Source of the DNA: Thiomicrorhabdus lithotrophica
Lineage (GTDB): Bacteria; Pseudomonadota; Gammaproteobacteria; Thiomicrospirales; Thiomicrospiraceae
Direction of reading: 5' to 3'
DNA length: 64,000 bases
Assembly (NCBI RefSeq): GCF_029201445.1
Contig: NZ_CP102381.1
Span: 1,736,001 to 1,800,000, forward strand
Part shown: positions 1-64,000 of the stretch, piece by piece
Numbering within the stretch: position 1 is the first letter of the stretch
How the letters are laid out: each line of letters begins with the position of its first letter
Made by a program: the position numbers and the translations under genes
The notes under the pieces: model-generated
The model's database searches: none
Seen by the model: only the letters and a program-made list of their open reading frames with translations
Told to the model about the DNA's origin: nothing

Positions 1-1200
1 TGCGTACATTTGGTGCTGACCAACATCAGATGTTACATAAGCATCTCCGTTAGTTGCTTCCCAAACGGCTTGTACCGCTGCCTGAGGCTTAATTTTAGAG
101 CCCATCGTGTCATAACGAAGACAGTCAGTCGCACGCCACTCTTCAATTTGAGACCACCAATTAGCCAATGCTGCTTCATCAGACTTCAATTCAGTTTTAT
201 CCAGAATCGCATTCATCTCTGTTAAAACTTGTTTAACAGGTCCAACAATAGGGATGTCGACAATGACATTTTTAGAAATTGACGCTGGGTCAATATCAAC
301 ATGAATGATTTTGGCATCTGGACAAAACTTCTCAAGATTACCTGTTACACGGTCATCAAAACGTGCACCAATAGCGATAATTAAATCACTGTGGTGCATC
401 GATAAATTAGCTTCATAAGTACCATGCATTCCCAACATGCCAAGAGACTGTTTATCTGAAGCCGGGAATGCCCCTAGCCCCATCAACGTCTGCACAATTG
501 GGAAGCCAAGCTTATGTGTCATTTCAGTGAGTTCAGCCGCAGCTTCACCCAAGACAACACCACCACCGCTATATAAAATCGGTTGCTTCGCTGAAAGCAT
601 CATTTCTACTGCTTTCTTAATCTGTCCACTATGGCCCTTTGTTACAGGCAAATAGGAGCGCATATCAACTTCTTGTGGATATACATAGGAGCTTTTGGCG
701 GTTTGAATATCTTTTGGAATATCAACTACAACTGGGCCTGGTCGGCCCGTTGTTGCTAAATAAAACGCTTTTTTGAGCGTATCAGCAAGTTCGTTAACAT
801 CCTTAACTAAGAAGTTGTGTTTTACGATAGGTCTTGTAATACCAACAGTATCAATCTCTTGGAACGCATCTAAACCAATCATTGCCGTAGGCACCTGACC
901 AGTAATACATACCATTGGAATTGAATCCATATAAGCTGTTGCTATCCCAGTGACAGCATTAGTTGCTCCTGGTCCTGAAGTTACAAGTACCACTCCTGGT
1001 TTACCTGTAGAGCGCGCATAACCATCTGCAGCATGCACTGCAGCTTGTTCGTGACGCACTAAAACATGGCTTAATTTATCAGCGTCCGTATCAAGGGCAT
1101 CGTAGATAGGCAAAACAGCCCCACCAGGATAACCCCATATATGCTCTACCCCCTCATCCTCGAGATAATGTACAAGGATTTGGGCACCAGTCATTTCCAC
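1..1200 (-). CDS. ilvI: acetolactate synthase large subunit, 3' end beyond the window
   Basis: This is the N-terminal 400 residues of the thiamine-diphosphate enzyme that makes acetolactate and acetohydroxybutyrate in valine, leucine and isoleucine synthesis. The minus-strand reading starts with MEMTGAQILV and soon reaches the family signature GYPGGAVLPIY. RHEQAA follows, with the catalytic Glu near residue 50, then SGPGATNAVTGIATAY. I chose GTG at 1200 because AGAGGAA lies about 7 nt upstream; the ATG at 1194 is too far from that site. The family is about 570 residues long, so roughly 170 are missing past position 1. The small subunit is not visible. Symbol ilvI or ilvB cannot be separated from this fragment. 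Confidence 0.93.
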   Translation of the reverse strand, partial: MEMTGAQILVHYLEDEGVEHIWGYPGGAVLPIYDALDTDADKLSHVLVRHEQAAVHAADGYARSTGKPGVVLVTSGPGATNAVTGIATAYMDSIPMVCITGQVPTAMIGLDAFQEIDTVGITRPIVKHNFLVKDVNELADTLKKAFYLATTGRPGPVVVDIPKDIQTAKSSYVYPQEVDMRSYLPVTKGHSGQIKKAVEMMLSAKQPILYSGGGVVLGEAAAELTEMTHKLGFPIVQTLMGLGAFPASDKQSLGMLGMHGTYEANLSMHHSDLIIAIGARFDDRVTGNLEKFCPDAKIIHVDIDPASISKNVIVDIPIVGPVKQVLTEMNAILDKTELKSDEAALANWWSQIEEWRATDCLRYDTMGSKIKPQAAVQAVWEATNGDAYVTSDVGQHQMYA

Positions 1201-1493
1201 AACGTAGTTCCTCTTAGTAAAATGAGACCTTTACCATTGAGTGGATTCACTCGTGCAAAGATCTCATAAGTCGATTTCTATAAATCTCATAGTTTGAAAT
1301 TAACTTATAAAAATCGGCAATAATTAAATAAAAAATGCCACATACTTTTTTAAATGACAAGGGAGGAATTATATAAGATTTTGTACTCGTTTAGAACCGC
1401 AAAGGGGGATTTTTACGCTCTTTTTATGACAAAAGAGCCTTAGATATTAAGGATTTAAAAAAGAACGGTCAAAAAAGTCCCTTTTTTGAGTTT
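1201..1493. other. intergenic region between ilvI and orn
   Basis: This 293-base AT-rich stretch holds the leader of ilvI and the 3' flank of orn. I see no convincing leader peptide rich in branched-chain codons and no clear attenuator. Two small inverted repeats are present: GAGTG-gatt-CACTC near 1239-1252, and an eight-base A/T stem (CAAAAAAG / CTTTTTTG) near 1469-1487 just past the orn stop, which could be a weak terminator. Confidence 0.4.
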
Positions 1494-2072
1494 TTAGTCA
1501 GACAAACGAGGCATTATTTCTTTTTGAAACTCAGGCAGTAATAAATATTGTCGGTAATGATTTAGCTCGTCAATAGATTCTAAAACATCCGCTAAAGCTA
1601 AGTGAGCCCCACTTTTTTGATGCGACTGATAAACTTTTGGAGCCCAGCGTCGTGCGAGCTCTTTTAAGGTACTGACATCTAAATTACGATAATGAAAAAA
1701 TTGCTCTAACAACGGCATTTGCTCAACCATAAAACGCCTGTCTTGACAGATACTATTTCCACACATTGGGGACTTCCCTGCCGGAACATAGTCTTTTAAA
1801 AACTCAATCGTCATGCGCTCAGCCTCTTGCATTGAAACTTGACTCTCTTGCACACGTTGAGTTAAGCCTGAATTTCCATGATGAGTGGTGCACCACTCGT
1901 CCATTAAATCTAACTCTGACTGTTCAGTTTGAATTGCAATGACAGGCCCTTCGGCTAAGACATTCAGCTCACTGTCGGTAACCACTGTCGCAATTTCAAT
2001 GATTTTATGATTTTTAGGCTCTAAACCCGTCATCTCTAAATCAATCCAAATTAAATTTTTATCTGACTTCAT
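1494..2072 (-). CDS. orn: oligoribonuclease
   Basis: Orn is the DEDDh exonuclease that degrades 2-5 nt RNA, including pGpG left from cyclic di-GMP breakdown. The acidic motifs are visible: WIDLEMTGL near the N-terminus, [10 protein letters not shown] in the middle, and [10 protein letters not shown] near the C-terminus with the catalytic His and Asp. The ATG at 2072 gives 192 residues, close to the family length of about 181, and has a weak GCGAG ribosome site. Upstream in-frame starts at 2096 and 2120 would add a tail not seen in the family. The neighbouring rsgA is a common partner in gammaproteobacteria. Confidence 0.95.
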
Positions 2073-2300
2073 TTTTTTCTCGCTTTGATAAGCCATTACA
2101 CCAGACAAAACAGCAAACACTTCAATAAAAAACTCGATTCACCTTGTAAATTACAGAAGAAACCCTATTCTTTTAGAAGCTTTTTTTACTGATTTTCTAC
2201 CGTGGCACTGGCTCTTAACATACAATATATGGCTATCTTAACGTAGAATTTATACGGAAAACATAGCCAACGCTAAAAATACAAACGATATAGGCAGATT

Positions 2301-3566
2301 ATGAACTGGATTACTCCACTCTTTTTAAGCGCACTTTTTATTAACCTTTTGATTGAGGTTTGGTTAAACATTAAAAACCAATTTCATATTGGTAAAAACC
2401 GCGAGCAAGTTCCAGAAGATTTCACTGAAATTGTTAGCTTAGAAGCTCATCAAAAAGCGGCTGACTATAGCCGAGCTAAATTACAACTTGGACGTTTAGG
2501 CCTTTTTTATGATGCTGCTATTATCTGGTTTATGACATTAGGCGGTGGTTTTCAAAGCATCTATTCTATTTGGTTGCAAAGCGGTTTAGAAACGCAATGG
2601 CTAGAAGTGGCATTTTTGTTATCAACCTTATGGGTTTTGTCAATTTTGCACCTACCATTTGCCATTTTAAGTACATTTAAAATTGAAGCCGAGTTTGGCT
2701 TTAATAAAACTACACCGATGAAGTTCATTACTGATTTACTTAAACAGTGGCTATTAATCTTAGCGCTTGGCCTACCACTTATTTGGGTTGTTTTAAGCAT
2801 TATGACAAACTACATAGAGCAGGCCTGGTGGTTCTATACCTGGGTAGTGTGGATGAGCTTTCAGCTTATTATTATGTGGGCTTATCCAAAATGGATTGCC
2901 CCTATCTTCAACAAATTCACCCCTTTAGAAGATGAAGAGATGAAAACCCGTATTACCCAGCTTTTGGAACGTACAGGGTTTGAATCAAACGGTATTTTTG
3001 TCATGGATGGATCATCTCGCTCAGGTCACGGTAACGCTTACTTCACTGGCATGGGTAAAAACAAGCGTATTGTATTTTTTGATACGCTACTAGAAACTTT
3101 GACCGCTGAAGAGGTTGAAGCCGTTTTAGCTCACGAATTAGGTCACTTTAAACATGGACACATTCGTAAACGCCTTATTGAAGGTACCGTTTATAGTTTG
3201 ATTGGCTTGGCTTTATTGGGCTGGTTAATTCAATTACCTGAATTTTATGCTGGTTTAGGCATGCAAGATCAATCTCCTGCCATCGCTTTATTACTGTTCA
3301 TGACAGCCGTTCCGGTCATGTTCTTTTTTATGGGGCCAATTGGTGCGATGAAAAGTCGTAAACACGAATTTGAGGCTGACTCTTTTGCAGCAGAGCACGT
3401 TGGTGCTGAGCATCTTATTTCTGCTTTATTAAAAATGTATCGTGATAACGCTAGCACATTAACGCCTGACCCGCTGTATTCGGCTTATCATGACAGTCAT
3501 CCACCCGCTAAAATTCGTATTGATCACTTGAAATCATTATTGAGTAAGCAAGACAATAGCCAATAA
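2301..3566 (+). CDS. M48 family membrane metalloprotease, Ste24-like
   Basis: This 421-residue integral membrane protease resembles the bacterial Ste24 / CAAX-protease branch of family M48. The zinc motif HELGH lies at residues 278-282 and the third ligand Glu is in EFEAD at 356-360. Several hydrophobic segments precede the active site (about 1-20, 70-95, 100-125, 145-170, 175-200) and two follow it. The substrate in bacteria is not established. The C-terminus has the usual SHPP motif of the family. A one-mismatch copy of the ACCAGGCCTGGT palindrome lies inside it at 2818. It reads in the same direction as phhB and rsgA, and orn is divergent. Confidence 0.88.
   Translation: MNWITPLFLSALFINLLIEVWLNIKNQFHIGKNREQVPEDFTEIVSLEAHQKAADYSRAKLQLGRLGLFYDAAIIWFMTLGGGFQSIYSIWLQSGLETQWLEVAFLLSTLWVLSILHLPFAILSTFKIEAEFGFNKTTPMKFITDLLKQWLLILALGLPLIWVVLSIMTNYIEQAWWFYTWVVWMSFQLIIMWAYPKWIAPIFNKFTPLEDEEMKTRITQLLERTGFESNGIFVMDGSSRSGHGNAYFTGMGKNKRIVFFDTLLETLTAEEVEAVLAHELGHFKHGHIRKRLIEGTVYSLIGLALLGWLIQLPEFYAGLGMQDQSPAIALLLFMTAVPVMFFFMGPIGAMKSRKHEFEADSFAAEHVGAEHLISALLKMYRDNASTLTPDPLYSAYHDSHPPAKIRIDHLKSLLSKQDNSQ
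2818..2829. repeat. near copy of the ACCAGGCCTGGT palindrome
   Basis: AGCAGGCCTGGT, one mismatch, within the M48 protease gene where it encodes Gln-Ala-Trp. Confidence 0.6.
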
Positions 3567-3621
3567 AATACAACAGAATATTAACAACCCTATTTACATT
3601 TTTACAGATTAGGAATTACAA

Positions 3622-3975
3622 ATGAGCAATCCAAACGCTTTAATTCAAGAACTTTTGAATCAACATTGTGAAGATATGCCTAAAGGCAGTAAATCGATTA
3701 TTATCCCAACTATTGAAAGTAATTTAAGCATTCTTGACGGCTGGGATGCGCCGTTAAATTACGCCAATATCGTAAAAACTTTTACCTTTAAAAACTACCA
3801 TCAAACCATTGCGTTCGTAAACGCAGTGACTTGGCTAGCAAACAAAGAAGACCATCACCCTAAAATTTGTTTTGATTACAACTCTTGTGAAATTACCTTA
3901 ACCACTCACAATGCAAAAGGCTTAACCATGAATGATATTATTATGGCTGCCAAAATTAACGCTCTTTTAGACTAA
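3622..3975 (+). CDS. phhB: pterin-4a-carbinolamine dehydratase
   Basis: The 117-residue protein belongs to the PCD/DCoH family, which dehydrates 4a-hydroxytetrahydropterin and recycles the cofactor of aromatic amino-acid hydroxylases. The family pattern is seen in the core KEDHHPKICFDYN, followed by a Thr-Thr-His and then MND. The start has a good ribosome site (AGGA, 7-8 nt before ATG). No phenylalanine hydroxylase gene is visible here, and PCD proteins without one occur in many bacteria, so the physiological role is open. It lies between the M48 protease and rsgA, 23 nt before the latter, and probably shares a transcript. Confidence 0.92.
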   Translation: MSNPNALIQELLNQHCEDMPKGSKSIIIPTIESNLSILDGWDAPLNYANIVKTFTFKNYHQTIAFVNAVTWLANKEDHHPKICFDYNSCEITLTTHNAKGLTMNDIIMAAKINALLD

Positions 3976-3998
3976 TGCAAAAGTGACATTGACCAAAC

Positions 3999-5045
3999 AT
4001 GGCTAAACGAAAGTTAACACAGCAACAAAAACGCCGAGTAGATGATAAAAACCGCGCTCCCAAGGTTGAAAAAAACATCCAAAACAGTGCTTCACATCTC
4101 GGTGAAGAGCAACCAGGCCTGGTTATTACCAGTTTTGGTAAACGTGTACTTGTAGAAGATAAATTAGGCAACAACTATAGTTGTGCTATTCGCCAACACC
4201 TTGGGAAATTGGTAGCTGGTGATAAAGTTGTTTGGCAAACGGATCTTGAAGCTAATATGGGGGTCGTTGTCAGAGTTGAACCGAGAACGCACGAACTTAG
4301 CAGACCTGGATTTAGAGGCCAGACTCGAATGATTGCTGCAAACATCGACTTTATAGGTATTGTCATGCCCGTTGTACCCGGTATTCATCCCGATATGATT
4401 GACCGTTACTTAGTTGCAGCAAAACAGCTTGATATCCCGGTCGTTATTATTATCAATAAAGTCGACTTACTAGAAACAGATGATGATTGGGAAGCAATTG
4501 CGGCTCTGCTTGAACCTTATGACGCATTAGGAATTGAATTAATACCCGCCTCTACTGTCTCAAATGAAGGCTTACAAACTCTGCAAGAGTTTATGGCTGA
4601 AAAAAACAGTGTTTTTGTTGGCCCATCTGGTGCGGGTAAATCCTCTTTAATTAATGCTTTAATTCCAGATTTAGATATACGAGTCGGTCAATTATCAGAA
4701 GCAACAGGCCTGGGTAAACACACCACAACCAATAGCATTCTTTACCACTTAACTCGCCGTATTGAAGGCAGCGATGAGATGCTTGCGACAGGTAACCTTA
4801 TTGATTCTCCTGGGGTTCGCCAATTTAGCCCTTCCCCTTGCGAACTCTCAGAACTGGAAAGCTACTATCCTGACTTTGCCCCTTTTTTAGGACATTGTAA
4901 ATACAAAAACTGCACACACTCCATAGAACCAAACTGCGCAATTCTTGAAGCTGTCGAGAAAGAAGAAATTGCTGTAAGCCGTTATCAAAGTTTTCAACGT
5001 TTACTTACCGAATTTAAAAATGCAGCAGAAGAATCGAAACCTTAA
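3999..5045 (+). CDS. rsgA: ribosome small-subunit biogenesis GTPase RsgA
   Basis: RsgA is a circularly permuted GTPase that helps late maturation of the 30S subunit. The permuted motif order is visible in the 348 residues: an N-terminal OB-like domain, NKVD (G4), PAS (G5), GPSGAGKSSL (G1), then DSPG (G3). A zinc-binding C-x4-C-x-H-x5-C cluster follows near residue 300. The basic N-terminus MAKRKLTQQQKRRVDD is typical of the gammaproteobacterial protein. Two palindrome copies fall in the gene: an exact one at 4112 and a two-mismatch one near 4703. Confidence 0.96.
   Translation: MAKRKLTQQQKRRVDDKNRAPKVEKNIQNSASHLGEEQPGLVITSFGKRVLVEDKLGNNYSCAIRQHLGKLVAGDKVVWQTDLEANMGVVVRVEPRTHELSRPGFRGQTRMIAANIDFIGIVMPVVPGIHPDMIDRYLVAAKQLDIPVVIIINKVDLLETDDDWEAIAALLEPYDALGIELIPASTVSNEGLQTLQEFMAEKNSVFVGPSGAGKSSLINALIPDLDIRVGQLSEATGLGKHTTTNSILYHLTRRIEGSDEMLATGNLIDSPGVRQFSPSPCELSELESYYPDFAPFLGHCKYKNCTHSIEPNCAILEAVEKEEIAVSRYQSFQRLLTEFKNAAEESKP
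4112..4123. repeat. ACCAGGCCTGGT palindrome, exact copy 1
   Basis: Exact 12-mer inside rsgA, extended by one base each side to a 14-bp perfect palindrome. It encodes Pro-Gly-Leu in a variable N-terminal part of RsgA. Confidence 0.9.
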
Positions 5046-5066
5046 GCAATCCTATAACTCAGTACT

Positions 5067-5243
5067 TTAGCTAGAAGCAAACCATACTGAAACAACATAC
5101 AGTAGCCCCATGCTACCAAAGATAGCTAAGACCCAAAATAGAAAAATCAACCCAATATGTACCGACTTACGTATTAACTTTAACAATAGCCAACTTACAA
5201 CTGTTAAAATCATTGCGACTAACCATAAACGTATAAACATCAT
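5067..5243 (-). CDS. possible small membrane protein
   Basis: A 58-residue reading frame beginning MMFIRLWLVAM is strongly hydrophobic, with two predicted membrane spans (about residues 3-22 and 29-52) separated by a basic turn LKLIRKS. The composition fits a real small membrane protein better than a chance frame, and no other gene overlaps it. There is no clear ribosome site, and I do not recognise a family. The upstream in-frame TTG at 5255 is an alternative start. Confidence 0.4.
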   Translation of the reverse strand: MMFIRLWLVAMILTVVSWLLLKLIRKSVHIGLIFLFWVLAIFGSMGLLYVVSVWFASS

Positions 5244-5255
5244 AAAAGAACCCAA

Positions 5256-5567
5256 TTTTCATTTTTAAACATGTTGATAAGTCTATCACTTAAAGCCATT
5301 TTTGGTGATTTTTAGTCTTCCAGACATTAAAAATATTACGAATTTCATATAAAAATTAAGTCTTTTTCTATTAGTTTGCAAAAGTCTATAAAAGGTAAAA
5401 ACTGAATTTTTTAAGACTTTTTACGACTACTTACCTTTTACTACATTATTTGATGGAAATTTAAGAATTACTCAAGCCTTCTTTCTTGACTCTAACCCCC
5501 TTTTCGCTTGTAATAAGCACCAGGGATAAAACCCGAAACTTTTTAATAGTGCTTTAGGAGAGTACAA
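5256..5567. other. intergenic region upstream of the cytochrome genes
   Basis: This stretch of about 310 bases is AT-rich. The only feature I can support is the sigma-70-type promoter listed at 5486-5514; I see no RNA gene or further reading frame in the rest. Confidence 0.4.
5486..5514 (+). promoter_or_regulatory. sigma-70-like promoter of the cytochrome c gene
   Basis: A TTGACT -35 element (5486-5491) is followed after exactly 17 bases by TGTAAT (5509-5514). It lies about 50 nt before the cytochrome start codon. Both hexamers match the consensus at five of six positions or close to it. Confidence 0.55.
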
Positions 5568-5873
5568 ATGAAAAATACATTAATTGCACTAGCTGCGGCT
5601 GGTTTAGTTTCTTTCGGTGCAGCTGCTCAAGCTGGTGATGCAACTGCTGGTCAATCTGCTTATGCTACTTGCGTAGGTTGTCACGGTGCTGCTGCTGAAG
5701 GTGGAGTTGGTCCTAAGTTAGCTGGAGCTGTTCCTGCTGAAACAGTAGCTAAGCTTAAAGCTTATAAAGCTGGTGAGCAAGTTGGTCCTATGACTTCAAT
5801 GATGGCTCCAATGGCTGCTGGTCTTTCTGACGCTGACATGGAAAACATCGCTGCTTACGTTGCTACTTTATAA
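5568..5873 (+). CDS. periplasmic class I cytochrome c (c553-like)
   Basis: A 101-residue monohaem cytochrome c. A cleavable signal peptide (MKNTLIALAAAGLVSFGAAAQA) precedes the haem site CVGCH at about residues 35-39. A Met-rich stretch (GPMTSMMAPMAAGLSD) supplies the likely axial methionine. It ends with the family helix ending in AAYVATL. Such cytochromes carry electrons between periplasmic dehydrogenases or the Sox system and terminal oxidases; the partner here is not shown. It has a good ribosome site (GGAGAG), its own promoter and a strong terminator, so it is probably well expressed as a single gene. Its codon use is rich in GCT. Confidence 0.9.
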   Translation: MKNTLIALAAAGLVSFGAAAQAGDATAGQSAYATCVGCHGAAAEGGVGPKLAGAVPAETVAKLKAYKAGEQVGPMTSMMAPMAAGLSDADMENIAAYVATL

Positions 5874-5895
5874 TTTATAGAGTTTGAACGTAAAG

Positions 5896-5929
5896 AACCG
5901 CCTTAGGTTTTACCTTAGGCGGTTTTTTT
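5896..5929 (+). terminator. Rho-independent terminator after the first cytochrome
   Basis: A 12-bp perfect stem (AACCGCCTTAGG with its complement), a five-base loop and a run of seven T residues, 22 nt after the stop codon. Confidence 0.9.
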
Positions 5930-6039
5930 ATGCCTAAATTTTATAGATAGCAGATTCATACTTCAATAGACTTGATTTAATTTCACTATCGCTATAAATT
6001 AACGTTTTATGTATTACATTTAATTAAAAGAGAACCAAT

Positions 6040-6345
6040 ATGAAAAAACTACTGATTGCGACACTTTCAACAGGCTTACTTCTTTCTGCTAATGCGCAAG
6101 CTGAAGCACCAGCTGCTCCTGCTAAATCAGCAACGTGTGTTGGTTGTCACGGCGCTGACGGTAACAGCATGGTACCTAATTTTCCTAAACTAGCTGGTCA
6201 GCATGCTAGCTATACAGAAAAACAATTAAAAGACTTCCGTGACGGTTTCCGTAAAGATGCGACTATGGCTGCTTTTGCTAAAGGTTTAACGGATGCTGAG
6301 ATTAAAGAATTAGCGGCTTTCTATGCAGCTCAAACACCTAAATAA
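6040..6345 (+). CDS. periplasmic cytochrome c553-type protein
   Basis: A second 101-residue monohaem cytochrome, paralogous in kind but not a recent copy of the one upstream. The signal peptide ends at about ANAQA, followed by an Ala/Pro linker, the haem site CVGCH at about residues 33-37, then GADGNSMVPNFPKLAGQ, a c553 hallmark. Axial Met candidates follow in DATMAAFAKGL. It is separated from the first gene by a terminator, so it needs its own promoter. It is a likely soluble electron carrier to a cbb3-type or other oxidase, which is an inference from the family. Confidence 0.9.
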   Translation: MKKLLIATLSTGLLLSANAQAEAPAAPAKSATCVGCHGADGNSMVPNFPKLAGQHASYTEKQLKDFRDGFRKDATMAAFAKGLTDAEIKELAAFYAAQTPK

Positions 6346-6436
6346 ACAGGCATTTGAATTATTTAAATTGAGCTTGCTCCATTCTGTTTAATCGTTATCA
6401 GCCTGGTAACTTGCTAAAGACAAAAAGCAAACCAAT

Positions 6437-6468
6437 AAAAAAGGCGCATCAATTGATGCGCCTTTTTT
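6437..6468. terminator. bidirectional terminator
   Basis: A perfect 32-bp inverted repeat with a GC core (GGCGCATC) flanked by A6 and T6. It lies between the convergent cytochrome gene and the large oxidoreductase gene and can serve both strands. Confidence 0.9.
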
Positions 6469-6491
6469 GTGAGCTAAATAATGTCATCTAA

Positions 6492-9400
6492 TTACAGCAA
6501 GACCTTCTCTACACCCTCTTTCTCTAATCGACTAATAAACTGAGACTTCCAGCTATCACCGTATAGGTTCTTAGCAAGTTCCACCACAATGTAATCGGTT
6601 TTAAGCCCCGTATCACCTTCATAACGGTTTAGACCTTGCTGACAGGCTGGACATGAAGTTAGTAACTTAACCTCACCACCCTCAGATTTCTCATGGCCAG
6701 TCAGTTCTTTAATACCATTCGTCAATTCAATAGTTTTTCTGAAGCGTAGTTGTTCTGAAATATCAGGTCTTGCTGTGGCAAGTGTTCCTGCCTCACTACA
6801 ACAGCGGTCAGAGAACAGCACTTCCTCAGTCTTCAGCAAGTCTTTAGCCACCTGGGTACCATCCATTTTTTTCATTGGATCATGACAAGGTGCATGGTAT
6901 AGATACTTAACCCCCGTTGAAGACTCAACTGAGATGCCTTTTTCAGATAGATACTCATGAATATCCAGCAATCGACATCCAGGGAAAATCAGTTCAAATT
7001 CATACTTCAAAAGCTGATCCATACAGGTACCACAAGACACAATTACCGTCTTAATATCTAAATAGTTAAGCGTGTTTGCAACTCGATGGAATAACGCCCG
7101 GTTTTCAGCTGTAATCTGAGCACCTTTATCTGCCTGCCCTGCCGCTGTTTGTGGATAACCACAACATAAGTAACCAGGTGGCAGTACCGTTTGAGCTCCA
7201 GACTCAGAAAGCATCGCAATCGTCGCTAAACCTATATCACTAAACAGACGTTCAGAACCACAACCGGGGAAATAGAAAACAGCATCTGAGTCATCAGTCA
7301 CTTTATTAGGGTCACTCACTATCGGAACCATATTGGCTTCTTCCAAGCCTAATAAACCACGCATAGTAGATTGATTTACACCAGTATTTAATGGCTTACG
7401 AACAAAGTTAATCACTTGTTGCTGAACAGGAGCAATGGTCGTTGATTGTGATGGTATATCACCTGACTTACCTAATAAACCAAATGATTTAGCTATCTTG
7501 TTACCCAAAGTAATAAAATTAGCACTCCAACCAATCATCACTTTACGCATTACTTTAATCGTTGCTGGATTCTTAGTATTCAAGAACCAAAGCGCAGCTT
7601 TAACCGTAATAGAAGAACGCTTTTTGCCCATCTTCGTTAAGATATTGCGCATACGGATGGAAACATCACCGAAATCAATATTTACAGGACAAGGTGCCTC
7701 ACATTTATGACAAGTAGTACAATGGTCTGCTACATCATTCATTGCGTCAAAGTGCTGTAAAGAAATACCTCTGCGAGTTTGCTCTTCATACATAAACGCT
7801 TCAATCACTTGTCCTGTTGCCAGGATTTTATTTCTTGGTGAGTACAGTAAATTGGCTCTTGGGATATGAGTTTGACAGACTGGTTTACATTTACCACAAC
7901 GTAAACAATCTTTAATATCATTATTCAGTTCATCAAGCTCACTTTGTTCAAGGATAATCGCTTCTTGCTGAACTAAGCTTAAAGAAGGTGTGTAAGCATT
8001 ATCTAGACTTGAACCAGGTAATAACTTACCTTTATTAAAGTGACCATTTGGATCGACTTCATTTTTGTATTTAACAAAAGCTTCTATTTTAGATGGCTCT
8101 AAATACTGGAACTTGGTTAAACCAATTCCATGCTCACCGGAAATAACACCACCTAAACGATGTGCTATATCCATAATTCGATCTACTAAAGATTCAGCAA
8201 GATGAACCATTTCGTAGTTGCCAGAATGAACAGGAATATTAGTGTGAATATTTCCATCCCCCGCATGCATATGTAACGCTACAAAAAGACGAGCCGTACG
8301 AAGTTCCGTATGTATTTTATCTAAACGCTTGTGCAATGCTTCAAAATCATGTCCAAGAAATGTCTTTTCTAAGAACTCTTTTACTTCCTTACGGTATGAA
8401 AGCACTGTTTCACGGCGTAAAAATAGACTTGATAAAGAGTCGCCTTCACGAATATTGTCATGTGACTCCGCAGGTACAAGCTCTAAACATTCATTAACAG
8501 GACTTTCCAAATGCTCAAGTTTAGCTAACCAACGAGATTTAACCATTTTGAAGTGCTGAAGTGTCTCTTCGACCTTACCTCTAAAATATTTAGAGGGTCC
8601 TGAAATGTCTTCAAAATCATCTTCTTGAACAAACTCTGGAATGTCACCTTCAAAATATTCAATATAAGCATCTAAAATATCGATCTTATTTTTAATCGAC
8701 ATTTCAATGTTGATTTTTTCAATTTCGACGTTGTATTCATTCAAACGATCAAGCGGTATAACAACATCTTCATTGATTTTAAAGGCGTTTGTATGTGATG
8801 AAATGGCCGCTGTTCTTGAGCGATCTAACCAGAAACGTTTTCGAGCTTCATCACTAACAGCAATAAAACCTTCTGCATTCCGTTTATTTGCTAAAGCGAC
8901 AATTTCGGTACACGTATTGGCAACTTCAAATCCGTTTTCACCACAAATATCGGCAAGTAATAGCATCTTAGGCAGCTCTTTTCTGCTGGCCTTAGTATTG
9001 TATTTAACGGCTTTAATATAGCGATCATCTAAGTGCTCAAGACCAGCAATCAAAATACCTTCTTTTTTCTTAGACTCAACGTAATCCAGTATTTCAACAA
9101 TCGCAGGAACAGCCAAACTTAAGTCTGTACCAAAAAATTCTAAACAGACTGTTCTAGTATGGCTAGGCATACGGTGAACAATAAAACGACTCGAGGTAAT
9201 TAAACCATCACAACCTTCTTTCTGAATACCAGGTAGTCCGCTTAAAAACTTATCGGTAACATCCTTACCCAGGCCTGCTTGTCTAAATCCTGAACCGGGA
9301 ACCTCTAGACGTTCGGTCTCACCAATCTGGGTTTTTCCGTCTTTCTCAAAGCGACGAATATCAAATATAACGGTCTGTTGATCGTGTAACTTACCAAGGT

Positions 9401-10355
9401 TGTGGTTTATTCGCTCTACCTCTAACCATTTAGCATCGGGCGTTACCATTCTCCAAGAAGCAAGGTTATCTAGAGTTGTTCCCCATAGAACAGCTTTTTT
9501 ACCACCAGCATTCATTGAGATATTCCCACCAATGGTCGAGGCATCTTGAGAGGTTGGATCTACCGCAAAAACATAACCAAAACGCTCGGCTTGTTCGGAT
9601 ACTCTTCGAGTAACAACACCTGCACCAGTACGGATGGTTGGCACTTTACCAATCATTGGAAGCTCTTCCTGCTCAACCAGGCTCATAAACTCAAGTTTTT
9701 CGGTATTAATTACAGCCGTATTTTCATGCAAAGGAATCGCACCGCCTGTATAGCCTGTACCTCCACCACGCGGAATAATAGTCAGCTCCAGTTCAATACA
9801 AGCCTGAACCATTTCAATGGTTTCTTGTTCTGTATCTGGTGTTAAGACGACTAAAGGTAACTCTACACGCCAGTCGGTAGCATCTGTTGCATGAGATACA
9901 CGTGCTAAACCACCGAAATCGATATTATCTTCTCGAGTACATTTTTTAAGGCGTTTCAGAGCCTTGTGACGTAAAACAACTTGTTTAGGAAACCACTCAG
10001 AAAACTCAACTACCGCTTTTTGGGTAGCGGCTAACAACTCAGCAGCCGTTGCATTACCATCTAGACGTTTTTCAACTTCTTTTAATCGGTGATTAAGCGC
10101 TTGAATCAAAGCTTCACGGCGTTTTGGATTTTCAATTAAATCACCTTGTATATAAGGGTTTCGACTTACAACCCACATATCACCCAGTACCTCAAACAGC
10201 ATACGAGCGGAACGACCAGTATTACGTGTTTGACGTAATGACTCGATTGTTGTCCAGCACTGCTCACCTAAAAACCTTAGAACAATCTCTTTATCAGAGA
10301 AAGAAGTATAGTTATAGGGAATTTCGCGAATACGTTTAGTCGGTTTTGGACTCAT
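6492..10355 (-). CDS. giant FAD-linked oxidase / Fe-S oxidoreductase (DUF3683 type)
   Basis: This 1287-residue protein fuses several modules. The N-terminal ~100 residues resemble DUF3683. A D-lactate/glycolate oxidase-type FAD domain follows ([15 protein letters not shown], then a FAD-oxidase C-terminal half with [12 protein letters not shown] and GEHGIG). Next come two 4Fe-4S clusters ([11 protein letters not shown] and [12 protein letters not shown]) and two CCG domains ([11 protein letters not shown] and DRCCSEAG). The layout matches GlcD-GlcF or Dld-type 2-hydroxyacid dehydrogenases in a single chain. The substrate cannot be read from sequence; D-lactate or glycolate is likely. Electrons would leave through the Fe-S clusters to quinone or cytochrome, and two cytochrome c genes lie just beyond its 3' end. 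A two-mismatch palindrome copy lies near 9268. Confidence 0.88.
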
Positions 10356-10447
10356 GGTATTGATTAAACTCTTTGTTAGGTTAGGTTTTAGAAGTTGTAT
10401 ATTTAAACTTAAGTCAATAGCTAAAACTATTAACTTAATGTTGAGTT

Positions 10448-11878
10448 TTAACTACGGCGTTTTTGAGGGCTTTTCTTTTTCTTCAATTTAGCTTTCATTT
10501 CAGACTTTTCAAATCTGCCAGATAAACGAGAACTAGGCTTCGGCTTTCGCCCTTCAAAAGGATTGGTAGTCGCTTTATATTCTACTGTCACAGGCGTTCC
10601 AACCCACTTAAATGCTTTACGAAAAACATTCACAAGATACTTGGTATAAGCAGCAGGTAGTTTATCTACCTGTGAACCATGAACGATGACTCTTGGTGGG
10701 TTTAACCCCCCAAGGTGAGCATAGCGCAATTTAACACGGCGACCTGAGATAAGGGGTGGTTGATGATCCAAAACAGCTTGTTCTAGTACCTTATTTAAAT
10801 CTGAAGTTGACACTCGTTTGAAAGCCGCTAAATGAACCGCATCCACAGTTTTAAAAAGGTCTCCAACACCAGTGCCATGCAGCGCTGAAATCAGATGTTG
10901 TTTTGCATAATCTGCAAACTGCAGACGGAAACTTAGTTCATTCTTTACCCACTCTTTTTGGTGAGTGCTTAAGTTATCCCATTTATTGACGGCAAGTACT
11001 AGACCTCTACCAGATTCAATGGCTAAACCTAATAGCGTTAAATCTTGATCCGTCAGACCTTCTGAACCGTCAATAAGCAATATAACAACGTGCGAATCGG
11101 CCATAGCTTCCATCGCTTTGATAATGCTAAACTTTTCAATCTTTTCTTTGATATTTTTACGGCGTCGGACACCAGCAGTATCAATTAAAGTATAAGGCTT
11201 ACCATTTCGTTCAAAAGGTACAAAAATACTGTCACGAGTTGTACCAGGCATATCAAATGCCACAACACGATCTTCACCAATCATGCGATTGATTAATGTT
11301 GACTTACCTACGTTTGGACGACCAATTACGGCAACACGAACACCAGGATGATCGTCTAATTCGAAATCTTCATCATCGTCGTTATCAGGAAGCTCTGCTA
11401 ATACATGGTCAATTGCTGCGGCAACGTTATCACCATGAGCCGAAGAAATTGCAAAAGGCTTACCTAACCCCAATTGGAAGAAGTCAGATGTTGCAACGGT
11501 ATGGTCACAGCCTTCAGCTTTATTCACTAAAACATATACTGGCTTGTCAAACTGACGGATATAATTAGCAATTACTTCATCTGCTGGCACAATGCCTTGA
11601 CGACCATCGACTAAAAATAAAACAGCATCGGCTTCTTCCAATGCTGCACGTACTTGGTCAGCCATTAATGGATCAACACCTTCAATCTCACCGCTCAAAC
11701 CACCGGTATCTACCACAATGTAGGGTGAACTTCCAAGACGGCCTGTTCCATATTGTCTATCGCGAGTAAGTCCCGGATAATCTGCCACGATGGCATCTCT
11801 TGAACGAGTCAAGCGGTTAAAAAGTGTAGACTTACCAACATTTGGACGTCCAACTAAAGCGATTACGGGTTTACTCAT
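10448..11878 (-). CDS. der: ribosome-associated double GTPase Der (EngA)
   Basis: Der acts in 50S subunit assembly. The 476-residue protein carries two tandem GTPase domains. The first has [14 protein letters not shown] near the N-terminus and NKAEG, and the second has [14 protein letters not shown] near residue 185, DTAGV and NKWD. A C-terminal KH-like domain follows, then a very basic tail ending in [11 protein letters not shown]. It is the last gene of the ndk-rlmN-rodZ-hisS-yfgM-bamB-der run and starts 13 nt after bamB ends. Confidence 0.97.
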
Positions 11879-11891
11879 TATATATATTTAC

Positions 11892-13220
11892 CTAAAACGG
11901 CCAGAAGTCTGACAGTTTAAAATTCCACCATGATTCATCTTTTTTAGAGCTTGTATCATCTGTATTGTTTTCATCTACAAGTTCTTCAACAGGTTTATCT
12001 GGTGCAACTTGCGTTTCATTGTGTTCAATTTTAAACAGCTTTAAGTTTGATGGTGTCACGCTGTAACTAGTAATCACACCTTCATCATCAAGCAAATAGG
12101 TGTTTTTCTTTTCAGAATACACTCTTAGAATACGATTACCATCACCATATTCATTACTGTGCTTAGCACGAGCAATTTCAATGCCCTGAACCTTATTTAT
12201 CCAGTGCAAATAACCCCAACCATCAACAGCTAATAGTTCATCACCAGATAACGATAGATCACCAATCAAGCGACCTTTGAAAGCATTTTGCTTCCATAGT
12301 GTTGCGCCGCTAATCATATCAAAGCCATACATAACATCGTATTCATCCACTACATAAAGTGCCGAGTCATCTACTACAAAATCTCTATACCCTGAAACTT
12401 CTTTTACAAAATAAAAGTTTCCATTTTCAGGGTTAATGGAAGCTAATTTACCGTGAAAACCTGATACAAATAAACGATCATCCTTTAGAACTAAATTTGC
12501 CTGAACGTCAACCATTCGTTCTAAGTCAGTTCTACCCTTTGGAATAGCAATACGTGTCTCCCAAAGTAGAGCACCTGACTTGGCGGACAATGCCTGTACC
12601 GAACCAGACTCCCAGCCAACAAATAGTTTACCATCTGAATAAACAGCTTCTGGAGCCCCTCTTAAGGACAAGTTCGGCATTTGGTGTTCTACAACCCATA
12701 AAACCTTACCTGTTTTGGCGCTCAAAGCATAAAACTTACCGTCTACCGTTCGTGTAAAAATCTTACGCTCTTCAACGACAGCACGACTCATGACTTCACT
12801 TGATAACTGTGTTTGCCATAAATATGCACCTGTTTCAGCAGAAACAGCAATTAATTGACCTTTAGAAGTACCTATCAGTAAATTATCACCATCTCGAGTT
12901 GGCCCTGAAACAATCGGAGAATCAAACTTTACCTGCCACTGTACTTGATCTGACCAACGCGATGTATTGGTCTTTTTTAATGAAGCTAAATGGCCTGTTT
13001 CAGAAGCAATGTAGATACTTTTTGTATCTTCTGCAAAAAATAAACCTTCAGAATCTCGGTTTGGCATGGTCTCTAGTTTTACTTGCCAATTTTTATGCAA
13101 GGAATAGTCTGATTCCATTGGTGCCATATAGGGTTCAACTAACGGCTTTGAAGTTGAACAGCCTGCTAACAGAGCAAACCCTGCAGCCATTGCAAACACA
13201 AGTGTAAAACGTTTTTTCAT
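11892..13220 (-). CDS. bamB: outer membrane assembly lipoprotein BamB
   Basis: BamB is the beta-propeller lipoprotein of the BAM complex that inserts outer membrane proteins. From the ATG at 13220 (GGAA about 8 nt upstream) it has 442 residues. It has a lipoprotein signal ending in LLAGC, then repeated PQQ-like blades such as SAETGAYLWQTQL, SAKTGKVLWVV and SAKSGALLWET. The C-terminus adds an acidic linker and ends KLSDFWPF, an extension of about 45 residues beyond the propeller. The upstream in-frame start at 13241 would place seven extra residues before the signal peptide and is less likely. Confidence 0.95.
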   Translation of the reverse strand: MKKRFTLVFAMAAGFALLAGCSTSKPLVEPYMAPMESDYSLHKNWQVKLETMPNRDSEGLFFAEDTKSIYIASETGHLASLKKTNTSRWSDQVQWQVKFDSPIVSGPTRDGDNLLIGTSKGQLIAVSAETGAYLWQTQLSSEVMSRAVVEERKIFTRTVDGKFYALSAKTGKVLWVVEHQMPNLSLRGAPEAVYSDGKLFVGWESGSVQALSAKSGALLWETRIAIPKGRTDLERMVDVQANLVLKDDRLFVSGFHGKLASINPENGNFYFVKEVSGYRDFVVDDSALYVVDEYDVMYGFDMISGATLWKQNAFKGRLIGDLSLSGDELLAVDGWGYLHWINKVQGIEIARAKHSNEYGDGNRILRVYSEKKNTYLLDDEGVITSYSVTPSNLKLFKIEHNETQVAPDKPVEELVDENNTDDTSSKKDESWWNFKLSDFWPF

Positions 13221-13247
13221 TCTAGATTCCAACTCGTACATATAGGA

Positions 13248-13889
13248 TTACTTAGCCAAATCATCTAACTGAATTTGAGCTAGACCAAGCAAGTTCTTTT
13301 CTGTTTCAGGGTTATTAATAACAGCAGTAAATGAGGTAAACGCTTTTTCTGACTCTTGTTGCTGTATAGCCACCATTCCAGTTGCGTAATCTAAATTACC
13401 CTTAGCCGCACCAGATAGATTCATAGATTCTAACTTACTTAATTCTGCTTCAGCTTCAGTAAATTTTTTAGAATCTGTATAAATTCGAGCTAAACGAATA
13501 TGAGCTGTAACTTTTAGCGCCGAATCTTCTGCATTATTAGCAACCCAATTTAAATGGTCAATCGCTTCTTGCGTATCACCTTTATCATAACTATAGGTTG
13601 CAAATAAAAGCGCTGCTCCAACGGCATAAGGACTTTTCGGTTGTTCTTGAATCAACTTCAAAGCCTCACGAGAAACTTCACCAAATGAACCTTGCTGAAG
13701 ATTTACTTGCAGAACCTCATACATAGATGAAGCGTTAACACTTTCAACATATTGAGTATTTGTCCAATAACGCCATCCTGAAAACGCTAAAACAATAACT
13801 AATATAGCAGAGAGTAATTGAGTTCCATTCTTGTTCCACCAACTTTTAAATGCTTCAATTTGTTCTTCTTCTGTTTCGTAGCGACTCAT
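13248..13889 (-). CDS. yfgM: YfgM-like TPR membrane protein
   Basis: A 213-residue protein with a short cytosolic N-terminus (MSRYETEEEQIEAFKSWW), one membrane span at about residues 20-38, and a periplasmic domain of TPR-like helices. YfgM associates with the SecYEG translocon and periplasmic chaperones in E. coli. The acidic start followed by WWNKNGTQ is characteristic of the family, and the position between hisS and bamB is conserved in gammaproteobacteria. It lies 27 nt before bamB. Confidence 0.9.
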   Translation of the reverse strand: MSRYETEEEQIEAFKSWWNKNGTQLLSAILVIVLAFSGWRYWTNTQYVESVNASSMYEVLQVNLQQGSFGEVSREALKLIQEQPKSPYAVGAALLFATYSYDKGDTQEAIDHLNWVANNAEDSALKVTAHIRLARIYTDSKKFTEAEAELSKLESMNLSGAAKGNLDYATGMVAIQQQESEKAFTSFTAVINNPETEKNLLGLAQIQLDDLAK

Positions 13890-13955
13890 CTTGTTATAAA
13901 CCCTTTTCAGTTTGCTTATATAAAATAAAAATATAAATTCGAATTAACTAATTAA

Positions 13956-15230
13956 TTATGAATTAAAAAGTGTCTCTAAGTGGTTAATTAATGCTTCCCA
14001 CTCTACCGTTTGTTGCTCACCTTCCACTCGCAGCGGCTTTACAGCAACGACTTTTTCTTCAATCTCTTGCTCACCCATAACAATTGCATATTTAGCACCT
14101 GATTTATCTGCCTTTTTAAATTGGCTTTTAAAGCTTCCACCCCCACAATTCATTTGCACATTCACATTAGGGAAAGCATCACGCACCATTTCTGAAATCA
14201 CCAGGCCTGGTCGAGAGACATTATCACCAACAGTAACAATGTATAAATCGGCTTTAGCAATAGAAGGCACTTTATTTTTATCCGTTAATAACGTAACTAA
14301 GCGCTCAATTCCCATTGCAAAACCAACTGCTGGCGTTGCTTTTCCTCCTATCTGCTCAACAAGGCCATCATAACGACCTCCCGCGCACACCGTTCCTTGA
14401 GCACCTAACTCAGTAGTAACCCATTCAAATACCGTACGATTATAGTAGTCTAGTCCTCTTACTAAATTCGGATTAATAACAAATGGGATACCTATATCGT
14501 CAAGGTGTGATTTTACAATATCAAAATGTTCTTGAGATTCTACATCTAGATGATCAATAAGTTTTGGTGCTCCATCTACAATATCTTTCATCTCGGGGTT
14601 TTTAGTATCTAAAATCCGTAACGGATTACTATCAAGTCTTCTTAGACTATCTTCATCAAGCTTATCTTTATATTGTGATAAATATTCGACTAATTTTTCA
14701 CGATAAGCAACACGAGCTTCTTGACTCCCTAGAGAGTTAATTTGTAACTCAAGATTATCTAACCCTAACTGTTCCCATAATCGAGCTGTTAACACAATCA
14801 ACTCTGCATCGATATCCGGGGTGGCAAGCCCAAAAACTTCAACACCAAATTGATGAAACTGACGATATCGACCTTTTTGCGGACGTTCGTATCGAAACAT
14901 TGGCCCGGTATAGTACAGCTTCTGAATTTGATTATGAGACAAACCATTTTGTACAATCGCACGTACACATCCTGCGGTGCCTTCTGGGCGTAAAGTCAAG
15001 CTCTCATCATTACGATCAGCAAATGTATACATCTCTTTTTCTACAATGTCGGTTACTTCACCAATCGATCGAGCAAAAAGCTCTGTTTTTTCAACAATTG
15101 GCAAACGAATTGAATTGTAACCGTAACGTTGCAACGTTTTTTCAGCGGTTCCAATTAAATAGTCAAAGGCTACAGCGTCATCGCCATAAATATCATTCAT
15201 ACCTCTGATTGATGTAATTTGGTTTGCCAT
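13956..15230 (-). CDS. hisS: histidyl-tRNA synthetase
   Basis: The class II synthetase charges tRNA-His. In 424 residues it shows the motif 2 region with [19 protein letters not shown], the histidine-specific loops [15 protein letters not shown] and GGRYDGL, and motif 3 [11 protein letters not shown]-terminal anticodon-binding domain follows. An exact palindrome copy at 14200 encodes RPGLV in that domain. In E. coli ispG precedes hisS; here only 76 bases separate it from the rodZ-like gene. Confidence 0.97.
14200..14211. repeat. ACCAGGCCTGGT palindrome, exact copy 2
   Basis: Exact 12-mer inside hisS, read on the coding strand as Arg-Pro-Gly-Leu-Val. The flanking bases do not extend the palindrome. 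Confidence 0.9.
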
Positions 15231-15306
15231 TGTGTTTTATTCTCTCACGCTAAATTTAGTTGTTAATATCTATCCATCCATACCTAGTAAAGATGGTTTT
15301 GTTTTT

Positions 15307-15780
15307 TTATGGTATTAAGTCTGGTAACTTAATATCTGTAGCTTGTTCAAGGGTTGTAGCCACGTCCGTTTGGGAAAAATCAATTTCTAGTAACGAAATA
15401 CCCCAAACAATAGCGGCCACTAAAAATATAAAAATCAGCAACTTAACCCAAGACTTACTCAGTATAGGCTTAGAGCTTTTATAGCTGAACCTATGGATAG
15501 GCTGCAAATCAGAACCTACTTCCATTCCATCTGGAAATGCTGCTTGATAACTTTCTATTTCAATCTCTAACAGGCTGGCATAATTTCGGAGATAACCCCT
15601 TTCAAAAGTCGTTAGTTCACTAAGATTTAAAGTATCAGACTCCAACTTCTGAAGCTGACTAACAGATAGGTTTAACTTTTCAGCTAAGGTTTCTAAAGAT
15701 AAACCTTTTTGAGTTCGAGCCTCATACAACACATCTGATAATTTTGGTTTTACATCTTCAACAGCATTGGTCATCTTCAT
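15307..15780 (-). CDS. rodZ: short RodZ-like helix-turn-helix membrane protein
   Basis: The 157-residue protein has the HTH_25 domain of RodZ (residues about 15-95, including LSDVLYEARTQKGLSLETLAEKLN) and a membrane span at about 112-131. Only some 25 residues lie beyond the membrane. E. coli RodZ has 337 residues with a long periplasmic domain. RodZ links MreB to the cell-wall machinery through its HTH domain, so a short form could still bind MreB. The gene sits at the conserved position after rlmN. It may start at the first or the third codon (MKM). Confidence 0.8.
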   Translation of the reverse strand: MKMTNAVEDVKPKLSDVLYEARTQKGLSLETLAEKLNLSVSQLQKLESDTLNLSELTTFERGYLRNYASLLEIEIESYQAAFPDGMEVGSDLQPIHRFSYKSSKPILSKSWVKLLIFIFLVAAIVWGISLLEIDFSQTDVATTLEQATDIKLPDLIP

Positions 15781-15805
15781 ATTCCTATCTAGAATTGAAT
15801 AAATT

Positions 15806-16960
15806 CTAGTTTAATGATTTTCCTGAAAATTCAACTCTATGTAGTGTTCTTTTTGTTCTATCTGAAACTTTACCCGCTAGCTGTCCGCAAGCGGCATCAA
15901 TATCATCACCGCGTGTTTTTCTGACTGTTACACTTAACCCGCCATCTTCTAGCACCGCTCTAAAACGATGGATTGCATTATTAGAGGAACGCTTATAATC
16001 GGTATCAGGAAAAGGGTTGAATGGAATTAAATTAACCTTACAAGGCAAGTCACCTAACAATTTAACAAGCTGTTCAGCATGCGCAACTCGGTCATTTACT
16101 TGATCCAACATGACGTATTCAACCGTTACATGCTTCTTACTGTGGCCACCTTCTACGTAACGATATAAGCTAGGCATTAACTCTTCTAGAGGATATTTCT
16201 TATTAATGGGTACTAAAATATCACGTAAAGGATTATTGGGTGCGTGTAAAGAGATAGCTAAACTAACATCTAACTCATCTTTGATCTTATCAATCGCTGG
16301 CACAACGCCAGAAGTACTAATCGTGACACGCCTTTTTGACAAACCGTAAGCAAAATCATCCATCAAAATACGTGCTACAGGGAAAACATGAGTCACATTC
16401 AACAATGGCTCCCCCATACCCATAAAAACTACATTAGAAATTCTGCGTTCTTCTTTAGGCTTACAGCCCAAAGCCTTATTTGCCACCCACATTTGAGCGA
16501 TAATTTCCCAGTTTTCAAGGTTACGGTTAAAACCTTGTTGACCTGTTGAACAGAAAGTACATTCAAGCGCACATCCAACTTGTGAAGATATACATAAAGT
16601 TCCACGGTTTTTCTCTGGAATATAAACTACTTCTACCGAATTATGATTATCAACCTCTAACAACCATTTGATAGTGCCGTCTTCTGATAATTGTTCTGCC
16701 ACAATCTTAGGAGTACGTACCTGTGCAAGCTTCAGTAATTTCTCTCTTAAAGCTTTACTTAAATTGGTCATCTCGTCAAAATCACTAACACCAAACTGAT
16801 GAATCCATTTCATCACCTGGCCAGCTCTAAAAGGTTTTTCACCAATCGATAAAAAATACGCTTCCATAGCTTGGCGATCCATGCCTAATAGATCAACTTT
16901 ATTTGAACCTTCTAGTTCAGAAAGACTTTCTTCTTGATTAATCACAATGTTTTCAGCCAT
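15806..16960 (-). CDS. rlmN: dual-specificity rRNA/tRNA adenine-C2 methyltransferase RlmN
   Basis: RlmN is a radical-SAM enzyme that methylates C2 of A2503 in 23S rRNA and A37 in some tRNAs. The 384 residues show the CxxxCxxC cluster in [26 protein letters not shown], and the C-terminal conserved Cys in [11 protein letters not shown]. The start codon overlaps the ndk stop as TAATG, which indicates translational coupling. It lies 25 nt before the rodZ-like gene. Confidence 0.96.
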
Positions 16961-17382
16961 TAACTTCTAGCGCACAATTCATCTTCGTTAAAGAAAAAAG
17001 CAATCTCTCGAGCAGCACTTTCTGGAGAATCTGAACCATGAGCAGAGTTCTCACGAACTGACAAAGCAAAATCTGAACGAATTGTACCTGCTTCAGCTTT
17101 TGCTGGATCCGTGGCACCCATAATCTGACGGTTTTTAGCAATGGCATCTTCACCTTCTAACACCTGAACAATAATTGGAGCCGATGTCATATAAGCCACT
17201 AAAGGTTCATAAAACTCTCGTCCTTTATGTTCTGCATAAAAGTTTTCAGCTTCCTCTGTTGTTAAACGCTTCATTTTAGATGCAATAACGCGTAATCCAT
17301 TATCTTCAAAACGTTGAGTAATCTGGCCAATCAAGTTCCTAGAAACCGCATCAGGCTTAATAATTGAGAAAGTTCTTTCCAT
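16960..17382 (-). CDS. ndk: nucleoside diphosphate kinase
   Basis: Ndk transfers the gamma phosphate among NTPs and NDPs. The 140-residue protein is full length: it starts [13 protein letters not shown] and carries the catalytic histidine motif [20 protein letters not shown]. Its TAA overlaps the ATG of rlmN. It heads the run down to der. Confidence 0.97.
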
Positions 17383-17446
17383 GTCAGAAGTCCTTTATTT
17401 TTTAATCGGCATATTTTAACAACAATTAGAGAAAACTGCAGAAAAA

Positions 17447-17472
17447 CAAAACCCCGGACAAATGCCGGGGCT
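17447..17472 (-). terminator. terminator of the iscR-iscA transcript
   Basis: On the minus strand a GCCCCGG / CCGGGG stem with a short loop is followed by TTTTGTTTTT. It lies about 30 nt past the iscA stop and just before the ndk leader. Confidence 0.8.
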
Positions 17473-17503
17473 TGTTATTCTTGGGTGAGTAAATAATTTG
17501 CAA

Positions 17504-17830
17504 TTAGACCGTAAAGGATTCTCCGCAACCGCAGCTATCTTTTACGAGAGGGTTTTTAAAATCAAACCCTTCATTTAAAAGGCTTTCCTGAACATAGTCT
17601 ATTTCCATGCCATCGATATTTTCTAGACTCTTACTATCAACAATGACCTTAGTTCCAAAACTTTCAAAGACTTGATCACCGTCCTGAACATCATCAGCAT
17701 AATCTACTACATAAGAAAACCCAGCACAGCCACTTACTTTTGTTGCAACGCGTAGGCCAATACCATGCCCTCGCTTTGCAATCATTTTTTTCACTCGGTT
17801 TGAAGCCGATTCAGTAAGTGTTACAGCCAT
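17504..17830 (-). CDS. iscA: A-type iron-sulfur carrier IscA
   Basis: The 108-residue A-type carrier has the three conserved cysteines at 35 (SGCAG), 100 and 102 (SCGCGESFTV), at essentially the E. coli IscA positions. The C-terminal GCGESF favours IscA over ErpA or SufA. It follows iscR by 24 nt. In E. coli iscS and iscU stand between iscR and iscA; both are missing here, so this carrier probably serves the SUF system encoded at 53.7-58.7 kb. Confidence 0.9.
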   Translation of the reverse strand: MAVTLTESASNRVKKMIAKRGHGIGLRVATKVSGCAGFSYVVDYADDVQDGDQVFESFGTKVIVDSKSLENIDGMEIDYVQESLLNEGFDFKNPLVKDSCGCGESFTV

Positions 17831-17854
17831 TATGTTTTCCTATTTGTTTTAAAA

Positions 17855-18286
17855 TTAACCGAAAGACACTTCTTTCAAGTTAGCTTGTTTTTTATCTACG
17901 ACACTTTGAAGTGTAATACTTTTTAAGAAAGTGTCAATTGTTGAACTCAATTCTGTCCACAACTCGTGCGATAAACACTGTTCACCACCATTACAATTTG
18001 ACTTTCCACCGCACTTACGTGCATCAACCGATTCATCCACCGCTCGAATAATTTCACTGATTGAAATTTCCGCTGGAATACGGCTTAAGCGATAGCCTCC
18101 ACCTGGACCACGAGCACTTGAAACCAAACCAGCTTTTTTCAACTTTGCAAACAACTGCTCTAAATATGAAAGGGATATACCTTGACGCTCAGAAATTATA
18201 GATAATGTAATAGCACCCTTATCCTGATTTAATGCAATATCTATCATTGCCGTCACAGCATAGCGCCCTTTAGAGGTTAACTTCAT
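17855..18286 (-). CDS. iscR: iron-sulfur cluster regulator IscR
   Basis: IscR is an Rrf2-family regulator that senses Fe-S status through a 2Fe-2S cluster. From the ATG at 18286 the protein has 143 residues, with an N-terminal winged helix (MKLTSKGRYAV) and the cluster ligands Cys92, Cys98 and Cys104 plus His107 (CGGKSNC...CLSH). These are the same numbers as in E. coli. The longer in-frame TTG start is rejected. A promoter with an overlapping IscR-like site lies directly upstream, so autoregulation is likely. Confidence 0.95.
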   Translation of the reverse strand: MKLTSKGRYAVTAMIDIALNQDKGAITLSIISERQGISLSYLEQLFAKLKKAGLVSSARGPGGGYRLSRIPAEISISEIIRAVDESVDARKCGGKSNCNGGEQCLSHELWTELSSTIDTFLKSITLQSVVDKKQANLKEVSFG

Positions 18287-18318
18287 ACAAGTAAATTCCA
18301 AACAGATTAATTGATGAG

Positions 18319-18347
18319 ATTTTATAATAACCTAGTAATTAACTCAA
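18319..18347 (-). promoter_or_regulatory. promoter of iscR
   Basis: On the minus strand TTGAGT (18347-18342), a 17-base spacer and TAAAAT (18324-18319) form a good sigma-70-type promoter. It predicts a leader of about 25 nt before the iscR ATG. Confidence 0.65.
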
Positions 18348-18351
18348 GTAT
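18327..18351 (-). promoter_or_regulatory. IscR type-1-like binding site over the iscR promoter
   Basis: A 25-base imperfect palindrome overlaps the -35 element and the spacer. By my position-by-position comparison it matches the type-1 IscR consensus, as I recall it, at 20 of 25 positions. It has ATA at one end, TAT at the other, and an AT-rich centre. Confidence 0.6.
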
Positions 18352-18377
18352 TATTCAGCTTTTCTTTACAAGTGGTT

Positions 18378-19178
18378 TTAATCACGATTATCGGTTGATT
18401 TCTTTTTAAGATGAGCAGCTTGCTGCGGATCACTAGGTTCCAAAACAACATCTTCCAGGCCTGGTAAACTCATATCAATGGATTCTCCGCCCATTTGAGA
18501 AAGTGATTTAGCCAATCTTTCTAATTTTTCATCTTGCACCTGAATATGATCTAATAAACTATAGATAGCTTTTTCAACCGGGTCTGGCATCTCTTGACTT
18601 ACTCCATAAGCATCAAAACCAATTTTTTCAGCCATCTTAGCTCGCCTAGCTTCTACATCATCTTTTTGTTGTTTTATAACGCGCCCAGGAATTCCAACCA
18701 CCGTTTCACCTTCACCAACAGACTTAACAACCACTGCATTAGAACCCACACGTGCATCATTAGCTATTTCAATCGGACCTAAAACTTTTGCACCAGCCCC
18801 AACCACAACACCATTACCCAAAGTTGGATGACGCTTACCTTTTTTCCAAGAAGTCCCGCCCAAAGTCACACCATGATAAAGCGTACAATCATCACCTATT
18901 TCGGCTGTTTCACCAATTACGACACCCATTCCATGGTCAATAAAAAAGCGTTCTCCAATTTTAGCTGCAGGATGAATCTCAACCCCTGTTAACCAGCGCG
19001 CTAAACCGGAGATAAAACGTGCCAACCACTTTAAACCTAAACCCCAAAACCAATGCGCCAAGCGGTACCATAAGAGCGCATGTAAGCCTGGATAAGTCGT
19101 TAACACTTCAAACGTATTCCTTGCCGCAGGATCGCGATCAAATACACAGCGAATATCAGACCTTAATCTTTTAAACAC
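18378..19178 (-). CDS. cysE: serine O-acetyltransferase
   Basis: CysE makes O-acetylserine, the cysteine precursor. In 266 residues it has the N-terminal helical domain ([20 protein letters not shown]), then a left-handed beta-helix of hexapeptide repeats with [11 protein letters not shown] and HGVTLGGT, the active-site region. It continues about 60 residues past the usual core as a charged tail. Location next to iscR and trmJ is common in gammaproteobacteria and ties cysteine supply to cluster assembly. A one-mismatch palindrome copy at 18454 lies in the tail. Confidence 0.95.
18454..18465. repeat. near copy of the ACCAGGCCTGGT palindrome
   Basis: TCCAGGCCTGGT, one mismatch, in the non-conserved C-terminal tail of cysE, encoding Leu-Pro-Gly-Leu-Glu. 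Confidence 0.6.
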
Positions 19179-19181
19179 TCT

Positions 19182-19970
19182 TTATTCTCCCAAAATTATA
19201 TTTTGATCATTTTCATTAATTTGTTTTTTTGAAACCTGCCTTTGCGCGGCCGTCAAAATACCCCTAAGAATATCAACTTCCTTAATATCTAATTGAGTTC
19301 GATTAAATAAACGACGCATTCTACGCATAAAACGGGCATTCTTAGCCGGATCTAAAAACTCAATATCTTGCAAGGCCTGGTAAAGGTGGTCATAAAAACC
19401 TTCAAGCTGCTCGGTAGATGCCAATGTATGCTTATAGCCCTTGGTGTGAACTGATTCAATCTCAGTCGCCATTAAACACTCATAGGCAAATACTTGAACC
19501 GCCGCACCAATGTTAAGAGAACAGTAATTTGGGTTACTTGGAATATGAGCTAAATAATGGCACTTATCCATTTCCGCATTACTTAAACCTGAATCTTCAC
19601 GCCCAAACACTAAGGCAACCTCACCATCTTCAACCGTCTCTAAAGCTAGCTTTGCGGTTTCCCTAACATCCAACTGAGGCCAAGAAACCTTTCTAAGCCT
19701 GGCACTTGCGCCAACGACCAGCTTTGTACCAGCAATCGCTTCATCTAAACTGCTTACAACTCTGGCATCATTCAAGACATCTGCTGCACTGGAAGCTCTT
19801 GCTGAGGCCACAGCACTAGGAAATTCTTTTGGGTTAACCAACACTAACTGGCTTAATCCCATATTTTTCATAGCGCGCGCTATTCCGCCAATATTTCCAG
19901 GATGCGATGTCTCTATTAGCACAATCCTAATTTTTAATAATCCAGGGTTTAGACGGTAATCTTCAATCAT
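19182..19970 (-). CDS. trmJ: tRNA (cytidine/uridine-2'-O-)-methyltransferase TrmJ
   Basis: TrmJ is a SPOUT-class enzyme that 2'-O-methylates position 32 of tRNA. In 262 residues the three SPOUT motifs are seen: ETSHPGNIGGIARAMKNMGL, VALVFGREDSGL, and IPSNPNYCSLNIGAAVQVFAYE. A C-terminal helical extension with FMRRMRRLFNRTQL follows, which separates TrmJ from TrmL. It precedes cysE by 3 nt and is divergent from suhB, the same arrangement as in E. coli. Confidence 0.94.
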   Translation of the reverse strand: MIEDYRLNPGLLKIRIVLIETSHPGNIGGIARAMKNMGLSQLVLVNPKEFPSAVASARASSAADVLNDARVVSSLDEAIAGTKLVVGASARLRKVSWPQLDVRETAKLALETVEDGEVALVFGREDSGLSNAEMDKCHYLAHIPSNPNYCSLNIGAAVQVFAYECLMATEIESVHTKGYKHTLASTEQLEGFYDHLYQALQDIEFLDPAKNARFMRRMRRLFNRTQLDIKEVDILRGILTAAQRQVSKKQINENDQNIILGE

Positions 19971-20081
19971 TTATCACTTTTCCGTTATAATCTAATTCAT
20001 TAATTCTGCTATTAGGCAGACATTCTACCCGTTCGTTAACAATTTAAACATCACCATAGTTAAAAAGCATAAGGCAAACAC

Positions 20082-20891
20082 ATGCACCCACTTCTAAATA
20101 TAGCAACTCAAGCCGCTAGAGCCGCAGGCGGTAACATTCTTCATCACCTTGATAGAATTGACCAACTAAATATTGAACATAAAGGTAAAAATGACTACGT
20201 AAGCGAAGTCGATAAAGAAGCAGAAAACACAATTATTCAAACAATCAAAAAATATTATCCAGAACACGACATTTTGGCTGAAGAAAGTGGAATCACAAAA
20301 CAAAAGCAAAAACCTGCTGAAGTAAGATGGATTATTGATCCGTTAGATGGAACGACCAACTTTTTACACCAGTTCCCACAATTTAGTGTCTCTATTGCTG
20401 TTGAAGTTAAGGGAAAAATCCAACATGCTGCCATTTTTGACCCTGTGAGAGATGAAATGTTCACAGCCAGTCGAGGTAGCGGCGCTTTTTTAAACAACCG
20501 TCGCCTTCGTGTTAGCCAACAAAAAAGCCTTGAAAATGCCCTGCTTGCTACAGGATTTCCATATCACGACTTCAGCTACATCGATGCTTATATGGAAAGC
20601 TTAAAATCCTTTATGACAAACACAGCAGGCATTCGACGAGCTGGTTCAGCTGCGCTCGATTTAGCATACGTTGCTTGCGGCCGTGTTGATGGCTTCTGGG
20701 AATTTAACCTAAAACCTTGGGACATTGCTGCTGGCGTATTAATTATTCAAGAAGCTGGTGGCTTATCAACCGACTTTAACGGTGGTGATAACTATTTGAA
20801 TAGCGGCAATATAATCGCTGCTAATCCAAAACTATATAAAGAGATGGCACAAACTATTGGTAAAACGGTTCCTACCGAACTTAGAAAATAG
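20082..20891 (+). CDS. suhB: inositol monophosphatase family protein SuhB
   Basis: The 269-residue protein has the magnesium-site motifs of the family: EESG, WIIDPLDGTTNFLH and WDIAAGVLIIQEAGG. It is an inositol-1-phosphatase in vitro. In E. coli SuhB also binds RNA polymerase antitermination complexes at rRNA operons. The divergent placement from trmJ is conserved. A gap of 111 bases to trmJ must hold both promoters. Confidence 0.93.
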   Translation: MHPLLNIATQAARAAGGNILHHLDRIDQLNIEHKGKNDYVSEVDKEAENTIIQTIKKYYPEHDILAEESGITKQKQKPAEVRWIIDPLDGTTNFLHQFPQFSVSIAVEVKGKIQHAAIFDPVRDEMFTASRGSGAFLNNRRLRVSQQKSLENALLATGFPYHDFSYIDAYMESLKSFMTNTAGIRRAGSAALDLAYVACGRVDGFWEFNLKPWDIAAGVLIIQEAGGLSTDFNGGDNYLNSGNIIAANPKLYKEMAQTIGKTVPTELRK

Positions 20892-20899
20892 CTTGTATC

Positions 20900-20936
20900 T
20901 AGCTTAACGGACTCACTTTCTGAGCTCGTTAAGCTA
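20900..20936. terminator. hairpin between suhB and rimI
   Basis: A 10-bp perfect inverted repeat (TAGCTTAACG and its complement) encloses a second short stem (ACTCA / TGAG). It lies between two convergent genes, so a terminator role is likely, though there is no T run on either strand. Confidence 0.45.
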
Positions 20937-20938
20937 AA

Positions 20939-21433
20939 TTACTCAACCAAGCGAAATGACATTAAAATCGCATCTTCTTTCTCATCTACCAACTCCATTA
21001 ACACCTCATCCCAAGCCTGGGCACGGTAATAACCTTTACGAATCCCATCCTCACTAAAACCTAACTGTTTATACAAGTTTTGCGCCGCTAGATTCGATTC
21101 TCTAACTTCCAAAAAAACCGTACTATAACTACTTTCTCTTAAAGTAGTCAGTAACTGTAACAAGGCTTTTTTAGCAATGCCTTGACGTTGGTAAGCTGGT
21201 GACACACAAAGGTTTAAAACGGTTGCCTCATCCAGTACAGGAAGAATACAACAATAACCTAGAATCGACCCTTCTGCATTACAGAATACATAGTTAAGGC
21301 CTTGATCTAGACTTTTTTCAAAGCCATTCAACGTCCAAGGGTAATCATACGATTTCAGTTCAATTTCATATATCTGTGCTAAATCAGACTCATCCATTAA
21401 ACGTAAGTAACTTAATTGGGATATATCAGACAT
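20939..21433 (-). CDS. rimI: ribosomal protein S18 alanine N-acetyltransferase
   Basis: RimI is a GNAT enzyme that acetylates the N-terminus of S18. The 164-residue form starting at 21433 (MSDISQLSY) aligns with the family. It has the acetyl-CoA loop YQRQGIAKKALLQLL, then LEVRESNLAAQNLYKQLGF. An in-frame GTG at 21451 would add six residues. It is followed on the same strand by leuA-proximal genes and preceded by the HolD-like gene, a placement seen in other gammaproteobacteria. Confidence 0.9.
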   Translation of the reverse strand: MSDISQLSYLRLMDESDLAQIYEIELKSYDYPWTLNGFEKSLDQGLNYVFCNAEGSILGYCCILPVLDEATVLNLCVSPAYQRQGIAKKALLQLLTTLRESSYSTVFLEVRESNLAAQNLYKQLGFSEDGIRKGYYRAQAWDEVLMELVDEKEDAILMSFRLVE

Positions 21434-21478
21434 AAATGAGAATGTACACACACCTTAGAGGTTAAATATATAAATTAA

Positions 21479-22132
21479 TTAGGTAGGAAATTTAAGCGGA
21501 ACAACCGAGTGATAAAAACTTTGTTTTGAATAGGGGTCCGATAACATTGATTCAAATTCAGGCACTGAAACCACATGAACACCTTCAGCAAGCTGCTCAG
21601 AAACCTCATGCATTTCATCCATTGTTAACACCCATTCAACACCCAAATCAATCACCTCCTCCATCGTGGAAAAAATCATATCCTCAGTAACTAACAACTC
21701 CGTATCAAAAAACACAACCTGGGACTCATCCCAACGAAAGGCTTTCATAATATTTTGCCAAAGTTGCCAAGCTAAGTCGTCTTCATTTTGCCAAATTCTT
21801 TCTAAACCAGGCCCAATCAATACTACCGCGTTATTCGTATGCGAAGCCGTATTAAGCTTAGACTCAACATCAGGCTCAAACATTTGACTTGAAGCATCCA
21901 CTGTTTGAGTTATTTCTGCTACTTGTAACTCAGAAGCGGGTAAAGTGCTTTCGTTAGATTCAGCAATTACTTGAGGATTGCTCTCCAAAACAGTAGGTTG
22001 TTGGCTTTCCTTAGGGTCAGAAACTAAATCTTTTACGGAATTATTAGTTTCAAAAAAGTTACCAGGCCTGGTAACCCAATTAGTGCCACCTAATTGCTCA
22101 AATAAATCTGTAGAAAACTTAACTTTAGACAT
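21479..22132 (-). CDS. hypothetical protein, possibly HolD-like
   Basis: A 217-residue protein. The first ~100 residues are low-conservation and Ser/Glu/Gln-rich. The C-terminal half is compact (VVLIGPGLERIWQ, LWQNIMKAFRWDESQVVFFD). Genes with this type of C-terminal region occur beside rimI in other gammaproteobacteria, where some are described as DNA polymerase III psi (HolD)-like. I rate that as suggestive only. An exact palindrome copy inside an 18-bp perfect palindrome lies near its N-terminus. Confidence 0.6.
   Translation of the reverse strand: MSKVKFSTDLFEQLGGTNWVTRPGNFFETNNSVKDLVSDPKESQQPTVLESNPQVIAESNESTLPASELQVAEITQTVDASSQMFEPDVESKLNTASHTNNAVVLIGPGLERIWQNEDDLAWQLWQNIMKAFRWDESQVVFFDTELLVTEDMIFSTMEEVIDLGVEWVLTMDEMHEVSEQLAEGVHVVSVPEFESMLSDPYSKQSFYHSVVPLKFPT
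22058..22075. repeat. ACCAGGCCTGGT palindrome, exact copy 3 within an 18-bp palindrome
   Basis: The core is at 22061-22072, with three further symmetric bases each side (GTT / AAC). It lies in a protein-coding region and encodes Val-Thr-Arg-Pro-Gly-Asn. Confidence 0.9.
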
Positions 22133-22153
22133 TAAACAGAGTACTTTTTCAAA

Positions 22154-23698
22154 TTAAACTGCCGCCTGAGGGTGAGCTTTATCCACGTCAGACTCGAGTT
22201 TATTTAAGGCATTAATATATGCTTTTGCAGAGGCGGTAACAATATCCGTGTCCGAGCCCTGTCCGTTCACTATACGACCACCTTTTTCAAGACGCACCGA
22301 AGTCTCACCCAAAGAATCCGTACCGTTTGTTACGTTACTAACCGAGTAAAGTTGTAATGAAGATCCAGATTCAACTAAAGACTCAATCGCTTTGAATGTC
22401 GCATCAACCACGCCACTGCCTGTTGCCAAAGCGCTTGCTTCATCACCATTCATCCACATGGTTACTTCAGCCTGTGGGCTTTCACCCGTTTCTGTAGACA
22501 CTTTTAAAGCAACTAAACGGAAAGATTCATTTTCAACTCGTTGAGTATTATTATCTGTTACTAAAGATTGTAAATCTTCGTCATAAATTTCATGTTTACG
22601 ATCAGCAAGCTCTTTAAAACTAACAAAAGCCTCGTTAAGCTCTTGCTCCGTTTCAAATTCAATGCCTAATTCTTCTAATCGTGTTTTAAAGGCATTTCGG
22701 CCTGAGTGTTTACCCATAACCATTTTATTTGTGCTCCAACCTACATCTTCGGCACGCATAATTTCATAAGTCTCGCGATGTTTTAAAACACCATCTTGAT
22801 GAATCCCTGATTCATGAGCAAATGCATTTGCCCCAACAATCGCTTTGTTAGGCTGAACAGGGAAACCTGTAATATTTGACACTAAGCGAGACGCAGCCAA
22901 AATTTCTCGGGTATTAATTCGAGTATCTACAGTAAAGATATCCTGGCGTGTTTTAACCGCCATAACAACCTCTTCTAAAGCGGTATTCCCTGCTCTTTCA
23001 CCCAAGCCATTAATCGTACACTCAATCTGGCGCGCACCATTTCTTACCGCAGCTAAAGAGTTTGCTGCCGCCAAGCCTAAATCGTTATGACAATGCGCTG
23101 AAAAGATGGCCTTATCTGAATTTGGAATACGCTCTATTAACTCTTTAAATAGATTTCCAAACTGATGGGGAACGTTATAACCGACTGTGTCTGGAATGTT
23201 AATTGTCGTTGCACCCGCATCGATCACAGCCTCAATCACTCGGCATAAAAAATCCACTTCTGAACGTCCAGCATCTTCAGGAGAGAACTCTACGTCATCT
23301 GTAAAATTTCTTGCTTTTTTTACTGCCCAAACAGCTCTTTCAACCACTTCATCAGGAGACATACGCAGCTTCTTTTCCATATGAATAGGAGAAGTCGCTA
23401 TAAACGTATGAATACGACCGGAGTTCGCCGATTTAATGGCTTCACCCGCTTTAACAATATCATTTTCTACTGCTCTAGCAAGCCCACAAATCGTACTATC
23501 TTTAACAACTGAAGCAACCGCTTGTACGGATTCAAAATCACCTTGGCTTGCCGCAGGAAAGCCAGCCTCAATAACATCTACTTGAAGTTTTTCTAATTGC
23601 TTAGCAATACGAATTTTCTCTTCCTTGGTCATGGATGCACCAGGACTCTGCTCGCCATCACGAAGAGTGGTATCAAAGATAACTAAATGGTCTTTCAT
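22154..23698 (-). CDS. leuA: 2-isopropylmalate synthase
   Basis: LeuA condenses acetyl-CoA with 2-oxoisovalerate, the first committed step to leucine. The 514 residues start with the HMGL-type signature [14 protein letters not shown] and contain the metal motif HCHNDLG. GxGER appears in [12 protein letters not shown]-terminal regulatory domain of about 120 residues provides leucine feedback in the family. It follows pssA by 48 nt, as in several gammaproteobacteria where ilv, pssA and leu genes adjoin. Confidence 0.96.
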
Positions 23699-23746
23699 TT
23701 TTATTCTCTTTCAATCTATTGTCTATTATTGAAGGTATTAGGATGT

Positions 23747-24631
23747 CTAAATAGACTTACCGTCTTCTTTTTCTGTTTTGTTTGGTACTGCTGTTTCAGC
23801 TTTTGAGTTTGCAATTTGCGCATCTACTGACTCAAGTGATTCATTAGCTTTAACTTCATCATTTTTATCAGCAGCGCTTTCTGCTTCAGTACTCTCGCCC
23901 TCTTTATGTGACTTTCTCATTGCGCGAGTCTTTTTAAGTGTTAACAAGGTAATCACGGGGCCAGAAACCGCGTAAGTCAAAAAGATTAAAAACAATATCA
24001 TCGCTGGTTTAATCGTAATAACAACAAAAACCAACACAACAACCAACAAGGTAACAAACGGGACCTTATCTTTAAGGTTCAACTCTTTAAATGAACTAAA
24101 ACGAGTATTACTAACCATCATAAGCCCAGCAAATACGGTAAGCACTAGTGCAACCACTGGGGTAATGGCCAAATCAATCTGGTTACTTTCTACCACCCAA
24201 ATTAAGCCAGCAAGCAATGCTGCTGCAGCTGGACTTGGTAACCCCTGAAAATATCTTTTATCGGCAACGCCTACTTGCGTATTAAATCGAGCTAAACGCA
24301 ATGCCGCGGCGACTGTATAAATAAATGCAACAAGCCACCCTAACTTTCCAAAATCCATCAACGCCCATTGAAATATTAAAATAGCTGGTGCTAAACCAAA
24401 AGAAATCATATCTGCCAGACTGTCATATTCGGCACCAAAATCACTACAAGAGTTGGTCATACGTGCAATACGTCCATCAAGACCGTCAAGAATCATTGCA
24501 ATCAAAATCGCAATTGCCCCCTGCTCAAAATTACCTTGAATGCCCGCAATAACAGCATAAAAACCCGCAAATAAAGCAGCTGTAGTCATAAGGTTAGGAA
24601 GCAGATAGATTCCTTTATCGAAAGATTTCAT
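23747..24631 (-). CDS. pssA: CDP-diacylglycerol-serine O-phosphatidyltransferase
   Basis: PssA makes phosphatidylserine, the precursor of phosphatidylethanolamine. The CDP-alcohol phosphotransferase signature is complete in DGLDGRIARMTNSCSDFGAEYDS and the next aspartate. About seven membrane spans follow. The 294-residue protein is of the integral-membrane subclass II, unlike the peripheral E. coli enzyme. About 60 charged residues rich in Glu, Lys, Ser and Ala extend past the last span; they look disordered. Confidence 0.93.
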   Translation of the reverse strand: MKSFDKGIYLLPNLMTTAALFAGFYAVIAGIQGNFEQGAIAILIAMILDGLDGRIARMTNSCSDFGAEYDSLADMISFGLAPAILIFQWALMDFGKLGWLVAFIYTVAAALRLARFNTQVGVADKRYFQGLPSPAAAALLAGLIWVVESNQIDLAITPVVALVLTVFAGLMMVSNTRFSSFKELNLKDKVPFVTLLVVVLVFVVITIKPAMILFLIFLTYAVSGPVITLLTLKKTRAMRKSHKEGESTEAESAADKNDEVKANESLESVDAQIANSKAETAVPNKTEKEDGKSI

Positions 24632-24777
24632 ATTTTTATCTCAATTTTGATTTTTAAATGATTCTTTTTGAGCAGACCTTCAAAAGACACTGCAATCAAA
24701 TAGTAATTTTTTGTTATTCTAACAATTTATCTTATGGGTAAATTAAAGTTTTACTCGGTAATGAATGGCTTTTAGCT

Positions 24778-25317
24778 TTAAACATAGAGGCTCTGGTTAC
24801 TAGGCGTATTCGCAAAATAAGTCGCTGCACCCGCAAACTCAACACCGTCAATAAAGTCTTCTTCTTTATATCCCATCATATCCATAGTCATTTGACAGAC
24901 AGTCATTTTTACACCAAGTTCAACACACAAATCACGTAACTCTCCGACTGGTACCTGCCCCTGTTGTAATAAAGTTTGTTTAAAACCCCAAGTTGCCAAA
25001 AGACTCATACCCGGAAGAGTCCACACCAGGCCTGGTAAAACCGAATTTAAGTCTATCTTTTTAAACCAATTAGGTCCAACAGGACTATGTATAACCATTC
25101 CAGGGTTACCTAAAGGAGAAACTTTTAATGGGTCTGTAGATTTTAGAACCGCCTTTAAACCATAAAAAGTAAAAAAAAGCTCAACCTCTTTATCCATTGC
25201 TGCCGCAGTACTTGCAAGAATAAACGTGGGATAAGCCCAGTCTAAAGTTCCTTTAGTATGGATAACACTTAATTTACCACTAGAAACCTTATCACCATTC
25301 ATCTCTACATCACTCAT
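24778..25317 (-). CDS. DsrE2-like sulfur-carrier family protein
   Basis: A 179-residue DsrE/DsrF-like protein of the DsrE2 type. After a short leader, TLDWAYPTFILASTAAAMDKEV gives the nucleotide-binding-like fold. A hydrophobic stretch follows near residues 90-115, and the conserved cysteine stands in GVKMTVCQMTMDMMG. In sulfur oxidisers DsrE2 and TusA are linked and pass persulfide sulfur in the cytoplasm. It follows tusA by 20 nt, which supports that job here. An exact palindrome copy lies at 25025. Confidence 0.85.
   Translation of the reverse strand: MSDVEMNGDKVSSGKLSVIHTKGTLDWAYPTFILASTAAAMDKEVELFFTFYGLKAVLKSTDPLKVSPLGNPGMVIHSPVGPNWFKKIDLNSVLPGLVWTLPGMSLLATWGFKQTLLQQGQVPVGELRDLCVELGVKMTVCQMTMDMMGYKEEDFIDGVEFAGAATYFANTPSNQSLYV
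25025..25036. repeat. ACCAGGCCTGGT palindrome, exact copy 4
   Basis: Exact 12-mer within the DsrE2-like gene, encoding Leu-Pro-Gly-Leu-Val. Confidence 0.9.
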
Positions 25318-25337
25318 TTATTTTTTACAAAATTTAA

Positions 25338-25553
25338 TTAACAACTTTTGATTTTAAAACGTATTTCAGGATCAGACTTGAGCAAAGTGCAACTCAGGCT
25401 AGCTTGCTGACAAAATGCAGGAATATCGCGCAAGCCACCTTTATCACTCAAGACTAAATCAATATCAACAATCTGCCCTTTATTGTGAGCCAAATATTTT
25501 TTTAACTTTATAATCGGCATTGGACACACTAATCCAACATAATTTAATTCCAT
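25338..25553 (-). CDS. tusA: TusA sulfur-carrier protein
   Basis: A 71-residue TusA family protein. The sulfur-binding cysteine stands in the CPMP motif at residue 10 (GLVCPMPIIKLKK). TusA accepts persulfide sulfur from rhodanese or desulfurase and delivers it to tRNA thiolation or, in sulfur oxidisers, to the cytoplasmic oxidation route. Pairing with a DsrE2-like gene and nearness to soxXYZA point to the latter. It is divergent from the BepA-like gene. Confidence 0.9.
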   Translation of the reverse strand: MELNYVGLVCPMPIIKLKKYLAHNKGQIVDIDLVLSDKGGLRDIPAFCQQASLSCTLLKSDPEIRFKIKSC

Positions 25554-25627
25554 GAAATCCTAAACTCGCTTTTTAATTTTAAATTAGTCCATATAATAAC
25601 CAAAAGCCAAATGGATAAATAACAAAG

Positions 25628-27103
25628 ATGCCATCAAATTGCCGATTAACATTCAATATCAACACTAATAAGCTTTTAGCCTCACTATTGATTTTGATAA
25701 CTTCAATACTTGCAACTGGCAGTCAAGCTAACTCATTACCAGATTTGGGCTCTCCTGATCTTGTAGAATATGACACTCAAACCGAAAAAGAACTAGGCAG
25801 AGCTTTTACATCTACATTACACACACACTACAACCTATATTCCGACTTAGAAACTAATGCATACATAAGAGAGCTAGGCCACAAACTGGCAAGCCATACA
25901 GGCAACAATCGAAATTACTCCTTTTACATTATTAATGACACTAGCATAAACGCCTTTGCAGGGCCTGATGGTGTTATCGGAATTCATACAGGCCTAATAA
26001 ACGCCACTGAAACAGAAGATGAACTAGCCGCTGTCATCGCACATGAAATATCTCATGTTACTCAAAACCATCTCTCTAGAAGATATGAATACTCATCAAC
26101 ACAAGGCAGTCTCAATAGTATAGCTTCATTGATTGCTGCAATTTTAATAGGAATGCATGACCCAAGTGCAGGCATGGCGACCTTAATGGGTGGAATGGGC
26201 TACAACCTTCAACAGCAATTAAAAAATTCTCGCCTGCATGAATCTGAAGCTGATGCTATTGGTATTGATCTGCTCCATAAATCAGGTTACAACCCACATG
26301 CAATGGGTGACTTTTTTGGTCGTCTAGCAAAGGCTAGTCAGCTTGATACATTCCAAGTACCTGAAATTTTACGAACCCATCCTGTATCAGAAAACAGACT
26401 TGCAGAAGCTGAAAACCGCGCTCAAAATCTGAGTATGGTTCAAAAAGACAAGCCAGAAAGTTACCTTTCATATATAAAGATGCGTTTAAAAAAAGATCAA
26501 AGCAGTTTATTAGAATACAATCCCCAAAAAATAACACAGAATAAAAGTGAAGCTTGCTATCAAAAAACCTTAGAAAGCATTAACACTAAAAAACGTGTAC
26601 CTAACTGTATAAAGAATGAGAATGATAAACCACAAAGCCTTCCATTATTTACGACAGCATTAATAGAATCCTATACAACAAGCAATAAAAAACTTTCTTC
26701 ACAAGAGCTTGAGTACTTAGACAAGCTGGTTGAATTTAAACTTGAATTACACCCAAACAATCCATCAATTCCGATTCGATATAGTAGATACCTTGAACAG
26801 GCAGGAGAGATTGAGAAAGCAATAAAGATTTTAAAAAACGCTGAATCAAAACTAACCTATAGATATAGTCTTTACAAAACGCTTGCCGAACTTTACGCAC
26901 AAACCAAACAAGAGAGCTACGTTTATTTAAATCTTGCAAAGGCATATTTAGAAATTGGCAGCGTAGAAAGAAGTGAATATTTTACAAAACGCACTAAAGA
27001 AACAATTAAAGATAATAACAACACAATTAAACATGAAATTACACTATTAGAGAATAAGTTAAACAAACTATTGAAAAATAAAGATAAAAGCACAGACGAG
27101 TAG
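25628..27103 (+). CDS. bepA: BepA-like periplasmic metalloprotease with TPR domain
   Basis: A 491-residue M48 protease with an N-terminal signal peptide (hydrophobic residues about 16-33). The zinc motif HEISH is at residues 139-143 and ESEAD follows at about 205-209. The C-terminal ~200 residues are helical and TPR-like. BepA degrades or helps stalled LptD and other outer membrane proteins. The C-terminal part is Lys/Asn-rich compared with the neighbours. Confidence 0.88.
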   Translation: MPSNCRLTFNINTNKLLASLLILITSILATGSQANSLPDLGSPDLVEYDTQTEKELGRAFTSTLHTHYNLYSDLETNAYIRELGHKLASHTGNNRNYSFYIINDTSINAFAGPDGVIGIHTGLINATETEDELAAVIAHEISHVTQNHLSRRYEYSSTQGSLNSIASLIAAILIGMHDPSAGMATLMGGMGYNLQQQLKNSRLHESEADAIGIDLLHKSGYNPHAMGDFFGRLAKASQLDTFQVPEILRTHPVSENRLAEAENRAQNLSMVQKDKPESYLSYIKMRLKKDQSSLLEYNPQKITQNKSEACYQKTLESINTKKRVPNCIKNENDKPQSLPLFTTALIESYTTSNKKLSSQELEYLDKLVEFKLELHPNNPSIPIRYSRYLEQAGEIEKAIKILKNAESKLTYRYSLYKTLAELYAQTKQESYVYLNLAKAYLEIGSVERSEYFTKRTKETIKDNNNTIKHEITLLENKLNKLLKNKDKSTDE

Positions 27104-27242
27104 AGCGTCATAAAAAATTATTTAACATTGATTAAATATTACTATCACAATCCATACCCAAAACCCTTGCGTTTATTAAGTAACTGAGTAAGCTAACACC
27201 ACAAAGAGCAATCTCTTTTGTTCATATAAAAAAATCCCAACA

Positions 27243-27248
27243 TATAAT
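27243..27248 (+). promoter_or_regulatory. candidate -10 element upstream of soxX
   Basis: TATAAT stands about 33 nt before the soxX start. The -35 region is poor, which suggests activator-dependent transcription. A small inverted repeat (TCCCA / TGGGA, 27235-27252) brackets the element and could be an operator. Confidence 0.4.
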
Positions 27249-27281
27249 GGGAACGTCGAAAGACACTTTTGGAGGAGAAGA

Positions 27282-27662
27282 ATGATGAATTCTAAAATGA
27301 AGCAACTGTTGACAGCTTTAGCGATTTCAACCGCGGTAGTTGCAGCCCCTGTATCTACGGTACAAGCTGCAGAAAAAGCTGCATCATCTATTGAAGAAGG
27401 TAAAAAGCTAGCATATAGCCGATCAAAAGGTAATTGTTTAGCGTGTCATATGGCTGGTGAAGGTGCTATGCCAGGTAACATAGGTCCTGCTTTAATAGCG
27501 ATGAAGCTTCGTTACCCAGATAAGCAAAAGCTTGTTGACAAAGTATGGGGTACGCCTGAATCACAGACTGTACCTAACAGCATGATGCCGGCCTTTGGCC
27601 AAAGTGGCATCTTATCAGACAGTGAAATCAACAAGATTGTTGATTACATTTATACCCTGTAA
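27282..27662 (+). CDS. soxX: sulfur-oxidation cytochrome SoxX
   Basis: SoxX is the monohaem subunit of SoxAX, which joins thiosulfate to the SoxY carrier in the periplasm. The 126-residue protein has a signal peptide ending near VQAAE, the haem site CLACH at about residues 50-54, and GPALIAMKLRYP. An axial-Met region SMMPAFGQSGILS follows, as in SoxX. A strong ribosome site GGAGGAG precedes the start. It begins the soxXYZA run. Confidence 0.95.
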   Translation: MMNSKMKQLLTALAISTAVVAAPVSTVQAAEKAASSIEEGKKLAYSRSKGNCLACHMAGEGAMPGNIGPALIAMKLRYPDKQKLVDKVWGTPESQTVPNSMMPAFGQSGILSDSEINKIVDYIYTL

Positions 27663-27696
27663 TTTTAATTAAACCTAAACGGGAGTTTAAAACCTT

Positions 27697-28167
27697 ATGA
27701 AACGTAGATCTTTCCTTAAAGGTACCCTAGCAACTGGCGCAGCAGCTGTAGCTGTTAACGCTGGTCTTCTAACACCTAGCACAGTATTAGCTGCTGACTG
27801 GAATTCAAAAGCATTCAGCGCTAAGACTACTGATGATGCACTAAACAGTGTGTTTGGTTCTGCAAGCACAGCTGCTTCTGGTGACATCAAACTTAAAGCC
27901 CCTGCTATCGCAGAAAACGGTGCGGTAACGCCTGTTACTGTTGATGCTTCAGGTATCGATGGTGTTGAATCTATCGCTATCATGGCTTCTAAGAACCCTA
28001 TGCCTCTAGCATGTGAATACACATTTGGTGCTGGTGCAGTTGGTTACGTTTCTACACGTATCAAAATGGGTCAAACAATGAATGTTATTGCCGTTGTTAA
28101 AGCTGGTGGGAAACTACTTAAAGCTGAACAAGAAGTTAAAGTAACAATCGGTGGTTGTGGTGGTTAA
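27697..28167 (+). CDS. soxY: thiosulfate carrier subunit SoxY
   Basis: SoxY binds sulfur intermediates on its C-terminal cysteine. The 156-residue protein starts with a twin-arginine signal (KRRSFLKGTLATGAAAVAV) and ends VTIGGCGG, the GGCGG swinging arm that holds the substrate. SoxZ, its partner, is the next gene. The Tat signal allows export of the folded SoxYZ pair. Confidence 0.97.
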   Translation: MKRRSFLKGTLATGAAAVAVNAGLLTPSTVLAADWNSKAFSAKTTDDALNSVFGSASTAASGDIKLKAPAIAENGAVTPVTVDASGIDGVESIAIMASKNPMPLACEYTFGAGAVGYVSTRIKMGQTMNVIAVVKAGGKLLKAEQEVKVTIGGCGG

Positions 28168-28224
28168 TCCCCACTGAAATTACTTAATTTCTACAACGAA
28201 TAAATATTATTAAAAGGAAATAAC

Positions 28225-28536
28225 ATGGCTATTAAAATTAGAATGCGTGGTAAATCAAAAGGTGGCGTAGCTGAAGTTAAAGCTCTAATCAAGCACCCAA
28301 TGGAATCTGGTGTTCGTATGAACAAGAAAACTGGAAAGCCATATCCAGCTAAGTACATCGATATGGTTCAAGTATCTGTAAACGGAACACCTGCGGTTGA
28401 CGCTCAGTGGTCTGGTGCAGTATCTGCAAACCCATACATGGCTGTTAAAGTAAACGCTAACGCTGGTGATGAAGTATCTGTAACTCTTTCAGATAACACT
28501 GGTGACAAAGGTACTAGCTCAATCAAACTAAAATAA
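28225..28536 (+). CDS. soxZ: SoxYZ complex subunit SoxZ
   Basis: The 103-residue protein has no signal of its own and is co-exported with SoxY. It has the Ig-like SoxZ fold with KHPMESGVRMNKKTGKPYPAKYI, the conserved interface region. The ribosome site AAGGAAA lies 7-8 nt before the start. Confidence 0.96.
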   Translation: MAIKIRMRGKSKGGVAEVKALIKHPMESGVRMNKKTGKPYPAKYIDMVQVSVNGTPAVDAQWSGAVSANPYMAVKVNANAGDEVSVTLSDNTGDKGTSSIKLK

Positions 28537-28644
28537 TTAGTTTAGCTTAGCTATATCTTGGTATCAGTCTTATGGCTGATACCAAAAACTCTATTAAAAA
28601 TATAATAATTAGAAATATACAGAGCTCTCTGACGGAGGATTGGA

Positions 28645-29475
28645 ATGAAAAAAACACTACTAATCGCCTTATCATTAGGTGTGACAGTAGGTGCCGCTTC
28701 AACATCGGCATTGGCTGTTGATCCAGAGATGGATCGCCAACAAATCGTTGATTTCTTCAAAGCAAAAAGTCCAAAAATTGCACCTGAAGAATACGTTAAC
28801 GGCGCATACATTTATGATGCGGACAAATTTGCTCAATGGGAAGCTGCAGAAGAATTCCCTCCTTATTTAGATGCCATCGATGCAGGTGAATCTGCGTGGA
28901 ATAAAGACAAAGCAACTTTCGAGAAATGTTTTGGTTCAGACGTATCAAAGATTCGTGTGAAGTATCCATTTTTTGACGATGCTGCAAACAAAGTGGTAAC
29001 ACTTGAAGGCGCAATCAACAAATGTCGTACAGATGCTGGTCTAAAACCTTATAAGCTTAAGAAGGGAACTATGGCACAAGTTAGTGCTTTCCTTGCTTAT
29101 AATGCACGTGGACAAAAAATCGATGTCAAAATTGAAAGCGAAGGCGCTCGTAAAGCATACGAGGCTGGACGTGAAATTTATATTCAACCTCGTGGTCAGT
29201 TAGGATTGTCATGTGCGAAATGTCACACATACAACGCTGGACGTAAAGCGCGTTCAAACATCCTTTCTCCTAACCTAGGTCATACAACTCACTTCCCGGT
29301 TTTCCGTGCTAAGTGGCAGGCTCTAGGAACATTACACCGTCGTTATGAAGGTTGTAATAAAAACATGCGAGCAAACCCATTTAAAGTTCAAGGTACTGAA
29401 TACAGTAACCTAGAGTTCTTCCAAGCTTATACTTCAAATGGCTTAGAAATTAATGGTCCTGGTTACCGCGAATAA
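28645..29475 (+). CDS. soxA: sulfur-oxidation cytochrome SoxA, monohaem type
   Basis: SoxA is the catalytic subunit of SoxAX. The 276 residues begin with a signal peptide to about ALA-VD. Only one haem-binding site is present, CAKCH at residues 190-194. The first site of diheme SoxA is replaced by single cysteines at 95 and 127, which probably form a disulfide as in other monohaem SoxA proteins. The conserved active-site Cys, in RYEGCNKNMRAN, is at 237. A terminator follows, so the operon ends here without soxB or soxCD. Confidence 0.95.
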   Translation: MKKTLLIALSLGVTVGAASTSALAVDPEMDRQQIVDFFKAKSPKIAPEEYVNGAYIYDADKFAQWEAAEEFPPYLDAIDAGESAWNKDKATFEKCFGSDVSKIRVKYPFFDDAANKVVTLEGAINKCRTDAGLKPYKLKKGTMAQVSAFLAYNARGQKIDVKIESEGARKAYEAGREIYIQPRGQLGLSCAKCHTYNAGRKARSNILSPNLGHTTHFPVFRAKWQALGTLHRRYEGCNKNMRANPFKVQGTEYSNLEFFQAYTSNGLEINGPGYRE

Positions 29476-29497
29476 TTAATTTATTCTTTGGTAATCT

Positions 29498-29524
29498 AAA
29501 AACCCAGCATCGCTGGGTTTTTTT
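29498..29524 (+). terminator. terminator of the sox operon
   Basis: A 9-bp stem (AAACCCAGC) with a three-base loop and seven T residues, about 25 nt after the soxA stop. Confidence 0.9.
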
Positions 29525-29670
29525 ATATCTTTTTTTCAGTCACGCTACCTCATACCCCAGCCTCTAACCAGACAAACATAACTTCAACCTCCTTACACAA
29601 CCAAATGCATTAATCGTCAATACCAACACTTAGTCATTTGGAGTTTGTATAGATACGTTTTTGTATAGAT

Positions 29671-29692
29671 AAAAAAACCGGCTAACGCCGGC
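29671..29692 (-). terminator. terminator of the terB-like gene
   Basis: On the minus strand GCCGGC-gtta-GCCGG is followed by a run of T residues. It stands about 30 nt past the stop codon at 29723. Confidence 0.8.
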
Positions 29693-29722
29693 TTCTATTA
29701 ACAGTGTAAATAGCCTATAAAC

Positions 29723-30124
29723 CTAACCACCATTTAGCATTTGCTCGCCTTCGTAGATCCAATCAAAACCTTGTCGTACCCAAGTCTCAATTCGAATAAT
29801 TAGCTCTGGATCATTCAAACCAAGCTTTTGAGCAATCAAAAATACCTTGTCCTGCTCTTCTTCACCAAAATGACCATCTTTATAGGAAACCTTAATCAAT
29901 TCTTGTAACGTAATAATACGAGCTTGTTTGGTGTCTAAAACCCCAATGGCATCATCAATATTAATAGACGTTTTTTCTAAACTGTATTCAATCCCATAAG
30001 CACTACTAAATTGTTTAAGGTACTGAATTTCTTCTTCAGACACATCATTGTCTGCAGCCGCTAGATTTACAGCTAAATCAAATACTACCTGACGCTGAGC
30101 TTGAGTAAGTTTATCTGCGAACAT
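29723..30124 (-). CDS. TerB-like protein
   Basis: A 133-residue all-helical protein of the TerB/DUF533-like superfamily. The acidic repeat pattern is seen twice: LAAADNDVSEEEIQYLKQF and SYKDGHFGEEEQDKVFLI. Such proteins are named from tellurite resistance, but their general biochemical role is unknown, and no other ter gene is present here. It follows ilvD by about 20 nt on the same strand and may share its transcript. Confidence 0.75.
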   Translation of the reverse strand: MFADKLTQAQRQVVFDLAVNLAAADNDVSEEEIQYLKQFSSAYGIEYSLEKTSINIDDAIGVLDTKQARIITLQELIKVSYKDGHFGEEEQDKVFLIAQKLGLNDPELIIRIETWVRQGFDWIYEGEQMLNGG

Positions 30125-30144
30125 GTTTATTTCTCCAACTGTTG

Positions 30145-32004
30145 TTATTTACGTTCAATTTGTTCAACATTACGAACCGCACCAAAAGCAGCACTGGTTG
30201 TCATAGCTGCATAAGCTCTTAAAGCTGCTGTTACGCGACGCTGTCTTGGTTTTTCTGGCTTCCAAGCATGAGAAGCACCTTTCGCTTCCATTTTCTCTCT
30301 ACGCATTTCTAGCTCATCATCTGAAACAAGCACATTAATTGTGCGATTTGGGATATCAATTTCTATTACGTCACCATCTTCGACCAAACCAATATTACCA
30401 CCTTCAGCTGCTTCTGGTGAACAGTGCCCAATTGATAAACCAGATGTTCCACCCGAGAATCTTCCATCGGTTAATAACGCACACTCTTTACCTAAACCTT
30501 TTGATTTAAGATAACTTGTTGGGTAAAGCATTTCCTGCATTCCAGGCCCACCTTTAGGTCCTTCATAGCGTATCAATACGACATCACCAGACTTTACTTG
30601 ATCACCTAATATTGCAGCAACAGCATCATCTTGGCTTTCATATATCTTAACTTTACCAGTAAATTTAAAGATAGATTCATCTACGCCTGCTGTTTTAACA
30701 ATGCATCCATCTAAAGCAATATTTCCCCTCAGCACGGCTAAACCACCATCTTGAGTATATGCATTCTCGACTGAACGAATACAGCCATTCTCATCATCAA
30801 CATCAACGGTTTTCCAACGTTTAGCCTGACTAAATGCCTCTGTCGTTCTAACGTTACCAGGAGCAGCTCTAAAGAATGTTTCTATCGCTTCATCTTCATT
30901 TCGACTAATATCCCATAAATCAATTGCTGCACCCATCGTTGATGCATGAACGGTATGAACATCTGAATTTATTAGCCCGCCTCTTTGAAGCTCACCTAAA
31001 ATTCTAAAAATACCACCTGCACGATGCACATCTTCCATATGATATTTTTTAGAGTTTGGCGCTACTTTCACTAAACAAGGGACATTACGTGAGATTTCGT
31101 CCATATCCTGCATTGTAAATTCAACTTTTGCTTCATGCGCTATAGCGAGCAAATGAAGAACGGTATTCGTTGAGCCTCCCATAGCCACATCTAATGCCAT
31201 TGCATTTTGAAATGCTTCATAAGTTGCTATTGAACGCGGTAGAACACGATCATCATCCTTTTCATAATATTGCTTAGTAATTTCGACTATACGACGCCCT
31301 GCCTCAATGAATAAGTTCTTACGATCGGCATGTGTTGCGAGTGTTGTACCATTACCTGGTAATGCAATCCCTAGAGCTTCTGCCAAACAGTTCATAGAGT
31401 TTGCTGTAAACATTCCAGAACAAGAACCACACGTTGGGCAAGCTGAAACTTCTACGGCCTCAACATCACTATCTGAACAAGAGTCATCAGCCGCCATAAC
31501 CATCGCGTCAACTAAATCTAATTTAATCCCTTCACCACCTAGAACCGTTTTACCGGATTCCATTGGTCCGCCCGTTACAAAAATAGTTGGAATATTTAGA
31601 CGCATTGCTGCCATCATCATCCCTGGAGTGATTTTGTCGCAGTTTGAAATACAGACTAAAGCATCAGCACAATGCGCATTACACATATACTCAACAGAAT
31701 CCGCGATTAAGTCACGTGAAGGAAGTGAATAAAGCATGCCGTCATGCCCCATTGCTATCCCATCATCAACAGCAATCGTATTAAATTCTTTTGCGACACC
31801 ACCGGCCTCTTCAATAACCCTTGCAACAAGTTGCCCCATATCTTTTAGATGAACATGCCCTGGCACAAATTGAGTAAAAGAGTTTGCTACCGCAATAATC
31901 GGTTTACCAAAATCTTCTGTGCCCATTCCTGTTGCTCGCCATAAAGCACGCGCACCAGCCATATTACGACCATGAGTACTGGTTTTTGAACGATATTCTG
32001 GCAT
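30145..32004 (-). CDS. ilvD: dihydroxy-acid dehydratase
   Basis: IlvD is the Fe-S dehydratase of the third step of isoleucine and valine synthesis. The 619 residues carry the cluster cysteines in [12 protein letters not shown] and [16 protein letters not shown]. The C-terminal domain has [15 protein letters not shown]. It is divergent from argA with a 99-base gap holding both promoters. The other ilv genes are not adjacent; the ilvI fragment is 29 kb away. Confidence 0.97.
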
Positions 32005-32103
32005 TTGAAACTCCTTTTAGAAAGGGGAAGTCAATTTCAACTTTAGACTTTACCCTTGAGACTGTTATACTTACAAAATTATTAACAGTATTTTCGCACA
32101 TTC

Positions 32104-33390
32104 ATGCAGCAATCTGAATTAGATTTTATTAATACATTAAGACAATCATCTCGATATATAGAGCAACACCGTGGAAAAACCTGTGTTATCTATTTGCCGG
32201 GAGACTTTATATCGTCTAAAGACTCTATCTCCCAGCTATCTCAAGATATTGGATTACTCTATAATTTAGGTTTAAAAATTGTATTGGTAATGGGTGCTTC
32301 GCCGCAACTAGACCTAGCTTTTACTGAAGCAGGAATTGATTGGAAATTACATCATCAATTTAGGATTACCCCTACAGAGCTTATACCCGTCTTCCAAAAA
32401 ACCATTGGTTTACTTCGTAGTCAATTAGAAGCTAATTTTAGCCAAGCCAATTGTTTGCAACCAAACCCGCCAACTTTAGTTTCGGGTAATTGGGTTATTG
32501 CTCAACCCAAGGGCGTGATTGACGGGATAGACTTCCAACACACTGGAAAGCTTAGAAAAATTCGGCATCAAGCGATTTCAGACTGTTTAGATTCTGGACA
32601 AGTTGCTCTATTAACCCCTATCGCCTACTCTCTAACAGGAGAGGTATTTAACCTAAACACCTTGGAACAAGCGTGTGAAATGGCCAGTGCGATTTCTGCT
32701 GACAAACTCATGGTTTATGGTTCACAATTACAACTAAAAGAACTTCCTAAGCAGCTCAGCGTTCCGCAGCTTAACAAGATTATGCTAAAACCCGCTAATG
32801 ATGAACAATCCCGTCTTTTAAAACAAGTTTCTTACAGCTGCCAAAATGTGAAACGTATTCATCTAATGGATCAAACGAATCCTAGCGCCCTTTTACTTGA
32901 GCTTTTTTCAAGAGATGGTTCAGGCACATTAATTTTCAGCGATAGATACCACCAACTTCGCCCTGCCAGTATTGAAGATGTTGGCGGTATTTTGGGTTTA
33001 ATCGAACCCTTAGAGCAAGAAGGCGTTTTAGTTAAACGCTCACGTGAAAGACTTGAACTAGAAATAGACAACTTTGTTGTGATTGAACGCGATCAACTCA
33101 TTATTGGTTGCGCCGCACTCTATTCAAACGATGAAAATATGGCAGAACTAGCTTGTTTAGCCATTCATCCAAATTACCAAGGCCAAGAGCTGGGTAGTGA
33201 GTTACTTAAAGCGATAGAAGTTAACGCTGTAAAAATGAAAGCAAACAGGCTTTTCTTACTCACTACTCATACACATCATTGGTTTATTGAACACGGTTTT
33301 AACTTGGCTGACATTTCCGTATTACCTAATAAAAAACAATCTCTTTATAATTATCAACGACAATCCAAAGTGCTTGTCAAAACGCTGTAA
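32104..33390 (+). CDS. argA: N-acetylglutamate synthase
   Basis: ArgA begins arginine synthesis by acetylating glutamate. The 428-residue protein combines an amino-acid-kinase-like N-terminal domain, which binds arginine in the family, and a C-terminal GNAT domain with the acetyl-CoA loop HPNYQGQELGSELLK. The classical ArgA layout is complete. An ArgJ gene lies 11 kb away, so two acetylglutamate sources may coexist. It precedes rnt by 20 nt. Confidence 0.94.
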   Translation: MQQSELDFINTLRQSSRYIEQHRGKTCVIYLPGDFISSKDSISQLSQDIGLLYNLGLKIVLVMGASPQLDLAFTEAGIDWKLHHQFRITPTELIPVFQKTIGLLRSQLEANFSQANCLQPNPPTLVSGNWVIAQPKGVIDGIDFQHTGKLRKIRHQAISDCLDSGQVALLTPIAYSLTGEVFNLNTLEQACEMASAISADKLMVYGSQLQLKELPKQLSVPQLNKIMLKPANDEQSRLLKQVSYSCQNVKRIHLMDQTNPSALLLELFSRDGSGTLIFSDRYHQLRPASIEDVGGILGLIEPLEQEGVLVKRSRERLELEIDNFVVIERDQLIIGCAALYSNDENMAELACLAIHPNYQGQELGSELLKAIEVNAVKMKANRLFLLTTHTHHWFIEHGFNLADISVLPNKKQSLYNYQRQSKVLVKTL

Positions 33391-33410
33391 ATTTCAGCTA
33401 AAGTGAATTC

Positions 33411-34034
33411 ATGAGTAAAATAACTCAAATCAAAGACCGTTTTCGAGGTTTTTTACCTGTTGTAGTGGATGTAGAAACCGCTGGCTTTAATGCAAATACA
33501 GATGCACTTCTTGAAATGGCTGTTGTTACTCTCAAGATGGATGAAAACGGGATTCTATCTAGGGATCAAACCATTGATAGAAATATACTGCCATTTGAAG
33601 GCGCCAACTTAGAAGAAAGTGCTTTAAAGTTTATTGGCATGGAAGACCCTTACCACCCTTTTCGTAATGCTGTACATGAGAAAAGAGCTTTAAATGAGCT
33701 ATTCGCACCCATCCAGCAACAAATAAAAGCAACAGGCTGTTCTCGAGCGATTCTAGTGGGTCATAACGCTTTTTTTGATTTAAATTTTGTTCAACAAGCG
33801 GCTGAACGCTGCAAAATTAAATCACCGTTTCACGAGTTTAGTACTTTTGATACGGTATCTTTATCTGGCTTAGCTTATGGACAAACTGTTTTAGCAAAAG
33901 CAGCCGTCTGTGCGGGTATGGAATGGGACAACAATCAAGCTCACTCTGCTGTTTACGATACAGAAAAAACAGCTGACCTATTCTGTAAAATTGTTAATCA
34001 GTGGCCTATTGAAGTAAGCTCTACAGCTGATTAA
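33411..34034 (+). CDS. rnt: ribonuclease T
   Basis: RNase T is a DEDDh 3'-exonuclease that trims tRNA and other stable RNA ends. The 207 residues have the three exonuclease motifs: [30 protein letters not shown] and [14 protein letters not shown]. Length and motif spacing fit the family. The gene is convergent with grxD across a 263-base gap. Confidence 0.95.
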
Positions 34035-34050
34035 ACTAAAAATTCAACTT

Positions 34051-34062
34051 ACCAGGCCTGGT
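34051..34062. repeat. ACCAGGCCTGGT palindrome, exact copy 5, intergenic
   Basis: The exact 12-mer stands 17 nt past the rnt stop, within a 14-bp perfect palindrome (T...A added). There is no T run, so it is not an ordinary terminator. Confidence 0.9.
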
Positions 34063-34235
34063 AGGCTCTTTATAAAGCAGGTTTTGAACAACGAATTTAA
34101 GTTGTGTTCAAATATCTGTTTTTACATTCTGGAATTGCCAGTTCATTTTTTCGATAATTTATTGGCTCAAACTTTTGGTGTAAATCAACACAGATAACCT
34201 TATAGTTTCTTCTCTATATTCATTTTTTAGGCATT

Positions 34236-34262
34236 AAAAAAGGCACTCTAAGGTGCCTTTTA
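34236..34262. terminator. terminator of grxD, possibly also rnt
   Basis: AAAAGGCAC and its complement form a 9-bp stem with a six-base loop. On the minus strand it is followed by a T run, 36 nt past the grxD stop. Confidence 0.85.
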
Positions 34263-34297
34263 TGAAGTTGAATCAAACACAATTCAACTCAAACGCA

Positions 34298-34651
34298 TTA
34301 CTTTACTTCGTGTTTAGCATTCGCTTCTGCCATCATCTTTTTCAACTCGCCAGACTCAGCTAATTCAAGCGTAATATCGCATCCACCTTGAAGCTCACCA
34401 TCAATATATAACTGTGGGAACGTAGGCCAATCTTGATATTTTGGTAAATGTTCAAAAATAGTTGCATCCGCTAAAATATTTACAAAGGCAAACTTCTCTT
34501 CTGTTTCTGCTAGGGCTTGAGCAGCACGACTAGAAAAACCACAAGATGGCATTTGAGGTGTCCCCTTCATGTATAGAACAACTGGGTTATTCGATACCTG
34601 GCTATGAATACGCTCTAACGTTTCTTTTACAATTGGATCTTGGTTTTCCAT
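34298..34651 (-). CDS. grxD: monothiol glutaredoxin
   Basis: Grx4-type monothiol glutaredoxin that binds and transfers 2Fe-2S clusters. The 117-residue protein has the CGFS active site at residues 37-40 in YMKGTPQMPSCGFS, and the glutathione-binding WPTFPQLYIDGELQGGCDI. It probably works with the SUF and IscA/IscR proteins also encoded in this window. Confidence 0.96.
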   Translation of the reverse strand: MENQDPIVKETLERIHSQVSNNPVVLYMKGTPQMPSCGFSSRAAQALAETEEKFAFVNILADATIFEHLPKYQDWPTFPQLYIDGELQGGCDITLELAESGELKKMMAEANAKHEVK

Positions 34652-34733
34652 TTATTTTTTCCCTTGGTCAATTTTTAATCTTGACCATTTTACTAGGTTA
34701 TACAAAAAAAATATAGACAATATTATTGGTTTA

Positions 34734-36557
34734 TTAAATAGTTTTATCCACATGCTTTTGTAACCAAAACTCTAATAGAGCAGCATGCCAAAGCTTACTA
34801 CCCTGTATTGCGGTGAATGCCTCAGGCGCATCTGGATTAGCTAACAAGTCAGACAACTTATCTTGGTTGAATATGCCTCTCGCTTTTGCTTGAGGTGACG
34901 TTAAGAGCTTTTTCATGTACTCAAAGAAATCACCGCGCACATATTTTAAAGCCGGCATTGGAAAAGCAACTTTAGGACGATCAATAATTTCATCAGGCAC
35001 GATGCCTCGGGCAATTTCTTTTAAAATGTGTTTTCCATCATTTTTTAATTTTAAATCATCAGGTGCGGCCATAGCCACTTCGACTAGCTTATGATCTAAA
35101 AATGGAACCCTTGCCTCTAAGCCCCAAGCCATTGTCATATTATCGACTCGCTTAACTGGATCATCAACTATTAAAGTCGTAACATCAAAGCGTAAAACTT
35201 GATCTAAAAACGTGTCTGCACCAACATCCGTTAAACAGTCGCCAACGTAGTCTGAAGTAACATCATGAATATGGTATTCAGGACTAATAATCGACAGCCA
35301 TTCTTGGTGTGAGCGATCGAAATAATAAGGTGCAAATGCTGAAACAGCTTCTTTTGAACTCGTTAAATCTATATTCTTTCCCGCCTCAGCCATCTTCGCG
35401 TACCAAAAATAACCACCAAAAACTTCATCCGCACCTTGACCAGACATGACCACTTTTACATCTTGAGCAACCTGTTCCGACAATAAATAAAAGGCGACAG
35501 CATCCTGACCGACCATTGGCTCAGACATCGCTTCTACCGCTTCATGTAGCCTCGGAAGTACATCATCATTAGAGATAAGGTATTGTTTATGATCGGTTTG
35601 ATAACGCTCAACCACTAAATCCGAAAACTCAAATTCATTCCCTTTTTCTTCGGGAGCATCTTCAAAACCGATTGAAAAGGTTTTAATATTTTCTACGCCA
35701 GCTTCGGCCAACATAGCAACAACTAAGCTAGAATCTAAACCACCAGAGAGCAATACACCAACAGGCACATCTGAAGCGGTTAAACGTTTGTGCACTGCTT
35801 CTTTTAAAGAAACATGTACAGCATCAACCCACTCTTTTTCATTAGTAGGTGCAGGCTGGCCATTTAATACTTTAGGGCGTTTAGCTTCTAAATGCCAAAA
35901 ACGCTTTTTATACATTTGGCCATCAGGGTTTACTATTAACCAGTGACCTGGTTCAAGCTTTTTAATCCCTTTTAGAATAGTATTAGGTGCTGGAATAACG
36001 GCATGCAATGTAAGTTGATGATGTAAACCTACTGGATCAATACTTGTATCAATTCCCTCTGTTTGAAGAAGTGCTTGTGTGTTTGATGCAAATCTAACCC
36101 CTCCTTCTATAGGTGCATAATAAAGTGGTTTTATTCCCATTCTGTCACGAGCCATTAACAACTGCTGTTGCTCATCATCCCAAATTGCAAATGCAAACAT
36201 GCCCTCAAAACGAGAAACACACTCCATTCCCCACTGACGATATGCTTTTAATATGACTTCAGTATCAGAATGTGATTGAAAGCTATGGCCTATTTCTTCC
36301 AGTTCTAGCTTTAAAGCTTCGTAGTTATAGATACAGCCATTAAATACTAAAGTGAATGAACCGTCTTGCATAGGCTGATGACCCGCTGAAGAAAGATCAA
36401 TAATGGCTAAACGGCGATGCCCTAAACCGATATGTTCATTTAACCAAATACCTTCATCATCTGGCCCACGCTGAACCATTTCTTGGAGCATCGAAGATAA
36501 GTTTTGCTTAGAAGCAAACTTATTATCCCAATAAATTTCACCACAAATCCCACACAT
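34734..36557 (-). CDS. asnB: asparagine synthase, glutamine-hydrolysing
   Basis: AsnB makes asparagine from aspartate with glutamine nitrogen. The 607 residues show the class II amidotransferase start MCGICGE with the nucleophile Cys2, and the PP-loop ATP site LLSGGLDSSLVVAMLAEAG. Related genes in exopolysaccharide or antibiotic clusters are longer or more divergent; no such cluster is visible here, so plain asparagine synthesis is likely. Confidence 0.92.
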   Translation of the reverse strand: MCGICGEIYWDNKFASKQNLSSMLQEMVQRGPDDEGIWLNEHIGLGHRRLAIIDLSSAGHQPMQDGSFTLVFNGCIYNYEALKLELEEIGHSFQSHSDTEVILKAYRQWGMECVSRFEGMFAFAIWDDEQQQLLMARDRMGIKPLYYAPIEGGVRFASNTQALLQTEGIDTSIDPVGLHHQLTLHAVIPAPNTILKGIKKLEPGHWLIVNPDGQMYKKRFWHLEAKRPKVLNGQPAPTNEKEWVDAVHVSLKEAVHKRLTASDVPVGVLLSGGLDSSLVVAMLAEAGVENIKTFSIGFEDAPEEKGNEFEFSDLVVERYQTDHKQYLISNDDVLPRLHEAVEAMSEPMVGQDAVAFYLLSEQVAQDVKVVMSGQGADEVFGGYFWYAKMAEAGKNIDLTSSKEAVSAFAPYYFDRSHQEWLSIISPEYHIHDVTSDYVGDCLTDVGADTFLDQVLRFDVTTLIVDDPVKRVDNMTMAWGLEARVPFLDHKLVEVAMAAPDDLKLKNDGKHILKEIARGIVPDEIIDRPKVAFPMPALKYVRGDFFEYMKKLLTSPQAKARGIFNQDKLSDLLANPDAPEAFTAIQGSKLWHAALLEFWLQKHVDKTI

Positions 36558-36872
36558 AATCTTTATCTCAAATTTTTACTTAATAGTTATGCAACATTTT
36601 AACGCTTTTCAGCTCTACTTAATCTATTTTAAGAATGCAACGCAAATAAATTACCGAACAACCACGTTTCAAAACTATCAGGGGATATTTATATAATTTT
36701 TTTATACCCTCCAAGTATTCTTTTTCATTTACCCAGTAAGCAATTTTTGCTACTCTTACTGCAAGATTTATTAAGTAATTAAGGTAAATCATTGCTCAGC
36801 CTTGTTTTGTCACAAGTTATAATCAGCTAAGCAATAAAACTTAATTACTTATTCAAAAAACTGGACTTGATT
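36558..36872. other. intergenic region with an inverted repeat
   Basis: This AT-rich stretch of 315 bases lies between asnB and the divergent hydrolase gene. It holds TATAAT at 36818-36823 and a 12-bp perfect inverted repeat (36772-36783 and 36840-36851, TAAGTAATTAAG and its complement). I see no RNA gene or reading frame. Confidence 0.6.
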
Positions 36873-37766
36873 ATGAAACCTGTGACAATTCAAAAATTTA
36901 AATTGCTAACAATTAGCATAATCAGCGTATTACTTAGTTTTTCTTCACTCTCATATGCGCAAACCATTAGTCATCACATCAAGTCAGTAAATATTGAAGC
37001 TGAAGCAGATTATTTAAGCGCAGATATAGATAAACCTGCCGTAATCATTATTCATGGATTTTTAACCACGAATAAATTTCACACCATTGGTTCAATGGCG
37101 AAAGCTTTACAAGATGAAGGGTTTAGCACGTTAACTCCAACCTTAACACTAGATATTAATAAAAGAAAAAGTTCTATCAAATGCAACTCTGTTCATACTC
37201 ATACGTTGGAAAAAGACGTACTCGAAATTAAAGAATGGGTGGAGTGGTTAAAAAGTAAAGGTCATAAAAAAGTCATTGTAGTAGGACATTCAAGTGGTAG
37301 CCAGGAACTATTGGAATACTTGAACAAATACCCAAGCCCCACGATCAAGGGAGCGGTTTTTACTAGCTTGTTTTATTTAAGCGGTAAAGAATTAGGGACT
37401 TTGGAAAATGAAATTGTCTTTGCTGAAGACTTATTGGCTAAAAAAGAAAACAGACCAAGTAAATACAGCTTTCTTTTCTGTAAAAACAACTACTTCGCCA
37501 CTCCTGAAAGCTATCTATCTTATATGAAATTAGATAGAAACTATGTGTTAAGCCTGCTTGAAAATTTAAAAGTGCCTAGCTACACCATTATGGGAAGTGC
37601 AGACAAACGTTACCTCTCTGTCGGAGAAAACTGGTTAAACGATCTAGAAAACACAGGTACAAATTTAATAACCGTTGAAGGTGCAAACCACTTTTTCTCA
37701 AGTGAACATGAATTTGACCTACAGGATCATCTAGTTGAGATTATTAAACAATTGTCAGATAACTAG
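36873..37766 (+). CDS. secreted alpha/beta hydrolase
   Basis: A 297-residue hydrolase with an N-terminal signal peptide (hydrophobic to about SLSYA). The triad is likely Ser in GHSSGSQ (near residue 140), Asp in GSADKR and His in GANHFF. I preferred the ATG at 36873 (GGA seven nt upstream) over the in-frame TTG at 36867. The substrate is unknown; some relatives resemble UPF0613/DUF1749-type proteins. It is 9 nt before the GGDEF/EAL gene and probably shares its transcript, which could mean a role in envelope or surface signalling. Confidence 0.75.
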   Translation: MKPVTIQKFKLLTISIISVLLSFSSLSYAQTISHHIKSVNIEAEADYLSADIDKPAVIIIHGFLTTNKFHTIGSMAKALQDEGFSTLTPTLTLDINKRKSSIKCNSVHTHTLEKDVLEIKEWVEWLKSKGHKKVIVVGHSSGSQELLEYLNKYPSPTIKGAVFTSLFYLSGKELGTLENEIVFAEDLLAKKENRPSKYSFLFCKNNYFATPESYLSYMKLDRNYVLSLLENLKVPSYTIMGSADKRYLSVGENWLNDLENTGTNLITVEGANHFFSSEHEFDLQDHLVEIIKQLSDN

Positions 37767-37775
37767 GATATTTCC

Positions 37776-40001
37776 TTGAAAGCACCTCAGTTTCTCATCA
37801 AATCGATCCGCTTCTATTTTGGGTTATTTCTTATTATTGGTTTGATGCTGTTACTATTTGTTGACCTCACTTTATATAGTCAAGGTCAGGATATTAGAGA
37901 AACGGTTGAAAAACAATCCAATATTGAAGCCGCTCATGAATTGAATCTCGCGTTTGAATCTTCTCTAAAAATTATTCAAAAACAAGCACAAGCCATCAGC
38001 GATTGGGATGAAGTTCATCAACAATTCCACGACCCCAGTTATTATTTCTTTTGGCATGATGAACGGCTAACAGAAAGTGGCTATTTTAAACCTTATTATG
38101 ACGGGCTAGAACTATACAAATCAAATAAACAACTTTTAATGCCCGCCTCTCCAAATGAAAGAATACACTTTTTTCTGCCCGAAAAATTAGACAATTTAGA
38201 ACCTTCTTTTCTATTAAGTGAAAACTTAGAAATGCACCTCAATATCTACCAAAAAATTAAGAATCGAGGTTCTGACGAGATTATTGGCTACATTGGTATC
38301 TCCATAGATTTTCTGCCATTTTTTCTAAAAAACAATACTTTTTATCATGTAAACAAATCATCCATCAGTTTTAAAGGTGTCGGTAAAATTCCATATACGG
38401 ACATTATGGAGCATGTCAATTATCAGCCTGTTTCAAATCCAGTAAGTGATTATCTTTGGCAACTCATTCAAGACTTTATAGTTGAGTTAATTGTTCTGAT
38501 GATCATTGTCAGTCTATTTATATCCCTCGTATTTAATTTAACGATCTATAAACCACTCCAGCTTATTTCTGATTACTTAACGCGTATAAAGAACGCTCCA
38601 AAAAAAATTCAACCTTTACCAGAAGAAACCTTTTTTCTTAAAGAATTTGAAGAATTAAAAAACACACTTCACGACTATCATCGAGACTTACTTAAAGCCC
38701 AAAATGAGTTAGACACACAAAACCATAAAGTATGGGAACAAGCTCGTAGAGACGTTTTGACAAACGTATATAACCGTCGAGCATTTGATGAAGCCTGGGA
38801 CGAAACGATTAACGAGTACTTTAAAGAGCCGATTCCTACCTCATTTATGCTGTTTGATTGTGATTTTTTTAAGGCATTAAATGATACCTATGGCCACGAA
38901 GTCGGTGATGAAGTCATCCAGCTTTCAGCCATCACTATTCAGCAAAGCCTACCTTTAGACTGCCCTGTTTATAGAATTGGTGGAGATGAATTTGCCATTA
39001 TTTTAGTATCTCGGACTCAAGAACAGACAATTAAGATTGCTCACCAATGTTTAACAGCTCTAGAACTTGCGCCTTTTAAGAGCCTTGGAATTAAAGAACA
39101 TTTAACTTTTAGCGTTGGGGTCAGCAGTACTCTAACGGATTTAAGTAATGAGATAACTAACCTTCCTAGACAAGCTGATATGGCAATGTATAAAGCCAAA
39201 CAATCTCTTAAAGAAAAAATTCAATGCTATCACCATACTCTAGACAAAGAATCTTTGTCATTAGTTTCAAACAATATAGCCAACACCGTAGTAGAGGCTA
39301 TTCATTCAGGTGCTTTTATACAAATGCACTTTCAACCTATCCAATCCTTATCAACTGATTCGGTTTATTACGAATCATTAATTCGTATCAACCAAAATAG
39401 TAACATTATTTATCCTAACGATATCTTCGCTATAGTGGATCGCCGAAGAATGGAAGTTGACTTGGATCAGCAAGTCATCAAACAGGTGCATTTAGCGCTA
39501 AAAAACAATGAAATTCCAAAGCATACGGGGGTAGCAATTAACATATCTGGTAAGACTTTATTGCAGCCTAATTTCATAGAACTATTCAATCCAATTAAAC
39601 ATTTTATAAATGACTATAAAATTGTGATTGAAATTACCGAAACAAGTTTAATCGATCACATGGACTATGCTAAAAAAGTGCTCAATAACTTACGTGACAG
39701 TGGTTTTTTAATTGCTTTAGATGATTTCGGAAGTGGTTATTCATCAATACGATATCTCGCCCATATGCCTGTTGATATCATTAAATTTGATATGAGTATG
39801 ACGCAAGCGCTTGCAGGAAATGATTTGAAAACACACAACATTATTAAAACGACAGCTGAAATGATTATTAACTCAGGTTATGACTTAGTGCTTGAAGGCA
39901 TTGAAGATAATGACACGTTAGAAAAAGCCAAACAGGTTGGGGCAACCCATATTCAAGGCTATTTAATTGGTAAGCCCTCTGCAAAGCCAAAAGTATTTTA
40001 G
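37776..40001 (+). CDS. membrane GGDEF/EAL protein with CHASE4-like sensor
   Basis: The 741-residue protein starts at TTG with GGA upstream. It has a membrane span at about 13-34, a periplasmic region of about 200 residues like CHASE4, a second span at about 233-256 and a HAMP-like linker. The GGDEF domain carries the intact motif GGDEF near residue 402, so a cyclase function is possible; no RxxD inhibitory site is seen before it. The EAL domain begins with ESL in place of EAL but keeps EITE and DDFGSGYSS, so phosphodiesterase activity is plausible. It would control cyclic di-GMP in response to an extracellular signal. Confidence 0.88.
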   Translation: MKAPQFLIKSIRFYFGLFLIIGLMLLLFVDLTLYSQGQDIRETVEKQSNIEAAHELNLAFESSLKIIQKQAQAISDWDEVHQQFHDPSYYFFWHDERLTESGYFKPYYDGLELYKSNKQLLMPASPNERIHFFLPEKLDNLEPSFLLSENLEMHLNIYQKIKNRGSDEIIGYIGISIDFLPFFLKNNTFYHVNKSSISFKGVGKIPYTDIMEHVNYQPVSNPVSDYLWQLIQDFIVELIVLMIIVSLFISLVFNLTIYKPLQLISDYLTRIKNAPKKIQPLPEETFFLKEFEELKNTLHDYHRDLLKAQNELDTQNHKVWEQARRDVLTNVYNRRAFDEAWDETINEYFKEPIPTSFMLFDCDFFKALNDTYGHEVGDEVIQLSAITIQQSLPLDCPVYRIGGDEFAIILVSRTQEQTIKIAHQCLTALELAPFKSLGIKEHLTFSVGVSSTLTDLSNEITNLPRQADMAMYKAKQSLKEKIQCYHHTLDKESLSLVSNNIANTVVEAIHSGAFIQMHFQPIQSLSTDSVYYESLIRINQNSNIIYPNDIFAIVDRRRMEVDLDQQVIKQVHLALKNNEIPKHTGVAINISGKTLLQPNFIELFNPIKHFINDYKIVIEITETSLIDHMDYAKKVLNNLRDSGFLIALDDFGSGYSSIRYLAHMPVDIIKFDMSMTQALAGNDLKTHNIIKTTAEMIINSGYDLVLEGIEDNDTLEKAKQVGATHIQGYLIGKPSAKPKVF

Positions 40002-40037
40002 TTTGATATTACAGCCATACAAAAAGCATTCTAGTTT

Positions 40038-40640
40038 ATGACTAAAGTAATCGCTCTTACAGGTGGTATTGGTTCTGGTAAAACTACCGTATCCGACATT
40101 CTTAAAAAACAACATATTCCAATAATTGACACCGATATTATTGCAAGACAAGTCGTTGAGCCTGGTTCTTTCGGGCTGACTCAAGTTGTAGAACGGTTTG
40201 GTAGCCATTACTTAAATACAGATGGTAGTTTAAACCGTACTTTGCTCCGTAGCAAAATATTCAATAATGCTGAAGCGAAGAAAGAATTAGAGCGAATCCT
40301 CCATCCTCTTATTCAAGAAGAAACATTAAAACAACTTGAAAATTACAAGCAACAACTTCCACCGTATATAGTTATCGCGATTCCCTTATTAATTGAAAAT
40401 ATCAAAAACAAAACTACCAGGCCTGGTTATATTGATGAAATTTGGGTAGTTGATTGTCCAGAAGAACAACAGATAAAAAGAGCTTCTAAAAGAGATCAAA
40501 GTAATAGAGATTTAATAAAAAAAATTATTGCGCAACAAGCGAGTAGGAAAGAGCGTTTAAGCTATGCCGATCACGTTATAAACAATAATGGTTCTTTGAA
40601 AGTCTTAGAAAACCAAATACAAACCTTACTTACAGATTAA
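40038..40640 (+). CDS. coaE: dephospho-CoA kinase
   Basis: CoaE completes coenzyme A synthesis. In 200 residues it has the P-loop GGIGSGKTTVSD, DTDIIARQVVEPG and the adenylate-kinase-like IPLLIEN. An exact palindrome copy at 40416 encodes TTRPGYI in a variable loop. It is convergent with the Nudix fusion gene. A 14-bp palindrome TTGTCAGCTGACAA (40665-40678) lies in the 43-base gap between them. Confidence 0.95.
   Translation: MTKVIALTGGIGSGKTTVSDILKKQHIPIIDTDIIARQVVEPGSFGLTQVVERFGSHYLNTDGSLNRTLLRSKIFNNAEAKKELERILHPLIQEETLKQLENYKQQLPPYIVIAIPLLIENIKNKTTRPGYIDEIWVVDCPEEQQIKRASKRDQSNRDLIKKIIAQQASRKERLSYADHVINNNGSLKVLENQIQTLLTD
40416..40427. repeat. ACCAGGCCTGGT palindrome, exact copy 6
   Basis: Exact 12-mer inside coaE, encoding Thr-Arg-Pro-Gly in a poorly conserved loop. 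Confidence 0.9.
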
Positions 40641-40683
40641 ACGTCTGCTTTTCATAGCTTGGACTTGTCAGCTGACAACTCTA

Positions 40684-41631
40684 TTATCCTGGCCAAAATC
40701 CAGATATTGCAGCAACACCTTGCCCTCCTTGGGATTTAGCCATCTCAATATCCCCAGCTTTCATCCCGCCCAAAGCATAAACAGGCACGGTAATAGACTG
40801 AACCCTCTGTGCAAACGTTTCCCAACCAATACCTGCTGTTCCAGGATGAGAAGACGTCTCTTTTACTGGCGAAAGTAAAATAAAATCGGCATCAATCTTT
40901 AAAGCTTGCTGAATATCTTCATTTGTATGAGTAGAGACGCCTAGTAACTTATTTTTTGTAATGGGACGCTTCTCAAACTCATAAATCAGATTAGAAGCTA
41001 ACTGAATCCCATCCGCTTCTGGAAACTCAGCCAATAGATCAATTTTTCCATTTAATAAGACTTTTGCCTTCTTTTGATGACACAGACTAATAGCCGCTTC
41101 TGCAATGTCCGAAAATTCATTAGACGCTAAACCTTTGGCTCTTAGCTGACACAGTTCAATTCCTGAATCTAGAGCGCTAGATAACTTTTGCAGGAATTCA
41201 TCTTTACCATTAAAACTACCCGTTATCATGTACTTATCGGCCAACTGAAGTGCCTTTAGAATGCCTGTGTTTGCTGCTGGAAAAGCAAGTTGATGCAAAT
41301 CAAAAACCTCAAACCACTTCACTTGTTGCCCTTCATTTCCAACAGGCTCGCTTGAATATTCGTCTGTAGTATAAACATGCAAACGTACAGAGACTTTTTC
41401 ATAATGCCACGGGATAACAATTAACGGTTGCCAATTATCAGTTTCAACGGCTAACTCCTCTAAAAACTCCCTTTTAAGAGCCTGAATAGGGGTTTCCCCC
41501 TTTTCGATTTTACCACCTGGAAACTCCCAATGATTTGCGTGACTTTGATGTTTTTGTCTCAAAGCTAAACAAATCTTAGTCTCTTTTTTTAAAACACCAA
41601 TAGCAATGTCAATATAGGAATGTAAACTCAC
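40684..41631 (-). CDS. Nudix hydrolase fused to a thiamine-phosphate-synthase-like domain
   Basis: A 315-residue fusion. The first ~130 residues are a MutT-type Nudix domain with the box GKIEKGETPIQALKREFLEE. The rest is TenI/ThiE-like, with ELCQLRAKG, ADGIQLAS, LLGVSTHT and VYALGGM. Such MutT-ThiE fusions are known from gammaproteobacteria, often near coaE, secA and argJ, as here. The Nudix half is likely an oxidised-nucleotide pyrophosphatase and the second half may not make thiamine phosphate. Confidence 0.88.
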   Translation of the reverse strand: MSLHSYIDIAIGVLKKETKICLALRQKHQSHANHWEFPGGKIEKGETPIQALKREFLEELAVETDNWQPLIVIPWHYEKVSVRLHVYTTDEYSSEPVGNEGQQVKWFEVFDLHQLAFPAANTGILKALQLADKYMITGSFNGKDEFLQKLSSALDSGIELCQLRAKGLASNEFSDIAEAAISLCHQKKAKVLLNGKIDLLAEFPEADGIQLASNLIYEFEKRPITKNKLLGVSTHTNEDIQQALKIDADFILLSPVKETSSHPGTAGIGWETFAQRVQSITVPVYALGGMKAGDIEMAKSQGGQGVAAISGFWPG

Positions 41632-41736
41632 AGCTTTCTCTTTTAAAAAAAATTATTAAATAGCATTTTAAGGACTAACCTATGCAATGTTAAGCTTTAT
41701 TCATGCTATAAAAATGAACTATTTACGCACAAAGCT

Positions 41737-41758
41737 AAATTACCAGGCCTGGTAATTT
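41737..41758. repeat. ACCAGGCCTGGT palindrome, exact copy 7, within a 22-bp palindrome
   Basis: The core 12-mer is at 41742-41753; five more symmetric bases each side (AAATT / AATTT) complete a 22-bp perfect palindrome. It stands about 50 nt before hisC and overlaps the candidate -35 element of that gene. Confidence 0.9.
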
Positions 41759-41768
41759 AAGGTAAAAT
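41740..41768 (+). promoter_or_regulatory. candidate promoter of hisC
   Basis: TTACCA (41740-41745, four of six to the -35 consensus), a 17-base spacer and TAAAAT (41763-41768, five of six) precede hisC by 41 nt. The -35 element lies inside the 22-bp palindrome. Confidence 0.4.
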
Positions 41769-41809
41769 ACTTCGTTATTAATTAATCATTATCTAGTCGA
41801 GTCTATGCC

Positions 41810-42871
41810 ATGAGCCAATATTGGAGTTCATTAGTTCACACCTTAACCCCTTATGTTCCAGGTGAACAGCCTAAAGTGAATAACTTAATTAAACTCAATA
41901 CCAATGAGAATCCTTATCCACCTTCAGATTATGTGCTCGACGCCATAAAAAAAGCTACGGATGACAAATTAAAACTTTATCCTGACCCTAACGCAGATGT
42001 GCTTAAAAAACGTATTGCTGATTATCACAATGTAGATGCAAACCAAGTATTTGTAGGTAATGGTTCTGATGAAGTCCTGGCGCATGCTTTTCAAGCCTTG
42101 TTAAAACAAGAGAAACCATTACTATTCCCTGACATAACATACAGCTTTTACCCTGTTTATTGCGGCCTATATGGTATTGATTACCAAACGGTTCCATTGA
42201 ACGACGAATTTGAAATACAGGTTGCTGACTACTCACAAGAATGTGGCGCGATTATCTTCCCCAATCCCAATGCCCCTACAGGCAGACTACTTGAATTAGA
42301 TGAAATTGAGGTCTTGTTACAAAGCCATACTCAGCAAGTTGTTTTGATTGATGAGGCTTATGTTGATTTTGGCGGTCAAAGTGCGATTAGTTTGGTAAAC
42401 AAATATCCAAACCTACTGGTTACTCAAACGCTTTCTAAGTCACGCTCTCTAGCAGGTTTACGTGTTGGTTTTGCTGTCGGTCATGCAGATTTAATTGAAG
42501 GATTAGAGCGCGTTAAAAATAGTTTTAACTCATACCCTTTAGATAGATTAGCGATATACGGAGCAGTTGCCTCTTTTGATGATGAACAATCTTTTCAAGA
42601 GAGCTGTAAATCGGTTATAAACACTCGTGAAGAGTTAAATGCAAAACTGTTAGAGTTAGGTTTTAAAGTACTACCTTCTGCGGCCAATTTTGTTTTTGCT
42701 ACTCACCCACAGTTTAAAGCGGTAGAAATTGCTGCAAAACTACGAGAAAAGTCGATCATTGTCAGATATTTTAATAAACCACGTATTGATCAGTTTTTAA
42801 GAATCACGATTGGTAATGACACTGAAAATCAGGCTTTGTGTGTTGCTTTAGAAGCGATTATCAAAGGTTGA
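41810..42871 (+). CDS. hisC: histidinol-phosphate aminotransferase
   Basis: HisC is the PLP enzyme of histidine synthesis. The 353-residue protein has the class I aminotransferase motifs [28 protein letters not shown] and the lysine site [15 protein letters not shown] terminator follows. It is a single gene here, with no other his genes next to it; hisS in this window is a synthetase and unrelated. Confidence 0.94.
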
Positions 42872-42914
42872 TTCGCTGATAACTCAATTTATTTAAATAA
42901 ATATTCAAGACATT

Positions 42915-42938
42915 AAAAAAGCCCTAACGGGCTTTTTT
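42915..42938. terminator. bidirectional terminator after hisC and argJ
   Basis: AAAAAAGCCC-taac-GGGCTTTTTT forms a symmetric stem between the convergent hisC and argJ genes. Confidence 0.9.
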
Positions 42939-42961
42939 ACTTTAAGTCTCTCGCACTTCAA

Positions 42962-44173
42962 TTAAGAACGATATTCTGCATTAATTTTGACATAATCATA
43001 TGAAAAATCGGTTGTCCAAACCGTCTCAGAATGAGCACCGCGATTAAGTTGAATCAGTATTGTAATATCGGTTTCATTCATAACTGCTTGGCCTGCTTCT
43101 TCAGTGTAAGTTAAAGCTCGTCCACCATTTTCAACAATACATACATCACCTAAATAAATTTTAAGGATGTTAACATCAAGCTCATCAATACCAGAACGTC
43201 CTACAGCAGCTAAAATACGTCCCCAGTTAGGGTCAGAGGCAAATAGCGCAGTCTTTACTAATGGAGATAAAGCAACCGCGTGAGCAACTTGTAAACATTC
43301 TTGCTGAGAGTTTCCACCCTCAACAATAATGCTAACGAATTTTGTCGCCCCTTCACCATCACGAATAATCATTTGCGCTAAATCAGTCATGACCTGATTA
43401 ATTTCTTTAGCAAATGCTTTATATGCTGCAGAATCAACTGAATCAATCAAAGGCATATCTGCTTTTTGTGTTGCCGTTAAAGTACAAGCATCATTAGTAG
43501 ATGTATCGCCATCAACGGTAATTCTATTAAACGATAAATTAACCGCATCGGTTAAACACTGCTGCAAGCAGGCCTGGTTAATTTTGGCATCTGTTGCCAC
43601 AAAACCTAACATTGTCGCCATATTAGGATGAATCATTCCAGACCCTTTAGATATTCCTGTAATAGTCACTGAATGGCCATCAATATCTACGACCTTACTG
43701 ACTGTTTTTGGCACTAAGTCCGTTGTCATAATACCTTTACACGCCTCATTCCAACCTGAAACAGACATATTTGCCATTGCTGCCGGAATACCGACATGTA
43801 ATTTTTCCATCGGTAGGTTCTCACCAATAACTCCGGTAGAAAAAGGTAAAACTTGATTTACTTCACAACCAAGTTCTTTAGCTACCCATTCACAACTCTG
43901 GACAGCATCGAGCATTCCTTGTTCACCAGTACCAGCATTGGCATTACCACTATTGATGATTAATGCTCGTGGGGCTGCGGAGCTTAAATGTGCTTTAGCT
44001 AAGGTAACTGGAGCTGCGCAGAAGGCATTTTGGGTAAACGTAGCAGCGGTAAGAGAACCTTCGGCCAACTCCATAATGACTAAATCAGTTGCACCACTTT
44101 TTTTAATTTTAGCGGCACAAGCCCCTAAATAAAAACCTGCTACAGGATGTAAAACAAGATTATCAATATTCAT
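42962..44173 (-). CDS. argJ: glutamate N-acetyltransferase / amino-acid acetyltransferase ArgJ
   Basis: ArgJ transfers the acetyl group from acetylornithine to glutamate, and in bifunctional forms also uses acetyl-CoA. The 403 residues contain the autocleavage site in HPNMATMLGF, where the bond before Thr is cut to give the two chains. The presence of argA as well suggests that ArgJ mainly recycles. A one-mismatch palindrome copy lies at 43567. Confidence 0.95.
   Translation of the reverse strand: MNIDNLVLHPVAGFYLGACAAKIKKSGATDLVIMELAEGSLTAATFTQNAFCAAPVTLAKAHLSSAAPRALIINSGNANAGTGEQGMLDAVQSCEWVAKELGCEVNQVLPFSTGVIGENLPMEKLHVGIPAAMANMSVSGWNEACKGIMTTDLVPKTVSKVVDIDGHSVTITGISKGSGMIHPNMATMLGFVATDAKINQACLQQCLTDAVNLSFNRITVDGDTSTNDACTLTATQKADMPLIDSVDSAAYKAFAKEINQVMTDLAQMIIRDGEGATKFVSIIVEGGNSQQECLQVAHAVALSPLVKTALFASDPNWGRILAAVGRSGIDELDVNILKIYLGDVCIVENGGRALTYTEEAGQAVMNETDITILIQLNRGAHSETVWTTDFSYDYVKINAEYRS
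43567..43578. repeat. near copy of the ACCAGGCCTGGT palindrome
   Basis: AGCAGGCCTGGT, one mismatch, inside argJ, encoding Asn-Gln-Ala-Cys on the coding strand. Confidence 0.6.
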
Positions 44174-44210
44174 ATTTTTTCCTCTTCCCTAATGCTATTT
44201 AGGGTAAAGC

Positions 44211-44234
44211 AAAAACCCACCTTTCGGTGGGTTT
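44211..44234 (-). terminator. terminator of secA
   Basis: On the minus strand AAACCCACC-gaaa-GGTGGGTTTTT gives a 9-bp stem with a GNRA loop and a T run, about 38 nt past the secA stop. Confidence 0.9.
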
Positions 44235-44271
44235 AAGCTGTACTTATAAACTTGTTTTAGAATACTGTGAA

Positions 44272-46998
44272 TTAACTTAATTTTCCACAACATTGTTTAT
44301 ATTTTTTACCTGAACCACAAGGACAAGGGTCGTTACGCCCTACTTTGGGTTCTTCGCGTCTAAAAGTACCCTCTTTATCCTGTTCGTTATCTTCTGATCC
44401 ATTCATCGCATCTGCAATTCCCTGTGCAGCGGGATGATTAGCTTCTAATTGCTGTGGTCGCTCTTTTTCAGTTTGATCATCAAAGTCGGCTACATCTTGA
44501 GTCCCTTCAATTTGTACCAATGACAGAACCTTAACTGTTTCAAAAGTGACCTCTTGCAAGAAGTTATGGAACATTTCAGAAGATTCACGACGATACTCTT
44601 GGAAAGGATCTTTTTGTGCATAACCACGTAAATGAATCCCTCTACGTAGATAGTCCATCTCAGATAAATGTTCACGCCACTGTCTATCAATAGTACGTAA
44701 CAGCACTTCTTTTTCAAAATGCTGACGAGTTGCAGGATCAACCACACTCATTTTAACGCTATAGATATCCGCTAGTTCAGCAATAATTTTTTCAATCAGT
44801 TTTTCTTCGTACAGACCAGTGTCTGTACTTAACCACTCTTGAATAGCAAACTCAGCGCCTAATTCTTCAGCAATGGCTTTTTCCAGGCCTGGTACATCCC
44901 ACTGCTCTTCTAAAGAGCCTTTTGGAATATAAGTTCCGACAATCTGCTCAACCACTTGTTCACGCAAACTATTAATTACTGGGCTAACATCATCATCGGC
45001 CATCAACTCATTACGTTGCTGATAAACCACCTTTCGCTGCTGATTAGAAATATCATCAAATTTAAGTAAGTTTGCACGCTCATCCTGATGCATACGTTCA
45101 ACTTGTTTTTGAGCACGCTCAATCGATTTAGTCACCATGCCATGCTCAATCGCTTCATTAGAAGCCATTCCCAAACGTTTCATCATAGATTTCACTTTTT
45201 CAGAAGCGAAACGACGCATTAAATCATCATCTAAAGAGAGATAAAAACGCGTTGTACCAACATCACCCTGACGACCTGAACGACCACGAAGCTGATTATC
45301 AATACGTCGAGATTCATGACGCTCAGAACCAATCACTTTCAAACCACCAAAACCTAAGACAGCAGCATGACGCTCGTTCCAGTCATCAGTAACCTGCTTT
45401 ATTTTTTCTTCTGTTGGATTCTTTAATTCAGCAAGTTCTAGCTCTAAATTACCACCTAAAACGATATCTGTTCCACGTCCAGCCATGTTAGTTGCAATCG
45501 TTACCGCTCCAGGACGACCTGCATTAGCGATAATTGATGCTTCTTTTTCATGCTGTTTTGCATTCAAAACACTATGCGGTACTTTAGCTTTAGTTAAAGA
45601 TTTTGCTAACATTTCAGACATTTCAATCGAGGCTGTACCCACCAAAACAGGTTGTTGGGTTTTATGTGTTTCACGAATATCTTCAACAATTGCGTTAAAT
45701 TTACCCTCCATGTCCAAATACACCAAATCAGGCAAATCAACACGCTGAGGAACTTTGTTTGGAGGAATGACGACAACTTCAAGCTCATAGGTAGATAAGA
45801 ACTCACCAGCTTCTGTGTCTGCGGTTCCTGTCATACCTGATAACTTTTCATACTGGCGGAAATAGTTTTGGAAGGTAATCGAAGCAAAGGTTTGACTCTC
45901 TTGCTGAATTTTAACGCCTTCTTTTGCTTCTACGGCTTGATGTAAACCTTCACTCCAACGACGCCCTTCCATTTTACGGCCTGTGAATTCATCGATAATG
46001 ACAATTTGATCATCTTCCACAATGTAATCACGATCTTTTTCAAAAAGTAAATTCGCTCTCAGAGCAGCATTAACATGAATCATCAAGCCAATATGTGCAG
46101 CGTCATATAAACTATCACCTTCTTCTAGAAGACCTTGCTCAGCCATCATAGATTCAACTTTAGCGTGACCATCATCCGTTAAATAGACTTGTTTCGATTT
46201 CTCATCAATCGTGAAGTCACCTGATGATGTCTTAGTTTCTAAATCTTCTTCACCTTGTTCTAGATAGGCGACTAACGGATTAATTTTTTGGTAAAGCTCA
46301 GCCTTATCTTCAGATGGCCCAGAAATAATAAGTGGTGTACGAGCTTCATCAATTAAGATGGAGTCAACTTCGTCAATTACAGCATAGTGCTGACCACGCA
46401 TGACTTTTTCGGCTGAATATATCGCCATATTGTCACGTAAATAATCAAAACCAAATTCGTTGTTTGTTCCGTAAGTTACGTCCATAGCGTAAGCAAGTTG
46501 TTTTTCTTGCTGGGTCTGACCACTTAAGATAACACCAGTAGATAAACCTAAAAATTCAAACAGCTGGCCCATCCACTCTGAGTCACGCTTAGCAAGATAG
46601 TCATTCACAGTAATAACATGAACACCTTCACCTTTAAGAGCGTTTAAGTAAACAGGTAGGGTCGCAACTAAGGTTTTACCTTCACCGGTACGCATTTCTG
46701 CAATGCGTCCTTCATGAAGCGCCATACCACCAATCATCTGCACATCATAGTGACGCATACCAAATACACGTTTACCTGCTTCACGTACAACAGCAAATGC
46801 TTGAGGTAACAACTCGTCTAATGTCTGACCTTCTGACAGAGCCTGTTTAAAATCTTGAGTCTTGTGTTGAAGTTCTTCATCCGTCAGCGCTTCATATTCA
46901 GCTTCCAATGCATTAATAATTTCTGTCACTTTACGGTACTGTTTCAACATACGCTCGTTGCGACTACCAAAGATTTTTTTAAAGATATTTAAGGCCAT
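44272..46998 (-). CDS. secA: preprotein translocase ATPase SecA
   Basis: SecA drives export of unfolded proteins through SecYEG. The 908 residues show the nucleotide site MRTGEGKTL near residue 105, [19 protein letters not shown], and the second-domain motif [20 protein letters not shown]. The C-terminal zinc site is [13 protein letters not shown] for SecB and ribosome binding. It is divergent from dciA, the usual neighbour. A one-mismatch palindrome copy lies at 44882. Confidence 0.98.
44882..44893. repeat. near copy of the ACCAGGCCTGGT palindrome
   Basis: TCCAGGCCTGGT, one mismatch, inside secA, encoding Val-Pro-Gly-Leu-Glu in the helical C-terminal part. Confidence 0.6.
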
Positions 46999-47139
46999 TT
47001 AAATGTACATTCCAGTTAAATAATAATGCTATTGATTGATGATAATTCATGTCACCCTGTCAAATTGTGTATGGGTGTTTTATTCATTTTCAAGTCATGC
47101 CAGCGGATTAAGATTTTCGACTGGTCTTATTGCGGTAAA

Positions 47140-47616
47140 ATGAGCAAATATTCTAACATAAAACCGATTACTATCAGTATGAAACCGTTATTAAATCAGG
47201 CTCATGGTGCGTTAAAAAATCTTCTTGAAGATGCTCAATTATTTCAGGCCTTGCTAGAAGTTGGACAAGACAGCTTACCTGCTGAATTAAAGCCTCACTT
47301 AATCGGGGTTAGCTTTGAAAAGAACTGTTTATTATTGCAGTTAGATGAGGCTATCTGGGCAACTCAATTACGCTTTTATGAACCCAATTTACTGGGCATC
47401 TACCAAGAACATTTTCCTCACTTAGAATTGGAGCGTGTAAAAGTTCACATACTTCTACAGGCTCCTGCTCCAACTAGAACAAAAAGAATCATCACCCCGC
47501 CTAGTGATGAAGACGCACAAGAAATGTTAACGATTAGTCGGAAGATAAAATCGCCAGGTTTACGCGATGCTCTGAAAGCTCTCAGCTTAAGGGCAAAAAA
47601 AAACGCCCATGAATAA
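47140..47616 (+). CDS. dciA: DUF721 protein, DciA-like helicase loader
   Basis: DciA recruits the replicative helicase DnaB in bacteria that lack DnaC. The 158-residue protein starting at 47140 (MSKYSNIKP) has the DUF721 core with LIGVSFEKNCLLLQLDEAIWATQLRFYEPNLL and a Lys-rich C-terminus. The reading frame extends upstream to 47026, but that part is Cys/Ile-rich, unlike the family. Location between secA and lpxC is the classic one in gammaproteobacteria. The CDS end overlaps the terminator shared with lpxC. Confidence 0.85.
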   Translation: MSKYSNIKPITISMKPLLNQAHGALKNLLEDAQLFQALLEVGQDSLPAELKPHLIGVSFEKNCLLLQLDEAIWATQLRFYEPNLLGIYQEHFPHLELERVKVHILLQAPAPTRTKRIITPPSDEDAQEMLTISRKIKSPGLRDALKALSLRAKKNAHE

Positions 47617-47626
47617 GGCGTTTTTT
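47598..47626. terminator. bidirectional terminator between dciA and lpxC
   Basis: A stem of A6-CGCC and GGCG-T6 with a nine-base loop spans the dciA stop codon. It can stop both convergent transcripts. Confidence 0.85.
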
Positions 47627-47651
47627 GAATCTTGATGAACTTGAATTGTCT

Positions 47652-48572
47652 TTAAGCTACAACTTTGCTGCTTCCATATTGAACAGGAGGCTTTGATTCA
47701 GAATAATCGATCAATTCATATGCGTCAGGTTGAGATAATAATGCTCTTAGTAGCTGATTATTTAAAGCATGACCCGACTTATGTGCAGTAAACTCACCAA
47801 CAATAGGGTGTCCTAGCATGTATAAATCTCCAACAGCGTCTAAGATTTTATGACGAACGAACTCATCTTTATCTCTTAACCCTTCAATATTCATGACACC
47901 ACTTTCATCCAAACCAATGGCATTCTTCAAGCTTGCGCCTAGACCTAGGTTTTTAGCTCTAAGTGTTTCCATATCTTCCATAAAACCAAACGTTCTAGCA
48001 CGACTCACCTCTTTGAAATAAGAAGTTGAAGAAAACTCCAAAGTCATTTTTTCAGCGGTTTCTTGGAAAGCAGGATGTTCAAAATCAATTGAGAAATTTA
48101 GTCGATAACCTTCATAAGGTGCAAACTCAGCCCAACCACCTTTTTCATTTTCTACACGAACGGGCTTTAAGATGCGTACGAACTTTTTTGGAACATCTTG
48201 AATTTTCACACCAGCCGACTGCAGCAAGAAAATAAAGTGCGATGAACTTCCGTCCATAATAGGCACTTCATCCGAAGTGATATCAATATAGACGTTATCA
48301 ATTCCAACACCCGCTAAAGCGGACATTAAATGCTCAATGGTCGCAATTTTAATCACTTTTTCACTGGCTGAATTAACGATTGTGGTACATAACATCGTTT
48401 CACCGACAATTTCAGGTGAAACTGTAAATTCAACTTCAGGACTGCAATCTACACGTCTAAATACAATACCTGTATTAACCGGGGCTGGCCGCAATGTCAT
48501 TACAGACTCATGCCCTGTGTGTAGACCAATACCTTTGGCTTTAATCTTGTTGGCTAATGTTCTTTGATTCAA
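47652..48572 (-). CDS. lpxC: UDP-3-O-acyl-N-acetylglucosamine deacetylase
   Basis: LpxC is the zinc deacetylase of the committed step of lipid A synthesis. The 306 residues carry TIEHLMSAL with the zinc His, and the later HKILDAVGDLYMLG and GEFTAHKSGHALNN with the remaining ligands and catalytic His. In most gammaproteobacteria ftsZ lies immediately upstream; here ftsA does, with a gap of only 163 bases. Confidence 0.97.
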   Translation of the reverse strand: MNQRTLANKIKAKGIGLHTGHESVMTLRPAPVNTGIVFRRVDCSPEVEFTVSPEIVGETMLCTTIVNSASEKVIKIATIEHLMSALAGVGIDNVYIDITSDEVPIMDGSSSHFIFLLQSAGVKIQDVPKKFVRILKPVRVENEKGGWAEFAPYEGYRLNFSIDFEHPAFQETAEKMTLEFSSTSYFKEVSRARTFGFMEDMETLRAKNLGLGASLKNAIGLDESGVMNIEGLRDKDEFVRHKILDAVGDLYMLGHPIVGEFTAHKSGHALNNQLLRALLSQPDAYELIDYSESKPPVQYGSSKVVA

Positions 48573-48735
48573 GGGAAACTCATTTTCTAATAACTTATTG
48601 ATAACTGAAATTTTTACGATTAAAGGTGATGAAGATCAACAAAAAAATAAAAACTTATAATGCAAAGCATTCTATCACAGAACCTTTAGCATACTTTAGA
48701 AGGAAATTACTTAGTAAAAGACTTTTGCAGCTTAT

Positions 48736-49983
48736 TTAAAAGCTTTTGCTAAACCACGTTTTCATGCGTTCAAAAACACTACCTGCATCTGAAAAACTTG
48801 ATCTTGATTGTGCTTCAGGAATGACTCCGCCCATATGGTCTCTTGCATGCATCAATAAACCAACCGTGGTTGCATAAGATGGACTGTTTACTTCGTCTGT
48901 TAACCCTTTAACACCTTGTGGGAAACCTAAACGTACTGGCATATGAAACACTTCTTCTGCCAATTCAACCGCACCTTCTACTAGAGAACTGCCGCCCGTT
49001 AAAACAATTCCGGCGGCTAAAACATCTTCAAAACCTGCACTGCGCAGTTCTGCTTGAATTAATTGAAACAGTTCTTCATAGCGAGGTTCAATAACTTCAA
49101 CTAGCGTACGGCGAGAAAGACAACGTGCTGGACGATCTCCAACACTGGCTACTTCAATTTCTTCATCTTTATCGATTAACTGAGGCAAGGCACAAGCATA
49201 CTTACGCTTAATTTCTTCTGCAGCTTGAGTAGGGGTACGTAACGCAACGGCAATATCATTGGTAACTTGGTCACCAGCAACCGATATAACCGCTGTATGG
49301 CGTATTGCACCATTATGAAATACAGCAATATCAGTTGTTCCACCACCAATATCAACTAAACATACACCTAATTCTTTTTCATCTTCAGAAAGTACCGAAT
49401 CACTTGATGCAAGTTGTTCAAGAATAATGTCCGCTACGCCAAGATTGCAACGCTCTACACACTTTGTAATATTTTGTGCGGCACTGACTGAACCCGTTAC
49501 CATGTGCACTTTTGCCTCAAGGCGAACGCCTGACATACCTACCGGTTCGCGGATTCCGCCTTGATTATCGATAATGTACTCTTGTGAAAGAATATGTAAA
49601 ACACGTTGATCACCAGGTATTGCAATCGTTTGCGCGGCTTCCATAACACGCTCAATATCGTCAGGCTGAACATCTTGATTACGGATAGCCACCATACCAT
49701 TTGAGTTAAAACTCTTAATATGGCTACCAGCAATCCCAACATAAACCGACTGTGCTTCAAAACCTGACATTCTTTCAGCTTCATCTATCGCCCGCTGTAT
49801 AGATTCAACAGTCGCATCGATATTAACTACTACACCTTTTTTTAAGCCGCGAGATGGATGGGTTCCCATCCCTACCACTTCAATCTCTCCATTGGCTTTA
49901 ATCTTACCGATAATCGCGGCGATTTTAGAAGTTCCAATATCAAGACCCACTACGGTATTTGAGGTGTGTTGTTTACGCGCCAT
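48736..49983 (-). CDS. ftsA: cell division protein FtsA
   Basis: FtsA is the actin-like membrane anchor of the Z ring. In 415 residues it shows the phosphate loops GLDIGTSKIAAIIGK and VDIGGGTTDIAVF, and the C-terminal amphipathic helix ERMKTWFSKSF that binds the membrane. The normal next gene, ftsZ, is not found; lpxC follows instead. Confidence 0.97.
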   Translation of the reverse strand: MARKQHTSNTVVGLDIGTSKIAAIIGKIKANGEIEVVGMGTHPSRGLKKGVVVNIDATVESIQRAIDEAERMSGFEAQSVYVGIAGSHIKSFNSNGMVAIRNQDVQPDDIERVMEAAQTIAIPGDQRVLHILSQEYIIDNQGGIREPVGMSGVRLEAKVHMVTGSVSAAQNITKCVERCNLGVADIILEQLASSDSVLSEDEKELGVCLVDIGGGTTDIAVFHNGAIRHTAVISVAGDQVTNDIAVALRTPTQAAEEIKRKYACALPQLIDKDEEIEVASVGDRPARCLSRRTLVEVIEPRYEELFQLIQAELRSAGFEDVLAAGIVLTGGSSLVEGAVELAEEVFHMPVRLGFPQGVKGLTDEVNSPSYATTVGLLMHARDHMGGVIPEAQSRSSFSDAGSVFERMKTWFSKSF

Positions 49984-50048
49984 GTTGTGCTTTACCTTTT
50001 ATCATTTTCACACTATCAATTAATGCATTACAGATACAAAATTTTGAT

Positions 50049-50747
50049 TTATTTCTGAGCTATTATAAAACCATTACTATAGCGTAAATCATAAACTCTT
50101 GCTGACTTTCTCATCTCAGATTCAAGCTTAGGATAAGCCATAATGAAACGTTGTAATTTATGCTTATAATCCAAAGAATCTAAAACAATCTTTGGTCCAT
50201 TTAAAATTTGAATATGCCACACTTTATCAGCCGTCAAATTAATCTCTTCAATCATTAATTCCAATACACTTAAACTTTTCTGTAATGCGATCAGGTTTCT
50301 TAAAACTTGCTCTGATTCATCCAGTGCGCCATTCAAACGTACTAAGTTTTCAAAACCTTCAATAGAGAGAGGAAAAAACACCTGACCAGACTGATTTACC
50401 AGGCCTGCTTCATCCCAACGCGCAACAGGAACCTGTTCTTTAACCCAGATATAAAGTAAATTTGGCCATTTACGTTTAACTTCTGCTGATTCTATCCAGT
50501 CCAGACGAATTAAATCGGCTTGAATCTGGTTTAAAGGAATATCCCAAAACGACTTCCCTAAATAGGGTTCCACCGTTTTTTGAATTTCTTGAGGTGTCAC
50601 TTGATTAACTGGAGAAACCAGTTCAAAAGCCCGAATTGGCTGATAAAGCGGGGAATTTTTTTGAGTAGAAGACCAAGCAACCAATGCAAGTAAAGCAATA
50701 GCCGCCATCAATAGCAATACCTGTACACCTCGTCTCAAATCAAACAA
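50049..50747 (-). CDS. ftsQ: cell division protein FtsQ
   Basis: FtsQ is a bitopic scaffold of the divisome. The 232-residue protein has a membrane span at about residues 8-26, then a POTRA domain (FELVSPVNQVTPQEIQKTV). The beta domain with WVKEQVPVARWDE follows. The order ddlB-ftsQ-ftsA is the standard dcw order. A one-mismatch palindrome copy lies at 50398. Confidence 0.94.
   Translation of the reverse strand: MFDLRRGVQVLLLMAAIALLALVAWSSTQKNSPLYQPIRAFELVSPVNQVTPQEIQKTVEPYLGKSFWDIPLNQIQADLIRLDWIESAEVKRKWPNLLYIWVKEQVPVARWDEAGLVNQSGQVFFPLSIEGFENLVRLNGALDESEQVLRNLIALQKSLSVLELMIEEINLTADKVWHIQILNGPKIVLDSLDYKHKLQRFIMAYPKLESEMRKSARVYDLRYSNGFIIAQK
50398..50409. repeat. near copy of the ACCAGGCCTGGT palindrome
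   Basis: ACCAGGCCTGCT, one mismatch, inside ftsQ, encoding Ala-Gly-Leu-Val on the coding strand. Confidence 0.6.
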
Positions 50748-50786
50748 CTTACTTAGTCCTTCATAATCATTAGCTCTAGTGCTGAA

Positions 50787-51689
50787 TTATAGAGTGCTCT
50801 TTAATATTTCAACAACCAAGTTTTCAAAATCCATTCCATCGGCTTTTGCCGCCATAGGCACCAAACTATGATCCGTCATTCCTGGTACAGAATTTAATTC
50901 AATTAACCAGGCCTGGTCGTCGTCATCCAACATTAAATCAACACGCCCCCAACCTTTAGAACCTAAAACGTGAAAAGCTTGTAAAACGAGTTCTTGAAGC
51001 TCATTCTCTGTTTCATTGTCTAGGTCGCATGGACAGATATATTGAGTATCATTAGATTTATATTTTGCATCAAAATCATAAAAATCATGGGTTGTCTTAA
51101 GCTCAATTAAAGGCAAAGCTTTATTGTTAAGAACTGCGCAAGTATATTCACGCCCAGTTACCCATTGTTCAATTAAAATTTCGGAATCAAATTCCTGTGC
51201 ATACGTAACCGCTTCAACCAAGTTTTCTTTATCATAAACCTTGCGCATTCCGATACTTGAACCTTCATGGCTAGGTTTCACAATAACAGGGAATGGAAGA
51301 TCAAACTCTTCAATATTCAAAGGCATTAAATCAGAGACCCAGACAAAACCGGGCGTTGGCAAACCTGCTCCCATCCACATCCATTTCGTTCTTAATTTAT
51401 CCATGGCTACGGCTGAAGCAGCCATACCGCTACCTGTATAAGGCAAACCTAAATCATCCAAAATGGCTTGAACAACACCATCTTCACCCCAACGACCATG
51501 TAAGGCAATAAAGGCTCGATCATACTCTTTGGCAATGCGCTGTAGATCTTCTAACTGAGTAACATCTTCTGAAACGGCATGAATTCCCTGAGCGATAAAA
51601 GCTTGAGTTACCGCTAGACCACTACGTAATGAAACTTCGCGTTCAGCGGCATTGCCTCCCATTAAGACTGCAACTTTTCCAAACTCCAT
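50787..51689 (-). CDS. ddlB: D-alanine-D-alanine ligase
   Basis: Ddl joins two D-alanines for peptidoglycan. The 300-residue form starts at 51689, with AGAGGAG upstream, and its ATG overlaps the murC stop (TAATG). ATP-grasp motifs are seen: LMGGNAAEREVSLRSG, PSHEGSSIGM and ELNSVPGMTDHSLVP. An exact palindrome copy at 50906 encodes DQAWL within the ATP-grasp region. The reading frame runs on upstream to 51716, but that lies in murC. Confidence 0.96.
   Translation of the reverse strand: MEFGKVAVLMGGNAAEREVSLRSGLAVTQAFIAQGIHAVSEDVTQLEDLQRIAKEYDRAFIALHGRWGEDGVVQAILDDLGLPYTGSGMAASAVAMDKLRTKWMWMGAGLPTPGFVWVSDLMPLNIEEFDLPFPVIVKPSHEGSSIGMRKVYDKENLVEAVTYAQEFDSEILIEQWVTGREYTCAVLNNKALPLIELKTTHDFYDFDAKYKSNDTQYICPCDLDNETENELQELVLQAFHVLGSKGWGRVDLMLDDDDQAWLIELNSVPGMTDHSLVPMAAKADGMDFENLVVEILKSTL
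50906..50917. repeat. ACCAGGCCTGGT palindrome, exact copy 8
   Basis: Exact 12-mer inside ddlB, encoding Asp-Gln-Ala-Trp-Leu. Confidence 0.9.
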
Positions 51690-53077
51690 TAAGCTTGCTC
51701 CTCTTCCACTTGCCAATTTTTTGAGACTTGTCCTACATCACCCGCTCCCATGACCAGAAGTACATCATCATTTTGTAAAACATCGCCTGCTATTTCATTC
51801 AGTTGTTCAAAGCTATCAGCATAAAAGCCATTACCACCACGAATTCTCAAGGCTTGCAATAAAGCTTTAGAATCAAACATAGGTAAAGGTGTTTCGCCTG
51901 CAGAATAGACATCCAATAGGATGACTAAATCGGGGCCTAATAAAGCCTGAACGAAATCATCAAATAAATCACGTGTACGACTATATCTATGCGGTTGAAA
52001 TACTAATACTAAGCGTTTATTTGGAAAAGCTTCCCTGGCTGTAGAAATTGTGGCTTCAAGCTCTGTTGGATGATGTCCATAATCATCGACTAAGGTAACA
52101 TTATGAGATGCTACAACTCGATTTGGATAAACTTCAAATCGACGACCTACCCCACCAAATTCAACTAAAGCTTGCTGAATTGCCTCAATAGATACATCTA
52201 ATTCCAAACCGATACAGATTGCGGCTAATGCATTTAACACATTATGACGGCCTGGCGTATTTAAGGTAACGTCAAAACTTAATTCTCGCCCAACCAATAC
52301 TTGAAAATTCATACTTAAAGCATTCGCCTGAACATTGATAGCTCTGACATCTGCGATTTCAGAAAAACCATAGGTCAGAACTTTACGTGATAGCTTTGGC
52401 AATATCTTTTGAATATTTTCATCATCAATACACATTATCGCCATACCGTAAAACGGTAAACGCTGTATAAATTCAATGAAGGTATTTTCCAGGTTTTGAT
52501 AATCACCCTGATAGGTTTCCATATGATCTTCATCAATATTGGTGACCACAGACATCATCGGAGAAAGATGCAAAAATGATGCATCAGATTCATCTGCTTC
52601 AGCAACAAGATATTGGCTTGAACCTAAACGAGCATTTGAACCTACTTGATTAAGCTTTCCACCAATCACAAAAGTAGGATCGATTCCACCTTGAGTCAGA
52701 ACGGCTGCCGCCAAACTCGTTGTAGTTGTTTTACCGTGCGTACCTGCAATAGCGATACCAAAACGCATACGCATCAATTCAGCCAGCATTTCTGCGCGAG
52801 GAATAACTGGCACTCGCGCCTCTTTTGCCCAATCAACTTCTTGGTTACCTTCAGCAATTGCCGTCGACACCACCACCACATCTGTATTTTTAACATGATT
52901 TGCATCATGACCTAATTGAATTAAGGCACCCAATGATTCTAAACGGGCTACAGTAGGATTATGTTTCAAATCTGAACCTGATACGACATAACCAAGATTT
53001 AAACATACCTCAGCAATGCCCGCCATTCCCACACCACCGATTCCTACAAAATGAATCTGTTTTACTTGCTCTTTCAT
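51689..53077 (-). CDS. murC: UDP-N-acetylmuramate-L-alanine ligase
   Basis: MurC adds L-alanine to UDP-MurNAc. The 462-residue protein starts with the Rossmann-like HFVGIGGVGMAGIAEV and has the ATP site GTHGKTTTTSL, DESDASFLHL, and the C-terminal DDYGHHPTE. It is the first gene of the wall/division cluster here; murG, murB and the earlier dcw genes are not upstream. Its stop overlaps ddlB. Confidence 0.97.
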   Translation of the reverse strand: MKEQVKQIHFVGIGGVGMAGIAEVCLNLGYVVSGSDLKHNPTVARLESLGALIQLGHDANHVKNTDVVVVSTAIAEGNQEVDWAKEARVPVIPRAEMLAELMRMRFGIAIAGTHGKTTTTSLAAAVLTQGGIDPTFVIGGKLNQVGSNARLGSSQYLVAEADESDASFLHLSPMMSVVTNIDEDHMETYQGDYQNLENTFIEFIQRLPFYGMAIMCIDDENIQKILPKLSRKVLTYGFSEIADVRAINVQANALSMNFQVLVGRELSFDVTLNTPGRHNVLNALAAICIGLELDVSIEAIQQALVEFGGVGRRFEVYPNRVVASHNVTLVDDYGHHPTELEATISTAREAFPNKRLVLVFQPHRYSRTRDLFDDFVQALLGPDLVILLDVYSAGETPLPMFDSKALLQALRIRGGNGFYADSFEQLNEIAGDVLQNDDVLLVMGAGDVGQVSKNWQVEEEQA

Positions 53078-53235
53078 TCAGCTGACACTTTACGATTTAA
53101 TTTTTTAATATGGCACATATCATACAATGAATTGCATAATGACAAGAAAATATATATGTAAAAATTTGACGTTATTCAGACTGTAAAACGAGTTTTTACA
53201 GTCCAAGAAAACACATGATGTGATAGGTCATTACA

Positions 53236-53583
53236 TCAATTTAACAAACCAATTCTATTGCTAGAATCTAACTCATTAGATAACTCAAAAGGTCTTTTTA
53301 CGGGTTCAGGAATAACCCAAAAATATTGCCCTAGTATTGCGGCTAATTCTGACGCTTTATGTAAAGGCTGAGTTATTTCCATAGAACCTGATGGTATTAT
53401 ACTGATTGAGCCTTGCTCTATCGCTGCGTTAACAATATCCGTAACCACTGCAATTTCGCCTTCTAAAATGCCTGTTTCAGGATTCCACCACAATATCATT
53501 GGGTCAAATTGCGAGACATAATTAGGCAAAGGGATCAGTTCAAGACGAATCCAGTCTAAAGGAATTGATGTATCAGGTTTCAT
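53236..53583 (-). CDS. hypothetical protein
   Basis: A 115-residue protein from the ATG at 53583, which has only a weak ribosome site. It has no signal peptide or membrane span, is rich in Ile, Pro and Glu, and has a Trp pair in MILWWNPETG. I do not recognise a family. It lies between murC and sufS, all on the minus strand. A 26-bp perfect palindrome stands about 90 nt upstream of its start. The frame extends to a TTG at 53616, which would add 11 residues. Confidence 0.6.
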   Translation of the reverse strand: MKPDTSIPLDWIRLELIPLPNYVSQFDPMILWWNPETGILEGEIAVVTDIVNAAIEQGSISIIPSGSMEITQPLHKASELAAILGQYFWVIPEPVKRPFELSNELDSSNRIGLLN

Positions 53584-53673
53584 CTGTTCAATATGCCATA
53601 AACAAACGTATTGCAAAAGAACATTAACAGAAAAATAATAGTCGACTGTAAAAAGATTAAACTGTGGGAAGAA

Positions 53674-53699
53674 CTAAGTTACCAGGCCTGGTAACTTAG
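53674..53699. repeat. ACCAGGCCTGGT palindrome, exact copy 9, within a 26-bp palindrome
   Basis: The core is at 53681-53692, extended by seven symmetric bases each side (CTAAGTT / AACTTAG). It lies between sufS and the hypothetical gene. No T run follows on either strand. Confidence 0.92.
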
Positions 53700-53720
53700 A
53701 AAGAAGCATTGATTAGAGCG

Positions 53721-54950
53721 TTAAACTAACATCTCTTTTGCTTCATTTATTGAAGTAATCAAACGATCAATATCTTCAAAGTTATTGTAAACACCAAAAG
53801 AAGCTCTAATCGTTGCCGGAATATTGAAATGCTGCATAACCGGCATAGCACAATGGTGACTGGCTCTCACCGCAATACCATCTTGATCCATTAAGGTTGC
53901 CATATCATGGGGATGAACGCCTTCAATGACAAAAGAGACAACACCACCCTTTTTGTCAGCCTCACCAATAATACGCAAACCCTCAATTTGAGAAAGTTGC
54001 TCTGTTGCATAAGCTAATAACCCTGCTTCGTGCTGAGCGATATTGTCTAAACCCACTTCATTTAAGAAATCCATTGCTGCTGCTAAACCGATTGCACCAG
54101 AAATATGTGGTGTTCCCGCCTCAAATTTATATGGCAAAACATTGTATTCCGTTTTATCAAAGGTCACAGAATAAATCATATCACCGCCCCCTTGATACGG
54201 AGGCATCACTTCTAACAAGTCTTCTTTAGCATATAAAACACCAATACCCGTTGGACCATACATTTTATGGCCAGATAACGCATAAAAATCACAATCCAAA
54301 TCCTGAACATCAACCGTCATATGCGGGGTTGCTTGTGCTCCATCAATCATAATTTTAGCGCCAACCGAGTGTGCTATCTCTACCATCTCTTTTACAGGGT
54401 TAATCGTCCCTAAAGCATTAGACATGTGAGTCACAGAAACAAACTTAGTTTTCTCTGAAACCAAACCTTTTAGGGCATTAAGACACACTTCACCTTTTTG
54501 ATTCATGCGTAAAACGGTAAGACGTATACCTAACTTATCTCTTAATAACTGCCAAGGTACGATATTTGAGTGATGTTCCATCTCAGTCACAATGACTTCA
54601 TCACCTTCCGTTAAGTTTTCAGACACCCAACTATGCGCAACTAAATTAATGGCTTCTGTAGTGCCGCGAACAAACACAATTTCTTTAGTACTTTTTGCGT
54701 TCAAAAACTGTTTAACAGTCTCTCGAGCACCTTCGTACTTCTCAGTTGCGCGTTCACTCAACCCATAGACACCACGGTGTACATTGGCATTCTCTTGACG
54801 ATAATAAGTATCTAAAGCCTCAATTACTCTTAACGGCTTTTGAGAAGTCGCACCACTATCCAAATAGACTAGTGGTTGACCATTTTCAACCACTTTTAAA
54901 ATTGGAAACTGAGCTCTTACTTGTGAAAAATCGACACTATTTTCTGACAT
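53721..54950 (-). CDS. sufS: SufS-type cysteine desulfurase
   Basis: SufS takes sulfur from cysteine for Fe-S cluster assembly. The 409 residues have the PLP lysine in LSGHKMYGPTGIGVLY and the catalytic cysteine in ASHHCAMPVM. The group II pattern matches E. coli SufS. It is last in sufBCDS. No sufE or sufU gene follows, so the sulfur acceptor must be elsewhere. Confidence 0.96.
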   Translation of the reverse strand: MSENSVDFSQVRAQFPILKVVENGQPLVYLDSGATSQKPLRVIEALDTYYRQENANVHRGVYGLSERATEKYEGARETVKQFLNAKSTKEIVFVRGTTEAINLVAHSWVSENLTEGDEVIVTEMEHHSNIVPWQLLRDKLGIRLTVLRMNQKGEVCLNALKGLVSEKTKFVSVTHMSNALGTINPVKEMVEIAHSVGAKIMIDGAQATPHMTVDVQDLDCDFYALSGHKMYGPTGIGVLYAKEDLLEVMPPYQGGGDMIYSVTFDKTEYNVLPYKFEAGTPHISGAIGLAAAMDFLNEVGLDNIAQHEAGLLAYATEQLSQIEGLRIIGEADKKGGVVSFVIEGVHPHDMATLMDQDGIAVRASHHCAMPVMQHFNIPATIRASFGVYNNFEDIDRLITSINEAKEMLV

Positions 54951-54998
54951 ACGTAATCCAAAAAGCCTTTATTTATAAGTAAAGGCATCAATTATGTT

Positions 54999-56336
54999 CT
55001 ATTGGTGAATACTGGCTAACCCAGCAGACAAACGATCTGTTACCCAATGACGCACTTTATCATTCGTAATCAATTCTGCTGGCTCTAGAAGAAATGCATG
55101 TGTAATCATTTTAATCGCTTCAGCTCTTCGGATGCCGCGTGCTTGAAGGTAAAAGATCTGGTTTTTATCAATCTGCCCAGAAGCCGAACCGTGAGAACAC
55201 TTAACATCATCGGCATAAATTTCTAGCTGCGGTTTAGTGTCCATTTTGGCAACATCTGATAGCAACAAGTTTTTATTATCCATCTGCCCATCAGTTTTTT
55301 GAGCCTTTTGATCGACTCGAATCATGCCATTAAATACCCCAACCGCACTGTCAGTTAACACATACTTATGGAGCTGTTGGCTATTACCCCAAACATCGTT
55401 GTGTTGAGTATCTGTTCGAGAATCAACCGTCTGGTTATCTTTAGCTAAACAAGCGCTGTTTTGCTGTGATTCAATATGTTCACCATTCATAAAAATATGG
55501 TTTTGATGGCGAGAAAGCTGACTTCCTAAAGCACCATAAAAGGTATTGAAGTTACTGTTATCTGCTTGTTCTATGAACTGATTATTGAAATAGAAAGCGT
55601 TGTCATTTTGCTCTTGCATCACGACTTGTTTAAAACGCGCATATTTTGCAAGTTCTATTTCTGTAACCACGTTTGTACAAGCGCTAAGATTCTCACCATC
55701 AAACACCTCAACCAAAGAAACGTAACGCTCTACCAGTGTAAGTTCGGCATTTTCACCCAACTCAATTCGGTTACGAACATTACTCATTTGGTTACCACGA
55801 GTCTGAATATGCAATACAAAAAACGGCAACTCAAGACTGGCATTATTTGCCAACTGCAAATAAAAACCATCTGCCATTAGTAAGCTGTTTAAAACACCAA
55901 AGGGTTCTTTATTAATCTCTTTTTCACGATCATAAAGCTTGCTTGATTCGCCCACAATATCTGCCGCATCTTTAAAAGACTCATAAATCACACCGTTAGG
56001 CAGGGATTCTAGGTCATCAGACAAACCTTCGTTAAACCAACCATCAACAAACACCACCATAATGACTGGAAAGTCTGGCATGAATTGACGTATTTGCTCA
56101 CTCGTCACAGGTAAAGCAGGCTTTATATCGAAATGATTTTGCACAAAACCTGTTAAACGCGTGTACTGCCAATTCTCATCACGCTGGGTAGGAAAAGCCT
56201 GCTCTGTTAAAAGCGTTTGAGCTTGTTTTCTAACTTGCTTTAATGAGGCGCTGTTACATTGTTCATTTAACAACTCTGATTGAGCAATATAGTGTGCTAC
56301 TGCTTTCTTAGCTACCGGAGATATTTTTCTTTGCAT
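54999..56336 (-). CDS. sufD: Fe-S cluster assembly scaffold subunit SufD
   Basis: SufD forms the SufBC2D scaffold. The 445-residue protein has the beta-helix core and the family C-terminal motif KCSHGSASGQIDKNQIFYLQARGI, with the conserved His and Cys in that region. It follows sufC by 18 nt. Confidence 0.94.
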   Translation of the reverse strand: MQRKISPVAKKAVAHYIAQSELLNEQCNSASLKQVRKQAQTLLTEQAFPTQRDENWQYTRLTGFVQNHFDIKPALPVTSEQIRQFMPDFPVIMVVFVDGWFNEGLSDDLESLPNGVIYESFKDAADIVGESSKLYDREKEINKEPFGVLNSLLMADGFYLQLANNASLELPFFVLHIQTRGNQMSNVRNRIELGENAELTLVERYVSLVEVFDGENLSACTNVVTEIELAKYARFKQVVMQEQNDNAFYFNNQFIEQADNSNFNTFYGALGSQLSRHQNHIFMNGEHIESQQNSACLAKDNQTVDSRTDTQHNDVWGNSQQLHKYVLTDSAVGVFNGMIRVDQKAQKTDGQMDNKNLLLSDVAKMDTKPQLEIYADDVKCSHGSASGQIDKNQIFYLQARGIRRAEAIKMITHAFLLEPAELITNDKVRHWVTDRLSAGLASIHQ

Positions 56337-56354
56337 TATAATTCCGCTTTGCTC

Positions 56355-57113
56355 TTAGTCTTTATGATGTTGCTGAATGATATCGTCGTAACCATGTTCT
56401 TCTAACTCATGAACCAGTTCAAAACCGCCCGATTTTACAATCTGTCCGTTGTATAAAACGTGAACATGATCTGGCTTGATATAGTCTAAAAGACGCTGGT
56501 AGTGAGTGACTACAATAAAACTACGATCAGGCGAACGTAACGCATTAACGCCGTTGGCAACAACACGCAATGCATCAATATCAAGTCCTGAATCTGTTTC
56601 ATCAAGAATACAAAGCTTAGGCTCTAAAAGCGCCATCTGAAAAATGTCATTACGCTTTTTCTCACCACCAGAGAACCCAACGTTAACTGATCGTTCTAAT
56701 AAGTCGGCACGCATATCTAATAGATCAATTTTGTCTTTAGCGAACTCATCAAAATCAAACATATCTAATGCTGGCAAACCACGCTCTTCACGTACCGCAT
56801 TTAGAGCCGTTTGCATAAATAACTTATTACTAACACCTGGAATCTCTACCGGGTATTGAAACGCTAAAAAGATACCTTTACGCGCTCTCTCTTCTGCATC
56901 AAGCTCAAGTAAATCTTCGCCATCAAAATCAATTGTTCCTGCCGTTACTTCGTATTCGTCACGCCCCGAAAGCACGTTAGCCAAAGTACTTTTACCAGCA
57001 CCGTTTGGCCCCATAATGGCATGGACTTCACCTGGATTAACTTCAATATTAAGCCCGTTTAATATTTGCTTTTCATCAATTTCAGCTTGTAGGTTTTCTA
57101 CTTTTAATAACAT
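56355..57113 (-). CDS. sufC: Fe-S assembly ATPase SufC
   Basis: SufC is the ABC-type ATPase of the SufBC2D complex. In 252 residues it has Walker A GPNGAGKST near residue 36, the signature FSGGEKKRNDI and Walker B CILDETDSGLD. It follows sufB by 60 nt. Confidence 0.97.
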   Translation of the reverse strand: MLLKVENLQAEIDEKQILNGLNIEVNPGEVHAIMGPNGAGKSTLANVLSGRDEYEVTAGTIDFDGEDLLELDAEERARKGIFLAFQYPVEIPGVSNKLFMQTALNAVREERGLPALDMFDFDEFAKDKIDLLDMRADLLERSVNVGFSGGEKKRNDIFQMALLEPKLCILDETDSGLDIDALRVVANGVNALRSPDRSFIVVTHYQRLLDYIKPDHVHVLYNGQIVKSGGFELVHELEEHGYDDIIQQHHKD

Positions 57114-57173
57114 GGTTTTATACTTTTATTTAATAATTCTGGGTTGATAGTTTCTGTTGTTTGGGCATAGCCT

Positions 57174-58682
57174 TTAACCAACAGAACCTTCTAAACTAAT
57201 CGCTAATAATTCTTCGGCTTCTTGTGCAAACTCTAACGGTAATTCACTAAATACCTCTTTACAGAAACCATTTACAATCATTGAGATAGCATCTTGTTCA
57301 CTAATACCGCGTTGTTTGCAATAAAATAGCTGATCCTCGCCGATACGTGAAGTGGTCGCTTCATGCTCAATTTGAGCTGTTGGGTTCTCTACTTCAATGT
57401 AAGGAAATGTATGCGCACCACATTTATCACCAATTAACATTGAATCACATTGGGTAAAGTTTCTTGCGCCTTCGGCACTCGGTAAAATCTTTACTAAACC
57501 ACGGTAAGTGTTGTCACTTTTACCTGCAGACAGGCCTTTCGAAATAATCGTACTGCGTGTATTTTTACCGATATGAATCATCTTGGTTCCGGTATCAGCT
57601 TGCTGTCTACGGTTGGTTAATGCCACCGAGTAGAATTCACCAATAGAGTTATCACCTTTAAGAATACAGCTCGGATACTTCCAGGTTATCGCAGAGCCTG
57701 TTTCTGCTTGAGTCCATGACAACTTAGAGTTTTTACCTTCACAAATACCACGTTTGGTAACAAAGTTTAGAATTCCACCCGTACAGTCATCATCACCCGG
57801 ATACCAGTTCTGAACGGTTGAGTATTTAACCTCAGCATCTTCAAGAACAACCACTTCTACAACAGCAGCATGCAACTGATAGGTGTCTCGCACAGGAGCA
57901 GAACAACCTTCCAAATAACTCACGTAACTCCCTTTATCGGCAATTAAGATTGTTCTTTCAAACTGACCTGTTTTGGCTTCATTAATACGGAAGTAGGTAG
58001 ACAAATCAATTGGGCAATGAACCCCTTCAGGAACATAGACAAAAGTACCATCAGAAGCCACCGCTGAGTTCAGTGCGGCAAAGAAGTTATCGTGATAAGG
58101 TACAACCGTTCCGATATATTTTTGAACCATCTCCGGATAGTCTTGGACTGCCTCAGAGAATGAACAGAAAATAACACCTAGTTCAGCTAAGTCTTCTCGT
58201 TTTGTTGTAGAGACAGAGATTGAGTCAAAGATAGCATCAACCGCTACATTGGAATCATCACCTGTAATCGGCACACCCAGTTCTGCAAAGGCTTTGGCTA
58301 CTTCAGGGTCAATTTCAGACCCAGCTTCAGTACTGCATTCGCCAGCACAAGAACCACACTCTGGAGCAGAGTAATAACTGTAATCTTGATAATCTAAAGG
58401 CGTGTACTCTAACTTTGCCCAATGCGGTTCTTCTAGAGTTTTCCAGTGCGCAAAGGCCTTTAACCTAAAGTCTAGCATCCATTCTGGTTCATTCTTTTTA
58501 GCAGAAATAGCACGCACAACATCCTCATCAAGACCTTTTGCAAAAGTCTCGACGGCTGTCGTGGTTACAAACCCTTCTTTGTAGTGCTTATTTTTCGAAA
58601 GCAGGTCATCAATCTCTTGATACTGGCTCTCTACTTGCACATTTTCTGGTTGTAATTCTGTAATTTTTACTGCATCAGCCAT
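57174..58682 (-). CDS. sufB: Fe-S cluster assembly protein SufB
   Basis: SufB is the main scaffold subunit for new Fe-S clusters. The 502 residues contain the Cys-rich [31 protein letters not shown] and the conserved [12 protein letters not shown]-terminal residues [20 protein letters not shown] and [20 protein letters not shown] include the sulfur-path cysteines. It begins the operon, behind an IscR-like site and a good promoter. Length matches E. coli SufB (495). Confidence 0.97.
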
Positions 58683-58703
58683 TGTTTTTAACGCCTAAAT
58701 TTA

Positions 58704-58728
58704 ATATCAGACTATTTTAGTAGGTTAT
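58704..58728 (-). promoter_or_regulatory. IscR type-1-like binding site at the sufB promoter
   Basis: A 25-base imperfect palindrome spans the -10 element of the sufB promoter. By my comparison it matches the type-1 IscR consensus, as I recall it, at 21 of 25 positions. It contains GACTA-ttt-TAGT at its centre and shares ATA/TAT ends and the GG of one arm with the site before iscR. Confidence 0.6.
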
Positions 58729-58742
58729 TCATAAAAAGTCTA
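58714..58742 (-). promoter_or_regulatory. promoter of the suf operon
   Basis: On the minus strand TAGACT (58742-58737), a 17-base spacer and TAAAAT (58719-58714) stand about 32 nt before the sufB ATG. The -10 lies in the IscR-like site, which would suit repression. Confidence 0.55.
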
Positions 58743-58797
58743 CGATTTATCTATTAAAGAACATTAATATGTTTTGTTTATTGAATCGTTTTGATGT

Positions 58798-59598
58798 TTA
58801 GATAGTTGCGGCTTTTACAATTTGACTTAACCAGGCCTGGTCAAGTCCGATACCCGATATTTTAAGCTCTACTAAGCCAACAGCAGAGTCCGCGGCAAAA
58901 GTATCCCAACGATAAGCACTACCCTCGATCACCACCAAATTCGAGTACTCGACCGTTTGCACAACACCCGTAACTCGGCAAATTTTCATGGCTAAATTTT
59001 GACGCGAGTTATCTAAACCCATTAACAAATGATCTAAGACGATACGTTCAGCTGAAAAGCTAAAGGTTTCTACCTGCTGTAAACCTGTCTGTACAAGCTG
59101 AACTTCTGGAGGATTAACACTCCCATCTTGTTTTACAGCTAAAACAAACCCCTTAAAATCGGTTGGAAATCGTTGATTCATCCATCTAACAATTGGCTTC
59201 TTTATCGCTTCTGCCGAATGATTTACGACCCATTTGCTCCACCAGGCCTGGCTATCTAATGAAGCAGCTTCAACAAACGTAAACACCACTCCATCAGCAA
59301 CTGTTAACATATCCATTAGTGCTTTCTGTAACCACTCAGAGCCAATATCAGGTAAAGGTGACCGCACATCAATCACACACCAAACTTCTTGGTTTGCCTG
59401 TTTTTTTGGCAAATTCAAAAAATCATTCCATTCAAAACTACCAGGTCTGGTAAATTGGTAGCTTGCATGTTCCAACTCATATAAATCATTAATAAGTAAT
59501 TTACAATCAAATTGGTCGTGTAAAGCCTGAGCAACACGTGTTTTACCCGACCCTGGCAAACCGAGTAAGACAATATTTTTGGATGCTAACTCATTCAT
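58798..59598 (-). CDS. P-loop protein resembling a degenerate CobW/COG0523 member
   Basis: A 266-residue protein with Walker A GLPGSGKT near residues 13-20. The C-terminal ~70 residues (KICRVTGVVQTVEYSNLVVIEGSAYRW) resemble the CobW C-terminal domain. The typical CxCC motif and the NKxD guanine motif are not seen, so a normal G3E GTPase is unlikely. It follows znuA on the same strand by 32 nt and probably shares its transcript, pointing to zinc. Three copies of the ACCAGGCCTGGT family lie inside it, at 58830, 59241 and 59440. The family call is tentative. Confidence 0.6.
   Translation of the reverse strand: MNELASKNIVLLGLPGSGKTRVAQALHDQFDCKLLINDLYELEHASYQFTRPGSFEWNDFLNLPKKQANQEVWCVIDVRSPLPDIGSEWLQKALMDMLTVADGVVFTFVEAASLDSQAWWSKWVVNHSAEAIKKPIVRWMNQRFPTDFKGFVLAVKQDGSVNPPEVQLVQTGLQQVETFSFSAERIVLDHLLMGLDNSRQNLAMKICRVTGVVQTVEYSNLVVIEGSAYRWDTFAADSAVGLVELKISGIGLDQAWLSQIVKAATI
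58830..58841. repeat. ACCAGGCCTGGT palindrome, exact copy 10
   Basis: The exact 12-mer lies in a 24-bp near-palindrome with one mismatch. It encodes Asp-Gln-Ala-Trp-Leu near the C-terminus of the P-loop protein. Confidence 0.9.
59241..59252. repeat. near copy of the ACCAGGCCTGGT palindrome
   Basis: ACCAGGCCTGGC, one mismatch, in the P-loop gene, encoding Ser-Gln-Ala-Trp. Confidence 0.6.
59440..59451. repeat. near copy of the ACCAGGCCTGGT palindrome
   Basis: ACCAGGTCTGGT, one mismatch, in the P-loop gene, encoding Thr-Arg-Pro-Gly on the coding strand. Confidence 0.6.
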
Positions 59599-59630
59599 TG
59601 CGCGTTTTAACCTTTTACATTCTCGGCTAT

Positions 59631-60740
59631 TTATTGATTGTTAGCTTTAGATAAGCAATCATTAAACTGATGACTAAGCTGCAAAATAAATACGTCATAA
59701 TTTAAGAAATCACGACCAGATTCTTTTTGAAACTCTTTAGTCACAACCCCCATCGGATCTAAGCTACCAACCCTAACATCTAAACCTTTAGTGACTGACA
59801 AAACTCGCTTCTCTGGAAATTGTGGTTCCTTAAAAACACAACTTACCTTACCTGACTTGATTTTAGATCTAAGCTCTGCAACTCTTTTCAAGCTCGGAGA
59901 TACCGAAGGATTTAACTGTATCGATCCTACGCCGTTTAATGAATATTGATGCTCAAAATACTGAAACGCATCATGCAATACCATATATGGTACTGTTTGC
60001 ACTTGTTGCAGTTGTTGTTTAATCTGCTGATTTGTCTTATCTAACTTATTTAACCAGGCCTGGGTTCTCTGACTTATATTCTCGGCATCGTTAGGCTTTA
60101 ACGTCTGCAACTGTTTAGAAACGGCTTCTATTAACAGGCGACTGTTTTTAAATGACATCCATAAATGTCCGTCCATTCTTTGCGATTCTGAAGCTACGCT
60201 GTATTCATGCTCATGATTATGATTATGCTCTTCAGAGTCAGCTGAAGTATCTTTATGCTCGGCTTCGCTAAGGGTTGCAATATGCTGGCTTTTCTTTTCC
60301 CACAAGCCACCTTGCCTAACTGGTAGCTGCTCAATATTGGCTAAGCCTTTTAAACTAACCTCCTTAACCTTTAAATTTGTCAGCGGTTTTTGCATCCAAT
60401 TATCTACTGGGCTAGCCACCCATAGAACCAAATCGCTCTCATTTAGACCACGAAGATGTGATGGCTTTAACTGAAAACCATGTGGGCTTGCACCTGGCTT
60501 AAGCACCACTTCAAGTTGATCATCGCCAGACAGCAAAGGGGCCACCATGCCCGCTAAAGGTGGGATTGACACGGTAATCTTTAGCGCATAACTCTGCTGG
60601 CTGATGAGTAAAGTAAACAGGGTAAAGATGATTTTAATAGCCGTCGAAATAGAAAATTCTTTATTCAGATAACCCACTCCATTTAAAGAAGATTTAAATT
60701 CTTTTCGTACTTTATGTTTCAAACTAGATAAAATATTCAT
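59631..60740 (-). CDS. znuA: zinc ABC transporter substrate-binding protein ZnuA
   Basis: ZnuA captures zinc in the periplasm. The 369-residue protein has an unusually long N-terminus, with the hydrophobic signal at about residues 33-52 after some 32 polar residues, so the true start may be internal. Family motifs are seen: PGASPHGFQLKPSHLRGL with the first zinc His, and a His-rich loop (EEHNHNHEHEY) near residue 172. VLHDAFQYFEHQY with a later His also appears. It ends with a C-terminal Cys. It is divergent from znuCB. Confidence 0.93.
   Translation of the reverse strand: MNILSSLKHKVRKEFKSSLNGVGYLNKEFSISTAIKIIFTLFTLLISQQSYALKITVSIPPLAGMVAPLLSGDDQLEVVLKPGASPHGFQLKPSHLRGLNESDLVLWVASPVDNWMQKPLTNLKVKEVSLKGLANIEQLPVRQGGLWEKKSQHIATLSEAEHKDTSADSEEHNHNHEHEYSVASESQRMDGHLWMSFKNSRLLIEAVSKQLQTLKPNDAENISQRTQAWLNKLDKTNQQIKQQLQQVQTVPYMVLHDAFQYFEHQYSLNGVGSIQLNPSVSPSLKRVAELRSKIKSGKVSCVFKEPQFPEKRVLSVTKGLDVRVGSLDPMGVVTKEFQKESGRDFLNYDVFILQLSHQFNDCLSKANNQ
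60053..60064. repeat. near copy of the ACCAGGCCTGGT palindrome
   Basis: ACCAGGCCTGGG, one mismatch, inside znuA, encoding Thr-Gln-Ala-Trp-Leu on the coding strand. Confidence 0.6.
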
Positions 60741-60799
60741 AATATTTTTCCTTGCCCTGTAGGCAAATTTCTTAACTCAGTTATAAAGGCTTATTCAGC

Positions 60800-61660
60800 G
60801 TGCAGTTTTCACAATTTAGACAGCCTCTTATCAAAGCTGAAAACATTTCTCATAAATTTGACCAAACCACGGTCTTACAACAAATTTCTCTACAAATTTT
60901 CCCTAAAGAGATTGTTACCTTAATCGGACCAAATGGAGCGGGGAAATCAACGCTTCTTAAAATTTTACTAGGACTTATTAAACCTAATAATGGCAAAGTT
61001 TCTAGGCAAAAAAACCTAAAAATTGGTTTCATGCCACAAAAAATTCAAATAGATCCAACACTGCCAATGACAGTAAAGCGTTTTTTACAATTAGGTTTGC
61101 CTAACCCAAGCCTTAAGGACTGGTTTTTTAAGGCTGCATATAGTAACACACTCATAAAAAAAACAACTCAAGATCTAGATATTGCCGACCTGCTCAACCA
61201 CCCAATACAAAAAGTATCTGGTGGTGAGATGCAGCGTATTTTATTGGCTCGTGCTTTGATCAGAGAACCGCAGTTATTGGTTCTTGATGAACCAGTACAA
61301 GGCGTTGATTTGCAAGGTCAAACGGAGATCTACGACTATATCAATAAGATTCGAAACGAATATGGTTGTGGTATTTTAATGGTGAGTCATGACCTTCACA
61401 TAGTCATGAAACATACTGACGAAGTACTCTGCATAAATCAGCATATGTGTTGCAGTGGACACCCTCAAAGTGTCAGTAAATCATCTGAATTTCAAGCTCT
61501 ATTTGGTGACCTTTCTGATAGCTTAGCCTTGTATGAACACCACCATAATAATACTGTCTGCCAACACACTCATGGACTTCATCATCATGAAGTTCATGAA
61601 AGTGATGAATCAAGAAATCAAAAAACCAATATTGAATCATCAAACGGAGGGAAATCATAA
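60800..61660 (+). CDS. znuC: zinc ABC transporter ATPase ZnuC
   Basis: ZnuC powers zinc uptake. The 286-residue protein starts at GTG and has Walker A GPNGAGKST, the signature VSGGEMQRILLARAL and Walker B LLVLDEPVQG. A His-rich tail (YEHHHNN, HTHGLHHHEVHE) extends past the ATPase domain and could bind zinc. The stop overlaps znuB as TAATG, which shows coupling. The gap to znuA is only 59 bases and must hold both promoters. Confidence 0.94.
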   Translation: MQFSQFRQPLIKAENISHKFDQTTVLQQISLQIFPKEIVTLIGPNGAGKSTLLKILLGLIKPNNGKVSRQKNLKIGFMPQKIQIDPTLPMTVKRFLQLGLPNPSLKDWFFKAAYSNTLIKKTTQDLDIADLLNHPIQKVSGGEMQRILLARALIREPQLLVLDEPVQGVDLQGQTEIYDYINKIRNEYGCGILMVSHDLHIVMKHTDEVLCINQHMCCSGHPQSVSKSSEFQALFGDLSDSLALYEHHHNNTVCQHTHGLHHHEVHESDESRNQKTNIESSNGGKS

Positions 61661-62457
61661 TGTCTTTATTACCTGACTTTATGCTTCTCGCTCTATTAGG
61701 TGGAATTGGCTTGGCTATTATCTCTGCACCGCTTGGCGTATTTATGGTTTGGCAGCGCCAATCTTACTTTGGCGCAACTCTTGCACACTCAGCGTTATTG
61801 GGAATTAGCATCGGCCTATATCTACATTTAGACTTAACCCTAAGTGTCATTGTCGTATCTATGATTGTTGCCGCTGGTATCTTTGGTTTAGGTCAGTACA
61901 AGCAACTCTCTTCAGACACTTTATTAGGCATACTTGCTCATAGTAGTTTAGCGTTCGGTTTAATCTTAATTAGCTTACAAGACAATATTCAAGTCGATTT
62001 AATGGGGTATTTATTTGGTGACATCCTAAGCATCAATACTGTAGATTTAACGCTTATTCTGTTCACTAGCTTACTCATTCTGGTGTTTTACATAAAACAC
62101 TGGCAATCACTTTTAAACGTTACCTTAAACCCTGAGTTGGCTCAAGTAGAAGGCGTTAATGTCAAACAAGTACAACTGCTTTTTGTTTTGTTACTTGCCT
62201 TCATGATTGCGCTTTCCATGAAAATTGTCGGCGTTTTGTTAGTCACATCACTACTCATTATTCCAGCTGCAGCAGCAAGAAAACTCTCTAATTCTCCTGA
62301 ACAGATGCTTGTAATTAGTATCTTTATTGGTATCTTTTCAATTGTTGCTGGCCTGATTACCTCATACTATATTGATGTACCAACAGGCCCCGCAATTGTG
62401 ATGGCTGCTACTGTAGTTTTCTTATTGCTACAATTAAAACCTCAGTCAACAAGATAA
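61660..62457 (+). CDS. znuB: zinc ABC transporter permease ZnuB
   Basis: ZnuB is the membrane channel of the zinc importer. The 265-residue protein is almost entirely hydrophobic, with about eight spans, and has SYFGATLAHSALLGI and LLIIPAAAARKLS of the family. It is coupled to znuC by the TAATG overlap and followed by a terminator. Confidence 0.94.
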   Translation: MSLLPDFMLLALLGGIGLAIISAPLGVFMVWQRQSYFGATLAHSALLGISIGLYLHLDLTLSVIVVSMIVAAGIFGLGQYKQLSSDTLLGILAHSSLAFGLILISLQDNIQVDLMGYLFGDILSINTVDLTLILFTSLLILVFYIKHWQSLLNVTLNPELAQVEGVNVKQVQLLFVLLLAFMIALSMKIVGVLLVTSLLIIPAAAARKLSNSPEQMLVISIFIGIFSIVAGLITSYYIDVPTGPAIVMAATVVFLLLQLKPQSTR

Positions 62458-62497
62458 TCTTCTTACCTTTAGACAGCAGTTACGCTAAACCACAAAC

Positions 62498-62522
62498 AAA
62501 AAAGCCGCTAAAAAGCGGCTTT
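62498..62522. terminator. terminator between znuB and the chemoreceptor gene
   Basis: AAAGCCGC and its complement form an 8-bp stem with a six-base loop. On the minus strand it is followed by TTTTTTG. It can serve both convergent genes. Confidence 0.85.
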
Positions 62523-62546
62523 AAACAAATATCCATTAACGGTAAA

Positions 62547-64000
62547 TTAAGCGACTTGCTCTATCAATTGATTTAAGAGCGCGACCACTTTTTCACTTTG
62601 TTGATCTACCTCCGCTAAACCTTTTTCAACTGAATCAACATCATCAATAGACTTAGCATCCATTACTGTTTTAATGCCTTGGTGCATCTGCATATGCTCA
62701 TCGCCCAACTGCGTCATCAACGGTAAATGCATAAACTCCTGTCCTTCAGAGTAATACCACTTACCTAAAATACAAGCGGTATGATCTGTAGCAACATCAT
62801 AACTTACACCAATATCAACCCCCTCCACAAAAGCTCGAATTTTACCTTTCCAAGCCATGTGCGCTTCAATCATTTTTTCAAACTGACTAGCGGTTTCTGA
62901 ATGGATTAATTTTTCAGTACGCTGACTAACTGCTGCATCAATTGTAAACTTACTCACTTGATCTCTAAGAATATCCGCATCATCCAATAAAGCCTTACTA
63001 GACTCAGCAGCACTTTGAACAACATGAGCATTACCTTGTGTCATTTCATCCATTGAGTTAATGGCACTATTAATCTGTTCCGCTCCGCGTGCTTGTTCTT
63101 CACTTGTGCCAGAAATCTCAGTTACCATAACACTTACTTCATCCATTGAGATATTAATTTCACCTAATGCCTCACTGGTTTGACGTACATAAAGCCCACT
63201 TTCTTGGCTGATTTTGACACTGTTTTCAATCAAGCGTTTAATTTCACCCGCGGCTTCCGCAGATTTCCCAGCTAGATTTCTCACTTCACCCGCAACAACG
63301 GCAAATCCTCTACCATGCTCACCTGCTCTTGCAGCCTCTACAGCTGCATTTAAAGCCAGTAAATTGGTCTGGAAAGCAATACCATCAATCAGCGTGGTAA
63401 TTTCATTAATTTTACGATTTGCTTCTGACATTTGTTCCATAGAGCTTAGCGCCTGCTCCATAGTTTCTAAACCATTTTCAAGCTGTTTTCTTGCACTAAG
63501 CGTTTTATCTTTAGCTTGAACTGCGTTATCCGCATTGTTTCGGACAGTACTTGTCATCTCTTCCATAGAAGCTGAGGTTTCTTCGAGTGATGCAGCCTGC
63601 TCTTGAACTCGATTACTAATATCGCTATTCCCTTTTGCAAGACCTTCAACACCACTCACCACTGACTTAGCAATAGTCTCAACCTTAGCAACCATTACGG
63701 CGGTATTTCTTACTGAACTATTTAATGAATCCTTTAAAACCGCCATTTTTCCAGCATAAACACCATCTACAGTGTGGGTTAAATCACCCTCACTAATTGA
63801 TGACTGTACTCTAGCCACTTCATCAACAAAGTTTTCCAAATCATTCAGTGTAATATTTAAAGACTCTTTAAGCGGAATAAAATCACCACGCGCATCCGCT
63901 TCAGAACGGGCGGAAAAATCACCATGCGCAAGATGATTAAGGGTTTCGGCAATGGACTCAACGTTGTTTTTCATACGCACAGCAGAACGTTCTAAATCAT
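62547..64000 (-). CDS. methyl-accepting chemotaxis protein with CZB domain, 5' end beyond the window
   Basis: This is the cytoplasmic part of a chemoreceptor. The reading frame stays open to position 64000, so the sensor and membrane part are missing. A HAMP-like region ([14 protein letters not shown]) leads to the signalling hairpin [25 protein letters not shown]-terminal CZB domain follows, with His in [21 protein letters not shown], and [10 protein letters not shown] supplying the zinc ligands. CZB domains bind zinc and sense it or its displacement by HOCl in other bacteria. Placement beside znuABC suggests zinc-linked taxis or signalling. Confidence 0.93.

Follow-up and report, generated by a model that had tools for sequence, protein, structure and literature searches.

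The regulatory logic of IscR has been worked out mainly in Escherichia coli, which has two Fe-S systems. Most bacteria are described as having one, most often SUF (PMC11559095). The isc operon of E. coli is repressed by [2Fe-2S]-IscR, as described in PMC12594620, and the account in PMC8593673 describes all E. coli type-1 promoters as IscR-repressed. The E. coli sufA promoter carries a type-2 site and is activated by apo-IscR, with Fur and OxyR also acting on it, according to PMC8593673. The isc promoter of the ISC-only bacterium Pseudomonas aeruginosa has two type-1 sites, A and B, one located upstream of the -35 element and one between the promoter elements, and the gel shifts described in PMC6599224 show binding only by IscR with intact cluster ligands. 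In Rhodobacter sphaeroides, direct IscR binding and repression are reported for the isc-suf operon (promoters P2 and P3), where an IscR box lies near the start site of the promoter feeding suf, and the repression of P3 is described as alike with and without iron (PMC6956336). In Caulobacter crescentus, the single Fe-S assembly operon (isc-suf) is under IscR control that responds to iron, and an IscR peak lies over its promoter, as reported in PMC11475020. Type-1 IscR repression of isc (E. coli, P. aeruginosa) and IscR control of suf-containing operons (Rhodobacter, Caulobacter) are already known, and the literature searched on IscR and suf in Thiomicrospira and Hydrogenovibrio yielded no description of IscR regulation of suf.

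The locus studied here belongs to the window, the whole stretch of 64,000 nucleotides from Thiomicrorhabdus lithotrophica that was analysed. In the species-genome collection, searched with a tool that may omit the window's own genome and its nearest neighbours, the best-matching named sufB is that of Thiomicrorhabdus sp. ZW0627, at 91% identity. A promoter with a spacer of 17 bases, a length kept in 29/29 genus promoters, precedes sufBCDS. The features of the region are:

58737..58742, minus strand: suf promoter -35 hexamer TAGACT, 17 bases from the -10; T[AG]GAC[AT] at this place in 29/29 genus promoters
58714..58719, minus strand: suf promoter -10 hexamer TAAAAT, inside the putative operator; TAAAAT in 28/29 and TAAACT in 1/29 genus promoters
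58704..58728, minus strand: type-1-like putative IscR operator of 25 bases, with its dyad centre within the -10 hexamer
57174..58682, minus strand: sufB, above the cut-offs of the NCBIfam sufB equivalogs
56355..57113, minus strand: sufC, above the cut-offs of the NCBIfam sufC equivalogs
54999..56336, minus strand: sufD, above the cut-off of TIGR01981
53721..54950, minus strand: sufS, a cysteine desulfurase, above the cut-off of TIGR01979

The best type-1 match in the 64-kb window is ATAACCTACTAAAATAGTCTGATAT (minus strand, 58728..58704), which agrees with the consensus ATASYYGACTRWWWYAGTCRRSTAT at 21 of 25 positions (84% identity) and differs from it at positions 4, 7, 20 and 22. The original prediction had placed a 25-base site with 21 type-1 matches over the -10 of a TAGACT-17-TAAAAT promoter before sufB; both the site and the promoter (58742..58737 and 58719..58714) are confirmed, and the consensus is printed in the same form in PMC6599224. 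The putative operator overlaps the core promoter, its positions 10-15 being the -10 hexamer. The level of 21/25 is reached once in 64 kb; in 20 random sequences that reproduce the neighbour frequencies of the window the maximum was 20, and readings of 20/25 occurred 0.7 times per sequence, a site being counted once per strand.

Like the E. coli iscR (isc) promoter, where two sites match the consensus at 24/25 and 22/25, the suf promoter carries a 25-base palindrome for the same regulator family. The E. coli type-1 sites control isc, whereas here the target is suf, the palindrome is centred on the -10, and iscR lies about 40 kb away with neither iscS nor iscU beside it. The target operon and the regulator are those of the E. 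coli sufA promoter, which differs in its type-2 site and in a type-1 match of at most 15/25 in the stretch scanned. The P. aeruginosa sites A and B, 68% and 76% identical to the consensus according to PMC6599224, are weaker than the suf site. R. sphaeroides shares the IscR box at a promoter feeding suf, but it is an alphaproteobacterium with isc and suf in one operon led by iscR. In C. crescentus a single assembly operon is likewise under IscR, but iscR is its first gene, and IscR is bound over the -35, to a region described as having low similarity to that bacterium's own type II motif (PMC11475020).

A protein of the NifU_N/IscU type was not found in the genome by a search that was positive in 12/14 control genomes. 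With SUF genes present and IscU/NifU_N absent, Fe-S assembly appears to proceed by SUF alone, as judged by a search with NifU_N as the marker of other systems. In the surroundings of the operon, a 126-codon reading frame after sufS (53236-53616, minus strand) has no Pfam or NCBIfam match, and a P-loop protein encoded upstream of sufB (58798-62457) has no Pfam match; the latter adjoins genes that read from the sequence as a zinc ABC transporter.

The candidate regulator is encoded in the same window. A PF02082 search of the genome gave one match, and the features of its locus are:

17855..18286, minus strand: iscR, the sole Rrf2-family gene found in the genome
18327..18351, minus strand: putative IscR operator over the iscR promoter -35, 20/25 against the consensus and second in the genome scan
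18319..18347, minus strand: iscR promoter TTGAGT-17-TAAAAT (18347..18342 and 18324..18319), read by eye
17504..17830, minus strand: A-type carrier, IscA-like, directly after iscR, above the cut-off of TIGR00049

The start codon of iscR was chosen from an alignment with the E. coli protein (the list of open reading frames opens at TTG 18301). The protein has an Rrf2 fold with Cys92, Cys98, Cys104 and His107 (C-x5-C-x5-C-x2-H), numbered as in E. coli; PMC8593673 names these four residues as the cluster ligands, and their positions agree with the solved IscR variants carrying Ala there. It contains the recognition-helix stretch SYLEQLF with Glu43 and has all five DNA-contact residues, S40, Y41, E43, Q44 and R59, listed in PMC11475020. 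Among solved proteins its nearest matches are structures of IscR, headed by 4hf0 and 4hf1. The best-scoring NCBIfam family is TIGR02010 (IscR), whose score of 199.7 bits lies under the cut-off of 207.55. The neighbouring carrier likewise scores best with TIGR02011 (IscA), below its cut-off. No iscS, iscU or Hsc genes were found beside iscR-iscA (17504-18351, minus strand), so that iscR stands next to an IscA-like carrier only and not in or beside an isc operon; the gene preceding the pair is presumably cysE-like. After the suf site, the iscR operator is the next-best consensus match in any promoter of the window; it lies over the -35 and would serve autoregulation. Another stretch with 20/25, level with the iscR site (7363-7387), was taken as a chance match, lying inside a 1287-codon reading frame and being absent from the genus-matrix matches described below.

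The whole genome of 2.5 Mb contains no consensus match with three or fewer mismatches, the suf site having four, and a trained model was therefore used instead. The genus matrix was trained on 27 suf and 21 iscR distinct sites, including the suf and iscR sites of the window. Within the window it scored suf at 33.2 and iscR at 30.8 (both trained), followed by a held-out site before grxD at 26.8, the next match reaching 13.6; the top value in 15 random sequences was 17.4. The grxD features are:

34298..34651, minus strand: grxD, a Grx4-family monothiol glutaredoxin (CGFS), above the cut-off of TIGR00365
34677..34701, minus strand: putative IscR operator before grxD, 26.8 bits, third in the window and held out of training

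In the whole genome, a 25-position model of the genus suf and iscR sites (R1) ranked suf first, iscR second and grxD tied third with a site before an antiporter gene. The original prediction proposed a matrix scan as the check that could expose the suf site as one of many random matches; it does not fall among them, its first rank being that of a site included in training. To avoid the circularity of joint training, matrices were also made from one promoter each. In the window, a symmetric iscR-only matrix placed grxD second and suf third, and a symmetric suf-only matrix placed iscR second and grxD third; with unsymmetrised matrices the held-out sites came second to fourth. With the iscR-only matrix in its unsymmetrised form, a match at 57903 inside sufB reached 20.1, more than grxD or suf; it was rejected as chance and is absent among the top matches listed for the symmetric matrices. 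A 19-base pattern allowing up to two mismatches was of no more use as a genome search than its reversed control (15 against 16 matches in the genome), and only the five matches with at most one mismatch looked useful.

The suf site was found in 58/58 readable sufB upstreams from 62 family genomes. The genus sample consists of 32 genomes, 31 of them with a sufB match; 30 sufB loci were fetched, 29 were readable, and all 29 have the site, matching the consensus at 17 to 22 of 25 positions. The site is also present in G018, where a sufB fragment lies at a contig end, and in G020, which brings the count to 31 of the 32 genus genomes, the last being the one without a sufB match. In the rest of the family, 27/30 genomes were readable and 27/27 have the site at the same promoter; in the three others sufB is cut, fragmentary or missing. 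The first base of the genus site lies mostly about 47 bases upstream of the start codon. In the related genus g2, two genomes have ATAGTTGACTAAAATAGTCAACTAT, a perfect palindrome with a 25/25 match, a third genome having 24/25 and a fourth 23/25. The weakest sites of the family match at 17/25 (some at 17-18), which is near background by count, the second-best match per 200 bases being 15-17; for these sites it is the constant position on the -10 that constitutes the evidence. The suf sites of g2 and g5 receive low scores from the genus matrix, 5.7 to 12.4, because their half-sites differ. At iscR, 25/30 fetched genus upstreams have a site accepted as being of the same form. A strong co-variation of the operator arms was expected and was found to be weak: 7.29 paired positions against 7.04 in shuffled sets, a value that 19/2000 shuffles reach when kinship is ignored.

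Such conservation might reflect a strong sigma-70 promoter only, the likeness to an IscR site arising incidentally from the AT-richness around the -10, and the coincidence of positions 10-15 with the -10 hexamer would suit this explanation. Conservation also extends to ATAACC, which precedes the -10, and to the half-site that follows the hexamer; in the promoter of iscR, the motif is placed over the -35, with its dominant half-site opposite in orientation to that of suf. When positions 10-15 were masked, the held-out sites still came second to fifth in the window: the suf-only matrix placed iscR second, and the iscR-only matrix placed grxD second and suf fifth. Two genomes in which the site is kept and no IscR was detected speak for the promoter-only explanation. 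In one of them, G034 (81% complete), a close IscR is lacking and the suf site still matches at 23/25. The other, G030, is listed as 99% complete in 9 contigs; it lacks a close IscR and the neighbouring IscA, keeps a suf site of 26.4 bits, and contains one distant Rrf2 protein only, which we take to be NsrR-like. In the suf region it shares about 83% DNA identity with G005, a genome that has iscR, and a very recent loss of iscR is therefore not obvious; it is possible that the absence is an assembly gap. G030 (L108, L205, L239) is the main anomaly for an explanation by IscR. On balance, a promoter conserved for sigma-70 alone seems very improbable.

A more serious alternative to repression by cluster-loaded IscR concerns the class of the site. 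If it behaved as a type-2 site, apo- and holo-IscR would both bind it, and apo-IscR would regulate suf as in E. coli. Glu43 is the residue behind the discrimination of type-1 and type-2 DNA (PMC5411485), and the same paper describes a contact of Glu43 with CC in type-2 DNA; the dominant half ATAACC contains such a CC. CC occurs on both sides in some relatives, for example in G025 (ATAACCTACTAAAATAGTCGGATAT). Type-1 DNA has CC on one side and TT on the other (PMC5411485); if this is mapped, as we did, onto positions 5-6 of the half-sites, CC/TT is seen at iscR and grxD and CC/CA at suf. As a yardstick for type-2 character, the 9-position motif AxxxCCxxAxxxxxxxTAxGGxxxT as printed in PMC4169559 was used in place of the 26-base consensus of Giel et al. 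It is matched at 5/9 positions at the suf site and at 6/9 at best in 58680-58850, which speaks against type-2 behaviour, though bluntly, because the motif, matched at 8/9 at E. coli sufA, is also matched at 9/9 twice upstream of E. coli iscR. The ACT and AGT elements stand at type-1 spacing, the consensus matches rise from 21/25 here to 25/25 in orthologous sites, the perfect type-1 palindrome in two g2 genomes lies at the same promoter, and a location on the -10 would fit repression better than activation. Type-2 behaviour is accordingly judged unlikely, and the original interpretation of a type-1 site over the suf promoter, read as repression by cluster-loaded IscR, largely holds.

We consider it highly probable, from the shared motif and by analogy with described systems, that IscR carrying its cluster acts as a repressor of suf, iscR-iscA and grxD through a common operator. 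The 25-base palindrome would be the operator for [2Fe-2S]-IscR, and an IscR dimer bound at suf would lie across the -10 and block the polymerase. As long as SUF supplies enough clusters, IscR would carry its cluster, sit over the suf -10 and keep RNA polymerase off; when clusters are short (iron limitation, oxidants), the IscR cluster would be lost or oxidised, IscR would leave the type-1 site, and sufBCDS, iscR-iscA and grxD would be derepressed together. The motif lies over the -10 at suf and, in the opposite sense, over the -35 at iscR, two layouts from which the same outcome is expected. Since the search found no scaffold of the IscU type, the cluster of IscR would have to come from SUF, and SUF as the cluster source would close a negative feedback loop within one pathway. 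Most likely, the SUF machinery turns itself down when clusters are plentiful. We infer the binding, the need for a cluster, the repression and the role of SUF as the cluster source, the repression by analogy with E. coli and P. aeruginosa. E. coli IscR is described as a poor SUF substrate (PMC8593673). By combining SUF with a single unlinked IscR and a clear type-1 operator on suf, the clade offers a simple system for studying IscR maturation by SUF, and in it the question of how one pathway regulates itself becomes askable.

In the wider scan of the 32 genus genomes, each genome gave 440 to 2666 first-look candidates, of which R1 scored the best 150, so that weak sites may be missed. The iscR upstreams of G008, G010, G020, G022 and G031 were left out of its training, as the best site in each has another form or position. 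Among these candidates, at least 98 matches were obtained at E<=0.1: at least 29 at suf (29 genomes), at least 25 at iscR (24 genomes), at least 22 at grxD (22 genomes) and at least 22 elsewhere, against 8 matches in the reversed-site control, the best of which had 18.0 bits. Above 18.0 bits there were at least 78 matches, 10 of them elsewhere than at suf, iscR or grxD, and none in the control. At E<=0.1 and among the best 150 candidates per genome, the suf sites of G016 and G027 were not called, and no match was obtained at iscR in 7/31 genomes with iscR. The matches at other genes were inspected in 19 of 22 cases (excluding G001 1406118, G012 C1 392466 and G021 C97); one protein per group was tested with Pfam, and the rest were assigned from the similarity of their N-terminal residues.

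Operator-like sites precede folE2 in two genomes, G000, the one studied here (C1:2151421; L147 1501-1522), and G001 (L167); folE2 is a possible extra IscR target, and the gene before the site in G000 is presumably a CobW-like GTPase. Such sites also precede selO/ydiU in G002 and G029, and the iron/manganese superoxide dismutase gene (sodB) in G017, G018 and G024 (L188, L190, L196). In G021 they occur at sufE, over the start of the frame, and at an AhpC/TSA protein, and a DUF2189 gene has one in G012 and a weaker one in G000. The E. coli ydiU gene is described as an IscR type-2 target in PMC12594620. It may be, as a tentative extension of the main reading, that the IscR of this family acts as the closed-loop sensor of a SUF-only cell, receiving its cluster from SUF, repressing suf via a -10-centred type-1 operator with the genus-specific half-site ATAACCNAST, and controlling a regulon that has grown by lineage to grxD, folE2, selO, sodB, sufE and DUF2189. 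The members of this group are sulfur oxidisers, for which the set of sites provides a concrete, testable regulon.

The matches before sodB, folE2 and selO could also be iron or stress responses for other reasons, and the motif might then belong to another regulator, such as Fur or an unrecognised factor, as the retention of the site in G030 without a detected iscR would allow. On the evidence of the IscR-motif and Rrf2 searches this is hardly probable: the motif precedes iscR itself, it becomes a perfect type-1 palindrome in g2, the genus matrix assigns scores of 17.5 and 14.8 to the sites of E. coli iscR, and one Rrf2 protein was found in the genome. Repression by cluster-loaded IscR is retained as the preferred reading.

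Several minor observations accompany these results. The antiporter-gene site of the studied genome (C1:2262307; L144 1501-1524) has 18.8 bits and lies before a complex-I-like proton-antiporter gene (PF00361), near a gene that we take to encode an SbtA-like transporter. A small conserved protein (MMPxxW...GNPTPYEL-like), with no Pfam match for the one member tested, is preceded by operator-like sites in G003, G011 and G012 (L171, L179, L182). Type-1-like sites stand before Rrf2-suf operons in some of 80 sufB loci of named genomes (e.g., L027, L065 and L076).
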